Position numbers and translations under genes: made by a program | Notes under the pieces: model-generated | What the model was told of the DNA's origin: nothing | What the model saw: the letters and a program-made list of their open reading frames with translations, nothing else | Database searches by the model: none | Origin: Bacteroidota bacterium | GTDB lineage: Bacteria; Bacteroidota; Bacteroidia; Flavobacteriales_D; Sanyastnellaceae | Length of the DNA stretch: 64,000 nt | Assembly: GCA_027624855.1 (NCBI GenBank) | Contig: JAQBTQ010000004.1 | Span: 1 to 64,000 of the forward strand | Direction: 5' to 3' | Shown here: piece after piece, positions 1 to 64,000 of the stretch | How positions within the stretch are numbered: position 1 is the stretch's first letter | Layout: each line of letters begins with the position of its first letter

Positions 1-57
1 GTTAAGCCCACCAGCGCAGATGGTACTGCTACTGCGGGAGAGTATGTCGACGCCATT
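1..57 (+). rRNA. 5S ribosomal RNA, 3' end (partial)
   Basis: The first bases match the conserved 3' half of bacterial 5S rRNA: gttaagcccaccagcgc, then gatggtactgc, then gggagagta. The 5' part lies outside the window, so an rRNA operon presumably ends here. The exact 3' end cannot be fixed without the pairing 5' strand. A strong terminator follows within a few bases, which supports this being the last gene of the operon. Confidence 0.9.
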
Positions 58-60
58 CTT

Positions 61-89
61 AGGGCCCTCTTTGGAGGGCCCTTTTTTTT
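61..89 (+). terminator. Rho-independent terminator of the rRNA operon
   Basis: A perfect 9-bp stem (agggccctc at 61-69 with gagggccct at 74-82) has a 4-base loop and runs directly into eight Ts. It sits just after the 5S rRNA and before der, so it should insulate der from rRNA transcription. Confidence 0.93.
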
Positions 90-146
90 CTCCTTTTTTT
101 CGAAAGGAATCATTTACGAACTTCACATTCCTTCAACTTCGGATTT

Positions 147-1454
147 ATGAATAACCTTGTTGCAATAGTCGGTAGGCCAAACGTGGGCAAGTCAACCATG
201 TTCAATCGCTTGACAGAAACCAAGGATGCAATCATTGATCCGACATCTGGAACGACGAGGGATCGGAAGTATGGTCGAGCAGAATGGACTGGTCGACAAT
301 TTACTGTGATCGATACGGGCGGATGGATTACCAAAAGTGATGATACTTTTGAAGCGGCCATACGCGCGCAGGTTCAGATCAGCATCGAGGAGGCAGCGTT
401 GATCTTATTTATGGTTGACGGTCAAACGGGATTGACTGACTTGGATGAAGATATCGCTCGTTTGATTCGCAAGACTGACAAACCTGTATTGCTCGCTTGT
501 AATAAGGTTGATACGGCTGCTCATGACCTTGTGACCAGTGAGTTTTATCGACTTGGATTGGATAGTGAAGTTCATGCCGTAAGCGCTTCAAGCGGATACG
601 GCACAGGCGATTTTCTCGACGCCCTTGTTTCGATGCTTCCAATTGACATGGAAGATGAAGAAAGCGGCATTCCCAAGTTTGCCGTGGTCGGTCGACCGAA
701 TGTTGGAAAGAGCACCTTGATTAATACGTTGGTTGGCAAGGAGCGGAATATTGTAACGGATATCGCCGGAACCACCCGAGACAGTGTCCATACAAGATTC
801 AACCTTTATGGTTTTGATTTCGAATTAATCGATACCGCCGGTCTGCGTAGGAAAAAGCAAATCGAGGATCAACTTGAGTTTTATAGCACAGTCCGCACGA
901 TTCGAAGCATCGAACAAAGTGACGTTTGCCTGCTGCTGATTGATGCTCAAAATGGGATGGAACGTCAAGATCAAGCGATTTTTTGGCAAATCGTGAATAG
1001 CTATCGAGGCGTTGTGATTTTGGTCAATAAATGGGATCTGATTGAAAAGGATCATCAAACGACGAAAACGTTTGAAGCCGCAATTCGCGAGCGCATTGCA
1101 CCGTTCACTGATGTGCCCATTTTGTTTACCTCCAATTTGACAAAGCAAAGAATCTTGAAAGCTTTTGAAGAGGCAATGGAGGTCTATGAAAACCGGAATT
1201 ACAAGATTCCCACCAGTCAACTGAATGACTTTCTCTTGCCCATAATTCAGAACCAGCCACCTCCGATGTACAAAGGGAAGATGGTACGAATTAAGTATGT
1301 GACTCAAATCAAGTCGCAGACACCGACGTTTGCGTTCTATTGCAATTTGCCCCAGTACGTGAAGGACCCGTACAAGCGGTTTTTGGAAAACCACATTCGC
1401 TCGGAGTGGGACCTTTCTGGGGTCACCATCCGGTTGTTCTTCCGAGAAAAGTAA
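147..1454 (+). CDS. der: Ribosome biogenesis GTPase Der (EngA)
   Basis: Double-GTPase that acts in maturation of the 50S ribosomal subunit. Two P-loops GRPNVGKST are visible, one near residue 9 and one near residue 182. Each has its own G3 (DTGGW; DTAGLRRKK) and G4 (NKVD; NKWD), and a C-terminal KH-like domain follows. The length of 435 residues is normal for the family. The ATG at 147 places the first P-loop at residue 9, as usual. The gene stands alone just after the rRNA terminator, and no exact TAnnTTTG box is seen before it. The downstream carbonic anhydrase gene is convergent. Confidence 0.97.
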   Translation: MNNLVAIVGRPNVGKSTMFNRLTETKDAIIDPTSGTTRDRKYGRAEWTGRQFTVIDTGGWITKSDDTFEAAIRAQVQISIEEAALILFMVDGQTGLTDLDEDIARLIRKTDKPVLLACNKVDTAAHDLVTSEFYRLGLDSEVHAVSASSGYGTGDFLDALVSMLPIDMEDEESGIPKFAVVGRPNVGKSTLINTLVGKERNIVTDIAGTTRDSVHTRFNLYGFDFELIDTAGLRRKKQIEDQLEFYSTVRTIRSIEQSDVCLLLIDAQNGMERQDQAIFWQIVNSYRGVVILVNKWDLIEKDHQTTKTFEAAIRERIAPFTDVPILFTSNLTKQRILKAFEEAMEVYENRNYKIPTSQLNDFLLPIIQNQPPPMYKGKMVRIKYVTQIKSQTPTFAFYCNLPQYVKDPYKRFLENHIRSEWDLSGVTIRLFFREK

Positions 1455-1475
1455 GCGGCCGGAGCAGCCGGGCTT
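1453..1475. terminator. Hairpin between der and carbonic anhydrase
   Basis: AAGC (1453-1456) and CCGG (1459-1462) can pair with CCGG (1468-1471) and GCTT (1472-1475) around a 5-base loop, leaving two bulged Gs. The hairpin touches both stop codons of the convergent genes. The flanking T/A tract is short, so termination activity is only plausible. Confidence 0.35.
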
Positions 1476-2128
1476 TAGCTGTAGACGGTAAAGTCCACTT
1501 CGCCAGTAGCGACGTTGTAGACACCGCCGACGATGGCGATGCTGCCATCCGCGGCGAGGCCTGCCAGGATTTCGCTTTCCTGCTTGATGCGGTCGCACAC
1601 GAGCCGCACGTTGTTGGCCACGCACGTGTCGATGGCTTCGTCGGATGGATTGTCTCCGTGCGCCTCGCGTACAGGAGCTACTGCAGGCTCAATGCGCTCG
1701 AGGAGCCCGGTGAGATTGCCGTCTTTCAAGGCAGCATAAGCACCTTTTACTGCTCCGCATGCGGAGTGGCCGAGAACCAAGACGAGTTTGGAGCCGGCGT
1801 ATTTGCAAGCATACTCGATGGATCCAAGGATATCACCATTCACTGTGTTTCCTGCAACGCGTGCGACAAAAAGGTCGCCAATTTGTGCATCGAAAATCTC
1901 TTCAATCGGTGCACGGCTATCGATGCAACCCAAAACTGCTGCATAGGGGGCTTGACCTTTTGCAGCACCGTCGAGCAAGTCTCTGCGTTCTCTTTGATTT
2001 TTGGAATTAGCAAGAAAGCGTTTGTTTCCTTCTTTGAGTAATTCTAAGGCATCAGATGCGGTAAGGCTTTGCTGAAACTCGGCGTCAATTGAAGAGGATA
2101 ATTTGAGGTATTCAGTAAGTAGAGACAT
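1475..2128 (-). CDS. Beta-class carbonic anhydrase
   Basis: Interconverts CO2 and bicarbonate; probably cytoplasmic, since no signal peptide is seen. The beta-class zinc site is complete: Cys68 with Asp70-Ser71-Arg72 (CIDSR), then His121 and Cys124 in HSACGAVKG. The length of 217 residues fits bacterial beta enzymes. The N-terminal helix (residues 1-50) matches the dimer arm. It is a single gene, convergent with der, with a promoter-like box 12 bases upstream of the ATG. Bicarbonate supply for carboxylases is the likely role (inference). Confidence 0.95.
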   Translation of the reverse strand: MSLLTEYLKLSSSIDAEFQQSLTASDALELLKEGNKRFLANSKNQRERRDLLDGAAKGQAPYAAVLGCIDSRAPIEEIFDAQIGDLFVARVAGNTVNGDILGSIEYACKYAGSKLVLVLGHSACGAVKGAYAALKDGNLTGLLERIEPAVAPVREAHGDNPSDEAIDTCVANNVRLVCDRIKQESEILAGLAADGSIAIVGGVYNVATGEVDFTVYS

Positions 2129-2139
2129 ATGTTTTTTTG

Positions 2140-2147
2140 CAAAATTA
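2140..2147 (-). promoter_or_regulatory. -7 promoter box of the carbonic anhydrase gene
   Basis: Read on the minus strand this is TAATTTTG, an exact match to the Bacteroidetes -7 element TAnnTTTG. It lies 11-18 bases before the ATG, implying a very short leader. No TTTG -33 element is found at the expected 19-21 base distance. Confidence 0.45.
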
Positions 2148-2222
2148 CTGTGAGCCCTTTAAGGGAATGTCAGAAAAATGTTAATGTGCTTGAAGAAATT
2201 TTGTGCTTTGGGTTTTCACGAA

Positions 2223-3176
2223 TTAAAGAACCGCTGCAGCGATTTTAGCTGTTGGCTCCGCCTTCCCCATGGTGTAAAAATGCAAGCCAGGAACACCAGC
2301 GTCTTTGAGTTCCCGCGCCTGGTTTATGCACCACTCGATACCGATTTCTCTCACGGCCTCTTTTGAATTTGCCTTCTCGACGTGCTCGACCAATTCATCC
2401 GGCAGGTTCACATGAAAATTTTGTGGCAGGGTATTCAATTGGCCTTTGGTTGTGAGGGGTTTTAATCCAGGAATGATGGGGATATTAATCCCATTCGCAC
2501 GGCACTTTTTCAAGAAATCAAAATAGGCTGAGTTATCAAAGAACATCTGCGTGATAACATATTCTGCGCCATCCTCCGCTTTTCGTTTGAGCCATCGAAG
2601 GTCACTCGCAAGGTTGGGTGCTTCAAAATGCTTCTCAGGGTATCCGGCGACACCAATGCAGAAATTGGTCGCGTTCGAATTTTTGAGGTCCGGATCCAGG
2701 TATTTACCTCGATTCATATCCGAAACTTGATTAAGCAAATCAATGGCATAGCTATGTCCATCCGCTTCTGCTTTGAATCGACCTTCACTCCGAATGGGAT
2801 CTCCTCGAAGCACCAAAACATTCTCAACGCCGACGAAATCCAGGTCGATCAAGGCATTTTCTGTTTCTTCCTTGCTGAATCCACCACAAATGATGTGTGG
2901 AACGGTATCGATGTTGTATTTGTTGCTAATTGCAGCGCAAATCCCAACAGTGCCCGGTCGTTTCCGAACGGTACGTTTTTGAAGCAATCCAGATTTTACT
3001 TCGTGATAAACGTACTCTTCTCGGTGATACGTTACATCGACAAAAGCCGGTTGGAAGTCCATCAATCGTTCCACCGTTTGGTGAATCTGGTGGATGTTTT
3101 CTCCTTTCAATGGAGGAAGCAATTCAAAACTGAATAAGGTTGACTTCGCTTCTGCGATATGCTGGGTAATCTTCAT
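2223..3176 (-). CDS. metF: Methylenetetrahydrofolate reductase MetF
   Basis: Flavoenzyme that reduces 5,10-methylene-THF to 5-methyl-THF, the methyl donor used by MetH encoded directly upstream. The TIM-barrel family signatures are visible: an N-terminal FSFELLPP strand with the catalytic Glu, [14 protein letters not shown] and the late QMFFDN segment. The length of 317 residues is typical. Its ATG overlaps the stop codon of metH-C by 4 bases, so the two are probably translationally coupled. It is the last gene of the riboswitch-controlled operon. Confidence 0.97.
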
Positions 3177-5860
3177 GATTCAAGTAGATTGGAAGCGAGC
3201 CATCTTTTGGCTTGCTCATTTGGAAGGTTGCGGCGAAGAGCCCAATCTTCGAGTTGGTCATTTTTTATAAGTCCAATTCCCATGTACCGTGATTCAGGAT
3301 GGGCGAAATAGTAACCGGCTACTGCGGCGGCGGGAAGAATGGCCATTGATTCAGTCAAACGGGCATCAATGGATCTTTCAGCATTCAATAATTTCCAGAT
3401 CAGGGCTTTGTCGAGGTGGTCTGGACAGGCAGGATAGCCTGGTGCTGGTCGAATGCCACGGTAGGCTTCTTTGATTAATTCTTCGTTGGATAATGATTCA
3501 TCTGCCGCATAGCCCCAAGTCATTTTGCGGACTTTGGCGTGCAACCATTCGGCTGCGGCTTCTGCCAATCGGTCACCCACCGCTTTGACCAAAATGGCCT
3601 GATAGTCATCTCCGCTTTTTTCATGAAGCTGAGCGATGGTGTCAATTCCGTGCACCGCCACAGCGAAACATCCGATGGAGTCCGATGCTTCGCCTTGGTG
3701 GTCTGGAGCAATGAAATCAGCGAGTGATCGTTGCATCCCATTGCGCTGTTCCACTTGCTGTCTTAGGAATTCAAATCGGCCCAGTATTTCTTTGCCCGTT
3801 GAATCAAAGACTGAGATAGATTCGGGCCCAGTTCTCGCTGCCCGAAAAATACCATGAACGGTTTGGCATTTCGGAGGATTTTGGACGGAGCTCCATGATT
3901 CTAACAAAGCAATGGCGTCCAGATGTAACTGGGTGGCTTCATCCCCAACGACCTGATCGGTCAAAATTCGCGGATACATGCCCGCCAAGCCCCATGACCG
4001 AAAAAACGGTGTCCAATCGATGTATTCTTGAAGTTCCTGAATGGTAGGGTGCTCAATTAATTGCAATCCCCAAGCGTGTGGGGCTGCTATTTCATCATAA
4101 TCCAATTTTGGGGCCAATGCCCTCGCTTGTTCCAGACTTAACAGGGATTTTGCGCTTCGGTCTTTCGAATATTGGGACCGTACTTTTTCATAATCTTCCT
4201 TGATTGAGGCAATGAAGTCATTCCGACGCTCGTCGGATAAAAGGTTGGCAGCGGCGGGTACAGCTCGGGAGGCGTCGGAAACATGAATCACAGTGGTATC
4301 AAGTTGAGGAGCGATTTTTACCGCTGTATGCACACGTGAGGTCGTAGCTCCTCCGATTAACAAGGGGATGTCTAGATTCCGTCGTTTCATTTCTTTGGCT
4401 ACGTCAATCATTTCCTCCAATGAAGGTGTGATCAATCCACTTAAGCCAATAATATCTGCTCCAGTTCGAACCGCTTCATCCAAGATCTGTTCTTTTGGAA
4501 TCATAACTCCGAGATCGATCACCTCAAAACCATTGCAGGCCATGACAACACCAACAATGTTTTTACCAATGTCATGCACATCTCCTTTTACGGTCGCGAG
4601 GAGGACGGTTCCAGCGCCTTTGCGGTTTTGGGTTTCTGCTTTTTCTGCCTCAAGAAACGGGGTGAGGTAGGCGACAGCTTGTTTCATGACCCGCGCACTT
4701 TTTACGACCTGAGGCAAGAACATTTTACCCGCTCCAAACAAATCGCCAACGATGTTCATACCATCCATCAGTGGTCCTTCGATGGTTTTGAGCGGAGAGC
4801 CTAACTTGATTCTCGCTTCCTCTGTATCTTCCTCAATATGTGTGGTGATCCCTTTGATGAGGGCATGCTCCAGACGCTTTTCTAAGGGGAGGGATCGCCA
4901 GACGTCTGTTTTTCCAACTTCTTTTTTCCCTGATTTTTGTTCAACCGATTCAGCAAATGCCAGCAGTCGCTCTGTCGCATCTTCACGTCGGTCGAGCAAG
5001 ACATCCTCGACGTGCTCTAGAAGATCGGGAGCGATGTCATCATACACCTCGAGCATCGATGGATTGACAATTCCCAAATCCATCCCTGCTTGAATGCCAT
5101 GATACAAGAAAGCAGAATGCATGGCTTCGCGCACTCTTTGGTTGCCTCGAAATGAGAAACTTACATTGGAAACGCCGCCGCTAACATGTGCACCAGGTAG
5201 ATTGGTTCGAATCCATCGGGTGGCTTCTATATAATCCACAGCGTTTCCCCGGTGTTCTTCCATACCGGTGGCTACTGGGAAAATGTTTGGATCGAAAATG
5301 ATATCACTTGGAGGGAAATTTGCTTGGGTTATGAGCAAATGATAGGCCCTTTTGCAAATTTCTATTCGTCGCTGGTAGGAGTCAGCTTGGCCTTTCTCAT
5401 CAAACGCCATGACCACGGTGGCAGCACCATACCTGCGAATGAGCCGGGCTTGACGCAAGAATTCTTCTTCCCCTTCCTTCAGCGAGATTGAATTGACAAC
5501 GCATTTTCCTTGAACGACTTTCAATCCGGCCTCGATGATGGACCATTTGGACGAATCAATCATAATTGGAACGCGCGCTATGTCGGGTTCTGCTGCAATC
5601 AGATTGAGAAAGGTCGTCATGGCACGTTCACCATCGATGAGTCCCTCGTCCATATTAACATCAATGATTTGAGCGCCGCCTTCCACCTGTTCCCTCGCAA
5701 TTGCCAATGCCTCCTCGTAATTTTCTTCACGAATTAATCGCGCGAATTTCCGACTGCCCGTAACATTGGTGCGCTCGCCGATGTTTACAAAATTGGTTTC
5801 TTTCGTGACGACCAACGGCTCGAGCCCGGAGAGTTCCAGTGTTCTAATCTCCTTGTTCAT
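3173..5860 (-). CDS. metH: Methionine synthase MetH, C-terminal part (folate, cobalamin and activation domains)
   Basis: Carries the MetH modules after the homocysteine domain. The pterin-binding barrel begins near residue 24 with [11 protein letters not shown]. The cap domain spans about 320-410. The cobalamin Rossmann domain holds the DVHDIG motif with axial ligand His429. The C-terminal SAM-dependent reactivation domain includes [12 protein letters not shown]. It needs the separately encoded homocysteine/zinc domain just upstream to make methionine. ATGA overlaps join it to both neighbours, metH-N and metF. Splitting MetH in two is known from Bacteroidetes, so this is not read as a frameshift. 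Confidence 0.96.
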
Positions 5861-6909
5861 GATGCGAATGTGGCTTCGAGTTGGGGACGAGGGGAGAACT
5901 TTTTCGCCTCTTGCGCAATTGCTGCGATGTGCTCAGGAGTGGTTCCACAGCATCCTCCAATGACATTCAGCCAACCGCGTTCCAAAAATGGACGCACTGC
6001 TTGTGCCATGGCTTCGGGTCCTTGATCGTATTCACCCATTTCATTCGGCAGGCCAGCATTTGGATAAGCACTGACTCGGCACGGGGCTTTGTTCGCCAAG
6101 ACCTCTATGTAAGGAGTCAATTGTTCTGCTCCAAGAGCACAATTCAGCCCAATGCTAAACAGCGGCATATGGCTCATTGATATAAGAAATGCTTCTGTTG
6201 TTTGGCCGCTGAGGGTTCTTCCAGAAGCATCCGTTATTGTGCCTGAAATCATGATCGGCAATTCAAATCCAGCTGAATCAAAAGCTTCCTGCACCGCGAA
6301 CAATGCCGCTTTGGCATTGAGGGTGTCAAATATGGTTTCGATGAGAATCAAATCTACTCCGCCTGCCATAAGGCCTAAAGCTTGTTCTGTGTAGGCTTCA
6401 ACCAGCGCGTCGAAGGTTATGGCTCGAAATCCTGGATTGTTGACGTCTGGTGAAAGCGAGGCAGTTTTGTTCGTAGGCCCCAAGGCTCCAGCCACAAATC
6501 TGGGCCGGTCTGGGGATTTGAGGGTTTGGGTGTCGGCTGCTTTGCGAGCTAGTGCTGCTGACGCACGGTTCATTTCGAAAGCAAATTGCTCAAGTCCATA
6601 GTCCGCTTGGGCAATGGAAGTTGAACTAAACGTATTGGTTTCAATGATGTCAGCACCGGCCTCGAGGTATTCACTATGTATGCCCAGAATGACGTCTGGT
6701 TTCGTCATTGACAAAACATCGTTGTTTCCTTTCAGGGGTAGTTTGTGGTCTCGGAACTGATTTCCTCGGAAATCATCTTCTTCCAATCGATGCCGCTGAA
6801 TCATGGTGCCCATGGCACCGTCCAATACCAAAATGCGCTCTTGGGCTGCATTCTGAAGCGCAATGATGCGATCTGGGTTGTGATGGATGTTCGAATTTAA
6901 GCTTGACAT
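5857..6909 (-). CDS. metH: Methionine synthase MetH, N-terminal homocysteine-binding part
   Basis: Homocysteine S-methyltransferase barrel. The N-terminal [10 protein letters not shown] motif is present, as are the zinc ligands: one Cys in [12 protein letters not shown] and the Cys pair in [10 protein letters not shown] near the C-terminus. It corresponds to residues 1-350 of full MetH and must act together with the downstream gene. An ATG at 6909 (350 residues) is preferred; an in-frame GTG at 6918 would add three residues. It is the first gene of the operon after the SAM-I riboswitch. The 4-base overlap with the next gene favours equal expression of the two halves. Confidence 0.95.
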
Positions 6910-6970
6910 GTGTGGCACAATCTGCTTCGTTATTTGCGCTCACACGAAATCCGGCGGGTGCCGTTTCCAC

Positions 6971-7080
6971 TTGCTCATCTTTCCAACGAGTATTTCGATG
7001 GTAGGATGTGGCACCCGGCCTCTTTCCCGGGTTGCCAAGACTTCATAGGGCCTTTTCCCTCCGTCTTTCGCGATAAGCAA
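6971..7080 (-). promoter_or_regulatory. SAM-I (S-box) riboswitch controlling metH-metF
   Basis: The minus strand reads through the S-box core in order: GGAGGGAAAAGGCCCTATGA, then GGCAACC, then GGTGCCA followed by ATCC. Closing P1 is TTGCTTATC (7080-7072) with GATGAGCAA (6979-6971), 9 pairs with one G-U. P3 is CCCGG/CCGGG. It lies about 60 bases before the metH-N ATG and just after a -7 box. S-box RNAs bind S-adenosylmethionine and switch methionine genes off, which fits the operon behind it. No poly-U terminator follows, so control of translation start is more likely than attenuation. Confidence 0.93.
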
Positions 7081-7082
7081 TG

Positions 7083-7090
7083 CAAATATA
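7083..7090 (-). promoter_or_regulatory. -7 promoter box of the metH-metF operon
   Basis: The minus-strand TATATTTG matches TAnnTTTG exactly. It is followed within 3 bases by the riboswitch P1 strand, so transcription would begin at the aptamer. The -33 element is weak. Confidence 0.6.
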
Positions 7091-7123
7091 ATTGGGATTA
7101 TTTACAATCGAAGCCGTGATGTT

Positions 7124-7131
7124 TACTTTTG
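7124..7131 (+). promoter_or_regulatory. -7 promoter box of metK
   Basis: TACTTTTG matches TAnnTTTG exactly and ends 11 bases before the metK ATG at 7143. The leader would be only a few bases long. The box is back to back with the metH operon promoter about 34 bases away, so the two divergent promoters share one short region. Confidence 0.5.
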
Positions 7132-7142
7132 CGTCCACTATC

Positions 7143-8396
7143 ATGAGCTACTTTTTTACCTCCGAGTCCGTTTCTGAAGGACACCCCGATAAGGTTGCTG
7201 ATCAAATCAGTGATGCATTAATCGACCAGTTTCTCGCCTTTGATCCATCATCAAAGGTTGCTTGTGAAACCTTGGTGACAACTGGCCAAGTCATTCTGGC
7301 GGGTGAAGTCAAAAGCCAAGCTTATTTGGATGTGCAGTCCATTGCTAGGAATGTGATTTCTCGCATTGGATATACAAAGAGTGATTACATGTTTGATGCT
7401 CAATCCTGCGGGGTTTTGAGCGCGATTCACGAGCAATCCAGTGATATCAATCAAGGCGTGGAACGATCCAATCCTGAGGAGCAAGGTGCGGGTGATCAAG
7501 GGATGATGTTTGGTTATGCGTGCAAGGAAACCGACAACTACATGCCATTGCCATTGGAATTGTCGCATCGGTTATTGTTGGAATTGGCGGCAATTCGCCG
7601 TGAATCTCCAAGCCCGATGCCTTACCTGCGTCCAGATTCGAAGTCTCAGGTAACCATTCAATATGCGGAGGACAACACGCCGGAACGCATCGAGGCGATT
7701 GTGGTCAGTACACAACATGATGATTTTGATGAGGAAGGAGCGATGCTTGCTAAAATCAAGCAAGACGTGCGCGACATTCTCATCCCCAGAGTCAAAGCTC
7801 AGATGAGCGCAGAGACTCAGGCGCTTTTTGGGGATGATTTCAAATTGCATGTGAATCCGACGGGCAAATTTGTCATTGGTGGACCGCATGGCGACACCGG
7901 GTTAACCGGTCGCAAAATCATCGTCGACACCTACGGTGGTCGTGGAGCGCACGGCGGTGGTGCGTTTAGCGGAAAAGACCCTTCAAAAGTGGACCGCTCC
8001 GCTGCTTATGCGGCCAGATACATCGCCAAGAATTTGGTGGCAGCCGATGTTTGCGATGAAGCATTGGTTCAATTGGCTTATGCCATTGGCGTGGCAGAAC
8101 CGGTGGGATTTTATATCAATACAAATGGCACGAGCCGCGCTGGCATATCGGATGGAGAGCTTGCTTCAAAAATCCAATCACTTTTCCCGACCAAGCCGTA
8201 TGAAATCGAGCAGCATTTCAAGTTGCGTACCCCGATTTATGAGGAAACGGCTGCCTACGGTCACATGGGCCGTCAGCCCGAAACCAAGACCAAGGAATTT
8301 GTTAGTCCGGAAGGGAAGAAGGTATCCGTAACGGTGGAGTTGTTCCCTTGGGAAAAAGTGGATGCAGTGGACCGAGTGAAAGCTGCTTTAGGGTAA
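7143..8396 (+). CDS. metK: S-adenosylmethionine synthetase MetK
   Basis: Makes SAM from methionine and ATP. The family motifs are visible: SEGHPDK at residues 11-17, the GAGDQG motif in the central domain, and GGGAFSGKD for phosphate binding. The ATG at 7143 gives 417 residues, the usual Bacteroidetes length, and starts [13 protein letters not shown]. Upstream in-frame starts would put leader residues ahead of the conserved beginning and are rejected. It is divergent from the metH operon, so the product SAM should silence the opposite operon through the riboswitch while metK itself lies outside it. Confidence 0.97.
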
Positions 8397-8432
8397 AGGA
8401 ATCATTTCGCTGAGTTGCTGAAAATTATCGGC

Positions 8433-9140
8433 TTAGAACAAAAAGTCGTACCCCTGAATCTTCATTTTCTGATACTTCTCTCTGTTGAACGAGAAAAGTT
8501 GTGATCCTTTGTGCTGTCCTGGGGCTTTGCCGTCTGCCTTCTTTCCCAAATCGATGAGCAGGGTAGTCTTGAAAAGCTTCTTACGGAAGTTACGCTTGTC
8601 AAAACTCTTACCAAGTGCAGTCTCGTAGAGGTTTTGTAGTTGACCCAATGTGAACTCATCTGGCAACAAGCGGAACCCCACAGGACGGCGTTTTACACGT
8701 CGTTTGAGTCGCTCCTTTGCGTATTGAACAATTTCGTTGTGGTCAAAGGCCAGGTCAGGAACTTGGCTAAATGAAACCCATTGCATGTCGTGTTGGTCCC
8801 AATTTTCTGCGAGAAAGTCTTCCTTTCGGACCAATGCATAATGCGCCACATTGATTACGCGTCCTCCGGGGTGCCTAAACACTTTTCCAAAGGCTTGCAA
8901 CTGCTCAATCATTGTCGGATCCTCATAACCAAAGAGCTGCTCGAACATTTTGCGCGCCGAAAGCATCAACTCATCCTCCTTGTTCAAGTAGCGGCTGGGC
9001 AAAAACAGTGCACCTTCATAAGGTGGACGGTTGCTTCTAGCTAAGAGGATTTGAAGATTGCTCCCGTCAAATCCGAATAAAACAAGGCTGGTGGATAGAG
9101 CAACTCCGAAGTCGGGTTCTTCCTGAGGATACTGTAACAT
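8433..9140 (-). CDS. NrtR-like transcriptional regulator with Nudix-fold sensor domain
   Basis: The N-terminal part (about residues 10-140) has the Nudix fold. Its Nudix box region (around LPSRYLNKEDEL to FEQLFGYED) lacks the REXXEE glutamates, so hydrolysis is unlikely. The C-terminal part (about 150-235) is basic and fits the winged-helix of NrtR/AraR-type regulators. Such proteins sense ADP-ribose or sugar-related ligands and repress NAD or sugar genes; the ligand here cannot be told. No NAD or sugar gene is adjacent, so its targets lie elsewhere or are the gene itself. Confidence 0.8.
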   Translation of the reverse strand: MLQYPQEEPDFGVALSTSLVLFGFDGSNLQILLARSNRPPYEGALFLPSRYLNKEDELMLSARKMFEQLFGYEDPTMIEQLQAFGKVFRHPGGRVINVAHYALVRKEDFLAENWDQHDMQWVSFSQVPDLAFDHNEIVQYAKERLKRRVKRRPVGFRLLPDEFTLGQLQNLYETALGKSFDKRNFRKKLFKTTLLIDLGKKADGKAPGQHKGSQLFSFNREKYQKMKIQGYDFLF

Positions 9141-9201
9141 GAAAGGAATGCAAAAAAATCAAATGGGAACAAGCCCACCGGTTCATTTCCGGACTGAATT
9201 C

Positions 9202-9209
9202 CAAAATTA
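9202..9209 (-). promoter_or_regulatory. -7 promoter box of the Nudix-type regulator
   Basis: The minus-strand TAATTTTG is an exact TAnnTTTG match about 61 bases upstream of the regulator ATG. No good -33 element is seen. Confidence 0.4.
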
Positions 9210-9240
9210 GTGTGATGTCAATGACGACTTATTGAAATTC

Positions 9241-10578
9241 TTAATCGTTAACAATCAAAACATCTTGAGTGTTCAATGGCAATCCGCTTAATACTGGCGA
9301 CGGAAGCATTGCCTCAGCTGTCCACTGCCAAAATTCTAAACTATTTTGAACTTCTTGGATGAAGAAAATCTCATTCTCAGCAGATGATTTCACCTGTGTG
9401 ATGATTCCGCTGGCAGGCCAGATGCTCCCTGAGGAAACCGGGGCGATTGATTGTTTACACAAGCCTTCCTCTCGAATGAAGATGGCTTCTTGATTTAAAA
9501 AGTCGGTAGCCGTCTTGGGACTTTGATTGAGATTACCTTGGCCCAGCAAAGGACACAGGTCATTGAGGACCCCCGTGCTGGTTTTACAGAGGGTTAGGCC
9601 GCCGCTTTCGGACACGAAAAATACATTTCCTTCTGTCCCAGAGTCTTGCGAGGAGACCACACCCCATCCCTCAGGTGCATGTGCGAGTGCTACGGTAGGG
9701 CCAACAGCTCCTGTTTGGAAATCCCACGAACGCAATCGGTGGTTCGATGTCGCCGCATTTTCTTCCCAAACAATGCACAGTGTTCCATCGAAACGCACAT
9801 CCACAGGGCTCCATGGGGCTTCGGTGAATCGTTCAAAGAGCAGGGCACCGTCTGAATTGATGACCACAATTCCTCCGGCATGAGCAAATACAAAGCCCGC
9901 TTGGATTCCCAAAGGATAGATGCTTCGGATCAAAGGTTCGGATCCAGCTGTTGTCTGGTCATTCCAGTTGCCTAGCGATTCACCTGTCGTCCAATTGATT
10001 AAATGGATAGTGGCAGCAGATTGGTCTGCCAACGCCAATACCCCATTTGAATAAGCCATGGCGTGCGCCGCAGGTAAGTCAGTCCATTCTGATATCAACT
10101 CCCCATCGCCGTTGATGCGCAATAAGGTAGAAATATCATTCCCTTCGTTTGTCAGGATTCCAAAAACCTCTGGGACATCCATTTCCGAGGTGTATTGAAA
10201 ATCCTTGAAAACCGCTGCGCGATTTCCAGCCGCATCGTCTGCAACCAAGGCCAATACCATGGGCCCGGTCGGCCAGCTCGAGGCATTCAGATTGAATGCA
10301 GTGACGAGCGTGCCCGTCGAATTTCCCTCCCAAATTCCCGCCTGGGCTGTTTTCACCGAAACACCATCGCCAGCTCGCAATTCGACTCGCCATATTCCCC
10401 CATCGCCTTGGGCATCGGACACTTCGAATTCCACAAAAAGCAGATCTCCAAATTGAACATGAAAACCATCAAATGCAGGTTCAGAAAGCAGAATTTCAGG
10501 AACTTCATTGTCACGATTGCACCCGAAAGCCAAGACTCCAATTAGCAGAAGAATGATAGGTTGATGACGGAAATTCAC
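9241..10578 (-). CDS. Hypothetical lipoprotein with Ig-like and propeller-like regions
   Basis: The N-terminus has a hydrophobic signal ending in the lipobox LAFGC, with Cys20 as lipidation site. Residues of about 30-130 look like a bacterial Ig-like domain (aspartate- and glycine-rich, closing with VADDAAGNRA). The remaining 310 residues are beta-rich, with spaced W and G residues suggestive of a propeller. No enzymatic motif was recognised. The start is a GTG at 10578, since no ATG precedes the signal peptide in frame. It is probably anchored in the outer or inner membrane. Function unknown. Confidence 0.75.
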   Translation of the reverse strand: MNFRHQPIILLLIGVLAFGCNRDNEVPEILLSEPAFDGFHVQFGDLLFVEFEVSDAQGDGGIWRVELRAGDGVSVKTAQAGIWEGNSTGTLVTAFNLNASSWPTGPMVLALVADDAAGNRAAVFKDFQYTSEMDVPEVFGILTNEGNDISTLLRINGDGELISEWTDLPAAHAMAYSNGVLALADQSAATIHLINWTTGESLGNWNDQTTAGSEPLIRSIYPLGIQAGFVFAHAGGIVVINSDGALLFERFTEAPWSPVDVRFDGTLCIVWEENAATSNHRLRSWDFQTGAVGPTVALAHAPEGWGVVSSQDSGTEGNVFFVSESGGLTLCKTSTGVLNDLCPLLGQGNLNQSPKTATDFLNQEAIFIREEGLCKQSIAPVSSGSIWPASGIITQVKSSAENEIFFIQEVQNSLEFWQWTAEAMLPSPVLSGLPLNTQDVLIVND

Positions 10579-10708
10579 AATGAAAAGGGATGAAAGTGAG
10601 TTGTAAAATTAAAGGGCTGGTCCGTTCGTTGAAAACCTTGTCAATGCGTTGTGAATTAACCGCGCATGGCAGGTCGATGCCTTTGCCTAACTTCACCTCC
10701 CCATTGTC

Positions 10709-12259
10709 ATGAAAGATACACCCGCCTCCGACCAAGCCTTGACTCGCGTTCGCTCCAGAGGGAATGCGACCCTCCCACCAGATGTACTCGGTAAGATCCA
10801 GCCACAAGCGTTGGAACTCGAAGAAGCGGTACTTGGTGCGATGATGATGGAGCAATCAGCGGTCAATGCGGTCATTGATGTGCTTAAACCAGAGAGTTTT
10901 TATCGCGATGCGCACCGCAGAATATTCGCGGCCATCGTCGATTTATTCCACGCTTCTGAACCGATTGATATTCTCACCGTCACGGAAACCCTTCGCAAAC
11001 TCGGAGATCTTCAGCAAGTAGGAGGTGCACAAGCGGTTGCAGCATTGACCACTCGCGTTGCGAGCACGGCGAACATCGAGGCGCATGCCAGAATTATTTC
11101 TCAGAAGTACATTCAACGTGAGTTGATTCGTGTATCAAGTGTGATCACTCAAAAAGCATTTGAAGAAACCACTGACGTCCTGGACTTGTTGGACGAAGCG
11201 GAGTCGCAGTTGTTCGAAGTCGCGCAGGGGAACATTCGAAAGAGCTACGAATCCATGAGCAGCATCATGCGCAAGGCGTTGGAGGATATTGACAATGCTC
11301 GAAATCAAGAAGGAGGAGTCAGCGGGGTGGCTAGTGGATTTGTTGATTTGGATCGGATAACAGGTGGATTCCAGAAATCCGACATGATTGTTTTGGCAGC
11401 TCGTCCAGGTATGGGCAAGACGGCCTTTGTGTTGACCATGGCGCGAAACATTACGGTTGAGTACAAGGTTCCTGTCGCCGTTTTCTCACTCGAAATGTCA
11501 GCGGTACAATTGGTTCAGAGATTGATTTCGGCGGAAACGGAAATCAGTTCGGACAAATTCAGGAAGGGGAATTTGCAGCCGCATGAATACACCCAGTTGC
11601 ATGAGCGCATTGGCAAGCTTTCAGATGCCCCATTGTACATTGATGATACCCCAGCGCTGAGCATTTTTGAGCTCAGGGCAAAATGCCGAAGGCTGAAATC
11701 AACGGCGGGTATTGAAATGGTCATCATTGATTATTTGCAATTGATGACTGCGGGATCGAATAATGGAAATCGTGAACAAGAGATTTCAAGTATTTCTCGA
11801 TCAATCAAGAGTATCGCAAAAGAATTGGATATTCCAATCATTGCACTTTCGCAATTGTCAAGAATGGTGGAAACGCGAGGCGGAGACAAGCGTCCAATTC
11901 TTTCAGATTTGAGGGAATCGGGGGCCATTGAGCAAGATGCCGATATGGTTGCTTTCATCTACCGCGCTGAATATTATGGATTGACCGAGCACCCGGATGG
12001 TATAGATACAGCTGGATTGGGTGAGTTGATATTAGCAAAACATCGGCATGGAGCGCTGGGCAGCGTCAATCTCAGATTCATCAAGCGACTCGCGAAATTT
12101 GCCAATTATGATTCATTCGTGAACCCGGTGTTTGACCGAGGTGAATTCCAGGATGGATTGCGTCCCAATGAGGATTTTACCAATCATCCCACCATGACCA
12201 TGCCGTCTAAGATGAATGAAAAATCAGCGGCGGATGATGCGGGAGATTCACCGTTTTAA
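10709..12259 (+). CDS. dnaB: Replicative DNA helicase DnaB
   Basis: Hexameric 5'-3' helicase of the replication fork. The N-terminal primase-interacting helical domain spans about residues 30-180. The RecA-like motor follows, with Walker A ARPGMGKT at 231-238 and Walker B VIIDYLQLM. The sensor-type LSQLSR segment and DLRESGAIEQDAD are also present. The length of 516 residues is normal. No intein is present. The ATG at 10709 is supported by good spacing from the divergent lipoprotein. A near-match box TGCCTTTG (10676-10683) could serve as its promoter. Confidence 0.97.
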   Translation: MKDTPASDQALTRVRSRGNATLPPDVLGKIQPQALELEEAVLGAMMMEQSAVNAVIDVLKPESFYRDAHRRIFAAIVDLFHASEPIDILTVTETLRKLGDLQQVGGAQAVAALTTRVASTANIEAHARIISQKYIQRELIRVSSVITQKAFEETTDVLDLLDEAESQLFEVAQGNIRKSYESMSSIMRKALEDIDNARNQEGGVSGVASGFVDLDRITGGFQKSDMIVLAARPGMGKTAFVLTMARNITVEYKVPVAVFSLEMSAVQLVQRLISAETEISSDKFRKGNLQPHEYTQLHERIGKLSDAPLYIDDTPALSIFELRAKCRRLKSTAGIEMVIIDYLQLMTAGSNNGNREQEISSISRSIKSIAKELDIPIIALSQLSRMVETRGGDKRPILSDLRESGAIEQDADMVAFIYRAEYYGLTEHPDGIDTAGLGELILAKHRHGALGSVNLRFIKRLAKFANYDSFVNPVFDRGEFQDGLRPNEDFTNHPTMTMPSKMNEKSAADDAGDSPF

Positions 12260-12305
12260 TAGAATGGTCTGGCATTCAAAATGCCTTTCGATGTACCTTC
12301 GTTAG

Positions 12306-13586
12306 ATGAATGGTTTTCCTTTGAAAACACTGGTATCGATCCTCGTATTATGGGTTGGATTGGGGACTGGGATGTTAAAGGCTTCCCAAATTTTGATTCC
12401 GATGGACGATGATCAATCGAATCATTTGAAAGCGTACGGTTTAGCTTATTGGTTATTGGAACGTGATGTCGAGATTGAGTGGTTATTGAATTACCGAGGA
12501 GGAAGCTTTTTGATTCCAAATCTCACCACTGCTGCTGAAGAATGCGTTATACGAGGCATCAGCTATCAGGTCATTGCAGATGTGCAAGCACAGCAGATCT
12601 TGAATGAAATTGCCCATCCGGAATCGAATACGGAGCGAGTAAAACTGGAGGTTGCGCCCAAAATTGCGGTTTACAGTCCGGACGGAAAGCAACCTTGGGA
12701 TGATGCGGTAACGTTGGTGCTGACCTATGCGGAAATTCCTTATGACATCGTCTACGATGCAGAAATCATGTCAGGAGCCCTGCCGGTATACGATTGGTTG
12801 CATCTTCATCATGAAGATTTCACGGGGCAATACGGGAAATTTTATCGATCGTATCGAAGTGCAGCTTGGTACCAAGATGAGGTAGCCAGACAAGAGGGCA
12901 TGGCTCGGACTTTGGGGTTTCAAAAGGTCAGTGTAATGAAGCGAAACGTGGCGCTGGAAATCCGAGATTTTGTTTTGGGCGGTGGGTTTTTATTTACCAT
13001 GTGCTCAGGCACTGATTCTTTCGATATCGCACTTGCGGCAGAAGAAGTTGATATTTGTGAATCGGTCTTTGACGGCGATGGTCTATCACCTAACGCCTCC
13101 AGGCAAATCGATTTCAATAGAGGACTGGCGTTCCACAACTATCAAATCATCACCGACCCGATGGTCTATGAGTTTTCGGATATCGACGCCACAGATGAAC
13201 ATTCAGACACGAAGCAAATCAATGACTTCTTCACCTTGTTCGACTTCAGTGCCAAATGGGACATCATTCCAACGATGCTGACGCAAAATCATGAACGGGT
13301 GATAAAAGGATTTATGGGTCAGACTACTGCGTTTCGCAACCAATTCATTCGGCCGGACGTCACCATCATGGGTGAAACAAAGAGCACTCGATCTGCTAAA
13401 TACATTCATGGAACGCTTGGCCAAGGTCAATGGACCTATTACGGCGGTCATGACCCGGAAGATTACCGACATCTGGTGAATGACCCCCCCACAGACCTGA
13501 ATTTGCACCCGAATTCTGCTGGGTATCGGTTGATATTGAACAACATCTTGTTCCCCGCTGCACGGAAAAAAGAACGAAAAACTTAA
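12306..13586 (+). CDS. Conserved secreted protein often labelled asparagine synthetase B in Bacteroidetes
   Basis: An N-terminal signal (about residues 1-26) precedes ILIPMDDDQSNHLKAYGL and WLLNYRGGSFL, conserved in a Bacteroidetes family. Databases often call that family asparagine synthetase B. No Cys-type glutaminase start or AsnB ATP-pyrophosphatase loop is visible, so the label is not supported. A central GGGFLFTMCSGTDSFDIALAA segment has the look of a class-I amidotransferase-like fold with a Cys near the nucleophile position. It is therefore described as an exported protein of unknown function. Confidence 0.7.
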   Translation: MNGFPLKTLVSILVLWVGLGTGMLKASQILIPMDDDQSNHLKAYGLAYWLLERDVEIEWLLNYRGGSFLIPNLTTAAEECVIRGISYQVIADVQAQQILNEIAHPESNTERVKLEVAPKIAVYSPDGKQPWDDAVTLVLTYAEIPYDIVYDAEIMSGALPVYDWLHLHHEDFTGQYGKFYRSYRSAAWYQDEVARQEGMARTLGFQKVSVMKRNVALEIRDFVLGGGFLFTMCSGTDSFDIALAAEEVDICESVFDGDGLSPNASRQIDFNRGLAFHNYQIITDPMVYEFSDIDATDEHSDTKQINDFFTLFDFSAKWDIIPTMLTQNHERVIKGFMGQTTAFRNQFIRPDVTIMGETKSTRSAKYIHGTLGQGQWTYYGGHDPEDYRHLVNDPPTDLNLHPNSAGYRLILNNILFPAARKKERKT

Positions 13587-13600
13587 ATCGAAATCATGGG

Positions 13601-14167
13601 CTAAGACTTGACCATGATGGCCAAAGTGAAGAGGAACATGCCGTTTTCCAATTCTTTAAAATGATAGTCTAAGGGGCCGTTTGACTTCTTTGCCATGCTG
13701 ATCAATCCCAATCCGGCTCCTCCTTTTTCTGACCAATCGTTGTTGCACAGCCGTTCAACATATTGGACCCTAAGTTCTTCATGGGTGAGTCCATTTACTT
13801 GACTCAGGTTGTCTCTTAAGTCTGCCGCCATATCGAAATCCACGAAGTTTCCTGCTTGAATTTGGTATCCCAATGGAGTTTGCTCCAATGTGAGATAAAG
13901 TTGAATGCGACCATCATCATCTGGCCAACCATGTCGGCTGACATTTTGAAGGCATTCAATCAACGTGCTCGAAATGCGATGAATGAGTTTCCGCCGGACT
14001 CCAGTTCGTTCGAGGGCATTTTCTGCCAGTAGCATGAGGGCATCGTTTGAATCGGAGGTCAAGTGCCCCGAAAAGCTCAGTACAACTCCGCCATCTTCTC
14101 CAGCTGTTCTTGATTGCAAAGCAGCTTGCAAGTCTGAAAAAAGCGGTTGTGACGTTGTTGGCTTCAT
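13601..14167 (-). CDS. SiaB-like ATP-binding protein kinase (HATPase fold)
   Basis: GHKL-type fold. The N-box ECLQNVSRHG has Glu71 and Asn75, and a G-box GGAGLGLISMAKKS lies near residues 150-163. The size and motifs fit the SiaB family found in Bacteroidetes and Pseudomonas, which switches a partner (SiaC) by phosphorylation in surface-behaviour signalling. No SiaC (DUF1987) or PP2C phosphatase gene lies nearby, so the partner is unlinked or absent. A plain anti-sigma-factor-type kinase is an alternative. The 189-base gap upstream is AT-rich and holds no gene. Confidence 0.7.
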   Translation of the reverse strand: MKPTTSQPLFSDLQAALQSRTAGEDGGVVLSFSGHLTSDSNDALMLLAENALERTGVRRKLIHRISSTLIECLQNVSRHGWPDDDGRIQLYLTLEQTPLGYQIQAGNFVDFDMAADLRDNLSQVNGLTHEELRVQYVERLCNNDWSEKGGAGLGLISMAKKSNGPLDYHFKELENGMFLFTLAIMVKS

Positions 14168-14303
14168 GACGTTTGACTACGAACTTAGTAAATTAATCGA
14201 CAAAAATTATCATTTCATAGACTAATTAACAGTTGAAGTAAACGAAATGTACCGAAACTTTCACCCTTGCGTGAATAAAATCGGGTGTTTTTATCCACTG
14301 ATT

Positions 14304-14322
14304 ATCATGAGTTTTACATGAT
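14304..14322. repeat. Short inverted repeat upstream of the SiaB-like gene
   Basis: ATCATG (14304-14309) and CATGAT (14317-14322) are separated by 7 bases within the AT-rich gap. No T-run follows on either strand, so it is not a convincing terminator. It could be an operator or chance. Confidence 0.2.
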
Positions 14323-14356
14323 GTGAATGAATGAATTTCCAGAGTTGAATACGAGA

Positions 14357-14635
14357 TTAAAATTTTCTGAGCCTTCCTTCTTCGACCAAACTGATTCCTT
14401 CCGGGGTTCGAATCATTTCATAAAAGTCTGGGTGCAGGAAATTCAAGGTTCTGTGAAATGGTCTTCGCTCGAGGTAACACTTCCAGACTAACAAGGCCAG
14501 TTTTTTAGTCGTTTGCCATGCATGGGGATTGAATTGCAAGGGTCTAGGAAATCCATCGATCCACTTTTGTGCCTCAGCTAAATTTTGAATGCTCGGTACA
14601 TATTGGACGGCGTGGGGATTCAAAGGAATTGACAT
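14357..14635 (-). CDS. Hypothetical 92-residue protein
   Basis: No family was recognised. The protein is soluble, has no signal peptide or Cys pairs, and is rich in Trp, Pro and His (QKWIDGFPRP; HPDFYEMIRTPEG). Coding-like composition, an ATG start and an isolated gap on both sides argue it is real. It lies between a WYL regulator gene (upstream) and the SiaB-like gene (downstream), all on the minus strand. A palindrome lies 44 bases upstream of its start. Confidence 0.6.
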   Translation of the reverse strand: MSIPLNPHAVQYVPSIQNLAEAQKWIDGFPRPLQFNPHAWQTTKKLALLVWKCYLERRPFHRTLNFLHPDFYEMIRTPEGISLVEEGRLRKF

Positions 14636-14678
14636 GGGTCTGAGATTTGTTTAACAAGACAAACCAAGAACCCTACAT

Positions 14679-14693
14679 CGTAAAGAATTTACG
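14679..14693. promoter_or_regulatory. Palindrome CGTAAA-GAA-TTTACG, possible operator
   Basis: Perfect 6-bp arms around a 3-base centre lie in the 84-base gap between the WYL regulator stop and the 92-residue gene start. Size and position fit an operator for a dimeric regulator. The regulator encoded next door is a candidate binder (inference). Confidence 0.35.
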
Positions 14694-14719
14694 GTGCAAA
14701 AAAAAGTCAGAATTCGCAA

Positions 14720-15739
14720 CTACAAATAGCGATTGAGCGAGTCGGTTAGTGCCTGTTTCATTTGATTTCGTAGCGATGCCGGTTCTAGGACCTCAATGGC
14801 GGCACCGAGTCCGAGTAAAAACTGCACCAGCTCAAACGTAATCCAGACTTCCAATTGCAACTCATAAGTATTCTCATCAATTGCAATCAGTTGTTGACTC
14901 GCGTGGACAGGTTGTGCCAATAGGTATTCATATTCCAAACGATTGCAACGAACACGAACCTTTTGAGGCTGATCTGAAATTTTGGAGATTCCGAAACTGT
15001 GAAGAAACAATTGATCCGCATCGAAATCAGCATTCATTTCAAATACATCTGAGCGTTCATGGATTTGTTCAATCCTGTCCAATCCATACGTTCGATAAGC
15101 TGCGCGTCCAGGATTCCATGCAATTACATACCAACGATTGCGGTATTCTTTCAGCAGATAGGGGTGGATAATGGTCGAATCCGATTGCTCAGCATTGAAT
15201 TTCCGATATTGGATTTCCACGGAATTTTTACCCTGAATTGCATTCAGCAATGGCGTCAGAAATTCAGATCCTCGTGATGCGGGTGCAGACTCAAATTGAA
15301 CGACGGCATTCAGCGGTTCAGTCTCCAAATTGGGTGCCATCCGCAATCGGTCATCAATTTTTCCAATCGCTTGACCGAATTGCGCAAAAAGCGGGACGTT
15401 TTTGAATTGAACCAAGGTGCGCGCTGCAAATCTTACAGACTCCAATTCCTCTTCATTGAGCTGGAGATTATCAATGGAGAACGCTTCATCTTCATAATGA
15501 TAACCTCGTTCGTCTCGATGGTAAGCGATTGGGGCGTGGTATCCGAGTGCTCCATCATATCGCATTGCGTTTAAGTCTTTTTCAATGGTCGAAATGCTAA
15601 TGCGATCGCCATCGCTACCGTACAAAGCTTCTTCACATGCCAACCTCAGTTCTTCTTTTGATGGGTAGGGACGCGCTGGATTTCTGAGGCAGCGATCAAT
15701 GGTTCGGTATCGAATTAAGGCATACTTATTCGCTGGCAT
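14720..15739 (-). CDS. WYL-domain transcriptional regulator
   Basis: The N-terminal winged helix (about residues 1-75, with RYRTIDRCL and STIEKDLNAM) is of the DeoR/HTH_11 type. A WYL domain with HPYLLKEYRNRWYVIAWNP follows near 190-210, then a C-terminal WCX extension. WYL domains bind nucleotides or single-stranded nucleic acid and control stress or defence genes in many bacteria. The start at 15739 (MPANKYALIRY) is chosen because the longer frame would lie inside the upstream gene. It overlaps that gene by 14 bases, so the two are co-transcribed. No defence genes are seen here. Confidence 0.85.
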   Translation of the reverse strand: MPANKYALIRYRTIDRCLRNPARPYPSKEELRLACEEALYGSDGDRISISTIEKDLNAMRYDGALGYHAPIAYHRDERGYHYEDEAFSIDNLQLNEEELESVRFAARTLVQFKNVPLFAQFGQAIGKIDDRLRMAPNLETEPLNAVVQFESAPASRGSEFLTPLLNAIQGKNSVEIQYRKFNAEQSDSTIIHPYLLKEYRNRWYVIAWNPGRAAYRTYGLDRIEQIHERSDVFEMNADFDADQLFLHSFGISKISDQPQKVRVRCNRLEYEYLLAQPVHASQQLIAIDENTYELQLEVWITFELVQFLLGLGAAIEVLEPASLRNQMKQALTDSLNRYL

Positions 15740-16394
15740 GATGCTCGAATTTACGCATGTAGTCCATCCCTCGCTCAACATAATCCGGATGAAAAGTGGT
15801 AGGTGGTCCTTGCTGAGGATAGGGTTTGCCGGTGTTATGAAGGTGAAAGGCATCTTGGAATTTCCCTTGGCGAAGCAGGTCTCCGTAAGTCATGTTAATC
15901 CAAGTCATGCCAGATTGAATGGCATCTTCACCCCGAAGATCGCGAATTTGCACATCGAGCAATACACATTTGTATCCCATCAGTTGAAAGGGTCCCCATG
16001 AAGTGGCCATGTTTTTCAAAGCCTCGTCACTGGCTTCTGCGATATCTTGTTGTGTGATGTTTTCGTAATGCGCAAGGCGACCATCGCGTACGGATTGCAA
16101 TCGTTCGAATACATGCGGTTCAAATCGGTGTCCAGCAGGTTTTCTTCCTCCAGATTCCAATTGAATTAATGCAAGAAAATACTCGGTTGGTAGACCGAAT
16201 TCATCAGACCATAATGCCACTTCTGCGGAGTAGTGATGCAACGTGGCTTGTTTTCCCCACCATGCGCCAGGAGCGTTCCAAATTCCTTGAATACGCCGGT
16301 CCAATTCGTTCCAGGTGCACGCTACAATGGCGAGCACGGAGGTAATTGCGACCAAGGTTGTGAGCCGATGCCAAGAATGACTGCGATGCTTCAT
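15726..16394 (-). CDS. Exported muramidase-like (lysozyme-fold) protein
   Basis: The N-terminal hydrophobic segment ends in AIVAC, a possible lipobox (Cys26); otherwise it is a membrane anchor. The body contains LALIQLESGGRKPAGHRFEPHVFERL and later ATSWGPFQLMGYK. That arrangement resembles N-acetylmuramidase/lytic-transglycosylase domains (catalytic Glu in ESGG, then the GPFQ motif). It probably cuts peptidoglycan in the periplasm. It overlaps the DUF554 gene by 4 bases upstream and the WYL regulator by 14 bases downstream, forming a three-gene operon. Confidence 0.65.
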   Translation of the reverse strand: MKHRSHSWHRLTTLVAITSVLAIVACTWNELDRRIQGIWNAPGAWWGKQATLHHYSAEVALWSDEFGLPTEYFLALIQLESGGRKPAGHRFEPHVFERLQSVRDGRLAHYENITQQDIAEASDEALKNMATSWGPFQLMGYKCVLLDVQIRDLRGEDAIQSGMTWINMTYGDLLRQGKFQDAFHLHNTGKPYPQQGPPTTFHPDYVERGMDYMRKFEHHASE

Positions 16395-17086
16395 CCGAGG
16401 GTAAACAATGTTGGCACAACCGTTTCAATCCATGCGGCTACCGGCTGAAATAGAGGAATGAGCAAGAAACCTGGAATGAAATTGATCAGAGAAAATCGGC
16501 GAATATTGAGTAATTCTAACCCCAAAGCAATCAAGAGGATGCCTCCATATCCTGTCAGGTTTCCAATCAATTCACTCGACCAAGCTGAGCCGAAATGAGC
16601 AAAGACCCCGGTCAGAATCCCTTGAAGTATCAAGACCAAAGGAGCTGCCAGCAATACCCTCTTTCCCATCGCTGCAGCTAAAAACGCTGCACTCACAAAG
16701 TCCATGGATCCTTTAATGAAAAGGATGGTGGCGTCACCTTTTAAACCATCTTCCATGCATCCCACCAATGTCATGGCCCCAGCACAAAAAAGCATCACCG
16801 CCGTGACGACCGGATTTCCGTTTTCACCAGTAGCGTTTGTATGGTGAGAATCTATCCAGGATTGAAATTTCAATAGATGCCCAAGGATGCCTCCGAAAAC
16901 CATTGATAAAAACACAGCAAAGGGCGTTGCAGTATCGAGGATCATGGGGATGGAGATTCCGAGAGTAAAAAGTCCCAATGCTTGGAAAACCATCGCTTTT
17001 AGTGAATCGGAAAGTCGATGTCCTAAGATCAGTCCCAGACCGGCTCCTGCGGCAATGGTTATGGCATTAAAAAGTGTTCCAACCAT
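16391..17086 (-). CDS. DUF554 family membrane protein
   Basis: Six or seven hydrophobic helices are visible. The family features are the N-terminal GTLFNAITIAAGAGLGLILG, the central FCAGAMTLVGCMEDGLKGD and a C-terminal GGILLIALGLELL. Members (YqgA/YdfK) are putative transporters of unknown substrate. The length of 231 residues is normal. It is first in a minus-strand operon with the muramidase-like protein and the WYL regulator. Its start lies 11 bases from the tgt promoter box on the other strand. Confidence 0.88.
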   Translation of the reverse strand: MVGTLFNAITIAAGAGLGLILGHRLSDSLKAMVFQALGLFTLGISIPMILDTATPFAVFLSMVFGGILGHLLKFQSWIDSHHTNATGENGNPVVTAVMLFCAGAMTLVGCMEDGLKGDATILFIKGSMDFVSAAFLAAAMGKRVLLAAPLVLILQGILTGVFAHFGSAWSSELIGNLTGYGGILLIALGLELLNIRRFSLINFIPGFLLIPLFQPVAAWIETVVPTLFTLG

Positions 17087-17096
17087 GCTCCGAAGT

Positions 17097-17104
17097 TACA
17101 TTTG
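17097..17104 (+). promoter_or_regulatory. -7 promoter box of tgt-lptF/G
   Basis: TACATTTG matches TAnnTTTG exactly and ends 18 bases before the tgt ATG at 17123. Confidence 0.55.
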
Positions 17105-17122
17105 TACCCAGTATATTCTCCA

Positions 17123-18262
17123 ATGCCTCAATTCAACTTTACAATCGAAGGAAAAGATGCAGCATCTCATGCTCGTATCGGCAGAATTCGAACGGACCAC
17201 GGTGAGATTGAAACGCCAATCTTCATGCCCGTTGGTACCGCTGGCACTGTTAAAGCGGTGCCGCAGATTGAATTGGTTGAAGAAATCAAAGCGGAAATCA
17301 TTTTAGGCAATACCTATCATCTGTATTTGAGGCCCGGAACTCCAACCCTCGAATCAGCCGGTGGATTGCACCGATTCATGCATTGGGATCGGCCCATTTT
17401 GACTGACAGTGGAGGTTACCAGGTCTTTAGTTTGTCGGAAAGGAGAAAGATCACTGAAGAGGGCGTGATGTTCAACAGCCACATCGATGGAAGTAAGCAT
17501 TTATTCAGTCCCGAAAAATCAATGGATATCCAGCGAAGTATAGGGGCTGATATCATCATGGCTTTTGATGAATGTCCTCCTTATCCAAGTGAATATGGGT
17601 ATGCGAGGGAATCCATGGAGCGCACGCATCGATGGTTGGACCGGTGCATTGAGCGATTGAATCAAAAGCCGCCGCTGTATGATTTTGAGCAAAACCTGTT
17701 CCCCATTGTGCAAGGGTCGACTTTTCGTGATCTGCGCGAAGCTTCGGCGCATGCCATTGCAGAGCGTGGTGCTGTAGGCAATGCCATTGGTGGTTTGAGC
17801 GTTGGAGAGCCGCATGAAGAAATGTACGCAATGACAGAACTGGTTTGCGGAATACTACCAAATGACAAGCCGCGGTACTTGATGGGGGTTGGTACGCCAG
17901 AAAACATTCTTGAAAATATTGCGTTGGGAGTGGACATGTTTGATTGTGTGATGCCTACGAGAAATGCCCGCCATGGATTGCTTTTTACCTGGAACGGCAC
18001 GATGAACATGAAAAATGAAAAGTGGGCGAATGATCATCGTGCATTGGACCCTCAAGGAAAGGCTTCGGTGGATCAGTTTTATTCAAAATCATACGTCCGA
18101 CATCTGCTCAAGGCCAACGAATACCTTGCATTGTATATCTGCAGCATCCACAACCTTGCTTTTTATTTGGATTTGGTCAAACAGGCTAGAGCGCATATCC
18201 AAGCCGGTGATTTCGCCTCGTGGAAAGCCAAGGTCATTCCTCAATTGAACCAACGGTTATAA
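17123..18262 (+). CDS. tgt: tRNA-guanine transglycosylase Tgt
   Basis: Exchanges the wobble guanine of GUN anticodons for the queuosine precursor. Conserved parts include ETPIFMPVGTAGTVK, LGNTYHLYLRPG, the catalytic Asp of DSGGYQVFS, and MFDCVMPTRNARHG with the nucleophile Asp. The zinc-binding CxCxxC normally found before the final helix is absent: the segment DPQGKASVDQFYSKSYVRHL has no Cys, although IHNL remains. That seems to be a lineage trait. The start at 17123 gives 379 residues. It is one base from the following LptF/LptG gene, a conserved Bacteroidetes pair. Confidence 0.95.
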   Translation: MPQFNFTIEGKDAASHARIGRIRTDHGEIETPIFMPVGTAGTVKAVPQIELVEEIKAEIILGNTYHLYLRPGTPTLESAGGLHRFMHWDRPILTDSGGYQVFSLSERRKITEEGVMFNSHIDGSKHLFSPEKSMDIQRSIGADIIMAFDECPPYPSEYGYARESMERTHRWLDRCIERLNQKPPLYDFEQNLFPIVQGSTFRDLREASAHAIAERGAVGNAIGGLSVGEPHEEMYAMTELVCGILPNDKPRYLMGVGTPENILENIALGVDMFDCVMPTRNARHGLLFTWNGTMNMKNEKWANDHRALDPQGKASVDQFYSKSYVRHLLKANEYLALYICSIHNLAFYLDLVKQARAHIQAGDFASWKAKVIPQLNQRL

Positions 18263-18263
18263 C

Positions 18264-19385
18264 ATGGGTCGATTTTCCATCAAGCGCCTCGACCGCTACA
18301 TTATCCGAAAGTTTCTCACCACCTTCTTTTTTATGGTGGCTACTTTCTGCGTGGTCGCTGTGGTTTTTGATTTGATGGAAAACGTTGGTCGCTTGATCTC
18401 GAATCAGGCCCCTCTGGGCGGAACCATTTTATACTATCTCAGTTTTTGCTTCCATTTTGGCAATTTACTGAGTGGTTTCATAGTCTTTTTGACCATTATA
18501 TGGTTTACCAGCCGGCTGGCGCAACAAACTGAAATTGTTGCCATGTTGAGTTCGGGAATGAGTTTCACGCGACTGATGCGTCCATATTTCTTTGCGGCAA
18601 CTGTATTGGTGATCATGTCTTTGGCGATTTCACACTACGTTCTGCCAAAGGCGAATGAGCGCAAGGTTGAATTTGAGGTTCAGTATGTCCACGTGAACTT
18701 CCACATTGCCGACCAACATCTTTATCGCGAGATCGAACCCGGCGTCATCGCATATTTTCGTTCCATTACGGTGGACCGCAATACGGGTTATCGTTTCCAG
18801 TTGGAACGATGGAATGAAAAGAACGAATTGGAGCATCGGATTTTGGCCGCCAAGGCGACTTGGATAGAAGAAGATAGCATCTGGCGTTTGGTGAACGCTC
18901 GTGTTCGTGATTTGATGCCTGATGGAACGGAGCGACTGAGGTATGTGACGCGATTGGACACGGTTCTGCCTATGCGCATCAGCGACTTTGGGCAACGGGC
19001 CGTCATGACTTCGACCATGACAACACCTCAACTTGATGAACACATTGCAAGTGAAATGAGTCGGGGTGCGCCGGTGTCGATGTTAAAATTGAATCGAAAT
19101 GGTCGAACCGCGAATCCTTTCTCCATTTACGTCTTGATGCTGATTGGAGTGGGCATAGCATCACGCAAGTTGCGCGGAGGGATGGGCTTCCACTTGTTCC
19201 TGGCGGTGGTTATCGGCTTCTTGTTCGTGTTTACTTCAAAAATCATCTCCGTCTATGCAGCCTCCGTTGTTTTACCGCCAGATGCTCCCATTTCAACGGA
19301 TCATTGGCTGTTGCTGGCTGCTTGGCTTCCCAATTTACTTTTTACAGCGATGGGTGCCTTGATCTGCTGGAAGGCTCCAAAATAA
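18264..19385 (+). CDS. LptF/LptG family permease (LPS export)
   Basis: Inner-membrane component of the Lpt machine that moves lipopolysaccharide to the outer membrane. Three N-terminal helices (about residues 18-125), a periplasmic jellyroll (about 130-265) and three C-terminal helices match the YjgP/YjgQ family. The opening LDRYIIRKFLTTFF is diagnostic. Whether it is LptF or LptG cannot be decided here. It begins one base after tgt and is surely co-transcribed with it. The downstream gene ispE is convergent, with only 5 bases between. Confidence 0.92.
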   Translation: MGRFSIKRLDRYIIRKFLTTFFFMVATFCVVAVVFDLMENVGRLISNQAPLGGTILYYLSFCFHFGNLLSGFIVFLTIIWFTSRLAQQTEIVAMLSSGMSFTRLMRPYFFAATVLVIMSLAISHYVLPKANERKVEFEVQYVHVNFHIADQHLYREIEPGVIAYFRSITVDRNTGYRFQLERWNEKNELEHRILAAKATWIEEDSIWRLVNARVRDLMPDGTERLRYVTRLDTVLPMRISDFGQRAVMTSTMTTPQLDEHIASEMSRGAPVSMLKLNRNGRTANPFSIYVLMLIGVGIASRKLRGGMGFHLFLAVVIGFLFVFTSKIISVYAASVVLPPDAPISTDHWLLLAAWLPNLLFTAMGALICWKAPK

Positions 19386-19390
19386 TCAGG

Positions 19391-20221
19391 TCACATTTGA
19401 CGGATGAATGAAATCCAATTGTCATTTTGGATTTGCGTTTGAGCCATTTGCGCCAACGATTCATTTTCGAACAAACCAAAGCACGCCGAACCGGTTCCGG
19501 TCATTTGTACATACGATGCCCCGTATTGCTCGAGGTGTTGAACGCATTGTGCAAGCGATTCGTGTGCATGGGTCATCCCAGATTGAAAATCATTTCTCAG
19601 CCATTGACCCCAACGATTGATCGGAGCTGAAGTGAATTCGAGCCAATCGGTGGGAGGAGCCTGTGGGACGATGTTTTGAAACGCCAACTTTGTTGCGATG
19701 TGAATATTTGGGTGGATGATTAAAATGGTTGAACCCGATAATGGGTTATTCGGAAGCTCCTGAATGTGCTCGCCACGTCCCCTCACATATGCGGGCTGCG
19801 CATTCCAAAAAAACGGACAATCCGATCCAAGTCGCTCCGCCATTTGCATTCCATCTTCTTCAGAAAGTTGCAATTCGAATAATTCGTTGAGCAATTTGAT
19901 CATGCACACTGCATCTGAACTGCCCCCGCCCAATCCAGCTCCCATTGGAATTGCCTTCAACAAATGGGCGTCCACACCTCCAATTTCATGGGTTTGATGA
20001 ACCATTTCGTAGGCTTTAACGAGGAGATTTTCTTCAGGCTTTCCAGGGATTGGAATCCCACTCAGTTTCAGTAGGAGACCGGGTTCTTCTCGCAAATGAA
20101 CTTCCAACACATCATTCCATGGAATCGGGCAAAAGACGCTCTCCAAATCATGAAAGCCATCGGGTCTTTTGTCGGTGACGAATAAGCCGAGATTTATTTT
20201 GGCTGGGGCGAATCCAATCAT
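19391..20221 (-). CDS. ispE: 4-diphosphocytidyl-2-C-methyl-D-erythritol kinase IspE
   Basis: GHMP-family kinase of the MEP isoprenoid pathway, phosphorylating the 2-hydroxyl of CDP-ME. The N-terminal APAKINLGL and the ATP loop PMGAGLGGGSSDA (92-104) are intact, as is the late MTGTGSACFG motif. The length of 276 residues is typical. It starts one base after era stops, so the two are a transcription unit on the minus strand. Confidence 0.96.
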   Translation of the reverse strand: MIGFAPAKINLGLFVTDKRPDGFHDLESVFCPIPWNDVLEVHLREEPGLLLKLSGIPIPGKPEENLLVKAYEMVHQTHEIGGVDAHLLKAIPMGAGLGGGSSDAVCMIKLLNELFELQLSEEDGMQMAERLGSDCPFFWNAQPAYVRGRGEHIQELPNNPLSGSTILIIHPNIHIATKLAFQNIVPQAPPTDWLEFTSAPINRWGQWLRNDFQSGMTHAHESLAQCVQHLEQYGASYVQMTGTGSACFGLFENESLAQMAQTQIQNDNWISFIRQM

Positions 20222-20222
20222 T

Positions 20223-21122
20223 TCAATCCAAGTAACCTAATCGCTTCAATTTTCGCTCGTCATCTCGCCAATCTTTATCGACTTTGACGTAAAGGTCCAG
20301 GAATACCCTTTGTCCTATAAAACGCTCAATTTCTTTTCGTGCATCGGTTCCAACTCGCTTGATCATGCTACCTCCTCTGCCGATGACTATGTGTTTTTGG
20401 CTGTCTCTCGCCACACGAATTTCTGCTCGAATCTTGACAATGTTTTCCTCTTCAACGTATGCGTCTACAACGACTTCGCATGAATAGGGAATTTCCTGCT
20501 TAAAATGCGTTAGTATTTTTTCCCTGATGATCTCAGAGATGAAGAATCGCATGGGTTTGTTGGTCAGCTCATCTTTCGGGAAATAAGGCGGACTCTCTGG
20601 TAGATGATCCACGATGCGTTCCAAAATGGTCTCAATATTGAATCCATGCAATGCACTAATGGGTGCTACCGTTGCGCGAGGGATTCTGCTTTGCCAGAAT
20701 GAGATGCGCTCAGCTACCTGGGCTTGTTCGGCCAGATCAACTTTGTTGATTAGGATGAAAACGGGCACCTGCATTTCAGCAATCTTCGTGAGCGTTTCAG
20801 GATGAGCGAGATCATTTTCTTGTACGTCTGTGACCAATAAGATGAGATCGGCGTCTTGCAGAGCAGTCCGAACAAACTTCATCATGCCTTCCTGCAGTTT
20901 ATAGGCAGGGTCGAGGACACCGGGCGTGTCGCTGTATACAATTTGCCACTCAGGCTCATTCACAATGCCCATGATGCGATGGCGAGTGGTTTGGGCTTTG
21001 CGATTGATGATGCTCAATCGCTCTCCAACCAATTGATTCATCAATGTGCTCTTACCGACATTGGGAGAGCCGATGATGTTGACAAAACCCGCTCGATGAT
21101 TGGAAGGAATATTCGATTGCAT
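20223..21122 (-). CDS. era: GTPase Era
   Basis: Binds the 3' end of 16S rRNA and acts in 30S assembly. Motifs are G1 GSPNVGKST (residues 18-26), G3 DTPGV and G4 NKVD, followed by a KH domain with IVIGRGGSMIKRVG. The length of 299 residues is typical. Its ATG lies about 110 bases from the initiator tRNA gene on the opposite strand. Confidence 0.97.
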   Translation of the reverse strand: MQSNIPSNHRAGFVNIIGSPNVGKSTLMNQLVGERLSIINRKAQTTRHRIMGIVNEPEWQIVYSDTPGVLDPAYKLQEGMMKFVRTALQDADLILLVTDVQENDLAHPETLTKIAEMQVPVFILINKVDLAEQAQVAERISFWQSRIPRATVAPISALHGFNIETILERIVDHLPESPPYFPKDELTNKPMRFFISEIIREKILTHFKQEIPYSCEVVVDAYVEEENIVKIRAEIRVARDSQKHIVIGRGGSMIKRVGTDARKEIERFIGQRVFLDLYVKVDKDWRDDERKLKRLGYLD

Positions 21123-21170
21123 AGGATCAGAATCGTTGCGAGCGCGAAGTTAAGCGTGCAAAGAATAAGT

Positions 21171-21201
21171 TTTGGGGAAATGGATCTTGGGTGTATATTT
21201 G
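21171..21201 (+). promoter_or_regulatory. Promoter of the initiator tRNA gene
   Basis: TTTG at 21171-21174 and TATATTTG at 21194-21201 are exact matches to the Bacteroidetes -33 and -7 elements, with 19 bases between them. That is the consensus spacing. The predicted start is about 27 bases before the mature tRNA. Confidence 0.8.
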
Positions 21202-21233
21202 CTGTCCCGTTCGCGAAAGCTTCGGGTGGACAT

Positions 21234-21306
<73 letters not shown>

Positions 21307-21324
21307 CCTAGCACAGAAGTGCAC

Positions 21325-21354
21325 AAAAAAAGCCGCAATTACAGCGGCTTTTTT
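21325..21354. terminator. Terminator after the initiator tRNA
   Basis: AAAAAAAGCCGC and GCGGCTTTTTT form an 11-12 bp stem with a 7-base loop (aattaca). The T-run gives termination on the plus strand, and the A-run gives the same for minus-strand transcripts. Confidence 0.85.
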
Positions 21355-21365
21355 CATTTGGTAAT

Positions 21366-21393
21366 TCTCGTGCTTTTATTGGCACTCACGAGA
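21366..21393. repeat. Inverted repeat beyond the haloperoxidase stop
   Basis: TCTCGTG (21366-21372) and CACGAGA (21387-21393) form 7-bp arms between the tRNA terminator and the 3' end of the secreted haloperoxidase-like gene. It may stabilise that mRNA end. No T-run adjoins it. Confidence 0.3.
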
Positions 21394-21410
21394 GATTCTA
21401 ATCACAAGAA

Positions 21411-23573
21411 TTATGGGCAAGACTCACCGAATAATGTGAGGAAGACCAAAAGGTCACCCGTACCTATTACAGCATTGTTGTCAAAATCGTAAACGCCGGT
21501 CCATTCATTGCTAAATGCGGACAGAAACATCAAAAAGTCACTGACATTGACCACAGCGTCGGCATTGAAATCTCCAGCGCAGAATCCTCCCGGTAAAAAG
21601 CCATTTCCACCACAGCCTTCAGCCCATTCTGGAAAGGCATAACCTTCCGCACAGTGAAACGCCTGAATGCCCACTTCCACACCAATTTGTCTTCCACGCC
21701 CGTCGTCCATTGGAGGGTGAATGCCTCCCCACATGCGTGAAAGTGCGCTTTCATTGGCAGCATCATAGTAAGTGGCCCATTGCAATTCAAAATTCATCGA
21801 TGGTCCATCTTCAAAAACAAGGAATTGATTCATGACAACAGGCCAAGAGCCTAGCCCTCCGGGAAAATACTCGCTTCCGGTTAATAAGGTCAGCACCTCA
21901 GCTGCGGCCCTTGAAAAGGTAGAATGCCCACTGACATATCCAGCAAAGGGCGGTGTCACAAACGAAGGCCGCTGATAGGGCCACCAATTCTTGGCCAATA
22001 TCCAACCAACGCCGGCCTCATCGATGAAAGGGACTTCAACATAATCGGGACCACGCCATGCCAATACTTTAATTTCTCCAACAAATTCGGGATTCCATTG
22101 AGCCAATGGATCACCCTCTTCAACCACTTCGATGTAACCAGGAATGAGCGGCAAACCTGAAGGGTGATAATTGCTTAGGGTGGTGTCTGAGGATTGCCCT
22201 TTTTCAGCCATGTATCGAATGGCCGAGACCGGGCGGGTATAGTCGTGGTATCCTTTTACACTCCACGTAGCAACCGCAGAATCATGCATCGCACCCGCCA
22301 ACGCCAAGTAGGCTTTGATTGTAAATTCCAATGGGTCGATGAGCGGACCCTGACCGCGCCATCGGTATTGGAATTCTGGATATTGCATGATGTCATTGAG
22401 GATGGTGAACCAATGCCCAGGAGGCGTTTCTGAATCAGGTCCGTCAGCCCAGAATTCGGCAAGACATCGAGCGTAATCTCCTCTGGGAACCATTTGTGGT
22501 TCATAGGGCTCCCCTGTATATGGATTGATTTCATGTCCGGGGTGTACGCCACCACCGTTAAAGAAGTCGTAGAAATCAGAAAAATCTGAAGGATCGGTCA
22601 CAAAGCTGCCATCGCTTCCCATGTTACCGGGTGAAATATCCCACATGACACCATCTGTTGGGTCAAGGTGGGAAGACCAGACCGATACCATTGCAAAATT
22701 CCATTTCCACAAATCGTCTAATCCACCGGCAACAGTAATAGAGTCCAAGTAAACGGGGTCACCGGGATTTTTCCAAACATGATAAGTACAACTGTCGCGA
22801 ACGAGCAATTCAAGATCGGCAGAGTCAAGTGCGAAGGGAACAACTTCACCCCACTCTGGACCGACAAATTCTGGAATTTCACTGCTGACATTTCCGCTCT
22901 GATCAATGAATAGGGTTAGTTCGATAGGCTGCCAATGATTGGGATCAATGACGTCAGGGTTCCCGGGCATTTCAGGTTGAATGTTCGGGTTGATGGGTGC
23001 ATAGCACTCTGAAGAATAGCCATTGCCTTCATTCGCGCCGTCTTGCATGCCAAAAGCGATGATTTGTTCAGCCACATAATTCCCCAAGGCGGCGGGCCCA
23101 TCATTGATGTAATCCGTTGAAGTTATCCCAATGTCATAACCCAATTGGGCCATTTGCGAGTTGATGTTAAACATCGTGATCGGACCATCAGGAGAATCCG
23201 CAAAGCGATGGGTCATGATTCGGTATACCGCGTAACTAATGGCTTCTTCGCGAGCTTCAAGAATGGCGTCCTCTGAGTTGGGGATTTCAACGCCATCGAA
23301 TGGACACTCAAAGCCCGCCCAATTGTTACCAAGAAGGAAGAATTGAGTAGCCCCATCGTCATAGGCAGTCCAACAATCGAACATGGCTATCGACGTGTGG
23401 AGGAGGTTTCTGGCATGAACGGTGGGCCTGGCGAAATCATTCCTGATGCCTTCTAGCACCTGTTCGTTCCAAATGTGCGCAATGGTTTCATCTTCGGAAT
23501 TTTGACCATAAAATCGTGGCACAAAAACTCCGCTGAATAACATAAGAAAAGCAAGCAAAAGTCGAATTGGCAT
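21411..23573 (-). CDS. Secreted vanadium haloperoxidase/PAP2-like protein with dockerin-like tail
   Basis: A signal peptide covers about residues 1-23. The vanadate/phosphate-binding signature is almost complete: KX6RP (Lys440, Arg447-Pro448), VSGHS (548-551, where PSGH is usual) and SRX5HX3D (Arg613, His619, Asp623). Such enzymes oxidise halides with hydrogen peroxide or act as acid phosphatases; which applies cannot be told. The C-terminus (about 665-720) carries two EF-hand-like loops, D668-x-N-x-D and D696-x-D-x-N, each followed by a D-(L/F)-(L/M)-x-FL helix as in dockerins. The protein of the 41-45 kb gene ends in the same kind of tail. Confidence 0.82.
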   Translation of the reverse strand: MPIRLLLAFLMLFSGVFVPRFYGQNSEDETIAHIWNEQVLEGIRNDFARPTVHARNLLHTSIAMFDCWTAYDDGATQFFLLGNNWAGFECPFDGVEIPNSEDAILEAREEAISYAVYRIMTHRFADSPDGPITMFNINSQMAQLGYDIGITSTDYINDGPAALGNYVAEQIIAFGMQDGANEGNGYSSECYAPINPNIQPEMPGNPDVIDPNHWQPIELTLFIDQSGNVSSEIPEFVGPEWGEVVPFALDSADLELLVRDSCTYHVWKNPGDPVYLDSITVAGGLDDLWKWNFAMVSVWSSHLDPTDGVMWDISPGNMGSDGSFVTDPSDFSDFYDFFNGGGVHPGHEINPYTGEPYEPQMVPRGDYARCLAEFWADGPDSETPPGHWFTILNDIMQYPEFQYRWRGQGPLIDPLEFTIKAYLALAGAMHDSAVATWSVKGYHDYTRPVSAIRYMAEKGQSSDTTLSNYHPSGLPLIPGYIEVVEEGDPLAQWNPEFVGEIKVLAWRGPDYVEVPFIDEAGVGWILAKNWWPYQRPSFVTPPFAGYVSGHSTFSRAAAEVLTLLTGSEYFPGGLGSWPVVMNQFLVFEDGPSMNFELQWATYYDAANESALSRMWGGIHPPMDDGRGRQIGVEVGIQAFHCAEGYAFPEWAEGCGGNGFLPGGFCAGDFNADAVVNVSDFLMFLSAFSNEWTGVYDFDNNAVIGTGDLLVFLTLFGESCP

Positions 23574-23637
23574 TTGGAATCAGTGTATGTAGTTTTACAT
23601 GAAGGCAAGTTAACACAATCAAGAATAACAAGACTCC

Positions 23638-24003
23638 ATGAGCAACAATACAACCATACTATTAACAGCCGCCGCTTTTGCATTGATAGGCTTTGCTGTG
23701 GGGCGAGTAACGGCACCTCCTCCATTGCCCATTGGCATGCAAGAATTCAAAATGATGGAGTGCTTCTCGGATGGCGAGGCGTCCGATGATGAAGTTCAAA
23801 TCATCGTCAAAAAATTGGAGTCCAGCGATTTTGAAGGAGATACGGTGTTCGCGATACCCGGGGGGCAAGTGTGGATGCAAAGAAATGGTGAGGAAGTGAA
23901 GGTAGAAGTTGAAATGAATGAAGAGGGAACAAACCTTGAGGTTCGGGATTCGACTTCGACAATGGTGGTGAAAAAGCGTGTAGTCGTTACTTCCGAGGAT
24001 TAA
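23638..24003 (+). CDS. Small hypothetical membrane-anchored protein
   Basis: 121 residues. One hydrophobic helix (about 6-24) is followed by a Pro-rich hinge and an acidic, valine-rich soluble part. No known family was recognised. The soluble domain would face the periplasm if the helix is a signal anchor. The 3' end overlaps that of pirin by 4 bases (convergent). The 64-base gap before it is shared with the divergent haloperoxidase gene and holds a short hairpin, ATGTA/TACAT. Confidence 0.6.
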   Translation: MSNNTTILLTAAAFALIGFAVGRVTAPPPLPIGMQEFKMMECFSDGEASDDEVQIIVKKLESSDFEGDTVFAIPGGQVWMQRNGEEVKVEVEMNEEGTNLEVRDSTSTMVVKKRVVVTSED

Positions 24004-24869
24004 TTGGTCTCCTCCTCCAATGTTCCCATTTTGCCCTCGTGGTAATCCATGATTGCGCGTTGGAGTTCTTCAATGGAATTCATCACGAAAGGTCCATGGC
24101 TGAAAACGGGTTCATTTAGCACAGCGCCTGTAAGTACGAGGATTCTTGACGGTTCAATGCAACGAAGCAAAATGGACTCTTCGGTTCCCTCTTCAACAAG
24201 GGCTATTTGCCTTCCCTCGATGGGTTGTTCATTGATGCGCGCTTTACCATCCAGCACATAAATTGCTCCAACCCAATCAGCGGGCAGCGGGACGGCTATT
24301 TCTGATTCTGTTATTTCGCATGCTAAGTTCAGGATACGCATCGGATGCACTGCATCAATTGGAGATTGGTGTTCTCCCCATTTTCCTTGAACCAAGGAAA
24401 TTGACCAATTATTTTCCGTCCAGTTTGGAGTGGATTCCGAGGAAAGTGGCTGATAGCTTGGCGGATTCATTTTATGAGATCTCGGGGTGTTTACCCAGAA
24501 TTGAATCATTTCCAATAACCCACCTTGCATGGCCAATTCGTCGCTTGGACGCTCGCTATGAACAATTCCAGAACCACTGTTCATCCATTGTGTTCCACCT
24601 GCAGAAACAATGTGGTCTGTACCCAGTGAATCTCGGTGTCGCAATGAGCCTGAGTAAATGCAAGTGACCGGGCTAAATCCACGGTGCGGATGGGGTCCTA
24701 CGCCGACCTCGAGAGCAGATTGGTTACCTGGCAAAACCTCTTGCCAATGATGAATGAGAAGAAACGGGCCTATGCGGTCATGCCGAGCGTTGGGTAGTGG
24801 CTGTTCGATCCAATTCCCCCCCATATTCACCCTAGATGCGGGCACGATATTGATTGCGCGTTTGCTCAT
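24000..24869 (-). CDS. Pirin family protein
   Basis: Bicupin. The N-terminal cupin has the metal site: two His in GPHPHRGFSPVT, one in SGSGIVHSERP and the following Glu region (LLEMIQFWVN). Pirins bind Fe and some show quercetinase activity or act as redox-sensitive regulators; the role here is unknown. The length of 289 residues is normal. It is a single gene, divergent from a lipoprotein gene. Confidence 0.92.
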   Translation of the reverse strand: MSKRAINIVPASRVNMGGNWIEQPLPNARHDRIGPFLLIHHWQEVLPGNQSALEVGVGPHPHRGFSPVTCIYSGSLRHRDSLGTDHIVSAGGTQWMNSGSGIVHSERPSDELAMQGGLLEMIQFWVNTPRSHKMNPPSYQPLSSESTPNWTENNWSISLVQGKWGEHQSPIDAVHPMRILNLACEITESEIAVPLPADWVGAIYVLDGKARINEQPIEGRQIALVEEGTEESILLRCIEPSRILVLTGAVLNEPVFSHGPFVMNSIEELQRAIMDYHEGKMGTLEEETN

Positions 24870-24909
24870 ATTCTTGCCTTTTAAATGATGGGTCGCATCT
24901 TAACTGCGG

Positions 24910-24917
24910 TATATTTG
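24910..24917 (+). promoter_or_regulatory. -7 promoter box of the small lipoprotein gene
   Basis: TATATTTG matches TAnnTTTG exactly, 35 bases before the ATG at 24953. No TTTG is found at the -33 distance. Confidence 0.5.
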
Positions 24918-24952
24918 GAGGCAGAATTTAACGGGATAAAATTTAGCAAACC

Positions 24953-25420
24953 ATGAATTTTCAATCTTCACTAGGATTTTTTGGAATCATTTGCATCTTC
25001 GGGCTCATGAGTTGTGGCGGCGGATCAGATACTGCGGTGACCACTAACACAGAATCAGAAGGAATCGATGTGTCGGGTGCATGCGACTGTTTGGTTGAAA
25101 TGAACGCGGCTCTGACCGGTTTAATTCAAAACGAGGACAAAGTGAATTGGACGGATTTGCAATGGACACAAAAACTGGGCGAAGTGACTTCTCCTTGCAT
25201 GACGCAAGCGCAGTCTAGAACGCCAGAAGAAATCAAAGCATGGACTCAAGCGCAAGAAACATGTGATGTGTATGCAGATTTCATCGAGCTCAAAAGCCAA
25301 TTCATGATTGAAATGAACCAGGCAAAAGGAGAGGCGAAGAAGATGCCCCAGAACATTTTGGAATTGTCTGAAAATGGGGCCAAAGGCTTGCTGGATTCTC
25401 TCAGCAACCAACGAAAGTAA
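24953..25420 (+). CDS. Hypothetical small lipoprotein
   Basis: 155 residues. A signal ends in the lipobox GLMSC with Cys21, followed by a GGGS linker. The mature part is helical and has Cys residues in ACDCLVEMN, SPCMTQ and ETCDVY, possibly pairing as disulfides. No family was recognised. The gene is convergent with xseB, with a single base between the stop codons. Confidence 0.65.
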   Translation: MNFQSSLGFFGIICIFGLMSCGGGSDTAVTTNTESEGIDVSGACDCLVEMNAALTGLIQNEDKVNWTDLQWTQKLGEVTSPCMTQAQSRTPEEIKAWTQAQETCDVYADFIELKSQFMIEMNQAKGEAKKMPQNILELSENGAKGLLDSLSNQRK

Positions 25421-25421
25421 T

Positions 25422-25676
25422 TTACTCTCTTTCCTCCGAATCTGCGCCGCTGGATTGAACGCCAAGTTCATCCATGAGGGCTTTGACTTCGGCTTCAGTA
25501 GCATGCAGCTGAGTTTGACAATGCTTTAGAAGAAGTGCGGCTCGTCGGATGGCTTGTGTCAAGGTGTCCACAGAAATTTCATCGCTTTCCAGCATCTCCA
25601 TGAGGCCTCTGAGCTCGTGGAGCGCATCGTCGAACTTTTCTGGAACTTCTGACGGGTATTCGTTCTTCTTTCCCAT
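25422..25676 (-). CDS. xseB: Exodeoxyribonuclease VII small subunit XseB
   Basis: 84-residue helical protein with the family core FDDALHELRGLMEMLESDEISVD and a later LLKHCQTQL helix. Several copies wrap the large subunit to form ExoVII, which degrades single-stranded DNA. The start is the ATG at 25676; a TTG nine bases upstream is unnecessary. It lies 10 bases after the xseA stop on the same strand. Confidence 0.93.
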   Translation of the reverse strand: MGKKNEYPSEVPEKFDDALHELRGLMEMLESDEISVDTLTQAIRRAALLLKHCQTQLHATEAEVKALMDELGVQSSGADSEERE

Positions 25677-25686
25677 GGGGGTCAAT

Positions 25687-27105
25687 TTACTTCACGTTCT
25701 TCGTTTTCACTTCATTGACGGTCACAGAAAGGGAACCGTCATGTGCTTTCAGCAATAGGTTATCTCCTGACGTTAATGATGCAACACGCGGTATGACTTG
25801 ATGATCCTTTTCTAACATCATGAAGCCCCTTCGCAGGGTGTTATCTGGGTGCATCGCTTGCATCGTTCGGCCCCATTGGATGAATAGGGATTCATATGAC
25901 GCCAAGCGCTGAATGCTGACTCTTTCCAGTCGGTCCCGCATGTAGTCTAACTCTGTATTGCCCCGTCGGGTTGCGAATCGCGAAGATTGAGTTAAACGAA
26001 ATTTCCATTCATTGAGCTGAGCGCGATAGCGTTGGGCAATCAAAGGAGACTGCATGCTGAGCAGTCGGCGAATCGATCGGAGCTCTGAATCATGCGCAGC
26101 GAGGGCATGTTTGCCAATCCACTTCAAGCTTTTTCCATGGTGCTGGAGTTCATGATTACGATCGGCAATCCACTGCAGGCTGCATTGTTGAATTCGATAG
26201 GTCATTTCGTCCAAGACCAAATCAACGGATTGAAAGCATTCCGTTACGGCAACAGCAACCTCAGTGGGTGTTTTCCAAGCACTGTGCGCTACGAGATCAG
26301 CAACGACTAGATCGGACTCGTGACCGATGCCTGTCCAGACGGGGACCGTGGATTGCGCAATGGCCATGCAAACTTCGTAATCATTGTAGGCATCAAGATC
26401 GAGCTTGCCACCGCCTCCGCGGACCAAGATGATGAGATCTGGATCATGCTCTTGTGCCATTTGGATTCCCCGGACCAATTCTTCAGCAGCACTCAATCCT
26501 TGAACACTTGATTGATAGGCTTTGATGTCAATTCTGTATCGTCTCGGATGTCCCAATGCGCGTGTGATGAAATCGCGGAATCCGCTGGTTCCTCTGGATC
26601 CTACCAAAGCAATTTTTTGCGGAATCGTGGGTGCGGGGATTCGCCGGTTCCACTCGAATGCACCTACATTTTTCAAAGATTGAATCGTCGCCTGTTTGCG
26701 ACGTTCTAATTCACCTAACATGAATTGAATTTCAATTTTCTCGATGTGTAAGGCGATACCGTAAACCTCGTGAAATTGAATTCGAGCAGAAAAGACCACT
26801 TCAGATCCGGGTTGAAGAATTTGATCGGCTTCGGCGCCCAAATCGACCAATATTTGCTGTCCGATTCCACGCCAAACGATGCCGCGCATTTTTGCTTGTT
26901 GTTTACCTCCAGATTCTTCGACGAAATCAAGGTAAACAGTCTTACGTCCCATCCCAGATGATAGACTTACAATTTCAGCTCGTATCAGCCAAGTTTTGTT
27001 GGCCGTTGCGCGCTCAAGGGCGAGTCGTATGGAACGAGTTACCTGACTTAACGAATAAATTTTCGTCTGCTGATTCGTCTGCTGATTCAAGGGAGTCTGG
27101 TTCAA
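25687..27105 (-). CDS. xseA: Exodeoxyribonuclease VII large subunit XseA
   Basis: An N-terminal OB fold (about residues 15-110) is followed by the catalytic domain, with VGSRGTSGFRDF, LIILVRGGGGKLDLDAYND and PVWTGIGHESD. A long helical region and a C-terminal strand complete the 472 residues. No ATG or GTG precedes the conserved start in frame: the stop at about 27136 is followed only by TTG codons at 27105 and 27090. Initiation is therefore probably at TTG. The first residues include a repeated NQQT encoded by a 12-base tandem repeat. It forms an operon with xseB. Confidence 0.93.
   Translation of the reverse strand: MNQTPLNQQTNQQTKIYSLSQVTRSIRLALERATANKTWLIRAEIVSLSSGMGRKTVYLDFVEESGGKQQAKMRGIVWRGIGQQILVDLGAEADQILQPGSEVVFSARIQFHEVYGIALHIEKIEIQFMLGELERRKQATIQSLKNVGAFEWNRRIPAPTIPQKIALVGSRGTSGFRDFITRALGHPRRYRIDIKAYQSSVQGLSAAEELVRGIQMAQEHDPDLIILVRGGGGKLDLDAYNDYEVCMAIAQSTVPVWTGIGHESDLVVADLVAHSAWKTPTEVAVAVTECFQSVDLVLDEMTYRIQQCSLQWIADRNHELQHHGKSLKWIGKHALAAHDSELRSIRRLLSMQSPLIAQRYRAQLNEWKFRLTQSSRFATRRGNTELDYMRDRLERVSIQRLASYESLFIQWGRTMQAMHPDNTLRRGFMMLEKDHQVIPRVASLTSGDNLLLKAHDGSLSVTVNEVKTKNVK
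27064..27087. repeat. 12-base tandem repeat in the xseA start region
   Basis: Two exact copies of cgtctgctgatt lie head to tail in frame, encoding NQQT-NQQT on the minus strand near the XseA N-terminus. Copy-number slippage would change the protein by four residues without a frameshift. Confidence 0.8.
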
Positions 27106-27203
27106 AGCGAATTGAAAATAAGGCTCGTTTCAGGCGAGAAGATAGCAATGATTCAATGTACCTTGTATGGCAACTTGTTCACGACTGAAGGGACCTTTTC
27201 CAG

Positions 27204-27947
27204 ATGAAAATTGAATCGCAGTATTTCAACATCATTGTTCTAGCATTGGGATTGATTGCAAATGGCAAATGCCTTCAGGCGCAGTGGGGTTTGTGCTTGA
27301 GTGACGCGGCAATGGGTCAATATACGCTCGCTTGGCAAGCCCCAAAGAACGATGTCGGATTTTGGACCTTGCGAGGGAGTTTCGTGCAAGGAACCCAATC
27401 ACTGAATGCTGCAGAGCTAGGTTGGTCGATGGACGAGAATGGGCAATTTGAGAAGCTGGCGGGATCCATTGATGCCCAATGGAGAGGGTGGGGTTTCGAG
27501 GCTGCTTTCAAGAAAAATCACTTGCCAGTTTACAACGGGCCCGAAGGAGTGGCGCTTGGTGTGAACCTGCGCTTTCGGAATGTGCGTTCTCTCGTAACTG
27601 AAATCATTCAATCTGAGATTTTACCAAGCGATGTCGTGTTCGGATCTTTTGGTCATGGATTGATTTCGCATGAATCCAACATGACCTTTTTGAGCACAGG
27701 ACTGGAATTAAGCTATTCCAAGGAAGTTGGAGAGCGGCTTATTTTCGAGGTATTTGCCGTTCCCAGCTTTCAGGGGGTCCTTCGGAATTATGAAGGGTTT
27801 GACGCTGTTTGGAAGGATGAGAGTGAACTGACTGAATTCTGGCGCCATCGACTCAATCAGGCTTATTCGCCCTCCCTCACCATGAAAACCATGAATTTAT
27901 TGAGCACGGGGCCTTGGCTCAGGATGGGCGTCACACTGTACATGTAA
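27204..27947 (+). CDS. Hypothetical exported beta-rich protein
   Basis: A signal peptide (about 1-26, ending in CLQAQ) precedes 220 residues of alternating hydrophobic and polar strands with many aromatic residues. It ends in a strand with terminal RMGVTLYM, as in small outer-membrane barrels. No family was recognised. It lies 12 bases before the OB-fold protein gene and is probably co-transcribed with it. Confidence 0.6.
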   Translation: MKIESQYFNIIVLALGLIANGKCLQAQWGLCLSDAAMGQYTLAWQAPKNDVGFWTLRGSFVQGTQSLNAAELGWSMDENGQFEKLAGSIDAQWRGWGFEAAFKKNHLPVYNGPEGVALGVNLRFRNVRSLVTEIIQSEILPSDVVFGSFGHGLISHESNMTFLSTGLELSYSKEVGERLIFEVFAVPSFQGVLRNYEGFDAVWKDESELTEFWRHRLNQAYSPSLTMKTMNLLSTGPWLRMGVTLYM

Positions 27948-27959
27948 CAAGATTTAAAA

Positions 27960-28349
27960 ATGGAAAAAAGAAAGGTTGTCATTCTCATTGTTTTTATCCT
28001 GCTTTTGGTGCTTGGTTACGGTATTTACGAATACACGAAAGCGCCAATCAATCGTGCTGAAGAAGTGGCTAGTGAGACGGTTCAAGCTGATGTGTTGTTC
28101 CAGGTGATGTCATCGGCCGACATTGAAGAACAGCAGCGATTTTTAAATCGAGTCATTCAAATATCTGGTGCAGTGCAGCAGTCTTCAGAAACCCAAATCA
28201 TTCTGTCGCCAGGCGTCGTCTGCCGATTGGAAGGCGGGTTAGGAGGCGCAGAGTTGAATGAGGAGGAGGAAATCACGATCAAAGGACGGGTGATGGGATA
28301 TGATGATCTCTTGAATGAAGTTTCCGTGGATTACGCGGTCATTGAGTGA
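27960..28349 (+). CDS. Membrane-anchored OB-fold (tRNA_anti-like) protein
   Basis: 129 residues. One N-terminal helix (about 6-23) is followed by an extracytoplasmic domain with the pattern of the tRNA_anti-like OB-fold lipoproteins: NRVIQISGAVQ, a central ILSPGVVCRLEG, and EEITIKGRVMGYDDLLNEV. Members occur widely in Bacteroidetes with no known function. The helix lacks a lipobox Cys, so it is a signal anchor rather than a lipoprotein. Confidence 0.7.
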   Translation: MEKRKVVILIVFILLLVLGYGIYEYTKAPINRAEEVASETVQADVLFQVMSSADIEEQQRFLNRVIQISGAVQQSSETQIILSPGVVCRLEGGLGGAELNEEEEITIKGRVMGYDDLLNEVSVDYAVIE

Positions 28350-28376
28350 ATTTCGGGTTTGAGACGCGCTGAATGG

Positions 28377-29642
28377 TCAAAACCGTGAAACCAAAAAGAG
28401 GATGCTAAATCCTATCAAAAAGAGGAGCCCGAGTCCAGAGAGTATATGAAGCCATCGAGGAGGCCGCGCATGATTCGGAAAAGCCCTCCGGCTCACCAAA
28501 TACCAGTTCGCCGCAGCAATAACGGGTGCCACCATAAAGCTTAAGGTCGTAGCGATATCGACGAGTGTGCGGATGTCTTTTGGGAAGGCGAGAATCAACC
28601 CCAGTGAACCTGCCGATACCAAAATCAACACCCATTTTTCCAACCGATTTGTAGTGCTTTTAGAAACGAGATTTCTGTTCGTTTGCAGGCTTTTGATGGC
28701 CCGCGACATGGACCTTGAATAACCATCGAGGCAGGCAATGCAGGTGCCCAGCATAGCCGAGGCTGCTGCCGCTGCGATGATCCACCAACTCCAATGGCCA
28801 ATGATTTTTGTGTACATCTCGACAACTCCAGAGGCGAATTGAGCAGTTCCCTCAGGCAACTCCAGCCCTTGAGCATAAAGTAACAAGGCACCAAGTGTCA
28901 AGAACATACATGCCAAAACGGCGGAAATGCCATAGCCGAAATTGAACTCGGCGAGAGTGTTTCTGAGCGGCGGATGATGTCCGGTTTGTTCAATCCGTTC
29001 CAGTGTCCAAATGCTGTTCCAAGTGCTTAAATCGACGGCAGTGGGCATCCATCCCATCAATGCAATTAAGAAGGTCAATTCAGCCCCGGTCCATGGATTA
29101 AAATCGACAGGAGGCGATGGAACCGCCGCGATTGGAGTGTGGTTTATGGCGATTAAAAATGCGCAAATCGTACTCAGAACAAGAATGCCCGCAATGACCT
29201 TAATGAGCCCATCTAGGAGGCGATATTTTCCAATGAATAGGAGAAGCGCGCAAGTCACCATAACTCCCACGGCAACCGAGGGCGTTGCGTTGTAATTGAA
29301 ACGCTCAGAGATGCCAAAAAGGTGATCTAAAAATGAGGCGGTAACGATGCCAACGGCTCCCATGACGAAGAAGCACGTACCCACTGCAATGGCGAAATAT
29401 ATCCATGCCATGGGCTTGCCAAGCGATCGGTACCCTTCGATGAGGGACTCTCCGGTGGCATTTGCATAACGACTTCCAAATTCAAAAAATGGATATTTAG
29501 CAATGTTCGCTGCAACAACGGCCCACAGCAAGCCAAATCCAACTAGTGCTCCGGCACGGGTTGATTGGACGAGATGACTCACACCAATGGCCGTCGAAGC
29601 GAATAAGATTCCGGGTCCAAGGACGGCTAGCCATTTCCGCAT
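28377..29642 (-). CDS. Divergent Nramp-family transporter
   Basis: Eleven hydrophobic helices, 421 residues, Nramp/LeuT fold. The opening GPGILFASTAIGVSH aligns with TM1 of Nramp, but the metal-binding DPGN is GVSH (residues 20-23). The TM6 segment keeps Met-Pro (199-200) and loses the following canonical residues. Such sequences form a Bacteroidetes branch annotated as divalent metal transporters. Substrate choice may differ from Mn/Fe; magnesium or a non-metal substrate is possible. A 56-residue gene ends 3 bases before its start. Confidence 0.85.
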   Translation of the reverse strand: MRKWLAVLGPGILFASTAIGVSHLVQSTRAGALVGFGLLWAVVAANIAKYPFFEFGSRYANATGESLIEGYRSLGKPMAWIYFAIAVGTCFFVMGAVGIVTASFLDHLFGISERFNYNATPSVAVGVMVTCALLLFIGKYRLLDGLIKVIAGILVLSTICAFLIAINHTPIAAVPSPPVDFNPWTGAELTFLIALMGWMPTAVDLSTWNSIWTLERIEQTGHHPPLRNTLAEFNFGYGISAVLACMFLTLGALLLYAQGLELPEGTAQFASGVVEMYTKIIGHWSWWIIAAAAASAMLGTCIACLDGYSRSMSRAIKSLQTNRNLVSKSTTNRLEKWVLILVSAGSLGLILAFPKDIRTLVDIATTLSFMVAPVIAAANWYLVSRRAFPNHARPPRWLHILSGLGLLFLIGFSILFLVSRF

Positions 29643-29645
29643 GAA

Positions 29646-29816
29646 TCAATGCTGATTTTTTGCATCTAAATAGCGAAAAGTCACCCACATTTTCCAGCCT
29701 ACAATCGCTTGCTCCCACTTGGATAAACGTGTCAGGTCATCGCGACGAGAGAAGCGCGGTAATACCCATCGATTGATCAGGCTCAAAAACCGATAAAACG
29801 AAAGTCTAATGCCCAT
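29646..29816 (-). CDS. Small conserved-looking 56-residue protein
   Basis: The frame runs from ATG at 29816 to TGA at 29646. The product starts MGIRLSFYRFLSLINRW, continues LPRFSRRDDLTRLSKWEQ and ends WVTFRYLDAKNQH. It is strongly basic with several Trp and aromatic residues, lacks a signal peptide, and fills the gap before the Nramp-like gene with 3 bases to spare. The pattern resembles short basic proteins of Flavobacteriia of unknown function (impression from memory). A ribosome- or nucleic-acid-binding role is a guess. Confidence 0.6.
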   Translation of the reverse strand: MGIRLSFYRFLSLINRWVLPRFSRRDDLTRLSKWEQAIVGWKMWVTFRYLDAKNQH

Positions 29817-29856
29817 TTTCTTCGAATCGTTTTGCCGAAGTTAAGGCATGCGCAAA

Positions 29857-30399
29857 CTATTTTTTCTCTCCAACAAACCAATCCTCTTTGTATCGAAACA
29901 ATACGTTGAAGGTGGTCAGCGAGCCATAAATTTTGGTGATGTACTGCTGCAGTTCAATTTTGTTTGCATCCGAAAGCAGTTCATTCGCATTCAACTTTGC
30001 TTCCAATACGCGCAGGCGATCCCGGGTCATCACGATTTTATGAAAGAAGGTTTCGATCGGCAATTCTTTGGCTTTTAAATCTGCTTCAGCAGGTTGCAAA
30101 ATGAGCGTTCCACCGTCCCAGCGGTCGCCAATCTCGACCATTTCGGTACGATCTTCACCCCGAAGCTTTTCCGAATAGTCATCCAATACATGTTCCATGG
30201 CCGTCATGATGTCACTCACGTCAGGCTGTCCCAAGTCTTTTCCAGGTTCTTTCACTTCGAGCTGATCGTATTCTTTCGAAATGGATTTTTCTCCCAAGTC
30301 TCGGAAATAAATTCTCCAGAAATCACCATCGATTCCGAAGATCACTCCCTCACCATAAGAGGGATGGTTGATTTTAGCTCCAATTCCAATCATTTGCAT
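29857..30399 (-). CDS. Conserved hypothetical protein with tudor/SH3-like N-terminus
   Basis: The first 50 residues (INHPSYGEGVIFGIDGDFWRI, then a GEKSI turn) resemble the small barrel found at the C-terminus of UvrD/PcrA and in CarD. The rest is helical with coiled-coil character (about 110-160). There is no signal peptide. It could contact RNA polymerase or nucleic acid, but this is only fold-level reasoning. It is a single gene upstream of the 56-residue gene on the same strand. Confidence 0.65.
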   Translation of the reverse strand: MQMIGIGAKINHPSYGEGVIFGIDGDFWRIYFRDLGEKSISKEYDQLEVKEPGKDLGQPDVSDIMTAMEHVLDDYSEKLRGEDRTEMVEIGDRWDGGTLILQPAEADLKAKELPIETFFHKIVMTRDRLRVLEAKLNANELLSDANKIELQQYITKIYGSLTTFNVLFRYKEDWFVGEKK

Positions 30400-30538
30400 T
30401 CATTTTCCATCCCTATACTGGGTCGGCGCAAAAAAGTTGCGTTTTGCAAGGGAAATGAACTTTTTCCATAATTCCTTGTGAGGATTTGATGTGCACAGGG
30501 GTGGAAAATACCCGCCTTCGTCCCAGATATTGTCATTC

Positions 30539-31336
30539 ATGTCACAAGTGAAAAAACGAGTGAAATGGAACCGGGTTTTTGGAGCTGCCACGCTGATGGT
30601 CTCGATGGCAGTCATTTTGATTGCTTGGATCATCCCCAATCCAGAACAAGAGAGTGAAAATCTAACCCATCCTGGAATGTCTTTGGCCGAGCAATCACTG
30701 GTGTTCGAGGAAGACCAGATGGAAGATGAATCGCACGAACCATCGGTCGAAATCGCTGCAGAAGTTGATGATGTAGTGGAAGAAATCTTGCCTTGCGCGT
30801 GCAATCGCACTTCATTAAAGCTGACTGGAAATCCATATTCAGCGCATCAAAAGGCTGCCAGGAATTTGCCAAATAGTTTCTTCGTCAAGAATGTTTCTGA
30901 ATTGAATGCGGGTAAGCAACGGAAAAAGTTGGTTCCCGTTTCTGATGGGATAGGTTACCATATTGCCCCATTGCAGCACAGCCATGCATACTTGTTGCCA
31001 GAAGTGAAATCGCTCCTGGAAGATATGGGCGTTGCTTTTGCGAACGAGTTGATTGGTACACCAAGCGAAGGCACAACGTTTCGGGTGACCAGCATGACCC
31101 GTACAGGTGATCAACAGGAAAAGTTAGGCCGAAAGAATGTCAATGCCATAGGGGAGTCTTCAACGCATAGCTACGGTGCTTCTTTCGACATCGCATTTAC
31201 CGATCGCCCAAATAACAACGCTGATTGTTCAGACCCGACTTGGGCGATTCAACGTGTAATTCAATCGTTCCAGAATTCAGGCAGAATCCTGGTAGTTCCT
31301 GAATCAGGATGCATTCACATCACGCTGCGTCCCTGA
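30539..31336 (+). CDS. Membrane-anchored DUF5715-like protein (peptidase-like)
   Basis: The start at 30539 (MSQVKKRVKWNRVF) gives 265 residues. A single helix (about 15-35) and an acidic linker precede the C-terminal domain, with RVTSMTRTGDQQEKLGRKN, then SSTHSYGASFDIAF and a final CIHITLRP. The His-x6-Asp spacing and the closing His resemble the M15/LAS-type D-Ala-D-Ala peptidases, and DUF5715 members share this pattern. A cell-wall role is plausible. It is convergent with lpdA, with 4 bases between. Confidence 0.65.
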   Translation: MSQVKKRVKWNRVFGAATLMVSMAVILIAWIIPNPEQESENLTHPGMSLAEQSLVFEEDQMEDESHEPSVEIAAEVDDVVEEILPCACNRTSLKLTGNPYSAHQKAARNLPNSFFVKNVSELNAGKQRKKLVPVSDGIGYHIAPLQHSHAYLLPEVKSLLEDMGVAFANELIGTPSEGTTFRVTSMTRTGDQQEKLGRKNVNAIGESSTHSYGASFDIAFTDRPNNNADCSDPTWAIQRVIQSFQNSGRILVVPESGCIHITLRP

Positions 31337-31340
31337 GAAA

Positions 31341-32729
31341 TCACAAGTGAATGACTTCGTCATAGGCTGCAGCGGCAGCTTCCATGACGGCTTCGCTCAA
31401 GGTAGGGTGCGGGTGAATGGTCTTGATTAATTCATGCCCCGTGGTTTCCAATTTGCGCAAAGCAACCAGTTCAGCAACCATTTCAGTTACGTTAGCTCCA
31501 ATCATGTGCCCGCCAAGCAGTTCACCATACTTCGCGTCAAAAATCAATTTCACAAAACCATCATTGTGTCCAGACGCACTTGCTTTGCCCGAAGCTGAGA
31601 AGGGGAACTTTCCGACTTTCACATCGTGCCCAGCATCTTTTGCTTGCGCTTCAGTCATGCCGACACTTGCGACTTCTGGGAAACAGTAAGTGCAACCCGG
31701 AATATTGCCATAATCGATGGGTTCAGGCGTGTGACCAGCGATTTTTTCGACGCATGTAATGCCCTCTGCGGATGCAACATGGGCTAACGCTGGCCCTGGA
31801 ACGCAATCACCAATGGCATAATAACCGGGCATGTTTGTTCGATAAAACTCATCAACGACCACTTTGCCATTGTCAACCACAATTCCAACGTCCTCGAGCC
31901 CGATGTTTTCAATGTTTGCGACCACACCTGCAGCGCTGAGCACGACGTCGCAAGCAATCACCTCCTCGCCTTTTTTCGTTTTGATTTTGACCAATTGGTC
32001 TTTGCCTTTGGCCTCAACACCGAGTACTTCAGACGAAGTCAGCACATTGATGCCTGATTTTTTGAAGCTTTTTTCCAATTGTTTGCTCACTTCAGCATCT
32101 TCCACAGGCACGATCCGATCTTGATATTCAACCACTGTAACTTCCGTTCCTATGGCATTGTAGAAATACGCAAACTCCACACCAATGGCTCCTGATCCAA
32201 CGACCACCATGCGTTTGGGTTGTTCTTCCAATGTCATGGCTTCTCGGTAACCAATGATGGTTTTTCCGTTCTGTGGCAAGCTGGGTAAATGCCTGCTGCG
32301 AGCGCCGGTGGCTATGATGATATGATCGGCACTTAAGGTTTGTTTTTTGCCATCGGCATCAGTTACCTCGAGTTGCTTTCCACTGAGCAATTTCCCATCG
32401 CCCATGATGACATCGATCTTATTTTTCTTCATCAAAAAGGTCACACCTTTGGACATTCCTCCGGCGACTCCTCTGCTACGAGCAATCATGCCAGAGAAAT
32501 CTGCTTTTGGTTTGGCTACTGAAATTCCGTAGTCTTCTGCATGTTCAATGTATTCAAAAACATTGGCGCTCTTTAAGAGTGCCTTCGTCGGAATGCATCC
32601 CCAATTCAGGCATATTCCTCCCAAGGATTCCCGCTCTACTACAGCGGTCTTCAAACCCAATTGACTTGCGCGTATGGCCGTAACATAACCGCCTGGACCG
32701 CTTCCTAAGACTATGACATCGTATTTCAT
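31341..32729 (-). CDS. lpdA: Dihydrolipoyl dehydrogenase (E3)
   Basis: Flavoprotein that reoxidises the lipoyl groups of 2-oxoacid dehydrogenases. The FAD site GSGPGG (9-14), the redox disulfide Cys40/Cys45 in GGICLNWGCIPTK, the NAD site VVGSGAIGVEFAYF and the C-terminal HPHPTLSE with catalytic His-Glu are all visible. The length of 462 residues is standard. It may serve the fused E1 encoded 3 kb downstream on the other strand; no E2 gene lies in the window. Confidence 0.96.
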   Translation of the reverse strand: MKYDVIVLGSGPGGYVTAIRASQLGLKTAVVERESLGGICLNWGCIPTKALLKSANVFEYIEHAEDYGISVAKPKADFSGMIARSRGVAGGMSKGVTFLMKKNKIDVIMGDGKLLSGKQLEVTDADGKKQTLSADHIIIATGARSRHLPSLPQNGKTIIGYREAMTLEEQPKRMVVVGSGAIGVEFAYFYNAIGTEVTVVEYQDRIVPVEDAEVSKQLEKSFKKSGINVLTSSEVLGVEAKGKDQLVKIKTKKGEEVIACDVVLSAAGVVANIENIGLEDVGIVVDNGKVVVDEFYRTNMPGYYAIGDCVPGPALAHVASAEGITCVEKIAGHTPEPIDYGNIPGCTYCFPEVASVGMTEAQAKDAGHDVKVGKFPFSASGKASASGHNDGFVKLIFDAKYGELLGGHMIGANVTEMVAELVALRKLETTGHELIKTIHPHPTLSEAVMEAAAAAYDEVIHL

Positions 32730-32804
32730 GCTTAACTCTCGTATGTGTCTCGTTTCGACTGCGAAGTTAAAGCATCAATCCGAGTCTTGCGTGCTCTGAT
32801 GTGC

Positions 32805-32812
32805 TACCTTTG
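32805..32812 (+). promoter_or_regulatory. -7 promoter box of adk-obgE
   Basis: TACCTTTG matches TAnnTTTG exactly, 37 bases before the adk ATG. No -33 TTTG is found at the right distance. Confidence 0.5.
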
Positions 32813-32849
32813 GCCTTTCTATTTTTAGCACGCGAAAAGACGATAGAAG

Positions 32850-33422
32850 ATGTTGAATATCATCTTGTTTGGACCTCCCGGAGCGGGAAAAGGAACGCAA
32901 AGTACATTCTTGGTGGAAGAATATGGATTGGTTCATTTGAGCACAGGAGACATATTTCGAGCCAACATAAAAGGTTCCACGGAATTGGGTCAATTGGCGC
33001 AATCATACATGGACAAAGGCCAGTTGGTTCCAGATGATGTGACCATTCGAATGCTCGAATCGGAGGTGAACAAATTTCCAGATGCCAAAGGATTCATTTT
33101 TGATGGCTTCCCAAGAACTACAACCCAAGCTGTAGCCTTGGATTCTTTTTTGGAGGGCCGAGGCACGCCGGTTTCTTGCATGCTCGCCTTGGATGTTGAA
33201 GAGGAGGAGCTTAAGTCTCGTTTGATTGCTCGAGCGGAAACCAGCGGCCGGGCAGACGATGCGGATCCAGCGGTGATTCAAAACAGGATCAACGTATACC
33301 GCAAGGAGACCGAACCCGTTGCAGAGCATTATGCGGCGCAAGGAAAATACACCGGAATTGATGGTATCGGAACCATTGAAGAAATCACGGATCGCTTGAA
33401 AGCGGCCATTCCAGCGGTTTAA
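32850..33422 (+). CDS. adk: Adenylate kinase
   Basis: Interconverts ATP+AMP and 2 ADP. The P-loop [10 protein letters not shown] (7-16), the AMP-binding STGDIFR and the [11 protein letters not shown] segment are intact. At 190 residues it is the short form, with a minimal lid (around SGRADDADP) instead of the zinc-type LID, as usual in Bacteroidetes. It is followed after 13 bases by obgE and probably co-transcribed with it. Confidence 0.97.
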
Positions 33423-33435
33423 AGAAGCGAACGGG

Positions 33436-34437
33436 ATGTCCGGTGAGAACTTTGTCGATTATGTCAAAATCTGTTGCAGATCTGGAAAAGGTGGAGCGGG
33501 TTCGTCGCATTTTATGCGCAATCGGTCAACTGCTAAGGGTGGTCCGGATGGAGGCGACGGTGGGCGCGGAGGCCATGTGATCATCCGAGGGAATGCCCAA
33601 TATTGGACATTGTTGCATTTGAAATACGCTCGCCACGTCATTGCCGAGCATGGGGAACCAGGCCGAGGACAACACAAGCATGGGGCGAATGGCAAAGACG
33701 AATACATTGATGTACCGCTGGGAACGGTTGTGAGGGATGCGGAAACCCAAGACGTGGTCGTTGAGATCTTGGAAGACGGTGAAGAATTTGTGATCACTCC
33801 CGGGGGTAGAGGTGGATTGGGTAACGACCATTTTAAATCGTCCGTTCGCCAATCGCCTACCTACTCTCAACCAGGCGAAGATGGGCTTGAAGAGTGGAAA
33901 ATCTTAGAGCTTAAGTTACTGGCTGATGTTGGGCTCGTGGGCTTTCCCAATGCAGGAAAGTCGACATTGCTTTCCGTTGTCAGTGCGGCCAAACCCGAAA
34001 TCGCGAATTATCCTTTTACCACATTGAAACCCAATTTGGGTATGGTGGCTTATCGGGATGACCGTTCGTTTGTTATGGCGGATATCCCGGGCATCATTGA
34101 AGGCGCGGCCGAAGGAAAAGGATTGGGACTGAGGTTTTTAAGACACATCGAAAGAAATCCTGTATTGTTGTTTATGGTGCCAGCCGATGCGCAAGACATC
34201 CGAGAAGAATACCAAACACTGCTGGGTGAATTAGAGAAATACAACCCCGATTTACTGAAGAAAAAGCGATTGCTTGCGATTTCTAAATCGGATATGTTAG
34301 ACGATGAGTTGGAATCGGCTATTCGAGAAGAAATCTCCGATTTGAATCCGTTGTTTTTCTCCAGTGTGGCTCAAAAAAACCTTCAGGCACTCAAGGACGA
34401 AATTTGGAAGGCCATGGATGAATCAACCATTTGGTAA
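33436..34437 (+). CDS. obgE: GTPase ObgE/CgtA
   Basis: The glycine-rich Obg fold (about 1-158; [10 protein letters not shown]) is followed by the G domain, with G1 [10 protein letters not shown]3 DIPGIIEGA and a G4 written SKSD instead of NKxD. There is no OCT extension, giving 333 residues, as usual in this phylum. The protein acts in 50S assembly and stress control. It lies between adk and psuG on the same strand. Confidence 0.96.
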
Positions 34438-34454
34438 CCCGAAGAATTGTGATC

Positions 34455-35378
34455 ATGAAACCATTCTTAAGCATCCATTCGGAAATCCAAAGTGCGCTCA
34501 AAAATGACGAACCCGTTGTTGCCCTGGAAAGCACCATTGTAGCCCATGGCATGCCTTATCCAGAAAACCTGGAAACAGCGCAGCGGTTGGAATCACTCGT
34601 TCGCTCCGCGGGTGCGGTTCCCGCTACGATTGCTGTAGCAAACGGTCAATTACAAATCGGTTGTGATGCGGAATTGCTTCATTCTTTGGCAACTGAACAA
34701 AATGTTTGGAAAGTATCACGGCGTGATTTGCCCATGGCTTTGGCAGGCTCGAAATTGGGCGCCACCACCGTGAGCGGCACATTGATCGGAGCGAATCTCG
34801 CGGGTATATCGGTTTTTGCGACAGGAGGCATTGGCGGGGTTCATCGTGATGTTGCCAATACCTGGGATATTTCAGCGGATATCACCGAATTGGCTCAATC
34901 GCGTGTGGCAGTGGTGAGTGCTGGAGCCAAGTCCATTCTTGATTTACCGAAAACGTTGGAAGCTTTAGAGACTGCCGGCGTAACAGTCATTGGTTATAAG
35001 ACAAATGAATTCCCAGCTTTTTTTGTGAGAGAGAGTGGTCTCCAGGTCCGTCATCAGGCTCAATCCCCTGGTGAAATCGCTCGAGCAATGCATGCAAAGT
35101 GGACCCTAGGGCTGGATGGCGGTTTTTTAGTGGCCAATCCCATTCCCGCTGAATTCGCTGCCGATTCAACTGCGATCAATCATGCCATTGAATTGGGATT
35201 GGAAGCCGCAGCCAATGCTCAAATTCAAGGGAAAGATTTGACTCCTTTTTTGCTCCGATTTATCAATGAGGTGACTGATGGGAAAAGTTTGGCTTCAAAT
35301 CGGAAACTGGTCGAAAACAATGTGTCGGTTGGAGCTCAGCTTGCCGTGGAATTTGCACGGTTGAAAAGTGCAGAATAG
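34455..35378 (+). CDS. psuG: Pseudouridine-5'-phosphate glycosidase PsuG
   Basis: Cleaves pseudouridine 5'-phosphate to uracil and ribose 5-phosphate. Family motifs are ALESTIVAHGMPYPEN near residue 20, the lysine-bearing SRRDLPMAL, and FATGGIGGVHRD. The ATG at 34455 gives 307 residues; a TTG within the obgE end is rejected. The usual partner kinase PsuK is not encoded nearby. It follows obgE by 17 bases, so it may share that transcript. Confidence 0.95.
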   Translation: MKPFLSIHSEIQSALKNDEPVVALESTIVAHGMPYPENLETAQRLESLVRSAGAVPATIAVANGQLQIGCDAELLHSLATEQNVWKVSRRDLPMALAGSKLGATTVSGTLIGANLAGISVFATGGIGGVHRDVANTWDISADITELAQSRVAVVSAGAKSILDLPKTLEALETAGVTVIGYKTNEFPAFFVRESGLQVRHQAQSPGEIARAMHAKWTLGLDGGFLVANPIPAEFAADSTAINHAIELGLEAAANAQIQGKDLTPFLLRFINEVTDGKSLASNRKLVENNVSVGAQLAVEFARLKSAE

Positions 35379-35422
35379 CTGGGCAATTATCACCTTGGTC
35401 GGAACCGTCTTAAATTCGCGTC

Positions 35423-37822
35423 ATGAAAGAAGCCAATCCCTTGTCTTCAGGAGCCGCGGTCACGCCAGACGTGCAGGATTTTAGAGCGATTTTGCTGAAT
35501 GATTATCGCCTGGCGTGTATCAGTCGTGAAGCTTCTTTGCTAGGCAGAAAGGAGGTACTTGGAGGAAAGGCGAAGTTTGGAATATTCGGAGACGGAAAGG
35601 AATTGGCGCAAATCGCGTTGGCGAAGGTGCTAAAAAATGGCGATTGGAGGTCGGGTTATTACCGCGATCAAACCTTGATGATGGCCAAGGACTTACTGAG
35701 TGTTCGAGAATATTTTGCTGCGCTCTATGCCGACACGGATTTGGAACGAGAACCCTCTTCTGCTGGTCGACAGATGGGAGGACATTTCGCAACGAGATTC
35801 TTGGATGATGAAGGGGGATGGCAAGATCACATGACCCAATTCAATAGTTCGGCTGACATCAGCCCAACTGGTGGCCAAATGCCACGTTTATTGGGATTGG
35901 CCCAAGCATCCAAATTGTATCGTTTGTTGCCGGATGTTGCATCAAAAAAAACGGGCTTTACAAGTGATGGCGGAGAAATTGCGATCGGTACCATTGGCGA
36001 TGCTAGTACATCCGAAGGCTTGTTTTGGGAGACCATGAACGCTGCTGGGGTGTTGCAAGTTCCCATGTTGATGAACGTGTGGGATGACGGTTATGGAATC
36101 AGTGTTCCCAAGGAGTTTCAAACCACAAAGGGCTCAATTTCGGAAGCGCTGAGTGGGATGCAGAAGCGTGAAGATTCCAATGGAATTGTGATCTTCAGAG
36201 TCAAAGGATGGGATTTTCCTCAACTCATAGCGACTTACGAGCAAGCCGTGAATCGTTGTCGGACCGATCAGGTTCCTGTATTGGTTCACGTAGAAGAGGT
36301 CACTCAACCTCAAGGGCACAGCACTTCAGGCTCGCATGAGCGGTATAAGTCGGCCGAACGCATGGCGTGGGCAGCGGAGTACGATTGCATTGAGCAATTT
36401 GGGAAATTTTTGATGCTCGAGGGAGCGGCAACAGAAGATGAGCTCAACGAGATACGAAAGGAGTCCAAGGTTTTTGTTCGAAGCGAACAAAAGGCTGCAT
36501 GGGCCGCCTTCCGTCAACCCATAGATGATGAATTAAAGCGAGCCACTCAGGCCATCTCCAGGGTAGAGGAATATGCTCCGGAAATCAAAGCGCTCAATGA
36601 GGGCTTGTTTCCAGGACGAGCTGAAATTCACGGTGCCATTCGTCAGGTCATCCAGCGAAACAATGGCAAGGATGCCCCGGCTATACAGGAATTGAAATCC
36701 ATCAATGGTGAAATGCTCGAAGCGAATCGGCATCGTTACAGTCATAGTCTTTATAGCGAAGGGAAAGATTCTGCTATGAAGGTTGTTCCAGTAGCTGTTC
36801 GCTACGACGAAGATGAGTGGGTGGATGGAAGGCAAATCCTGCAAAAGAATTTTGAGGTGCTCTTCGAAAAGTTCCCCGAGCTCTTAACATTTGGCGAAGA
36901 CACGGGGAAAATAGGTGGGGTGAACCAGGTCATGGAGGGAATGCAGAAGAAATTTGGTGAACTCCGCGTGTCTGATACGGGAATTCGGGAGTGCACCATT
37001 GCAGGTCAAGGAATTGGTTTGGCCATGCGTGGATGGCGGCCCATCGCCGAAATTCAATACTTGGACTATCTGTTTTACGCGCTTCAAATATTGCGTGATG
37101 ATGCAGCAACGGTCCGGTATCGCTCGGCTGGTGGCCAAAAGGCACCAGTCATTATTCGAACACGTGGACACCGATTGGAAGGGATTTGGCACAGCGGCTC
37201 CCCCATGGGAACCATCGTCAACGCATTGCGTGGAATGTACGTTTGTGTTCCGCGAAACATGACCCAAGCTGCGGGTATGTACAATACATTGTTGCAAGCG
37301 GAAGAGCCGGCATTGGTTATTGAGTGCTTGAATGGCTATCGAATAAAAGAAAAATTGCCTTCGAATCTTGGTGAATATTCAGTCCCTCTGGGCAAGGCCG
37401 AAGTCGTCCGCTCAGGGTCGGATTTGACACTCGTTTCTTATGGGTCAACATTCAATTTGGCGGCCAACGCTGCGGAACGATTGGAGAGCCTGGGAATCGA
37501 CATTGAATTGGTCGACCTCCAAACCTTGCTGCCATTGGATCTAGACGCTGCATGTGCCACTTCTTTGGCCAAGACGAATCGCCTGTTGGTTGTCGATGAA
37601 GATGTTCCTGGAGGAGCAAGTGCATACATCCTCGAAGATATCCTGAACCGCCAAGGGGGATGGCGCCACCTGGATTCGCCACCGAAAACCCTCACTGCCA
37701 AGCCACATTTACCTCCGTATGGATCTGATGGCGACTATTATTCCAAGCCCAGCATTGATGACATTTGCGAGGCCGTGATCGAATTGATTAAGGAATCAGA
37801 GCCCAACCGTTTTCAGGGTTGA
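35423..37822 (+). CDS. Fused alpha-beta 2-oxoacid dehydrogenase E1
   Basis: One 799-residue chain combines both E1 subunits. The alpha-like half (about 1-440) has a thiamine diphosphate site IGDASTSEG followed by NVWDDGYGIS. The beta-like half (about 455-799) has FGEDTGKIGGVNQV and RIRG-like RTRGHRLEGIWHSGSPMG. The site deviates from the textbook GDG-NN pattern, as in the Bacteroidetes fused family. The substrate is probably branched-chain 2-oxoacids or pyruvate. No E2 gene is in the window. Confidence 0.93.
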   Translation: MKEANPLSSGAAVTPDVQDFRAILLNDYRLACISREASLLGRKEVLGGKAKFGIFGDGKELAQIALAKVLKNGDWRSGYYRDQTLMMAKDLLSVREYFAALYADTDLEREPSSAGRQMGGHFATRFLDDEGGWQDHMTQFNSSADISPTGGQMPRLLGLAQASKLYRLLPDVASKKTGFTSDGGEIAIGTIGDASTSEGLFWETMNAAGVLQVPMLMNVWDDGYGISVPKEFQTTKGSISEALSGMQKREDSNGIVIFRVKGWDFPQLIATYEQAVNRCRTDQVPVLVHVEEVTQPQGHSTSGSHERYKSAERMAWAAEYDCIEQFGKFLMLEGAATEDELNEIRKESKVFVRSEQKAAWAAFRQPIDDELKRATQAISRVEEYAPEIKALNEGLFPGRAEIHGAIRQVIQRNNGKDAPAIQELKSINGEMLEANRHRYSHSLYSEGKDSAMKVVPVAVRYDEDEWVDGRQILQKNFEVLFEKFPELLTFGEDTGKIGGVNQVMEGMQKKFGELRVSDTGIRECTIAGQGIGLAMRGWRPIAEIQYLDYLFYALQILRDDAATVRYRSAGGQKAPVIIRTRGHRLEGIWHSGSPMGTIVNALRGMYVCVPRNMTQAAGMYNTLLQAEEPALVIECLNGYRIKEKLPSNLGEYSVPLGKAEVVRSGSDLTLVSYGSTFNLAANAAERLESLGIDIELVDLQTLLPLDLDAACATSLAKTNRLLVVDEDVPGGASAYILEDILNRQGGWRHLDSPPKTLTAKPHLPPYGSDGDYYSKPSIDDICEAVIELIKESEPNRFQG

Positions 37823-37831
37823 ATAGCATCA

Positions 37832-38047
37832 ATGAATAAGCAATCTTTTAAGGTTCGCACGGAGTTCATTGATCTCCTTCAGTTGCTCAAAGCGACAGGT
37901 TATGCTGCAACTGGAGGAGAGGCCAAAATGATGGTGGAGGATGGATTGATTTCCGTCAACAATGAGTTAGAACTAAGGAAACGTCGGAAGCTTCGACCCG
38001 GTGATGAGGTGCAAATTGCTGACGAAATCCTCATCGCTTTAAGCTGA
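37832..38047 (+). CDS. S4-domain RNA-binding protein
   Basis: 71 residues forming one S4 fold: FIDLLQLLKATGYAATGGEAKMMV, then GLISVNNELELRKRRKLRPGDEV. The size matches the YbcJ/RlbA type of small RNA-binding proteins. It follows the E1 gene by 9 bases and is probably on the same mRNA. The RNA target is unknown. Confidence 0.9.
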   Translation: MNKQSFKVRTEFIDLLQLLKATGYAATGGEAKMMVEDGLISVNNELELRKRRKLRPGDEVQIADEILIALS

Positions 38048-38126
38048 ATTGTTCGAAAGAAAAAGTGGCTTGAGGCGATTGATACGGTATTTTTCGTTAA
38101 TTCGATTTCGAATCCATTCAATCGCA

Positions 38127-40973
38127 ATGAAACAGTCGTTCATTCTTTTCTTGTTTACGGTCATATTCGCTGGACTCCATGCACAAGAAATGCTCCGAGG
38201 TAGGGTAATTGATGCTGAAATAGGAGAGCCAATTTTTTCAGCAAATGTCATCATCGAAGGAACGACGACTGGGGTTACTACCGATTTTGACGGGCAGTTT
38301 TTATTGCCTGTGCAATCGTTTCCAGTCCAATTGCAAATCAGTTTTATCGGATACAGCGTGAAGCGAGTTACTGTGCAAAACGCTTCAGATAAATTGACGG
38401 TTCGATTGTCTCCAGATCAAATTCTCATTGATGCTGCCGAGGTCGTTGGTGATCGCATTAGTCAAAAACAGAAGCAAGCACCACTTACGGTTGAATCCAT
38501 GGACGTGATTGCCATTAAGGAAGCGCCGAGTGGATCGTTTTACGAAGGACTGGGAAACCTCAAAGGTGTGGATGTCACTTCGGCCAGTTTGGGATTCAAA
38601 ATCATCAATACGCGAGGGTTTAACTCGACTTCGCCGGTGCGTTCGCTCCAGCTTATTGATGGCGTCGACAACCAAAGTCCAGGATTGAATTTCTCATTGG
38701 GGAATTTCTTGGGAGCGTCCGACTTGGACGTTAAGAGCGTTGACATTGTAGCGGGTGCGAGTTCGGCGTTTTATGGACCAGGTGCGTTCAATGGCGTGGT
38801 ATCAATGGAGACCAAATCTCCATTTCAATTTCCTGGAGTCAATGCGTCCCTTCGAGTTGGTGAGCGAGAATTGAATGAGTTGGCCTTTCGCTATGCCGAT
38901 TTCACAACGGATGAAGATGGCAATGCCGTCTTTGGCTTTAAGGTGAATGCCTTCCGACTGTCAGCTTATGATTGGGAGGCGACCAATTACAATCCGGTGG
39001 ATGGATCCCAAGTGGATCCGAATAACCCCGGTAGATATGACGCAGTTAATATCTATGGTGACGAGTACAAGCCTGTATTCGATTATTCTGGCGATGGGAG
39101 CAGCAATGCAAGAGGGTTAGGGAACTTTTTTAGGACGGGATACAAAGAAGCAGATTTGGTGGATTACAACACCGAGAATATCAAATTCAGTACGGCTTTG
39201 CACTGGCGATTAAATCCTGAGGAAACGTATGAGAGCCCGGAGCTCATCTATGGATTTAATAGCGGTTTTGGAACAACGGTTTATCAGGGAGACAACCGAT
39301 TCAGCTTACGGGATATCGAATTTTATCAGCACAAATTGGAATTGCGTAAACCAGGCAAATGGTTTATTCGTGCCTACAGAACTTCAGAAGACGCCGGGAA
39401 CTCCTACGATCCGTACGCGACGGCATTGAAGTTGCAAGATCAAACCCGATCGGATTATCAGTATTCGAAAGTTTACTATCGGTACTGGGTCGATAGCATC
39501 GTTCCGGGAATCAATGAAACTTGGCCTGATCTCGTACAAATTGGCGTTGACCCAGATTTTGGTTTTCCCATATATGGTTATGAAGATGGGGCTATCCCAG
39601 CATGGTACGATGCTTATGGCGATTCGTTGAGTTATTGGCACTCACAGGTTGAAGCTTGGACCAATGCTGGTTATGCGGGGCTGGGAGATGTGGCACAATA
39701 TCCTCTGGGTTATTGGGCGCCGGGAACGCCGGAATTTGAGGAGAATTTCAATGCGCTGATTTCAGCCAAGAACAACGAGGGAGAGGGTGGAACGCGGTTT
39801 TTTGATCAATCCAGCTTATCTCATCTGCACGGAGAATACGTGTTTGATTTGGAGGGATTTGAAGAGCTCAGGGTCGGGGCCAATTTCCGTCGCTACACTC
39901 CTTGGAGTGATGGCACCATATTCAGCGATACGACAGAAAAGATTGTCAATCAGGAAGTAGGGTTTTACTCGGGAATTAAGCGACGATTTTTGGAGGATCG
40001 ATTGATTGCCACCGCAACAGTGCGGGCCGATAAAAATCAAAACTTTGATTGGGTCTATTCACCTGCAGCATCACTTGTATTCTCTCCACGAGAGCAAGAC
40101 TATTTGAGGATGAGTTTCAGTTCGGCTCTCCGAAATCCAACGTTGGCTGATCAATACCTTTGGTTGGATGTAGGCCCAGCGACGCTTGTAGGAAACTTAG
40201 AAGGGGCCGACAGCTTAATCACGCTAGGGAGTTTCATTGACTTTCGAAATTCAGCAGATGCTGCGAACGGTCAATACGGTTTGAATCGGGATACCCTTGT
40301 GTACTTTAATATTGATCCAATCCGACCGGAAAGGGTAAAAACATTTGAAGTGGGATACCGGACGACACTAGGAGAAAAGGTGTACGTTGATGGTGGATAT
40401 TACTTTAGTGTATATCGAGACTTCATAGGATATAACATTGGATTAGACGCCCTTTTCATCGGCCAAGAACAATCACCAAGAGCGGTGGATGTTTATCGAT
40501 ACGCGGCGAACTCATTGAGCGAAGTTCAAACGCAGGGTGCTTCCATTGGACTGAACTATTACTTGGACAATAACTACATGATTTCTGCGAATTACAGCTG
40601 GAATGAATTGGTTAAAACAGATGTGGATGACCCCATTATTCCAGCTTTTAATACGCCAAAGCACAAATACAATTTAGGCGTGACGGCACGAGACCTTGAA
40701 TTGAATAGTAAGGCGAAGTGGGGCTTCGGTGTGAACTACAAATGGGTTGAAGGATTCAAATTCGAGGGCTCTCCACAATTCACTGGATTTGTACCAACCT
40801 ACGATTTGCTTGATGCGCAGGTCAATGTTGTTGTTGATTCATGGCATACAACTTTCAAATTAGGAGGATCGAATTTGCTTGAAAACATCCACATTGAAGC
40901 TTATGGTGGACCCTATGTGGGACGTATGCTTTACGGAAGCATTATTTACGATTTCAACCACAAGAAAGACTGA
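38127..40973 (+). CDS. TonB-dependent outer-membrane receptor
   Basis: A signal peptide (MKQSFILFLFTVIFAGLHAQ) is followed by a carboxypeptidase-regulatory-like domain (about 21-105, GRVIDAEIGEPIFSANVIIEG). A plug (about 115-240; LIDGVDNQSPG, VDIVAGASSAFYGPGAFNGV) and a 22-strand-like barrel follow. The total is 948 residues from the ATG at 38127; the longer frame starts with TTG inside the S4 gene region and lacks a signal. No SusD gene follows, so a simple TonB-dependent transporter is likely. The substrate is unknown. Confidence 0.94.
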   Translation: MKQSFILFLFTVIFAGLHAQEMLRGRVIDAEIGEPIFSANVIIEGTTTGVTTDFDGQFLLPVQSFPVQLQISFIGYSVKRVTVQNASDKLTVRLSPDQILIDAAEVVGDRISQKQKQAPLTVESMDVIAIKEAPSGSFYEGLGNLKGVDVTSASLGFKIINTRGFNSTSPVRSLQLIDGVDNQSPGLNFSLGNFLGASDLDVKSVDIVAGASSAFYGPGAFNGVVSMETKSPFQFPGVNASLRVGERELNELAFRYADFTTDEDGNAVFGFKVNAFRLSAYDWEATNYNPVDGSQVDPNNPGRYDAVNIYGDEYKPVFDYSGDGSSNARGLGNFFRTGYKEADLVDYNTENIKFSTALHWRLNPEETYESPELIYGFNSGFGTTVYQGDNRFSLRDIEFYQHKLELRKPGKWFIRAYRTSEDAGNSYDPYATALKLQDQTRSDYQYSKVYYRYWVDSIVPGINETWPDLVQIGVDPDFGFPIYGYEDGAIPAWYDAYGDSLSYWHSQVEAWTNAGYAGLGDVAQYPLGYWAPGTPEFEENFNALISAKNNEGEGGTRFFDQSSLSHLHGEYVFDLEGFEELRVGANFRRYTPWSDGTIFSDTTEKIVNQEVGFYSGIKRRFLEDRLIATATVRADKNQNFDWVYSPAASLVFSPREQDYLRMSFSSALRNPTLADQYLWLDVGPATLVGNLEGADSLITLGSFIDFRNSADAANGQYGLNRDTLVYFNIDPIRPERVKTFEVGYRTTLGEKVYVDGGYYFSVYRDFIGYNIGLDALFIGQEQSPRAVDVYRYAANSLSEVQTQGASIGLNYYLDNNYMISANYSWNELVKTDVDDPIIPAFNTPKHKYNLGVTARDLELNSKAKWGFGVNYKWVEGFKFEGSPQFTGFVPTYDLLDAQVNVVVDSWHTTFKLGGSNLLENIHIEAYGGPYVGRMLYGSIIYDFNHKKD

Positions 40974-41021
40974 GGGCAACCGCTTGAATAGCCTTTTAAT
41001 TCGATGATTCTGTCGCTTAAA

Positions 41022-41047
41022 CGAATTTTTTTACTGATAAAATTCGT
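41022..41047. repeat. AT-rich inverted repeat after the TonB receptor gene
   Basis: CGAATTTTT (41022-41030) and AAAAATTCG (41039-41047) are perfect 9-bp arms around an 8-base loop in the 150-base gap. It may end the receptor transcript or act as an operator for the large secreted protein gene; no clear U-run follows. A near-match -7 box TACCTTTC lies just downstream. Confidence 0.4.
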
Positions 41048-41123
41048 GTAAGGGGTACACAATTGAGTTTTTTTTCAGTACCTTTCCCAGGCAAACCAAA
41101 CCTCACCAAGAGAAGACTATCTC

Positions 41124-44100
41124 ATGAAAAAATTATTATTCGGTGCGCTATTTGCGTGCTTGCTTGTGCTCCAAGTGGATGCGCAAACACGTTACCTCGA
41201 CGAGGTTTTCGATGAAGTAACGGTTACGACGGACGTCGTTTATGGTGCAAACATCACGGTGATTCCCGCATTGCAAGGAATGCCTCCAGCAATGGAAGAC
41301 CTTAAATGCGACATTTACGAACCCACCGGAGACACCGAATCGAATCGTCCATTGTTATTGATTTTCCACACAGGAAATTTCTTGCCCCCTTACATCAATG
41401 GTGGTCCATTGGGAACGAAATCCGACAATTGGGAAGTAGAGATGGCCACGCGATATGCCAAGATGGGATACGTGGTGGCTTCGTGCGATTATCGATTGGG
41501 TTGGAATCCTCTGGCTGCGACTCAAGAAGAGCGTACCCTCCAATTGATTCAAGCTGCATACAGAGGCGTCCAAGACAGCCGAACTGCAGTTCGTTTCTTC
41601 AGAAAAACCCAAGCCGAAGACGGAAACCCCTACGGAATCAATCCTGATATGGTAGGTATGATTGGTAATGGCACTGGTGGATACATCACCCTTGCCTCGT
41701 CAACGATTGAGAGCTACAACGACATCATACTTGATGACACAGGTTCACCAATTACGAAGTTTTGGTATAATCCAGGAGACGGTTCTTACATTCCAATGGT
41801 CATCGAAGGAATTCACGGCAATCCCGATGCCACGACGGATACTTATGCCCCTGCTTCGCTTGGTGGATTCCAATTGTGCGCGGCGAACCACGTAGGATAC
41901 GATTCTGATGTGAACTTCCAAATGAACGCTGGTGGTGCATTGGGAGATTTGAATTGGTTAGACGAAGGTGACATCCCGATGGTGAGTTTCCAATGTCCGC
42001 ACGATCCTTTTGCTCCTTATGAAACATCCGTTTTGATTGTTCCAACGACCAATGAGCCAGTTGTGGAGGTTTCTGGTGCTATGGACATTCATGAAGAAAT
42101 CAATGGATACGCCACCAATAACAATGCTGTATTCGCAGATGCCGGATTGCCAGATGGCGGTTCTCCTGCGAATTTGGGATATGACGGATTGTTCCCTGTC
42201 TTGAATAGTTATGTTGACGGAATGCCAACTGAGCCATATGATAGCTCGCCATGGCAGTGGTTCGACACCGCGCCTGTGCAGGCGTACGACGATGCTAACG
42301 GCACGAATATTCTCGCCACTCAGTTGACCTTGAATCCCACGATGGGCGAGGCTGAGGCAATGGAATGGATCGGAACGATGGTGGATTACAACACCCCACG
42401 TATGGCGTTGGCCCTAGGTGCAGTGACGGAAACGACCATCGCAGGAGGTGTTCGTTACATCGATGAAATTTTTGACGAAGTGGAAGTCGCTTCGGGTGTG
42501 GTTTACGGTGAAAACATCACCGTTATCCCAGCGCTCCAAGGCATGCCTCCAGCGCCAGAAAACCTGTTGATGGACGTCTACACGCCTGCTGGCGATACGG
42601 AGACAGATCGTCCCGTAATCCTATACTTCCACACGGGTAACTTCTTGCCACAATACTTGAACGGCTCAGCCGTGGGTACACGCTCAGATAGCTCAGCCGT
42701 TGAGATTTGCTCGCGTTTTGCCCGAATGGGATATGTGGTTGCATCTTGCGATTACCGATTGGGGTGGAATCCACTTGCTGCGACGCAAGCTGAGCGGACG
42801 CTCCAGTTGATTCAAGCGGCATACCGTGGTGTACAGGACAGCCGAACAGCAGTTCGTTATTTCCGTAAGTCCATCGCTGAAGACGGCAACCCTTGGGGAG
42901 CTAACGGCGATAAAATTGCCATGTTCGGTGAAGGAACGGGTGGATACATCACGTTGGCATCGTCCACGATTTCTAGTTATAACGATATCATCGTAGATGA
43001 CTTGGGTAACCCGATTACAAAATTCTGGTACGATCCAGGAGACGGTTCATTCATCCCCATGGTTATTGAGGGAATTCACGGTGACGTGAATGCGACGACC
43101 GATACCTATGCTCCAGCCTCCATTGGAGGGTTCCAATTGTGCATGGCCAACCACGTTGGGTACTCAAGCGATTTCAATTTCCAAATGAACTTGGGAGGAG
43201 CATTGGGTGACTTGAACTGGTTGGATGAAGGCGATATGCCAATGGTCAGCTTCCATGCTCCTCACGATCAGTTTGCACCGTACACCACTGGTGTATTGAT
43301 TGTGCCTACGACAAATGAGCCGGTTGTTGAGGTGTCAGGTGCGTATGATATCCATGACGAAATCAATGGATACACTACCAACAACAATGCGCCTTTTGCT
43401 GAGATTGGTTTGGCCGATCCAGCTGCTGATTTCGGTAACATGGGCTGGGACGGTCTGTATCCAGTGCTTAACAATTATGTAGATGGCACTCCAACGGAGC
43501 CTTACGATGGTTCACCATGGCAATGGTGGGATGTTGCGATTACGCAGGCGGTTGACGCAGCCAATGGCACCAATATCGCCGCGACACAACTCACTTTGAA
43601 CCCAACAATGGGTCCTGAAGAGGCCATGTATTGGATTGATCAAATTCAAGATTACACTGCGCCACGATTGGCAGCAAGCCTCGAGGTCGTAGCCCTCGGC
43701 CCTGGTTGCAATGATGAAACTGCTTGTAACTACAACGCTCTAGCAACATCAGATGACGGAAGCTGCATTTATGCGGAGGAAGGCTTTGATTGTGATGGTA
43801 ATTCATTGGTCGTTTATGGATGCACCAGCCCTATTGCTTGTAACTACGACGGTTCTGCAACAGACGATGATGGAAGCTGTGATTTTAACGAATCTACTAC
43901 CATCGTAACCGGAGCCGAAATGGTTTGGTTGGTCGGTGTTACATTGACAGGAACCGATAATGAAGTATATGCTGCTGATTGTGAAGCAGGCGGAGGAGTA
44001 AATCCAAACGTTGCTTTGAACGGGGTGTTCTTGGGTGATGGAACCGCTGGACCAATGCAATTCTCGAACATCACTGATCAAACAGGAGGATTGTTGGCTG

Positions 44101-45080
44101 ATTTGGTGATGCTTGCGGGAATGGCTCAAATTTCATTCTGTGGAGACTTGATTCGATTTGTGGATCCAATCACTGGAGGCACGGTTGTTTTGAGTGAATC
44201 AGATGGCATTTGGCAATCGGCTGTTCCAATCATTGGACCTAGCTACTTGTGGGCAGCGCCGATAACTTCATTCAACCTCGGTTGCGGTAATCCAATGGCT
44301 TGTGGCTTTACAGATTTCTGTGATTTGAGTGTAGCTTGTGATTACTCCGATACGGATGGTGATTCGATTTTGGATTGCCAAGAAGTTGTAGGCTGTCAAG
44401 ATCCAAGTGCAGACAATTACAACGCTGCTGCAACTGACGCAGGAAGCTGCAATTACAATGGATGCATGGATTCTTCTGCTCAGAACTACGAACCTGGAGC
44501 CAACGTTGATGATGGTAGCTGCGCGTATTTGGTTTCTTTCCGAATCAACATGTCGAATGAAACCGTTTCATCTGCAGGCGTGCACATCGCTGGTAGCTTC
44601 CAAGCATGGGACCCTGCTGCTACAGCTGTACCTTATGTAGGATATGGTGTGTATGAGGTTGTGATTCAATTACAGCAAGGAACCTATGAATACAAATTCA
44701 TTAATGGTGATGCGTGGGGAATGGATGAAAGTGTTGGAGAATGCGGAAACGGCGGAAACCGTGTGATCACCGTTTCAGGCAACACAACAACGAGCGGAGC
44801 GTGTTTCAATAGCTGTGATCAATGCCCAGGTTGCACTGATCCTGGCTATGCAGAATACAATCCATTCAGCGCAAGTGATGCCAGCTACTGCTTGAATCCT
44901 TTGGCAGTAGGATGTACCTACGCTGACGCTGATAACTACAATCCTGCCGCAAACTCGGATGATGGGTCATGCGTGTTTAGTGGGAATGGATCTTGTCCAG
45001 GTGATTTGAATGGCGACAATTCTGTTGGTACTCCCGATTTGTTGACATTCCTATCCAACTTTGGTACTTCGTGCGAATAA
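41124..45080 (+). CDS. Large secreted protein: two serine-less alpha/beta-hydrolase domains, DDGSC repeats, dockerin-like tail
   Basis: 1318 residues with a signal peptide ending at about Ala20. Residues 23-429 and 444-850 are two alpha/beta-hydrolase-like copies at an offset of exactly 421. Each has HTGNF (oxyanion region), CDYRLGWNPLAATQ and a nucleophile elbow GNGTGG (181-186) or GEGTGG (602-607), with Gly in place of the catalytic Ser. Next come Cys-rich repeats of the form GCx-(A)-x-NYNxxAxxDDGSC (from about 861, 899, 1090, 1113 and 1263). A starch/glycogen-binding-like fold lies at about 1138-1220 (VHIAGSFQAWDP, YEYKFINGD). The tail is CPGDLNGDNSVGTPDLLTFL. It is probably surface-attached or released. 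Function unknown; binding rather than hydrolysis is suspected. Confidence 0.85.
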   Translation: MKKLLFGALFACLLVLQVDAQTRYLDEVFDEVTVTTDVVYGANITVIPALQGMPPAMEDLKCDIYEPTGDTESNRPLLLIFHTGNFLPPYINGGPLGTKSDNWEVEMATRYAKMGYVVASCDYRLGWNPLAATQEERTLQLIQAAYRGVQDSRTAVRFFRKTQAEDGNPYGINPDMVGMIGNGTGGYITLASSTIESYNDIILDDTGSPITKFWYNPGDGSYIPMVIEGIHGNPDATTDTYAPASLGGFQLCAANHVGYDSDVNFQMNAGGALGDLNWLDEGDIPMVSFQCPHDPFAPYETSVLIVPTTNEPVVEVSGAMDIHEEINGYATNNNAVFADAGLPDGGSPANLGYDGLFPVLNSYVDGMPTEPYDSSPWQWFDTAPVQAYDDANGTNILATQLTLNPTMGEAEAMEWIGTMVDYNTPRMALALGAVTETTIAGGVRYIDEIFDEVEVASGVVYGENITVIPALQGMPPAPENLLMDVYTPAGDTETDRPVILYFHTGNFLPQYLNGSAVGTRSDSSAVEICSRFARMGYVVASCDYRLGWNPLAATQAERTLQLIQAAYRGVQDSRTAVRYFRKSIAEDGNPWGANGDKIAMFGEGTGGYITLASSTISSYNDIIVDDLGNPITKFWYDPGDGSFIPMVIEGIHGDVNATTDTYAPASIGGFQLCMANHVGYSSDFNFQMNLGGALGDLNWLDEGDMPMVSFHAPHDQFAPYTTGVLIVPTTNEPVVEVSGAYDIHDEINGYTTNNNAPFAEIGLADPAADFGNMGWDGLYPVLNNYVDGTPTEPYDGSPWQWWDVAITQAVDAANGTNIAATQLTLNPTMGPEEAMYWIDQIQDYTAPRLAASLEVVALGPGCNDETACNYNALATSDDGSCIYAEEGFDCDGNSLVVYGCTSPIACNYDGSATDDDGSCDFNESTTIVTGAEMVWLVGVTLTGTDNEVYAADCEAGGGVNPNVALNGVFLGDGTAGPMQFSNITDQTGGLLADLVMLAGMAQISFCGDLIRFVDPITGGTVVLSESDGIWQSAVPIIGPSYLWAAPITSFNLGCGNPMACGFTDFCDLSVACDYSDTDGDSILDCQEVVGCQDPSADNYNAAATDAGSCNYNGCMDSSAQNYEPGANVDDGSCAYLVSFRINMSNETVSSAGVHIAGSFQAWDPAATAVPYVGYGVYEVVIQLQQGTYEYKFINGDAWGMDESVGECGNGGNRVITVSGNTTTSGACFNSCDQCPGCTDPGYAEYNPFSASDASYCLNPLAVGCTYADADNYNPAANSDDGSCVFSGNGSCPGDLNGDNSVGTPDLLTFLSNFGTSCE
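41190..43673 (+). repeat. Tandem duplication of a 421-codon domain inside one gene
   Basis: Two copies of about 407 codons start at 41190 and 42453 (offset 1263 bases) and end near 42410 and 43673. Protein identity is high by eye, while many third codon positions differ. The duplication is therefore old and both copies have been held by selection. An assembly artefact is unlikely. Confidence 0.9.
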
Positions 45081-45107
45081 TGGCACGTCGCATAAGAACA
45101 TTGAAAG

Positions 45108-45134
45108 AAAGGGGGGCGCTGCCCCCCTTTTTTT
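45108..45134 (+). terminator. Terminator after the large secreted protein gene
   Basis: AAAGGGGGGC and GCCCCCCTTT form a 10-bp stem with a 3-base loop (gct), followed by a run of Ts. It is strong and Rho-independent, 28 bases after the stop codon. Confidence 0.93.
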
Positions 45135-45249
45135 GGCTTGGTTCTTGTCTATGTCTTAGCAGGATTGTGAAATTGTCTCAAAATCGATGACAATCAATCA
45201 TCCTAAAATCTTTGTGATTATCTTTAACGTGAAAATAGAATCAGCAGTA

Positions 45250-45690
45250 ATGAAACAGTTTTTGACAGCATGTTTGCTCTTTGCGGGCTTGGCAACAGCC
45301 GTTGCACAGGGACCTTCCATCACCTTGGATAAGGATGTTCATGATTATGGAACCATCACTCAAGGAGCCGACGGAGGATGCCAATTTACCGTTACCAATG
45401 ACGGTACTGAACCTTTGGTGATTACCCGGTGCAAGGGTTCTTGCGGATGTACCGTGCCCAAGTGCGACAAAGACCCCATCATGCCCGGAGCTACATCGGT
45501 CATCAATGTCCGATATGACACCAAGCGGATTGGCCCAATCAACAAAAGCGTAACCATCACTTCAAACGCTACCAATGAGCCAACCAAAGTGATTCGAATC
45601 AAAGGAAAAGTTGAAGCGGCTGATGCCGGAGGAACGGGAGGAGCTCCTGTAAAGCCAACATCGGTAGGTGCGCCCTTGAATAAAGAGTAA
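45250..45690 (+). CDS. Secreted DUF1573 protein
   Basis: The start at 45250 gives 146 residues, with a signal peptide to about residue 20 (ATAVAQ). One DUF1573 Ig-like domain follows: HDYGTITQGADGGCQFTVTN, ITRCKGSCGCTVPKCDKDP and RYDTKRIGPINKSVTITSN. The Cys motif SCGCT is the family hallmark. The end is Gly/Pro/Val-rich and flexible. Members occur in many copies in Bacteroidetes; function is unknown, with periplasmic or outer-surface location likely. Terminators flank it on both sides, so it is transcribed alone. Confidence 0.9.
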   Translation: MKQFLTACLLFAGLATAVAQGPSITLDKDVHDYGTITQGADGGCQFTVTNDGTEPLVITRCKGSCGCTVPKCDKDPIMPGATSVINVRYDTKRIGPINKSVTITSNATNEPTKVIRIKGKVEAADAGGTGGAPVKPTSVGAPLNKE

Positions 45691-45721
45691 ATCAATTAAA
45701 TAGGCAGATGCCTTTTTAAAT

Positions 45722-45759
45722 GAAGTCGTTCACCTTCTGGGCTGAGCGACTTCTTTTTT
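45722..45759 (+). terminator. Terminator after the DUF1573 gene
   Basis: GAAGTCG (45722-45728) pairs with CGACTTC (45747-45753). The inner TCA/TGA extends the stem, and a run of Ts follows. It separates the DUF1573 gene from valS. Confidence 0.88.
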
Positions 45760-45794
45760 ATGCGAATTTTGCCACACCCAACGGTGAAACATAG

Positions 45795-48428
45795 ATGGAA
45801 ATCCCAACGACTTATAACCCTCAAGCTAGCGAAGATAAATGGTATGCCTACTGGTTAGAGCATGGATTTTTTGAATCAAAGCCCGATGATCGTGAGCCTT
45901 ACACTGTCGTCATTCCACCTCCAAATGTGACGGGTGTATTGCACATGGGACACATGTTGAACAATACGATTCAGGATGTTTTGGTACGGCGGGCACGCAT
46001 GAAGGGTAAAAATGCTTGCTGGGTTCCTGGCACAGATCATGCTTCGATTGCAACCGAAGCGAAGGTGGTCAGGAGGTTGAGGGAAAAGGGCATCAAAAAG
46101 TCCGACTTGACCCGTGATGGGTTTTTAGAACACGCCTGGGAATGGACACATGAGCATGGTGGTATCATTCTTGAGCAGCTGAAAAAACTTGGAGCGAGTT
46201 GTGATTGGTCCCGCACCCGGTTTACTATGGATGAGGAATACTACGATGGAGTCATCGACACATTCATCGATTTGTACCGAAAAGGACTCATTTATCGCGG
46301 GGAACGAATGGTTCATTGGGATCCCGTGGCGCAAACTGCGCTGAGTGACGAGGAGGTCCTTCACACGGAGGAACATGGAAAGTTGTATTACGTCCGTTAT
46401 GCCATACAAGATGCTTCTGACGAGTATTTGACGATTGCGACGACGAGGCCAGAAACCATCATGGGTGATACGGCAATATGTATTCACCCAGAAGATGATC
46501 GATTTACCCATTTGCATGGAAAACGGGCCCATGTTCCAATGACCGATCGCACAGTGCCCATCATTTTGGATGAATACGTCGATCGAGAATTTGGAACCGG
46601 ATGCCTGAAGGTGACTCCTGCACATGATGTGAATGACTATGAATTGGGCCAAAAGCACGGATTGGAATCCATTGACATCTTCAATGCAGACGGCACACTG
46701 AATGCCTTTGGGGGTCCATTCGAAGGCAAAGACCGATTCGAGGTGAGAAAAGCCGTTGAAACCACCTTGAAGGAATCGGGAAACCTGGTTAAAACAGAAG
46801 AGTACACCAATAGCGTTGGGCGTTCTGAACGAACGAATGCCGTCATCGAGCCACGACTATCTCTTCAATGGTTTCTATCGATGGAGGCACTGTCGAAGCC
46901 TGCACTTGAGCATGTAATGGACGATACGATTCGGTTCTATCCGTCGAAATTCAAGAACAGCTATCGGCATTGGATGGAAAATGTCAAAGATTGGTGCATC
47001 AGTCGTCAACTTTGGTGGGGGCATCAAATTCCGGCATGGTTCTATGGTAATGGAGAAAACGACTTTGTGGTTGCGAAAACATCCACTGAGGCCTTGACTT
47101 TGGCCCGGGAGAAATCCGGTCAACCGGATTTGTTGGAATCACAACTTAAACAGGATGAGGACGTAATGGATACTTGGTTTAGCAGTTGGCTTTGGCCAAT
47201 CCAAGTATTTGACGGATTGAAGTCCGAAGAAGAGGTCTCCTATTATTACCCCACTGCGGATTTGGTAACTGCACCAGAAATCATGTTTTTCTGGGTTGCT
47301 CGCATGATCATAGCAGGATATGAATACCGCGGAAAGGAGCCCTTTAAAAACGTCTACTACACGGGCATTGTGCGAGACAAGCAAGGGAGGAAAATGTCCA
47401 AAAGCTTAGGGAACAGCCCTGATCCCATTGAGTTGATGAATCAATATGGCGCGGATGGGGTTCGGGTTGGAATGCTCCTGACATCGCCTGCAGGCAACGA
47501 TTTGCCTTTCGATGAAAAGCTTTGCGAACAAGGACGAAACTTTGCCAATAAAATTTGGAACGCTTTTCGATTGACGCAGAGTTGGGAGGTTGACGACCAA
47601 TCAGCCGTTCCAGAGTCTTCGTCAATTGCAGTGCGCTGGATGCGAGCACGTGTTCAACAAGTGTTGGCTGAGCTCGACGAGCAATTTGTAGATTTTCGAT
47701 TGAGTGAAGCGTTGATGAATCTTTATCGTCTGGTGTGGGATGACTTTTGCAGCTGGTATTTGGAATTGATTAAGCCGCCCTTTGGCCAGCCCATCGACGC
47801 AAAGACAATGGAGGAAACCAAGGAAATTTTCGAAGATTTGCTCAAAATGCTTCATCCATTCATGCCTTTTCAGACGGAGGAGATTTGGCATTGGATTGGA
47901 GCGCGTGCGGATGCAAAAGATGCGCTGTGCATCGCGAATTGGCCTGACAGAGGTCCAGTGAGTGACCCTGAAGTATTGTCGGCGTCAGAAGGCTTAAAGC
48001 AAGTCGTCACGGAAATTCGAAACATTCGCAAGCAGAATCAGATTGCTATTCGGGAGTCGCTTCAATTATGCGTTCAAATCGGTGATGGCTATCCTGAAAT
48101 GTTTGAATCGGCCATATTGAAGTTGGGGAACTTGAGTCAGATTGACCGGGTGAATGAAAAAGTGCCCAACGCGTTCGGCTTCATATTTGGCACATCTTCA
48201 TTCTTCATTCCTTTCGGTGATGCAGTCGATGTTGAAGCAGAGAAGGAAAAAATCCAAAAGGAAATGCATCATTTGCGAGGGTTTCTCAAGGCGGTCCAAG
48301 GGAAATTGTCGAATGCGAGGTTTGTGGAAAACGCACCACCTCAAGTCGTGGAATTGGAGCGCAAAAAAGAATCCGATGCCTTGGCTAAGCTATCAGTCCT
48401 TGAGGATAAAATGCGGGAATTGAGTTAA
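45795..48428 (+). CDS. valS: Valyl-tRNA synthetase
   Basis: Class I synthetase. HIGH-type motif HMGHM near residue 53, the editing domain at about 200-340 ([12 protein letters not shown]), KMSKS at about 535-540 ([10 protein letters not shown]), an anticodon-binding helical domain, and a C-terminal coiled coil (about 810-877) are all present. The length of 877 residues is standard. It may be the first gene before the light/flavin operon: the next start lies 39 bases downstream with no terminator in between. Confidence 0.97.
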
Positions 48429-48467
48429 TTCATGCGAACACAACCCGACTGGGATTGTTGTAGTCCC

Positions 48468-48647
48468 ATGTTTGGTTTATTCAAGAAAGATCCTTTGATT
48501 TCTTTGCAGAAGCGTCATGCTGCTGCATTGTCGGAAGCCCATCGACTAAGTACCATCGACCGCTCTCAATCTGATTCGTTAATGGTCAAGGCCGCTGAAT
48601 TGGAAGAAGAGATTGCACTCTTGATCGAAAAGAGAAAAGATGCCTGA
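48468..48647 (+). CDS. Lacal_2735-type small protein
   Basis: 59 residues from the ATG at 48468: MFGLFKKDPL, then a helix with EAHRLSTIDRSQSDSL and a charged coiled end. The MFGLFKK start and the LSxxDRxxSD signature fit the Lacal_2735 family, known from Flavobacteriia as a small conserved protein of unknown function. Its end overlaps the SDR gene by 8 bases, so translation is coupled. A longer frame from 48432 adds 12 unconserved residues and is rejected. Confidence 0.75.
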   Translation: MFGLFKKDPLISLQKRHAAALSEAHRLSTIDRSQSDSLMVKAAELEEEIALLIEKRKDA

Positions 48648-49350
48648 GTCAACGCAACGAACCATCGCGGTTATTGGCGACTCTCGTGGGGTGGGCGCGG
48701 CTATTCGGTCCCAGCTTTTGCTTGATGGGCATCGGGTGATTGGTGTGTCAAGAACCGGAGTCAGTGAAGTCCATTCCTCCTATCAAAGTCTCATTTTTGA
48801 TGCAGTGGCTCATCCGTGCGATTTATCCAACTTTGCGGAACGACTTGATGGCCTCGTGTATTGTCCGGGTACCATTCGATTGAAGCCATTGAAGGGGTTA
48901 AAGCGCGAACATTTTCAAGAAGACTTTGAAGTGAATGCTTGGGGTGCGGTCCAGTCCATTCAAGCAAATCTCGGCTTGTTGCAGAAAGCGGAAAAATCAT
49001 CGATTGTTCTTTTTAGTACGGTGGCGGTTCAAACGGGCATGCCATATCATTCAAGTGTCGCAATGGCGAAAGGTGCTATTGAAGGATTGACCAAGTCTTT
49101 GGCAGCGGAGTTTGCCCCGAATATTCGGGTCAATGCCATTGCGCCTTCCATGACAGCCACTTCACTGGCTGAACCCTTTTTATCATCCGATGTGAAAGCG
49201 AATGCAGCCGCAGAAAGGCACCCATTGAAAATCATCGGCAGTGCGTCTGGTGTTGGGTCTTTAGCGTGCTGGTTAGTTAGTGAGGAGGCGGCTTTCGTAA
49301 GCGGTCAAATTTATGGAATGGACGGAGGGATTGGAAGCCTTCGCACGTGA
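48640..49350 (+). CDS. SDR-family protein lacking the catalytic tyrosine
   Basis: Rossmann fold with the cofactor loop GDSRGVG (13-19), Asn99 in the NAW segment and Ser126 in LFSTVAV. At the YxxxK site the sequence is SSVAMAKGAIEGL: Lys144 is present, but the residue four before it is Val140, not Tyr. The family is otherwise normal (RVNAIAPSMTATSLA, GQIYGMDGG). Normal SDR oxidoreduction is therefore unlikely. It could bind NAD(P)(H) or a pterin without turnover, or use a different acid. It overlaps both neighbours and opens the photolyase-type operon. Confidence 0.88.
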   Translation: MPESTQRTIAVIGDSRGVGAAIRSQLLLDGHRVIGVSRTGVSEVHSSYQSLIFDAVAHPCDLSNFAERLDGLVYCPGTIRLKPLKGLKREHFQEDFEVNAWGAVQSIQANLGLLQKAEKSSIVLFSTVAVQTGMPYHSSVAMAKGAIEGLTKSLAAEFAPNIRVNAIAPSMTATSLAEPFLSSDVKANAAAERHPLKIIGSASGVGSLACWLVSEEAAFVSGQIYGMDGGIGSLRT

Positions 49351-50030
49351 TGGATTTTACGACGGTAAGCGACCTGGATCTGGAATTGATGCCCCGAAGA
49401 AAGCGCGGACGCCTCGTCAACAGCCTGAGTGGTTTCAAAAGCGCCAATTTGCTCGGAAGCATCAGCGATTCTGGAGTCTACAATTTGTCGATCGTCAGTT
49501 CGGTGGTTCACTTGGGTTCAGACCCAGCGCTGTTGGGTTTGGTTTTTAGGCCTCCCGTACCAAAGGATCGTGGAAGTCATTCGTATTGGAACATACGCGA
49601 GACGGGTTGTTTCACCTTGAATCATGTCCCTTCTTCCATGACCAAGATGGCTCATCAAGCGAGCGCTCGCTACGAAGAAGCGATTAGCGAGTTTGATGTG
49701 TTGGGATTGACTCCCATTTTGCGCTGTGGTTTTGAAGCACCAGCGGTAGAGGAGTGCCCGGTGCGCATAGGACTCGAACGCGTTGAGGAATGGGAAATCC
49801 CTCAAAATCGATGTCGTTTTGTGGTAGCGCAGATTCGCTGGGCGGAATTCCAAACCAGCGCGTGGGCAAATGATGGATATTTGGATATTGAGGCCATGGA
49901 TGTGGTTGCCTTGAGTTCATTGGACGGATATCATCGAACCGAAAAAATCCATCGATTGGGATACGCCAAACCCTCCATGTTTCCACCAGAAGAAATGCTT
50001 GAGTTCAAGTCCGGATGGTCTGATTCGTGA
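49350..50030 (+). CDS. Flavin reductase-like FMN-binding protein
   Basis: 226 residues from the ATG at 49350, which shares one base with the SDR stop (TGATG junction). The split-barrel FMN-binding fold is seen in NLSIVSSVVHLGSDPALLGLV and the later ETGCFTLNHVP. The family includes flavin reductases and flavoprotein oxygenases that supply reduced flavin. Next to two photolyase/cryptochrome genes, a role in keeping FAD reduced or handling flavin is a reasonable inference. A small nitroreductase-like oxidase is an alternative. Confidence 0.85.
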   Translation: MDFTTVSDLDLELMPRRKRGRLVNSLSGFKSANLLGSISDSGVYNLSIVSSVVHLGSDPALLGLVFRPPVPKDRGSHSYWNIRETGCFTLNHVPSSMTKMAHQASARYEEAISEFDVLGLTPILRCGFEAPAVEECPVRIGLERVEEWEIPQNRCRFVVAQIRWAEFQTSAWANDGYLDIEAMDVVALSSLDGYHRTEKIHRLGYAKPSMFPPEEMLEFKSGWSDS

Positions 50031-50075
50031 GGATAATAATGTTGAATTTTAGGTTAATTCAACGAAATTTGAACC

Positions 50076-50963
50076 ATGACTACCGCTGAATCTAAACCGT
50101 TGAACCTGGATCACACCTTGTTGCATCATGAGGTAATTGCCCAAAATCCGGATGCTCCATGGTTGGTTTTCGTTCACGGAGCGGGAGGAAGCATCAGGAC
50201 TTGGAAGTTTCAGATTGATGCCTTTGCACCTCATTACCGCTTGTTATTGATCGATTTGCGAGATCACGGGAACAGTAAGGACATTCTTCCAGCATTTCCT
50301 GCTTATGATTTTGACATCGTCGCCAAGGATATTTTGGTTTTGTTAGATCACTTAGGCATCCGCAAGGCCCATTTCATGAGTTTGAGTATTGGCAGTGTGA
50401 TTCTTCAAAAGATTGACATAGAACGGCCGGAATTGGTTGATCGTATGATTATGGCGGGCGCTATTTTTGATGGTAGCAAAATGATGCACTGGTTTGTCCA
50501 TTCCGGCAAGGTATTGAGTTTCATTTTGCCTTATCAAGCCTTGTACTGGTTGTTCAGCTTTATCGTTTTGCCTCGGAGAAATCATCGATTGAGTCGGTAC
50601 ATATTCCGCAGACAAAGCAAACGGCTCTCAACCCGTGAATACTTGAAATGGATTGAGTTGTACAAACCATTTTTTGCCTTGATTAAGGATTACGTAAACC
50701 GTCCCGTCCTTAAAAAGGGACTGGTGGTCATGGGAAGTCAAGACCATATTTTTTTCGGTGCAGCCAAACGATTTACTGACATTCAGAAGAATATGAGACT
50801 TGCTGTCATTGAAAATTGCGGGCATGTCTGCAGCATTGAAGCACCGGAAATTTTCAATGAGTTGGTTTTGCGCTTTTTGAAAGATGAAGAAGTTCCTCAT
50901 TCGGTAGTAGCAAAGCCGGTCCCGATGCGATGGTCAGAGTTGAAGGCACTTCAAAAGGCTTGA
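50076..50963 (+). CDS. Alpha/beta hydrolase
   Basis: 295 residues. The oxyanion loop HGAGG (34-38), the nucleophile elbow SLSIG with Ser104 (first Gly of GxSxG is Ser), an acid in GSQDHIFF and a His in CGHVCSIE form a complete triad. A lid region (about 150-200) is hydrophobic and basic. The fold is of the esterase/epoxide-hydrolase type; substrate unknown. It sits 46 bases after the flavin reductase gene and 34 bases before the DUF2256 gene, inside the photolyase operon. Confidence 0.9.
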   Translation: MTTAESKPLNLDHTLLHHEVIAQNPDAPWLVFVHGAGGSIRTWKFQIDAFAPHYRLLLIDLRDHGNSKDILPAFPAYDFDIVAKDILVLLDHLGIRKAHFMSLSIGSVILQKIDIERPELVDRMIMAGAIFDGSKMMHWFVHSGKVLSFILPYQALYWLFSFIVLPRRNHRLSRYIFRRQSKRLSTREYLKWIELYKPFFALIKDYVNRPVLKKGLVVMGSQDHIFFGAAKRFTDIQKNMRLAVIENCGHVCSIEAPEIFNELVLRFLKDEEVPHSVVAKPVPMRWSELKALQKA

Positions 50964-50996
50964 AAAACCTTTCATCCGGCGGATGGTTATATCCGT

Positions 50997-51134
50997 GTGC
51001 GTAGAAGTCAGTTTCCAGAAGACAAAATTTGCGTTGTTTGCCAACGTCCCTTTTCATGGCGCAAGAAATGGGAGCGCTGTTGGGACGAAGTGCGTTATTG
51101 CTCGAATCGTTGTCGCAATGCCAAACAGCCATGA
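50997..51134 (+). CDS. DUF2256 zinc-binding mini-protein
   Basis: 45 residues, likely from GTG at 50997 (no ATG in the frame). The chain carries [18 protein letters not shown] and [12 protein letters not shown]: two CxxC-type pairs and the WRKKW core typical of DUF2256, a small zinc-ribbon family often linked to photolyase genes. Its stop overlaps the photolyase ATG (ATGA). The preceding hydrolase stop is in the same frame, 33 bases earlier. Its small size means automated gene calls could easily miss it. Confidence 0.85.
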
Positions 51135-52723
51135 GGGATGAATATTCGATAGCGGATTGCACCGATTTAAGGCCTGCAATTGAGGTAAGTCTAGTTTGTG
51201 GCGACCAATTGAATACGAACCATTCGTGGTTCGGCGATTCGGCACATCCCGACCGGTTATTTGTATTGATGGAGGTTCGCTCTGAGACGGATTACGCGCG
51301 ACATCACATCCAAAAAGTGGTGGCTTTCTTCGGAGCCATGCGATTGTTTGCTAGGTCGCTCAGAAATGCGGGACATCGTGTTCATTACTTAGCCCTCGAC
51401 GATCCCATGAATGGGCAATCCTTTCCAGCAAATCTTGATTGGATTTGTAAGGAAACGGGCGCCCAACGGTTCAATTGGCAGCGTCCAGATGAGTATCGGT
51501 TGGATAGCATATTGAGAGAGTTCGCGTCCCGGTGCCAAGAACAGGGACTTGAAGTGAAAGAGTATGATACGGAGCATTTTTATACCCAAAGGGACGAACT
51601 GGCCATCTACTTTCAGGGAAAGAAGACGTATCGGCTGGAAAATTTTTATCGGTCCATGAGGAAAAAGCATCAGGTGTTGTTGGATGCTGTCGGGGAACCG
51701 GAAGGTGGACAATGGAATTTTGATGCAAACAATCGGCAAAAACTCCCAGCTGATCATGTGGTGCCTCCACCAAAACTCTTTCATCGAAACGTCACTTCCT
51801 TGGTTGCCATGCTTCAAAGTTGCGGAGTCGAAACCGTTGGAGAGCTCAACCCGGATGATTGGGGTTGGCCATTGACAAGATCGGAGGGTTTGGAGTTATT
51901 GGATTACTTCGTCGCGGTTTTGCTTCCTCGATTCGGTGATTTTCAAGATGCATTGACTACCTCGAGTTGGAGCGTGTATCATTCTCGGCTGAGTTTTTTG
52001 CTCAATTCGAAGTTGTTGAGTCCAAAAGAGGTAGTGCTTGCTGTGGAGTCGAACTGGCGAATGGACAAACAGCGCATAGGAATTTCACAGGTAGAAGGTT
52101 TCATCCGTCAAATCATCGGATGGAGAGAGTACATGCGTGGGGTCTATTGGGCACATATGCCAGCATACGGAAAGTTGAATTTTTTCAATCACCAACGAAA
52201 ACTCCCGGATTGGTTTTGGACAGGCAACACCAAAATGAAATGCTTGTCCCATGCCATTGGCCAAACCATGGAATTTGCCTATGCCCACCATATTCAGCGG
52301 TTGATGGTTACGGGCAATTTCTTGTTGCTCGCTGGAATCCATCCCGATGAAGTGGACGCCTGGTATTTGGGAGTCTACATCGATGCATTGGAATGGGTCG
52401 AAATCACGAATACTCGGGGAATGAGTCAATTCGCCGATGGTGGAATCGTTGGATCAAAGCCCTATGTGAGCAGTGCGCAATACCTCAAAAAGATGGGGCC
52501 CTATTGTAAAAATTGCCATTACAAAGCGGATGAAAAAACCGGAGACCGAGCTTGTCCTTTCAATGGACTGTATTGGGATTTTCACGCTAGACACCGCGAA
52601 GTTTTATCGCGGAATCCGCGCATCGGAATGGTCTATCGGACTTGGGATAAAATGGCTCCAGAAAAGCAGCAGTCCCTATTGGAAACAGCAGCAATGAACC
52701 TGGAACGAATTGAAAAATTATAA
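51131..52723 (+). CDS. FeS-type photolyase (deoxyribodipyrimidine photolyase-related, (6-4) class)
   Basis: 530 residues from the ATG at 51131. The FeS bacterial cryptochrome/photolyase class is shown by SLVCGDQLN at the start and by four Cys suited to a 4Fe-4S cluster: Cys371, Cys459 and Cys462 (CKNC) and Cys475 ([11 protein letters not shown]). FAD-binding helices lie at about 280-440. The best-studied relative, PhrB, repairs (6-4) photoproducts. The ATGA overlap with DUF2256 argues for joint synthesis. The N-terminal extension of the longer frame overlaps DUF2256 and is rejected. Confidence 0.94.
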
Positions 52724-54018
52724 TGCGAGCGCTGTATTGGTTTCGAGAAGATCTCAGATTACAGGATAATCCTGCACTTCAAGCGTGTTGTGAGACCGCA
52801 GATGAGGTCGTTTTTGCATTCGTCGTTCCAGAGGGAAAGAAATGGAGTCGCAGCCAGGAGCGATCAGGATTGCATCGCAGACAATTCATGTGGGAGTCGC
52901 TCTTTGCTTTGAATGCGTCGCTTGAAGCCCACGGAAACACCCTTTTTGTGTTGGAAGGAGATCCGGTTGAATGCATTTCAGATTGGGCGCGAGAATCCGA
53001 ATGCGACCATATCTTCTCTCAAACGTGCCATAGCCACGATGAAAAGGAAACCGCGAATCGCATTGCGGAGCTCATGCCACATACTTGCATCGAAGGAAAT
53101 ACCTTAATTCATCCTTCGGACCTGACATTTGATTTATCGGATTTGCCAGATGTTTTTTCGCGATTTCGCAATCGCGTTGAAAAGGGCGGTTTGAAGGTGC
53201 GCGAGGTTCAAGAAGGCCCAAAGATTCCCAGTTTGCCTTCGTCAATTCCTCGAGCAAAGGCGTTCCTTGTTCCTTCAAGGAAACAGGCAGTTTCAGACAA
53301 GTTCTTACAATTTCAAGGAGGCGAGAGCGCTGGATGGAAGCGATTGAACCACTATTTCGACTCTACTCGAGGCCTGAGTACCTATAAGCAAACACGGAAT
53401 GGGCTGCTGGGTTGGGATTACTCCAGTAAATTCAGTCCCTGGCTGGCATGGGGATGCTTGAGTTCGAGGTCCATTTATCACGCCATTCGGCGATATGAAG
53501 AAAAATTTAGCGCCAATGAAAGCACGTATTGGTTGATTTTTGAGCTGCTATGGAGGGACTATTTCCGGTTTGTTTCAATACAGAACGGACGCAACATGTG
53601 GCGTTCTTTTGGATTGAAGCCTGATGCTCCTCGGATTTCAAACCATGATGAAGATCGATTTCAATCCTGGTGTGCGGGTTTGACCAAAAATGATTTTGTG
53701 AATGCTAACATGCATGAATTGCGCTTGACAGGCTTCATGTCGAATCGCGGGAGACAAAATGCAGCTTCATATGCGGTTCATGATTTGGGACTGGACTGGC
53801 GAATATGCGCTGCTTGGTTCGAATACCACCTGATAGATTTTGATCCTTGTAGCAACACGGGAAATTGGCTTTATGTTGCTGGCCTAGGAAATGATCCTCG
53901 TCCACAACGGCGATTCGATGTGGAATGGCAGGCGAATCAGTACGATCCAGAAGGCGATTTCACACGGTTTTGGATGGAACAAGGACAGGACTTCCCCTTG
54001 GAATCAGGAGGTGAGTAA
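52723..54018 (+). CDS. DASH-family cryptochrome
   Basis: 431 residues with an N-terminal antenna domain (LYWFREDLRLQDNPAL) and an FAD domain with LLWRDYFRF, TGFMSNRGRQNAASY and NTGNWLYVAGLGNDPR. These are standard CRY-DASH marks. CRY-DASH proteins repair cyclobutane dimers in single-stranded DNA and may signal blue light. The ATG shares one base with the stop of the FeS photolyase. With that neighbour the cell has two photolyase-type enzymes in one transcript. Confidence 0.96.
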   Translation: MRALYWFREDLRLQDNPALQACCETADEVVFAFVVPEGKKWSRSQERSGLHRRQFMWESLFALNASLEAHGNTLFVLEGDPVECISDWARESECDHIFSQTCHSHDEKETANRIAELMPHTCIEGNTLIHPSDLTFDLSDLPDVFSRFRNRVEKGGLKVREVQEGPKIPSLPSSIPRAKAFLVPSRKQAVSDKFLQFQGGESAGWKRLNHYFDSTRGLSTYKQTRNGLLGWDYSSKFSPWLAWGCLSSRSIYHAIRRYEEKFSANESTYWLIFELLWRDYFRFVSIQNGRNMWRSFGLKPDAPRISNHDEDRFQSWCAGLTKNDFVNANMHELRLTGFMSNRGRQNAASYAVHDLGLDWRICAAWFEYHLIDFDPCSNTGNWLYVAGLGNDPRPQRRFDVEWQANQYDPEGDFTRFWMEQGQDFPLESGGE

Positions 54019-54470
54019 TGGGGTTTTGGAACGTTACATACAATGATTCCAGTCGGTGGGAGGCAGTTGAATCCATCGCAGGACCTAGGATTCCATTTTG
54101 GAGGGGAATCCGGGAAACGTTTGCAGGACGGCCACTTGGTTCTCCGCGAGTTAACCTTGTTCGAATTAAGGGGTTGGAGGATTTGCAGGCGGAACGACTA
54201 GAGAATGGGGAACGTAGTGCAATCAACTTTTTGCGAACTCAATCGGGATTCATTGCCTTTACAAAAATCCGATTGGAGGTGTATGCGATTCCGTTCCAAC
54301 ATGATGAATGGTGCATGCAAACAGAACCAGCAGACGGAGTAGAACAATTGCTCAAGTTCAATCGAAAAAATCAATGCATTCAATTTCATGTTGAAGCGTC
54401 GGCCTCAGCATTCGATGAATTGAAGAATTGGTTGAATCGATTTAGCCAGATCGATCAAACGAACGGTTAA
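54018..54470 (+). CDS. Unrecognised protein closing the photolyase operon
   Basis: 150 residues, ATG sharing one base with the CRY-DASH stop. No signal peptide or membrane segment. It begins MGFWNVTYNDSSRWEAVESI and holds a basic middle (RGIRETFAGRPLGSPRVNLVRI) followed by aromatic strands. It may be a small alpha/beta fold that binds nucleic acid or a protein partner. The translational link suggests it works with the cryptochrome. It overlaps the convergent peroxiredoxin gene end by 4 bases. Confidence 0.7.
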   Translation: MGFWNVTYNDSSRWEAVESIAGPRIPFWRGIRETFAGRPLGSPRVNLVRIKGLEDLQAERLENGERSAINFLRTQSGFIAFTKIRLEVYAIPFQHDEWCMQTEPADGVEQLLKFNRKNQCIQFHVEASASAFDELKNWLNRFSQIDQTNG

Positions 54471-55036
54471 GCGGGTTTCCAGTTCGCCATGCACACCGCT
54501 CCATTCTCTTGGACATGCCGAAGAGCATCGACCATGCGAAGGGCTTCATCAACATTGCGACCAATCGTGAAGAAATTGATGGACTCGTGCTGCACCATTC
54601 CTGATTTGTCAATCAAGAAGCTCGCTCGAAGCGAAATCATTTCATTGCTTGCCTCTAAAAATCCTGCTTCATCGTATTCATATTCACCGCTTAGCACACC
54701 ATAGTTGGTAGCGATGGTTTTGTTTGCATCCCCGATGATTGGGAACGTAATGCCTTGAAGCCCACCTTCATTTTGCGGAACTTTTGCCGCTCCAGCATGG
54801 ACATCTGCTGTATCTGTTGAACAGGCTACAAGGGCTGTGTCGCGTGATTCAAAATCAGCGAGTCTTTCCTGGAAAGCAACGAGCTCTGATTGGCAAATTG
54901 CCGTAAAATCTTTGGGATAGAAAATCAAAAACACATATCGCTTATCTCGAAATGATTCGAGGGAAAAGTCTGATACAATTTCTCCATTGATAAAAGCGCG
55001 ACCAACGAAATTTGGGGCTTGTTGTCCTACGAGCAT
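54467..55036 (-). CDS. 2-Cys peroxiredoxin (AhpC/Prx1 type)
   Basis: 189 residues from the ATG at 55036. The peroxidatic motif PKDFTAIC has Cys48, the catalytic Arg is in SLRASFLIDK, and the resolving Cys182 is in AVCMANW. The usual VCP motifs are changed: ICQ replaces VCP at the first site and VCM replaces VCP at the second. It should still reduce peroxides with a thioredoxin-type donor. A longer TTG frame is rejected. It is divergent from ppk1, 16 bases apart. Confidence 0.93.
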   Translation of the reverse strand: MLVGQQAPNFVGRAFINGEIVSDFSLESFRDKRYVFLIFYPKDFTAICQSELVAFQERLADFESRDTALVACSTDTADVHAGAAKVPQNEGGLQGITFPIIGDANKTIATNYGVLSGEYEYDEAGFLEASNEMISLRASFLIDKSGMVQHESINFFTIGRNVDEALRMVDALRHVQENGAVCMANWKPA

Positions 55037-55052
55037 GGGATGAGTTGAATAA

Positions 55053-57188
55053 ATGAGTAGCAAAGTTAAAGCGGTGGCGGGCAATCATGAATTGACCAAC
55101 GGTATATTTGGCGACGTGAAGAAATCATCGTCTCATCGGTACCTCAATAGGGAATACAGTTGGTTGGCTTTCAATCATCGTGTATTGCAAGAAGCCATTC
55201 GAGAGGATAACCCTTTGATAGAACGGATCCGCTTTTTGGGCATATTCTCCAATAATTTGGATGAGTTTTTTCGAGTGCGTGTTGCAAACTTGCAGCGGGC
55301 CTTTGCTGTTGATCAGAATTCGAAAACCACCTTGGGGTTTGATGTTGAGGAAACATTGAAGGGAGTGCAAGATCGGGTCCTGCAATTGCAGGAAGATTAC
55401 AATAAGGCGTTTGAGCAAATGGAGCTGGATTTGAGGAAATCCAAGATCCGCATTTTGAATGAGCGTGAATATTCTCCAGAACAAGCGGAATTTGTCTCCA
55501 CCTATTTCAAGAACCAGATTCGCACTCACCTTGTGCCCATTATGATTGATGGTGCGCGGCCATTTCCAGATTTACAGGATGGCGTAATTTATTTTGTTGT
55601 AGGAATGGAAGTCGAGCGATCAAGTGGTTGGGTGATTGAATACGCATTGATCAAAATTCCACCTCACCTGCCGCGTTTCGTGATTTTGCCGAGTGAAAAT
55701 GAGGGTCGAAACGTTTCATTCATCGATGACATCATTCGAAATGATCTGCATCGAATTTTTCGATTGTTTCAACCCAAGCGTGTCTTTGCCCATGCAATAA
55801 AAGTCACCCGAGATGCTGAGATTGACATGGATGATGACCTTTCTAGGTCATTGATGGAGAAAATTTCAGATGGGTTGGTTCAGAGGAAAAAAGGTGATTT
55901 TGTTCGTTTGATTTACGACCGGGAAATGCCTGAAGACATGCTTCGGTTGGTTAAATCAAAGCTTGATTTGACCGACTCGAAAAATGTCATTTCGGGAAGT
56001 CGTTATCACAATAGAAAGGACCTCATGAAATTCCCGAGTTTTGGACGGGAGGAATTAACCTTTCGACACCAGCCTCCACTGCAACATCCAAGGCTTAAGG
56101 ATAAAAGCAGCTTGATTCAGCAAGTACTGAAGCATGAACTGCTGCTTCATTTTCCCTATCATACGTTTGGGCACATCGTCGACATCCTCAGAGAAGCTGC
56201 GATAGACCCCCATGTCACCCAAATTCAAATCAACCTTTACCGTGTTGCACAGCACTCGAAAATCATCAATGCACTCATCAACGCAGCGCACAATGGAAAG
56301 CGAGTGGATGTGATCATTGAATTGGCTGCTCGTTTTGATGAACGACAGAACATCAACGTTTCCAACCTATTGCAAGAGGCTGGGATCACTGTTGGATTTG
56401 GAGTGACCGGATTAAAGGTTCATTCCAAGTTGTTTTTGATTACGCGAAAGCAAGGATCGAAGCGTCAGCGCATCGCTTACATCGGCACTGGAAATTTCCA
56501 TGAAAAATCAGCTGAAGTATTCAGTGACTTTGGGTTGTTGACGGCAGAACCCGCAATTGCGCATGAGGTGGATGAGGTGTTCAGCTTTTTCAATAACAAT
56601 TACAAACGGCTCCATTTAAAGCATTTGATTGTTAGCCCCTATGATTCGAGAAAAAGATTCAATCAAATGGTCCGTCAGGAAATGCGTCATGCCGAGTCGG
56701 GTGTCGGGGGACGGATCATTTTGAAACTGAATAATCTCGTCGATGCGGCGATGATTGAGGTGTTGTATGCGGCAAGTCAAAGTGGGGTAAAAGTCGATTT
56801 GATTGTTCGTGGAATTTGTTCCTTGATTCCAGGAATACCCGGTATGAGTGAAAACATCCGAGTGAGGAGTATCGTTGGGCGCTACCTTGAGCACGGAAGG
56901 GTGCTCTATTTTGCCAATGCTGGAAATCCGAAGTTTTTTATCAGTTCGGCCGATTGGATGACCCGAAACTTGGATCGAAGGGTTGAAGTTTCAGTTCCCA
57001 TCACCGATCCTGTGCTCCAGTCCCAGATTGTCCAATTCTTGGAAGATCAAATGAAGGATAATTTGCATGCGCGATTGTTGGATGCATCGATGAGCAATAA
57101 AATGATCAAAGGCAGAAGTTCTCGCACTGCCACTTCCAGTCAAGAAACAACCTACCAACGATATAAAAATGAATTGAATTTGACATGA
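55053..57188 (+). CDS. ppk1: Polyphosphate kinase PPK1
   Basis: Makes polyphosphate from ATP. The N-terminal domain (SWLAFNHRVL, NNLDEFFRVR), the PHP-like middle and the phospholipase-D-like catalytic domains are in order. The active-site His is in GLKVHSKLFLITRK and the second His in RYLEHGRVLYFANAG. The length of 711 residues is typical. It is followed by ppx after 52 bases. Confidence 0.97.
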   Translation: MSSKVKAVAGNHELTNGIFGDVKKSSSHRYLNREYSWLAFNHRVLQEAIREDNPLIERIRFLGIFSNNLDEFFRVRVANLQRAFAVDQNSKTTLGFDVEETLKGVQDRVLQLQEDYNKAFEQMELDLRKSKIRILNEREYSPEQAEFVSTYFKNQIRTHLVPIMIDGARPFPDLQDGVIYFVVGMEVERSSGWVIEYALIKIPPHLPRFVILPSENEGRNVSFIDDIIRNDLHRIFRLFQPKRVFAHAIKVTRDAEIDMDDDLSRSLMEKISDGLVQRKKGDFVRLIYDREMPEDMLRLVKSKLDLTDSKNVISGSRYHNRKDLMKFPSFGREELTFRHQPPLQHPRLKDKSSLIQQVLKHELLLHFPYHTFGHIVDILREAAIDPHVTQIQINLYRVAQHSKIINALINAAHNGKRVDVIIELAARFDERQNINVSNLLQEAGITVGFGVTGLKVHSKLFLITRKQGSKRQRIAYIGTGNFHEKSAEVFSDFGLLTAEPAIAHEVDEVFSFFNNNYKRLHLKHLIVSPYDSRKRFNQMVRQEMRHAESGVGGRIILKLNNLVDAAMIEVLYAASQSGVKVDLIVRGICSLIPGIPGMSENIRVRSIVGRYLEHGRVLYFANAGNPKFFISSADWMTRNLDRRVEVSVPITDPVLQSQIVQFLEDQMKDNLHARLLDASMSNKMIKGRSSRTATSSQETTYQRYKNELNLT

Positions 57189-57240
57189 CTTGGAAAGGAC
57201 CAACATCGATTCAATTTGTTTGTGAAGTAATTTCGAAACC

Positions 57241-58134
57241 ATGCGCTTAGCTGCCATTGACATAGGTTCGAATGCCGTGAGGTTGTTGATAAAGGACCTC
57301 GAATTTGACGCTGTTCAAGGGTTGCGAGAGGATCGAATTGCATACTATCGCGTTCCGCTGCGTCTCGGCACCAAAGTATTCGAGTCCGGTCGTATTTCGA
57401 CCTCGAAAGTGGTGGCATTGGAGAAGACGATCAAGGCATTCAAATTGTTGCTGGAAGTTCAGGGGGTAGAAGAGTTCAGAGCATGCGCCACGAGTGCGCT
57501 GCGCAATGCCGATAATCGGGGAGAGGTGATAAAAAGGGTCTCGGAATCCTCAGGCATTGACATTGATTGCATTTCGGGAGAAGAAGAGGCACAGTTGATA
57601 TTTGAGAATTTTAAAATTCTCGGAGGTGAAATCGATGGTGACTTGTTATGCGTAGATGTTGGTGGGGGTTCAACAGAGCTCTCATTGCTTTGCGGAGAAC
57701 AACGCGTCGCATGGGAAAGCTTTCGAATTGGCACGGTTCGGATGCTGAACAATGGCGTTGAGCGGTCGGAATGGCAACGAATGGCCGAATTCTTAAACAC
57801 TCATGCAAAATCGAGGCAGCTGACCGTCGCGGGGACAGGGGGAAACATTAATCGCTTTCACAAACTGGCCAGATTGAAAAAAGATGAACTACTCACCCTC
57901 AAAAAACTTGAGAAATGGGTCGGCCGCATCGAAAATGAACCAATGCAAAATCGATCAAAGCGATTTGGATTAAAAAATAACCGCGCAGACGTCATTGTTC
58001 CTGCCGGAAAAATCTACATGGAAGTCTTGCGTGCTGCCGGTTTGAATGAAATTTGGGTGCCAAAAGTAGGCTTGTCCGATGGCATCATCCTTCAACTTGC
58101 CTCTGAACAGGGACTTCAATTCAAGGATTTGTAA
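57241..58134 (+). CDS. ppx: Ppx/GppA phosphatase
   Basis: ASKHA-fold enzyme that removes phosphate from polyphosphate ends or from pppGpp. ATP/phosphate loops AAIDIGSNAVRLLI and DVGGGSTELS, the catalytic Glu in SGEEEAQLIF and a later GTGGNINRF are present. The length of 297 residues is the short Bacteroidetes form without the HD-like C-terminal domain. Following ppk1 directly, it forms a make-and-break polyphosphate pair. Confidence 0.93.
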   Translation: MRLAAIDIGSNAVRLLIKDLEFDAVQGLREDRIAYYRVPLRLGTKVFESGRISTSKVVALEKTIKAFKLLLEVQGVEEFRACATSALRNADNRGEVIKRVSESSGIDIDCISGEEEAQLIFENFKILGGEIDGDLLCVDVGGGSTELSLLCGEQRVAWESFRIGTVRMLNNGVERSEWQRMAEFLNTHAKSRQLTVAGTGGNINRFHKLARLKKDELLTLKKLEKWVGRIENEPMQNRSKRFGLKNNRADVIVPAGKIYMEVLRAAGLNEIWVPKVGLSDGIILQLASEQGLQFKDL

Positions 58135-58195
58135 TTCGCGAAAAGTCCAGGATTTATTCGAAAATTCATCCGTGACCTTGCCCGCTTTCCTTGGT

Positions 58196-59659
58196 TTATT
58201 TTAAGTTCTCGGAGAGGAATTTTTCAACCTCGAAGTAGCGCTTCGGCTTCAGTACAATTTTGCCTTCTTTATCCAACAAGAAATAAGTTGGAGTCGCAGT
58301 GATTTTATACTCAGCCACTACTGGGCTATTCCATGCTTGCAACTGACTGACATTCGGCCACGTCATGCCGTTATCATTGATTGCCTTTTCCCATGTGTTG
58401 CGCACTTGATCAATGCTCACCCCAACAATCTCAAATCCTTTGTAACCGTATTTAGCATACAGCGGACCGAGGTTTGGAATTTCTTGTTCGCACTTGTGGC
58501 ACCAAGAAGCCCAGAACATGACCAATGTATATTCTTTGGCTTTGCAGGTCTCGTAGAGATCCAACACACCACCGTCCCATTTGTCAATTTGGAAGTTGGG
58601 GGGCGTTTTACCAACCTGCAGGTTGATGATCCCTTGTGCCCGCAACCGGATGGCATCGCTTAAATCAGCACCACAATCTTCATCAAAAATGTAATTGTCA
58701 AGAATGTACTGACAGATGGTTTCCTTTCCGGTGTTGTAAAAGCCGTCCAGCATGGTGTACAAAACGCTTTCCAAGGCTATTGGATTCGGTTCAAAATGCG
58801 CCTTGACCAAATCGATGCACGCTAAGAAGCCGGGGTCGGTGCCTTCGCTGAAGGTGCGCATCATGTTTTGGATTCGATCAGAAATTGCCATGGATCGCAC
58901 CGCGCTGTTATCCATTGGGTCCATGTCTTCAAAAAATCGTCCTTTGTCTTGGGGGAATTTGGGATTCTTCCATCCCAAGTACTTTGCTAGAAATGTGCCG
59001 GGATATTGATCCATCAATTGATGCTGTTGTGTAACCAACTCTCCTTCTTTTTCTCGGATTTGCTCTTCGATTCTCGCTCGAAATGCACCGGCATCTTTGA
59101 TTGATCCTCGGAGTTCACGAATGGCTTTGTTGTTTTCGAATTCAAAGCTCTGGTACTGGAACCACCCGGTATTTTCATTGGATCCAACGGCTGTTTTGCC
59201 TGCGCTTAGCCTTGACGTGTTGAACGTCAGCTCAACATCAGGTTCGTCTGGATTGAGAATGATGTCCGCAGCATTGGTCTCACCATTCAGACTGATTTTA
59301 TAAAATCCACGTCCAACTTCCAGCTCCCCGAAATCAAAAGCTCTGTTGCTCAAGGTTGTCTTGGCAATTTCGGAAGTGTTCCGGCCTTCCGTCTCGTACA
59401 AGGTCACTTCACCACCGCCATTGAAATTGATGGTGCCATGTAGTCGAACTGGACCCACTTTGTCTCCTCGATTCTGGTCGTTGATTCCATCTTTGTAGCG
59501 TGAGGATACTTGGGCGTTTGTTCCATTCGCACCTTCTTCGACCTGTTGCGTCATTCCGCTCTCTGTTGGGTTCGACGCGCTTTCCACTTTTTCACCAGAA
59601 CTGCATGCGCTGAACGCAAAAAACGTCATCAAGATCGTAGCGGCTGATATCATCTTCAT
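58196..59659 (-). CDS. TlpA-like thioredoxin lipoprotein
   Basis: 487 residues. A signal ends in FSAC (lipobox, Cys19). Residues of about 75-320 form a beta-rich and helical region as in DUF4369/DUF5106-type lipoproteins. The C-terminal 140 residues are a thioredoxin fold with FWASWCHKC (CxxC), VVGVS-like EIVGVSID and the cis-Pro segment TATPTYFL. It probably acts as an envelope disulfide reductase or oxidase. No partner gene lies nearby. Confidence 0.88.
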   Translation of the reverse strand: MKMISAATILMTFFAFSACSSGEKVESASNPTESGMTQQVEEGANGTNAQVSSRYKDGINDQNRGDKVGPVRLHGTINFNGGGEVTLYETEGRNTSEIAKTTLSNRAFDFGELEVGRGFYKISLNGETNAADIILNPDEPDVELTFNTSRLSAGKTAVGSNENTGWFQYQSFEFENNKAIRELRGSIKDAGAFRARIEEQIREKEGELVTQQHQLMDQYPGTFLAKYLGWKNPKFPQDKGRFFEDMDPMDNSAVRSMAISDRIQNMMRTFSEGTDPGFLACIDLVKAHFEPNPIALESVLYTMLDGFYNTGKETICQYILDNYIFDEDCGADLSDAIRLRAQGIINLQVGKTPPNFQIDKWDGGVLDLYETCKAKEYTLVMFWASWCHKCEQEIPNLGPLYAKYGYKGFEIVGVSIDQVRNTWEKAINDNGMTWPNVSQLQAWNSPVVAEYKITATPTYFLLDKEGKIVLKPKRYFEVEKFLSENLK

Positions 59660-59759
59660 GGGTTGTTGAGTTTTGTTTCAAATTTAACAATGGATTGGCA
59701 AGGAAACGAGGAGCATGCACTTTGTTGGCTTATCTTCACTTTTTGAGAACCAAATTCAG

Positions 59760-60326
59760 ATGAACAAAAGCGTCGCCCTTTCACTTCTTGGATTAAATGA
59801 TTCCGTTGAAATTGAGGAGATCATGGAACGCCTCGACGCAGAATCATTCGCCGTTCGTGATCACTTTATGAGGCAACCTGTCGTTCCGGTTCTTTTTCGT
59901 TCGCGGGTCAATCGACTCGTTGAATTGAGTGACGTGGCACGTGTTTTGAATATTCAGCCGCTCGGTGCCCCCGTCGAACTGCCAAGCTTACTTCCTATGG
60001 GCTCGAATTTTGTGCTATTGGTGAGGAATCATGTGGAGAACATCAGACGTTTGAGGACTGCAATGGCGAGCACCTTGGACCCTGATGTTTTGGTACGATT
60101 TGGAAACACCCTATGCAATTTGCAGCTTCGATACATGGAACAGTTTCTGGTGCTGTCATTGGATATTTCAGGCGAAGGCATTCACACCAATGCCGTTCCA
60201 GCTCGAGACGAGGCCGATTGGCAAAAATTATTGGAGTCCATTGAAAGCAATGAGTCATGGGCGAAAGAATTGATTGCAAGAGAACGTGCTCGCATGGCGC
60301 AAATACTCGAACGAGAAGTGCAATAG
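59760..60326 (+). CDS. Hypothetical protein, 188 residues
   Basis: Soluble, mostly helical; no signal peptide, no Cys cluster. Features seen: an acidic start (NDSVEIEEIMERLDAE), a hydrophobic core (LPSLLPMGSNFVLLVRNHVENIRRLR) and a charged C-terminal helix (ELIARERARMAQILERE). No family was recognised. ATGs at 59715 and 59760 are both possible; the second is favoured because the first 15 residues have no clear role. It is convergent with the permease gene, with 9 bases between. Confidence 0.6.
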   Translation: MNKSVALSLLGLNDSVEIEEIMERLDAESFAVRDHFMRQPVVPVLFRSRVNRLVELSDVARVLNIQPLGAPVELPSLLPMGSNFVLLVRNHVENIRRLRTAMASTLDPDVLVRFGNTLCNLQLRYMEQFLVLSLDISGEGIHTNAVPARDEADWQKLLESIESNESWAKELIARERARMAQILEREVQ

Positions 60327-60335
60327 GCTAACAGA

Positions 60336-61574
60336 TTATTCTCTTCCCAGCGCGACAATGGGGTCAAGCAGGGAGGCCTTTCGCGCTGGATAGTAGCCGC
60401 TAATGAGGCTCGTAATCAGGCTGAGAGCAACCCCTGATAACATCCATTTCCAAGGAAGTACAAAAGGAGTTTCCATAGCCCAAGCGATTCCGTTTCCAGC
60501 AAATAGTCCCAGGACAATTCCAGTCGCACCGCCCAGTTGACCGATGATGATGACTTCAATTAAAAATTGCATTCGAATGGCGCTGGGCGATGCTCCCAAT
60601 GACTTACGCGTTCCGATTTCTCGAGTGCGTTCTGAGACACTGACTAGCATGATGTTCATCAATCCTATGCCAGCCCCAAATAACGTGATGATCCCGATGA
60701 TCGATGCTGCAATGGTAATTCCTGAAATTGCCTCTTTTAAAGTTTCGACCAGCCCATTGCTCATGGATAGGTTGAACGAATGATCTTCACCAGGCCGATC
60801 TTTTCTGACCACCCGCATGATGCCCGTTGCGGCTTCAGCCATTTCCATGATTTGCGCCGGGTTAGATACTTGACACGAGATGCGGTAGCTCCGATCCTCA
60901 TCAGAAAATTGTTGCCTGACGCATGGAATGGGAATGTAGCATTGGTTGTCCTGAGACATGCCAAAAGCTTGGCCTTTGGATTCCAGCACTCCAATGATTT
61001 GATAACGCTGGGCTCCGATAGAGAATTCCTCGCCTACCGCATCTTCCCAGGGGTTAAATAGTTCACTGACCAAATCGGATCCTAGAATCGCGAATCTTCT
61101 GGAAGACGCGGCTTCTTGAGCCGTAAAATTTCGCCCTTGGTCCAATTGATATCCACTGATTTCGAGGTAGTTTTCTTCTATGCCCAAAACTTGGATGTTG
61201 GGATTGGTTCGCTCTTTTCCTCTGGTAAGCGTTGCTTGGGCGGTACCGAAAATGGAATAACTCACTTTGAGTTCACTGGGCGCGTTCGCTGCAAAATCTT
61301 GCGCTTCTTGGTACGAAATGGGTTCGCCAATGGTGACCCGGCGACCACGGTTCACCCCAGTCTCGGTTTTTTGAGAAATGCTAAACACACTGGTACCGAG
61401 GGTGGAAAATTGATTGACAACGTTCGCCTCAAGCGAAGAGGTTGCAGTGGTCATGCTGATTAGTGCCATGATCCCGAGTCCAATGATGCCCACAGTCAAA
61501 CTGGTTCTCAGTTTGTTTCCGCGAATCGAGCGGATTGCGATTCGGGCCATTTCAATGAGCAATTCTCGCTTCAT
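60336..61574 (-). CDS. MacB-type ABC transporter permease (FtsX fold)
   Basis: 412 residues: helix one (about 22-45), a periplasmic MacB core (about 60-270) and three C-terminal helices in the FtsX domain, with [18 protein letters not shown]. Typical partners are a MacB-type ATPase and an adaptor that export peptides, lipoproteins or antibiotics; neither lies in this window, so the ATPase is encoded elsewhere. It is divergent from aconitase. Confidence 0.92.
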
Positions 61575-61593
61575 GTATTGCGAAAGTACTGCT

Positions 61594-61601
61594 TACATTT
61601 G
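61594..61601 (+). promoter_or_regulatory. -7 promoter box of the aconitase gene
   Basis: TACATTTG matches TAnnTTTG exactly, 22 bases before the aconitase ATG at 61624. Confidence 0.5.
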
Positions 61602-61623
61602 CAGTCCACAGAAAAACGACAAC

Positions 61624-63885
61624 ATGACTTTTGATTTGGAGATGATTCGCTCACACTATGAGCAAATTCCAGGGAAAATTGAGGCAGCTCGAAGAGCGAC
61701 GAATCAACCTTTGACGCTAGCAGAAAAAATATTGTACAGTCATTTATGGGATGGAAACGCCACTTCTGCGTTTAAGCGAGGAGCGGATTATGTTGATTTC
61801 GCACCCGACAGGGTGGCGATGCAAGATGCAACGGCTCAGATGGCGTTGTTGCAATTCATGCAAGCGGGAAAAGCGGAAGCTGCTGTCCCATCGACCGTTC
61901 ACTGTGATCATTTAATTCAGGCAAAAGTTGAGGCCAATTCAGATTTACAAGAGGCCATTAACAAGAACAATGAGGTCTACAATTTCCTTGAGTCGGTTTC
62001 GAATAAATACGGTATTGGCTTTTGGAAGCCCGGCGCGGGCATCATTCACCAGGTCGTTTTGGAAAATTATGCATTTCCAGGTGGTATGATGATTGGAACG
62101 GATTCCCACACCGTAAATGCGGGTGGATTGGGAATGGTCGCTGTCGGTGTAGGAGGGGCAGATGCGGTGGATGTAATGGCAGGCATGCCGTGGGAATTGA
62201 AGTTTCCAAAACTCATTGGAATCAAATTGACGGGTCGACTTTCGGGCTGGGCGTCTGCAAAAGATGTGATCCTCAAAGTCGCGGGTGTGCTAACAGTGAA
62301 AGGCGGAACAGGATGCATTGTTGAGTATTTTGGTGACGGTGCCGAATCGTTGAGCTGCACTGGTAAAGGCACGATTTGCAACATGGGAGCGGAGATTGGT
62401 GCGACGACTTCAACATTTGGTTATGATGATAGCATGGAGCGATACCTGCGAGCCACAGGCAGAACAGATGTGGCAGAGATGGCGAATGGCATCCGTGAGC
62501 ATTTGACCGGTGATCCCGAGGTGTATGCCAACCCTGAAGCGTATTTTGACCAAGTCATAGAAATTAATCTGAGTGAATTAGAGCCCCATTTAAACGGACC
62601 ATTCACACCAGATTTAGCCACTCCTGTGAGCCAAATGAAAGCTGCGGCTGAAGCGAATGGCTGGCCTACAGAATTGGAGTACGGTTTAATCGGTTCATGC
62701 ACCAATTCAAGCTATGAAGACATCAGTCGTTCAGCGAGCGTTGCGAAGCAAGCCATTGACAAAGGCATCAAGGCACGCGCTCAACTCACCATTACACCAG
62801 GGTCTGAGCAAGTGCGTTACACGATAGACCGAGATGGATTCATCGCGGTTTTTGAAGAAATGGGAGGAAGTGTCTTCGCGAATGCTTGCGGACCGTGCAT
62901 AGGTCAATGGGCCAGGTCGGGTGCTGAGAAAAAGGAAAAGAATTCGATTGTTCACTCTTTCAATAGAAATTTTGCGAAGCGGGCGGATGGAAATCCCAAT
63001 ACGCATGCATTCGTTGGTTCACCAGAGTTGGTTACTGCTTTGGCCATTGCAGGGGACTTGACATTCAACCCCATGACCGATGCGTTGAAGCTCGAGGATG
63101 GGACGGAGGTCATGCTCCAAGAACCTTCAGGGGATGAACTGCCACAAGCGGGATTTGACGTGAAAGATGCTGGATATTTGGCGCCTGCAGCAGATGGGAG
63201 TCAGGTGGAAGTTGTCGTAAAACAGGATTCTGAGCGATTGCAGTTGCTGACGCCATTTGCCCCGTGGGATGGACAAAACATCCGAGACGCACGTCTGTTG
63301 ATCAAAGCGCAGGGAAAATGCACAACAGATCACATTTCAATGGCAGGTCCTTGGTTGCGGTATCGGGGACATCTTGACAACATCTCGAACAATACCTTGA
63401 CGGGTGCGATCAACGCCTTCAACGGTGAATCGAACGCTGTGAAGAATCAGCTCACGGGCGAATATGGTGAAGTACCTGCGGTGCAACGTGCTTATAAAGA
63501 GGCCGGTGTGCCAACAGTGGTCGTCGGAGATTCCAATTACGGAGAAGGGAGTTCTCGAGAGCACGCGGCAATGCAACCCCGATTCTTGGGAGTGCGTGTG
63601 GTGTTGGTCAAGTCTTTTGCCCGAATCCATGAAACGAATTTGAAAAAGCAAGGAATGCTCGGGTTGACTTTCGCCATTGAATCGGACTATGATTTGATTC
63701 AAGAGGATGATCGATTCCATTTCATTGACTTAGAAAATTTCGCCCCCGGCGTGCCTTTGACCATTGAAGTCGAACATGCAGATGGATCAAAGGATACCAT
63801 TCTGGCAAATCACACGTACAATTCCCAGCAAATCGAATGGTTCCGAGCGGGCTCAGCTTTGAACCTAATCAAGCAGCAACAATAA
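61624..63885 (+). CDS. acn: Aconitate hydratase (mitochondrial-type)
   Basis: TCA enzyme that isomerises citrate and isocitrate through a 4Fe-4S cluster bound by Cys359 ([10 protein letters not shown]), Cys422 and Cys425 ([10 protein letters not shown]). Substrate loops include the [13 protein letters not shown] segment and [20 protein letters not shown]. At 753 residues it is of the eukaryotic mitochondrial type common in Bacteroidetes. The ATG at 61624 is chosen because upstream in-frame codons run through the divergent permease gene. The next gene starts 3 bases after its stop. Confidence 0.97.
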
Positions 63886-63888
63886 ACC

Positions 63889-64000
63889 ATGTCAGAAACC
63901 CCGCGATCTTTTTCCATGCCTTGGGAGAAAGCGGGCTGGGAGTTTTTGCCTGAACGCGCTGTGTGGTGGGGCCAGGAATCCATTTTGATTGTCTCAGACT
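63889..64000 (+). CDS. pdeM: Probable PdeM-type metallophosphoesterase, N-terminus only
   Basis: 37 residues before the window ends. The product starts MSETPRSFSMPWEKAGW and continues LPERAVWWGQESILIVSD. The ER-AVWW-x-ESxLIVSD pattern is the first strand of ligase-associated phosphoesterases PdeM, where the Asp begins the metal site DxH. The rest is outside the window, so this is provisional. It lies 3 bases after aconitase. Confidence 0.55.
   Translation, partial: MSETPRSFSMPWEKAGWEFLPERAVWWGQESILIVSD

Follow-up and report, generated by a model that had tools for sequence, protein, structure and literature searches.

SusD serves as a surface lid for glycans in Bacteroidota. The SusC/SusD and RagA/RagB systems are encoded by gene pairs that combine a TonB-dependent receptor with an exported surface protein, and the locus described here is likewise such a pair. 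In BtuB/BtuG-dependent vitamin B12 uptake, the receptor operon carries a surface protein other than SusD, and the two products form a stable pedal-bin lid complex (PMC10404256). In the literature covered, the surface partners of Bacteroidota TonB receptors, SusD and BtuG, are all lipoproteins. A precedent of another kind is offered by neuroligins, in which a cholinesterase-like domain is used for binding partners (PMC5563082). The BD-FAE and hormone-sensitive-lipase-like esterases (PF20434, PF07859; structures 6nkf and 5ao9) share with the protein under study a common sequence profile, the DYRLG motif, the elbow and the acid loop. However, the protein differs from these esterases in that: the nucleophile Ser is replaced by Gly; the loop carrying the catalytic His is absent; HGG has become HTG; and extra GWNP and PWxWW elements are present. 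We refer to it below as the pseudo-esterase.

The window analysed in this study is a stretch of 64,000 nucleotides from a Bacteroidota bacterium, and all features located in it below are on the + strand. The pseudo-esterase gene (41124..45080) is a single open frame with an ATG start that encodes 1318 amino acids. As read from the sequence, the protein begins with a signal peptide, MKKLLFGALFACLLVLQVDA (41124..41183), that has no lipobox Cys. Two hydrolase-like domains of about 410 residues each follow, the first covering residues 21-431 (41184..42416) and the second (42450..43682) being 75% identical to it. The protein matches PF20434 (BD-FAE) in two stretches with 50.3 bits (cut-off 26.8; E 2.8e-13) and, being above the Pfam gathering score, is a BD-FAE family member by sequence profile. 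Downstream of the second domain are Cys-rich repeats of the form GCxDxxAxNYxxxAxxDDGSC with a linker (43725..44576), a weak CBM48/X25-like beta domain (44577..44792; PF16561/PF22058 near the cut-off) and the C-terminal tail CPGDLNGDNSVGTPDLLTFLSNFGTSCE (44991..45077), to which tails in many other proteins of the genome are related. A TonB-dependent receptor (38049..40973, the likely true start being the ATG at 38127) is encoded 150 bp upstream.

The initial annotation had recognized two alpha/beta-hydrolase domains with Gly in place of the nucleophile Ser, and both the PF20434 match and an alignment of a profile of 23 relatives to solved esterases bear this out. In this alignment, residue 3 of the GxGTGG elbow lies opposite the catalytic Ser of both 6nkf (GDSSGG) and 5ao9 (GGSAGG). 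In domain 1, the elbow reads GNGTGG from residue 181 (41664..41681), with Gly183 replacing Ser; in domain 2, it reads GEGTGG from residue 602 (42927..42944), with Gly604 at this position. The former oxyanion region, of the HGGSF/HGGNF type in Ser esterases, reads HTGNF in both domains, at residue 82 (41367..41381) and at residue 503 (42630..42644). The positions given earlier for the elbows are thus correct. So is the statement that the acid region is kept, as DPFAPY lies opposite the acid region (D-VVPY) of the solved esterases in the profile alignment. The region comprises PHDPFAPY with the retained acid Asp294 in domain 1 (41997..42020) and, assigned by position, PHDQFAPY with the corresponding Asp in domain 2 (43260..43283).

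When the elbow residue was tallied among homologues, as had been proposed, every one of the 114 domain copies sampled from the GTDB family of this bacterium had Gly at the nucleophile position, and 103 of them had HTGNFL. In 12 close orthologues, the elbow Gly codon was GGC, GGA or GGG with the residue Gly in every case; synonymous sites in this set are near saturation (pS 0.73-0.83). Purifying selection acts on the close orthologues, in which dN is 0.05-0.12 and dS almost saturated. No conserved GxSxG was found elsewhere, a stray GxSxG outside the elbow being present in 26 of the 114 family copies. The acid Asp was retained in sequence tests for an active esterase, but neither the GxSxG Ser nor the catalytic His was found, which supports the view that the pseudo-esterase is dead for Ser-His-Asp chemistry. 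The predicted geometry of the pocket rests on the alignment, as structure predictions are low in confidence (mean pLDDT 36.5 for domain 1 with an alignment of 24 close rows, and 31.5 for the domain 2 core alone). Neuroligins have also undergone a Ser-to-Gly change, although they are eukaryotic synaptic proteins of a different subfamily and have no transporter.

Within this GTDB family, 110 of 114 genomes, representing all 21 genera, carry homologues, a few of the matches being Ser-type cousins. Strong hydrolase matches extend to several families of the order, and within the class Bacteroidia matches at E up to 1e-45 were obtained in 134 of 296 genomes (71 of 165 genera). A search for relatives of the hydrolase in viral contigs found none. 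Single-domain homologues across the class share the Gly, in agreement with the earlier proposal that this change is older than the duplication; it is older by far. The genome itself (G000) carries a single-domain paralogue, L104 (G000:C22:6107-7345, - strand), which is 64% identical to domain 1, has the elbow GDGTGG and ends in a normal T9SS type A tail; this genome has one partner receptor only. Four other loci (L164, L208, L214 and L215) are second tandem or divergent copies with the elbows GEYTGG, GTGSGA, GEDAAG and GVGFGG, as if the elbow drifts more freely once a second copy is present.

A tree of 122 core domains, from which the elbow and oxyanion columns were left out, separated the HGG/GxSAG esterases from the HTG/HAG family. 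Within the latter, a class-wide Gly clade of 91 rows (SH-aLRT 99) carries Gly in 89 rows, Tyr in one and Asp in one. The basal HTG/HAG rows carry Ser (GSSSGAY) or Asn (GSNSGGY), and a small group contains both Asn and Gly. Of the 25 Ser-type rows, 20 have a GxGH motif following the acid. This loop is absent from the Gly clade and also from the basal Ser-bearing HAG rows, a segment of the GLYP...PWxWW type taking its place in both. As the basal Ser-bearing HAG rows are already devoid of the His loop, the His loop was lost first and the Ser later. His323 in DIHEEI was considered as a retained catalytic His and rejected, since Ser esterases vary at this position and have their conserved His in the later GxGH.

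The acid Asp is kept in 97 of 99 Gly rows, and Asp294 is 99% conserved. At least 15 positions not fixed among Ser esterases are near-invariant in the Gly clade; these include T83, P88, N92, D101, W127, N128, P129, R137 and Y146, as well as K212, F213, A297, P376, W377, N404, P405 and R426. At the level of sequence, this looks like the replacement of one constraint by another, not like decay. The Gly label requires six changes on the tree. One long-branch row beside the basal rows, L147 (G119:C4), has HGGSF with a GFGAGG elbow and lies directly after a partner-type receptor; its placement, with Gly but HGG, indicates that Gly may have arisen more than once, and L147 is possibly an independent Ser-to-Gly change.

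The most informative fact, absent from the initial annotation, is that the adjacent gene encodes a near-obligate TonB-dependent receptor partner, an arrangement suggestive of a role in transport. Of 24 loci from across the class whose surroundings were compared, 21 have a TonB-dependent receptor of about 950 amino acids encoded immediately upstream in the same orientation. Apart from this receptor, no other recurring partner gene was found at these loci; the second frequent neighbour, an E1 dehydrogenase, is a housekeeping gene and was rejected as a third component. In the measured relatives, the gap between receptor and hydrolase is -127 to 131 bp, the negative values being due to uncertain start codons. 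The receptors of relatives are 45-62% identical to that of the window. The partner receptor is recognizable without doubt, as it scored 1427 bits in its own genome and the next TonB receptor 71 bits. A TonB receptor on a Spirosoma plasmid was considered and rejected as an orthologue of the partner, being distant (34.6% identity) and located beside an MFS gene. The N-terminus of the receptor is related to SusC (8aa4, E 5.5e-22), and the receptor scored 119.9 bits with the SusC/RagA profile TIGR04056, below the cut-off of 368. Unlike SusCD, the pair has a partner that matches the PF20434 alpha/beta-hydrolase profile instead of SusD and has no lipobox Cys, and is thus not a SusD lipoprotein. The near-obligate pairing of a receptor with an exported partner does agree with a SusCD/BtuBG-like mode. 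BtuG, however, is a beta-propeller lipoprotein with a known ligand. We found no paper describing this receptor-hydrolase pair in the open-access literature.

In the class sample of 296 genomes, 127 have both genes, 4 the hydrolase only, 3 the receptor only and 162 neither. By a strict rule, 91 of the pairs are adjacent, a few more are reversed or have a larger gap, and in about 30 genomes the two genes are unlinked. The order sample outside the protein's own family gave a similar distribution (both, 58; hydrolase only, 6; receptor only, 2; neither, 219), and so did a single genus, g29 (23, 0, 1 and 48, respectively). Fisher tests of co-occurrence gave p values of 1e-74 and 6e-51, in which phylogeny is ignored; the within-genus pattern and the unlinked pairs are better evidence of co-occurrence than these values. 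Broken assemblies or fragments account for many of the exceptions. A re-search of the exceptions detected receptor fragments in most hydrolase-only genomes, no receptor being found in G069, G209, G315 and G397, and several receptor-only genomes yielded no clear Gly-type hydrolase. In one genome (G152:C3:289387-291364), numerous stop codons interrupt the partner receptor and the hydrolase next to it has diverged (E 9e-87), which is possibly a case of joint decay of the pair. In another (G126), a hydrolase split between two frames (L158, C2:357938-359147) directly follows an intact partner receptor, and a second, longer hydrolase copy (L141) is located elsewhere.

The partner receptor adjoins none of the Ser-bearing esterases examined (7 GxSAG loci and 5 Ser-HAG loci), and the Ser-HAG genomes carry the receptor elsewhere in the genome. 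Three of the Asn loci adjoin the receptor and two do not. Since the receptor also occurs in genomes with Ser-bearing HAG members, Gly is not a prerequisite for the pairing. Receptor pairing probably began around the time of the His-loop loss, before Gly was fixed.

With respect to export, all 10 single-domain relatives analysed, including the paralogue on C22, carry a T9SS type A sorting domain (TIGR04183). The window protein has no TIGR04183 match and ends in a short DLNGD...DLLxFLxxFG tail. Many large proteins of the genome also contain Cys-rich DDGSC repeats and a CPGDLNGDxxVGTxDLLxFLxxFG tail, and about 125 further matches to the segment at 44928-45077, weaker or partial, lie elsewhere in the genome. 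The repeats and tail resemble a lineage-specific surface tail replacing the usual T9SS sorting domain. For the window protein itself, which has this recurrent tail in place of TIGR04183, export is likely.

In the reading favoured here, an exported BD-FAE esterase ancestral to the Bacteroidia proteins first lost the loop with the catalytic His. Its nucleophile Ser went next, through Asn-bearing forms to Gly, while the acid Asp was retained and a new set of invariant residues was gained. Over the same stretch of history, the pseudo-esterase would have become tied to one dedicated TonB-dependent receptor. Today it is most likely situated at the cell surface, where it would capture a ligand at or close to the pocket of the former active site and pass it to the receptor for uptake, by analogy with SusD or BtuG, to which it is unrelated. 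We estimate a probability of roughly 0.6 that this ancient exported pseudo-esterase acts in this manner as the ligand-capture partner of a dedicated TonB transporter. Against this reading, the lids described in the literature covered are lipoproteins, whereas the pseudo-esterase begins with an ordinary signal peptide and carries T9SS-type or other tails. The initial annotation had suggested either an exported module for binding, devoid of catalysis, or an enzyme of novel chemistry, and this is partly supported: the predicted loss of Ser-His-Asp chemistry and the export stand. Deadness is firmer than could have been known then, because the catalytic-His loop is also gone and both changes are ancient.

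Other explanations differ in how well they accommodate these observations. An ordinary active esterase, misaligned or mis-sequenced, would fit the family profile, but this is refuted at the level of sequence by the invariant Gly, the synonymous changes in its codon and the lack of an alternative conserved GxSxG; with Gly in all 114 family copies, the sequencing error once considered as an alternative is eliminated. The protein might still be an enzyme that uses chemistry without Ser or His (e.g., based on Asp, a metal or water) and processes the receptor's substrate at the cell surface beforehand. The conservation of Asp294 and of the former active-site loops, which are among the most conserved parts, would be consistent with this notion, and a partner receptor implies substrate handling. 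However, the elbow offers neither Ser nor Cys, the His loop has been replaced, and the Asn, Tyr and Asp at the elbow of relatives suggest that this residue is not a precise catalyst; we therefore regard continued catalysis as unlikely.

Alternatively, the near-obligate pairing with one receptor could reflect a partner that binds no nutrient and serves a structural, gating, assembly or protective function (e.g., as a phage or toxin cap), the fold being used as a protein-protein interface as in neuroligins. The hydrolase profile did retrieve the structure of neuroligin-4 (2wqz, E 3.5e-4), a synaptic protein with a cholinesterase-like domain. However, the most strictly conserved residues lie to a large extent in the loops that formed the oxyanion, elbow and acid regions, and such a function seems similarly improbable. 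As most pairs are adjacent, the linkage could also be due to operon history alone, the two genes being inherited or transferred as a unit while having unrelated functions. This is very improbable, given the genomes that hold both genes unlinked and the patchy yet concordant presence within one genus.

If ligand capture is indeed the function of the pseudo-esterase, the pair may represent a previously undescribed, class-wide type of TonB-dependent uptake, in which the capture subunit is a dead alpha/beta-hydrolase exported by the T9SS and intermediates between esterase and transporter survive in living lineages; we consider the chances for and against this broader proposal to be evenly balanced. 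The pair would point to a nutrient that is used by many Bacteroidia. Should the proposal be true, it would: widen the set of TonB surface partners beyond the lipoproteins SusD and BtuG; provide a clear case of an enzyme turned transport subunit with surviving intermediates; and give many apparent esterase genes a testable non-catalytic role.
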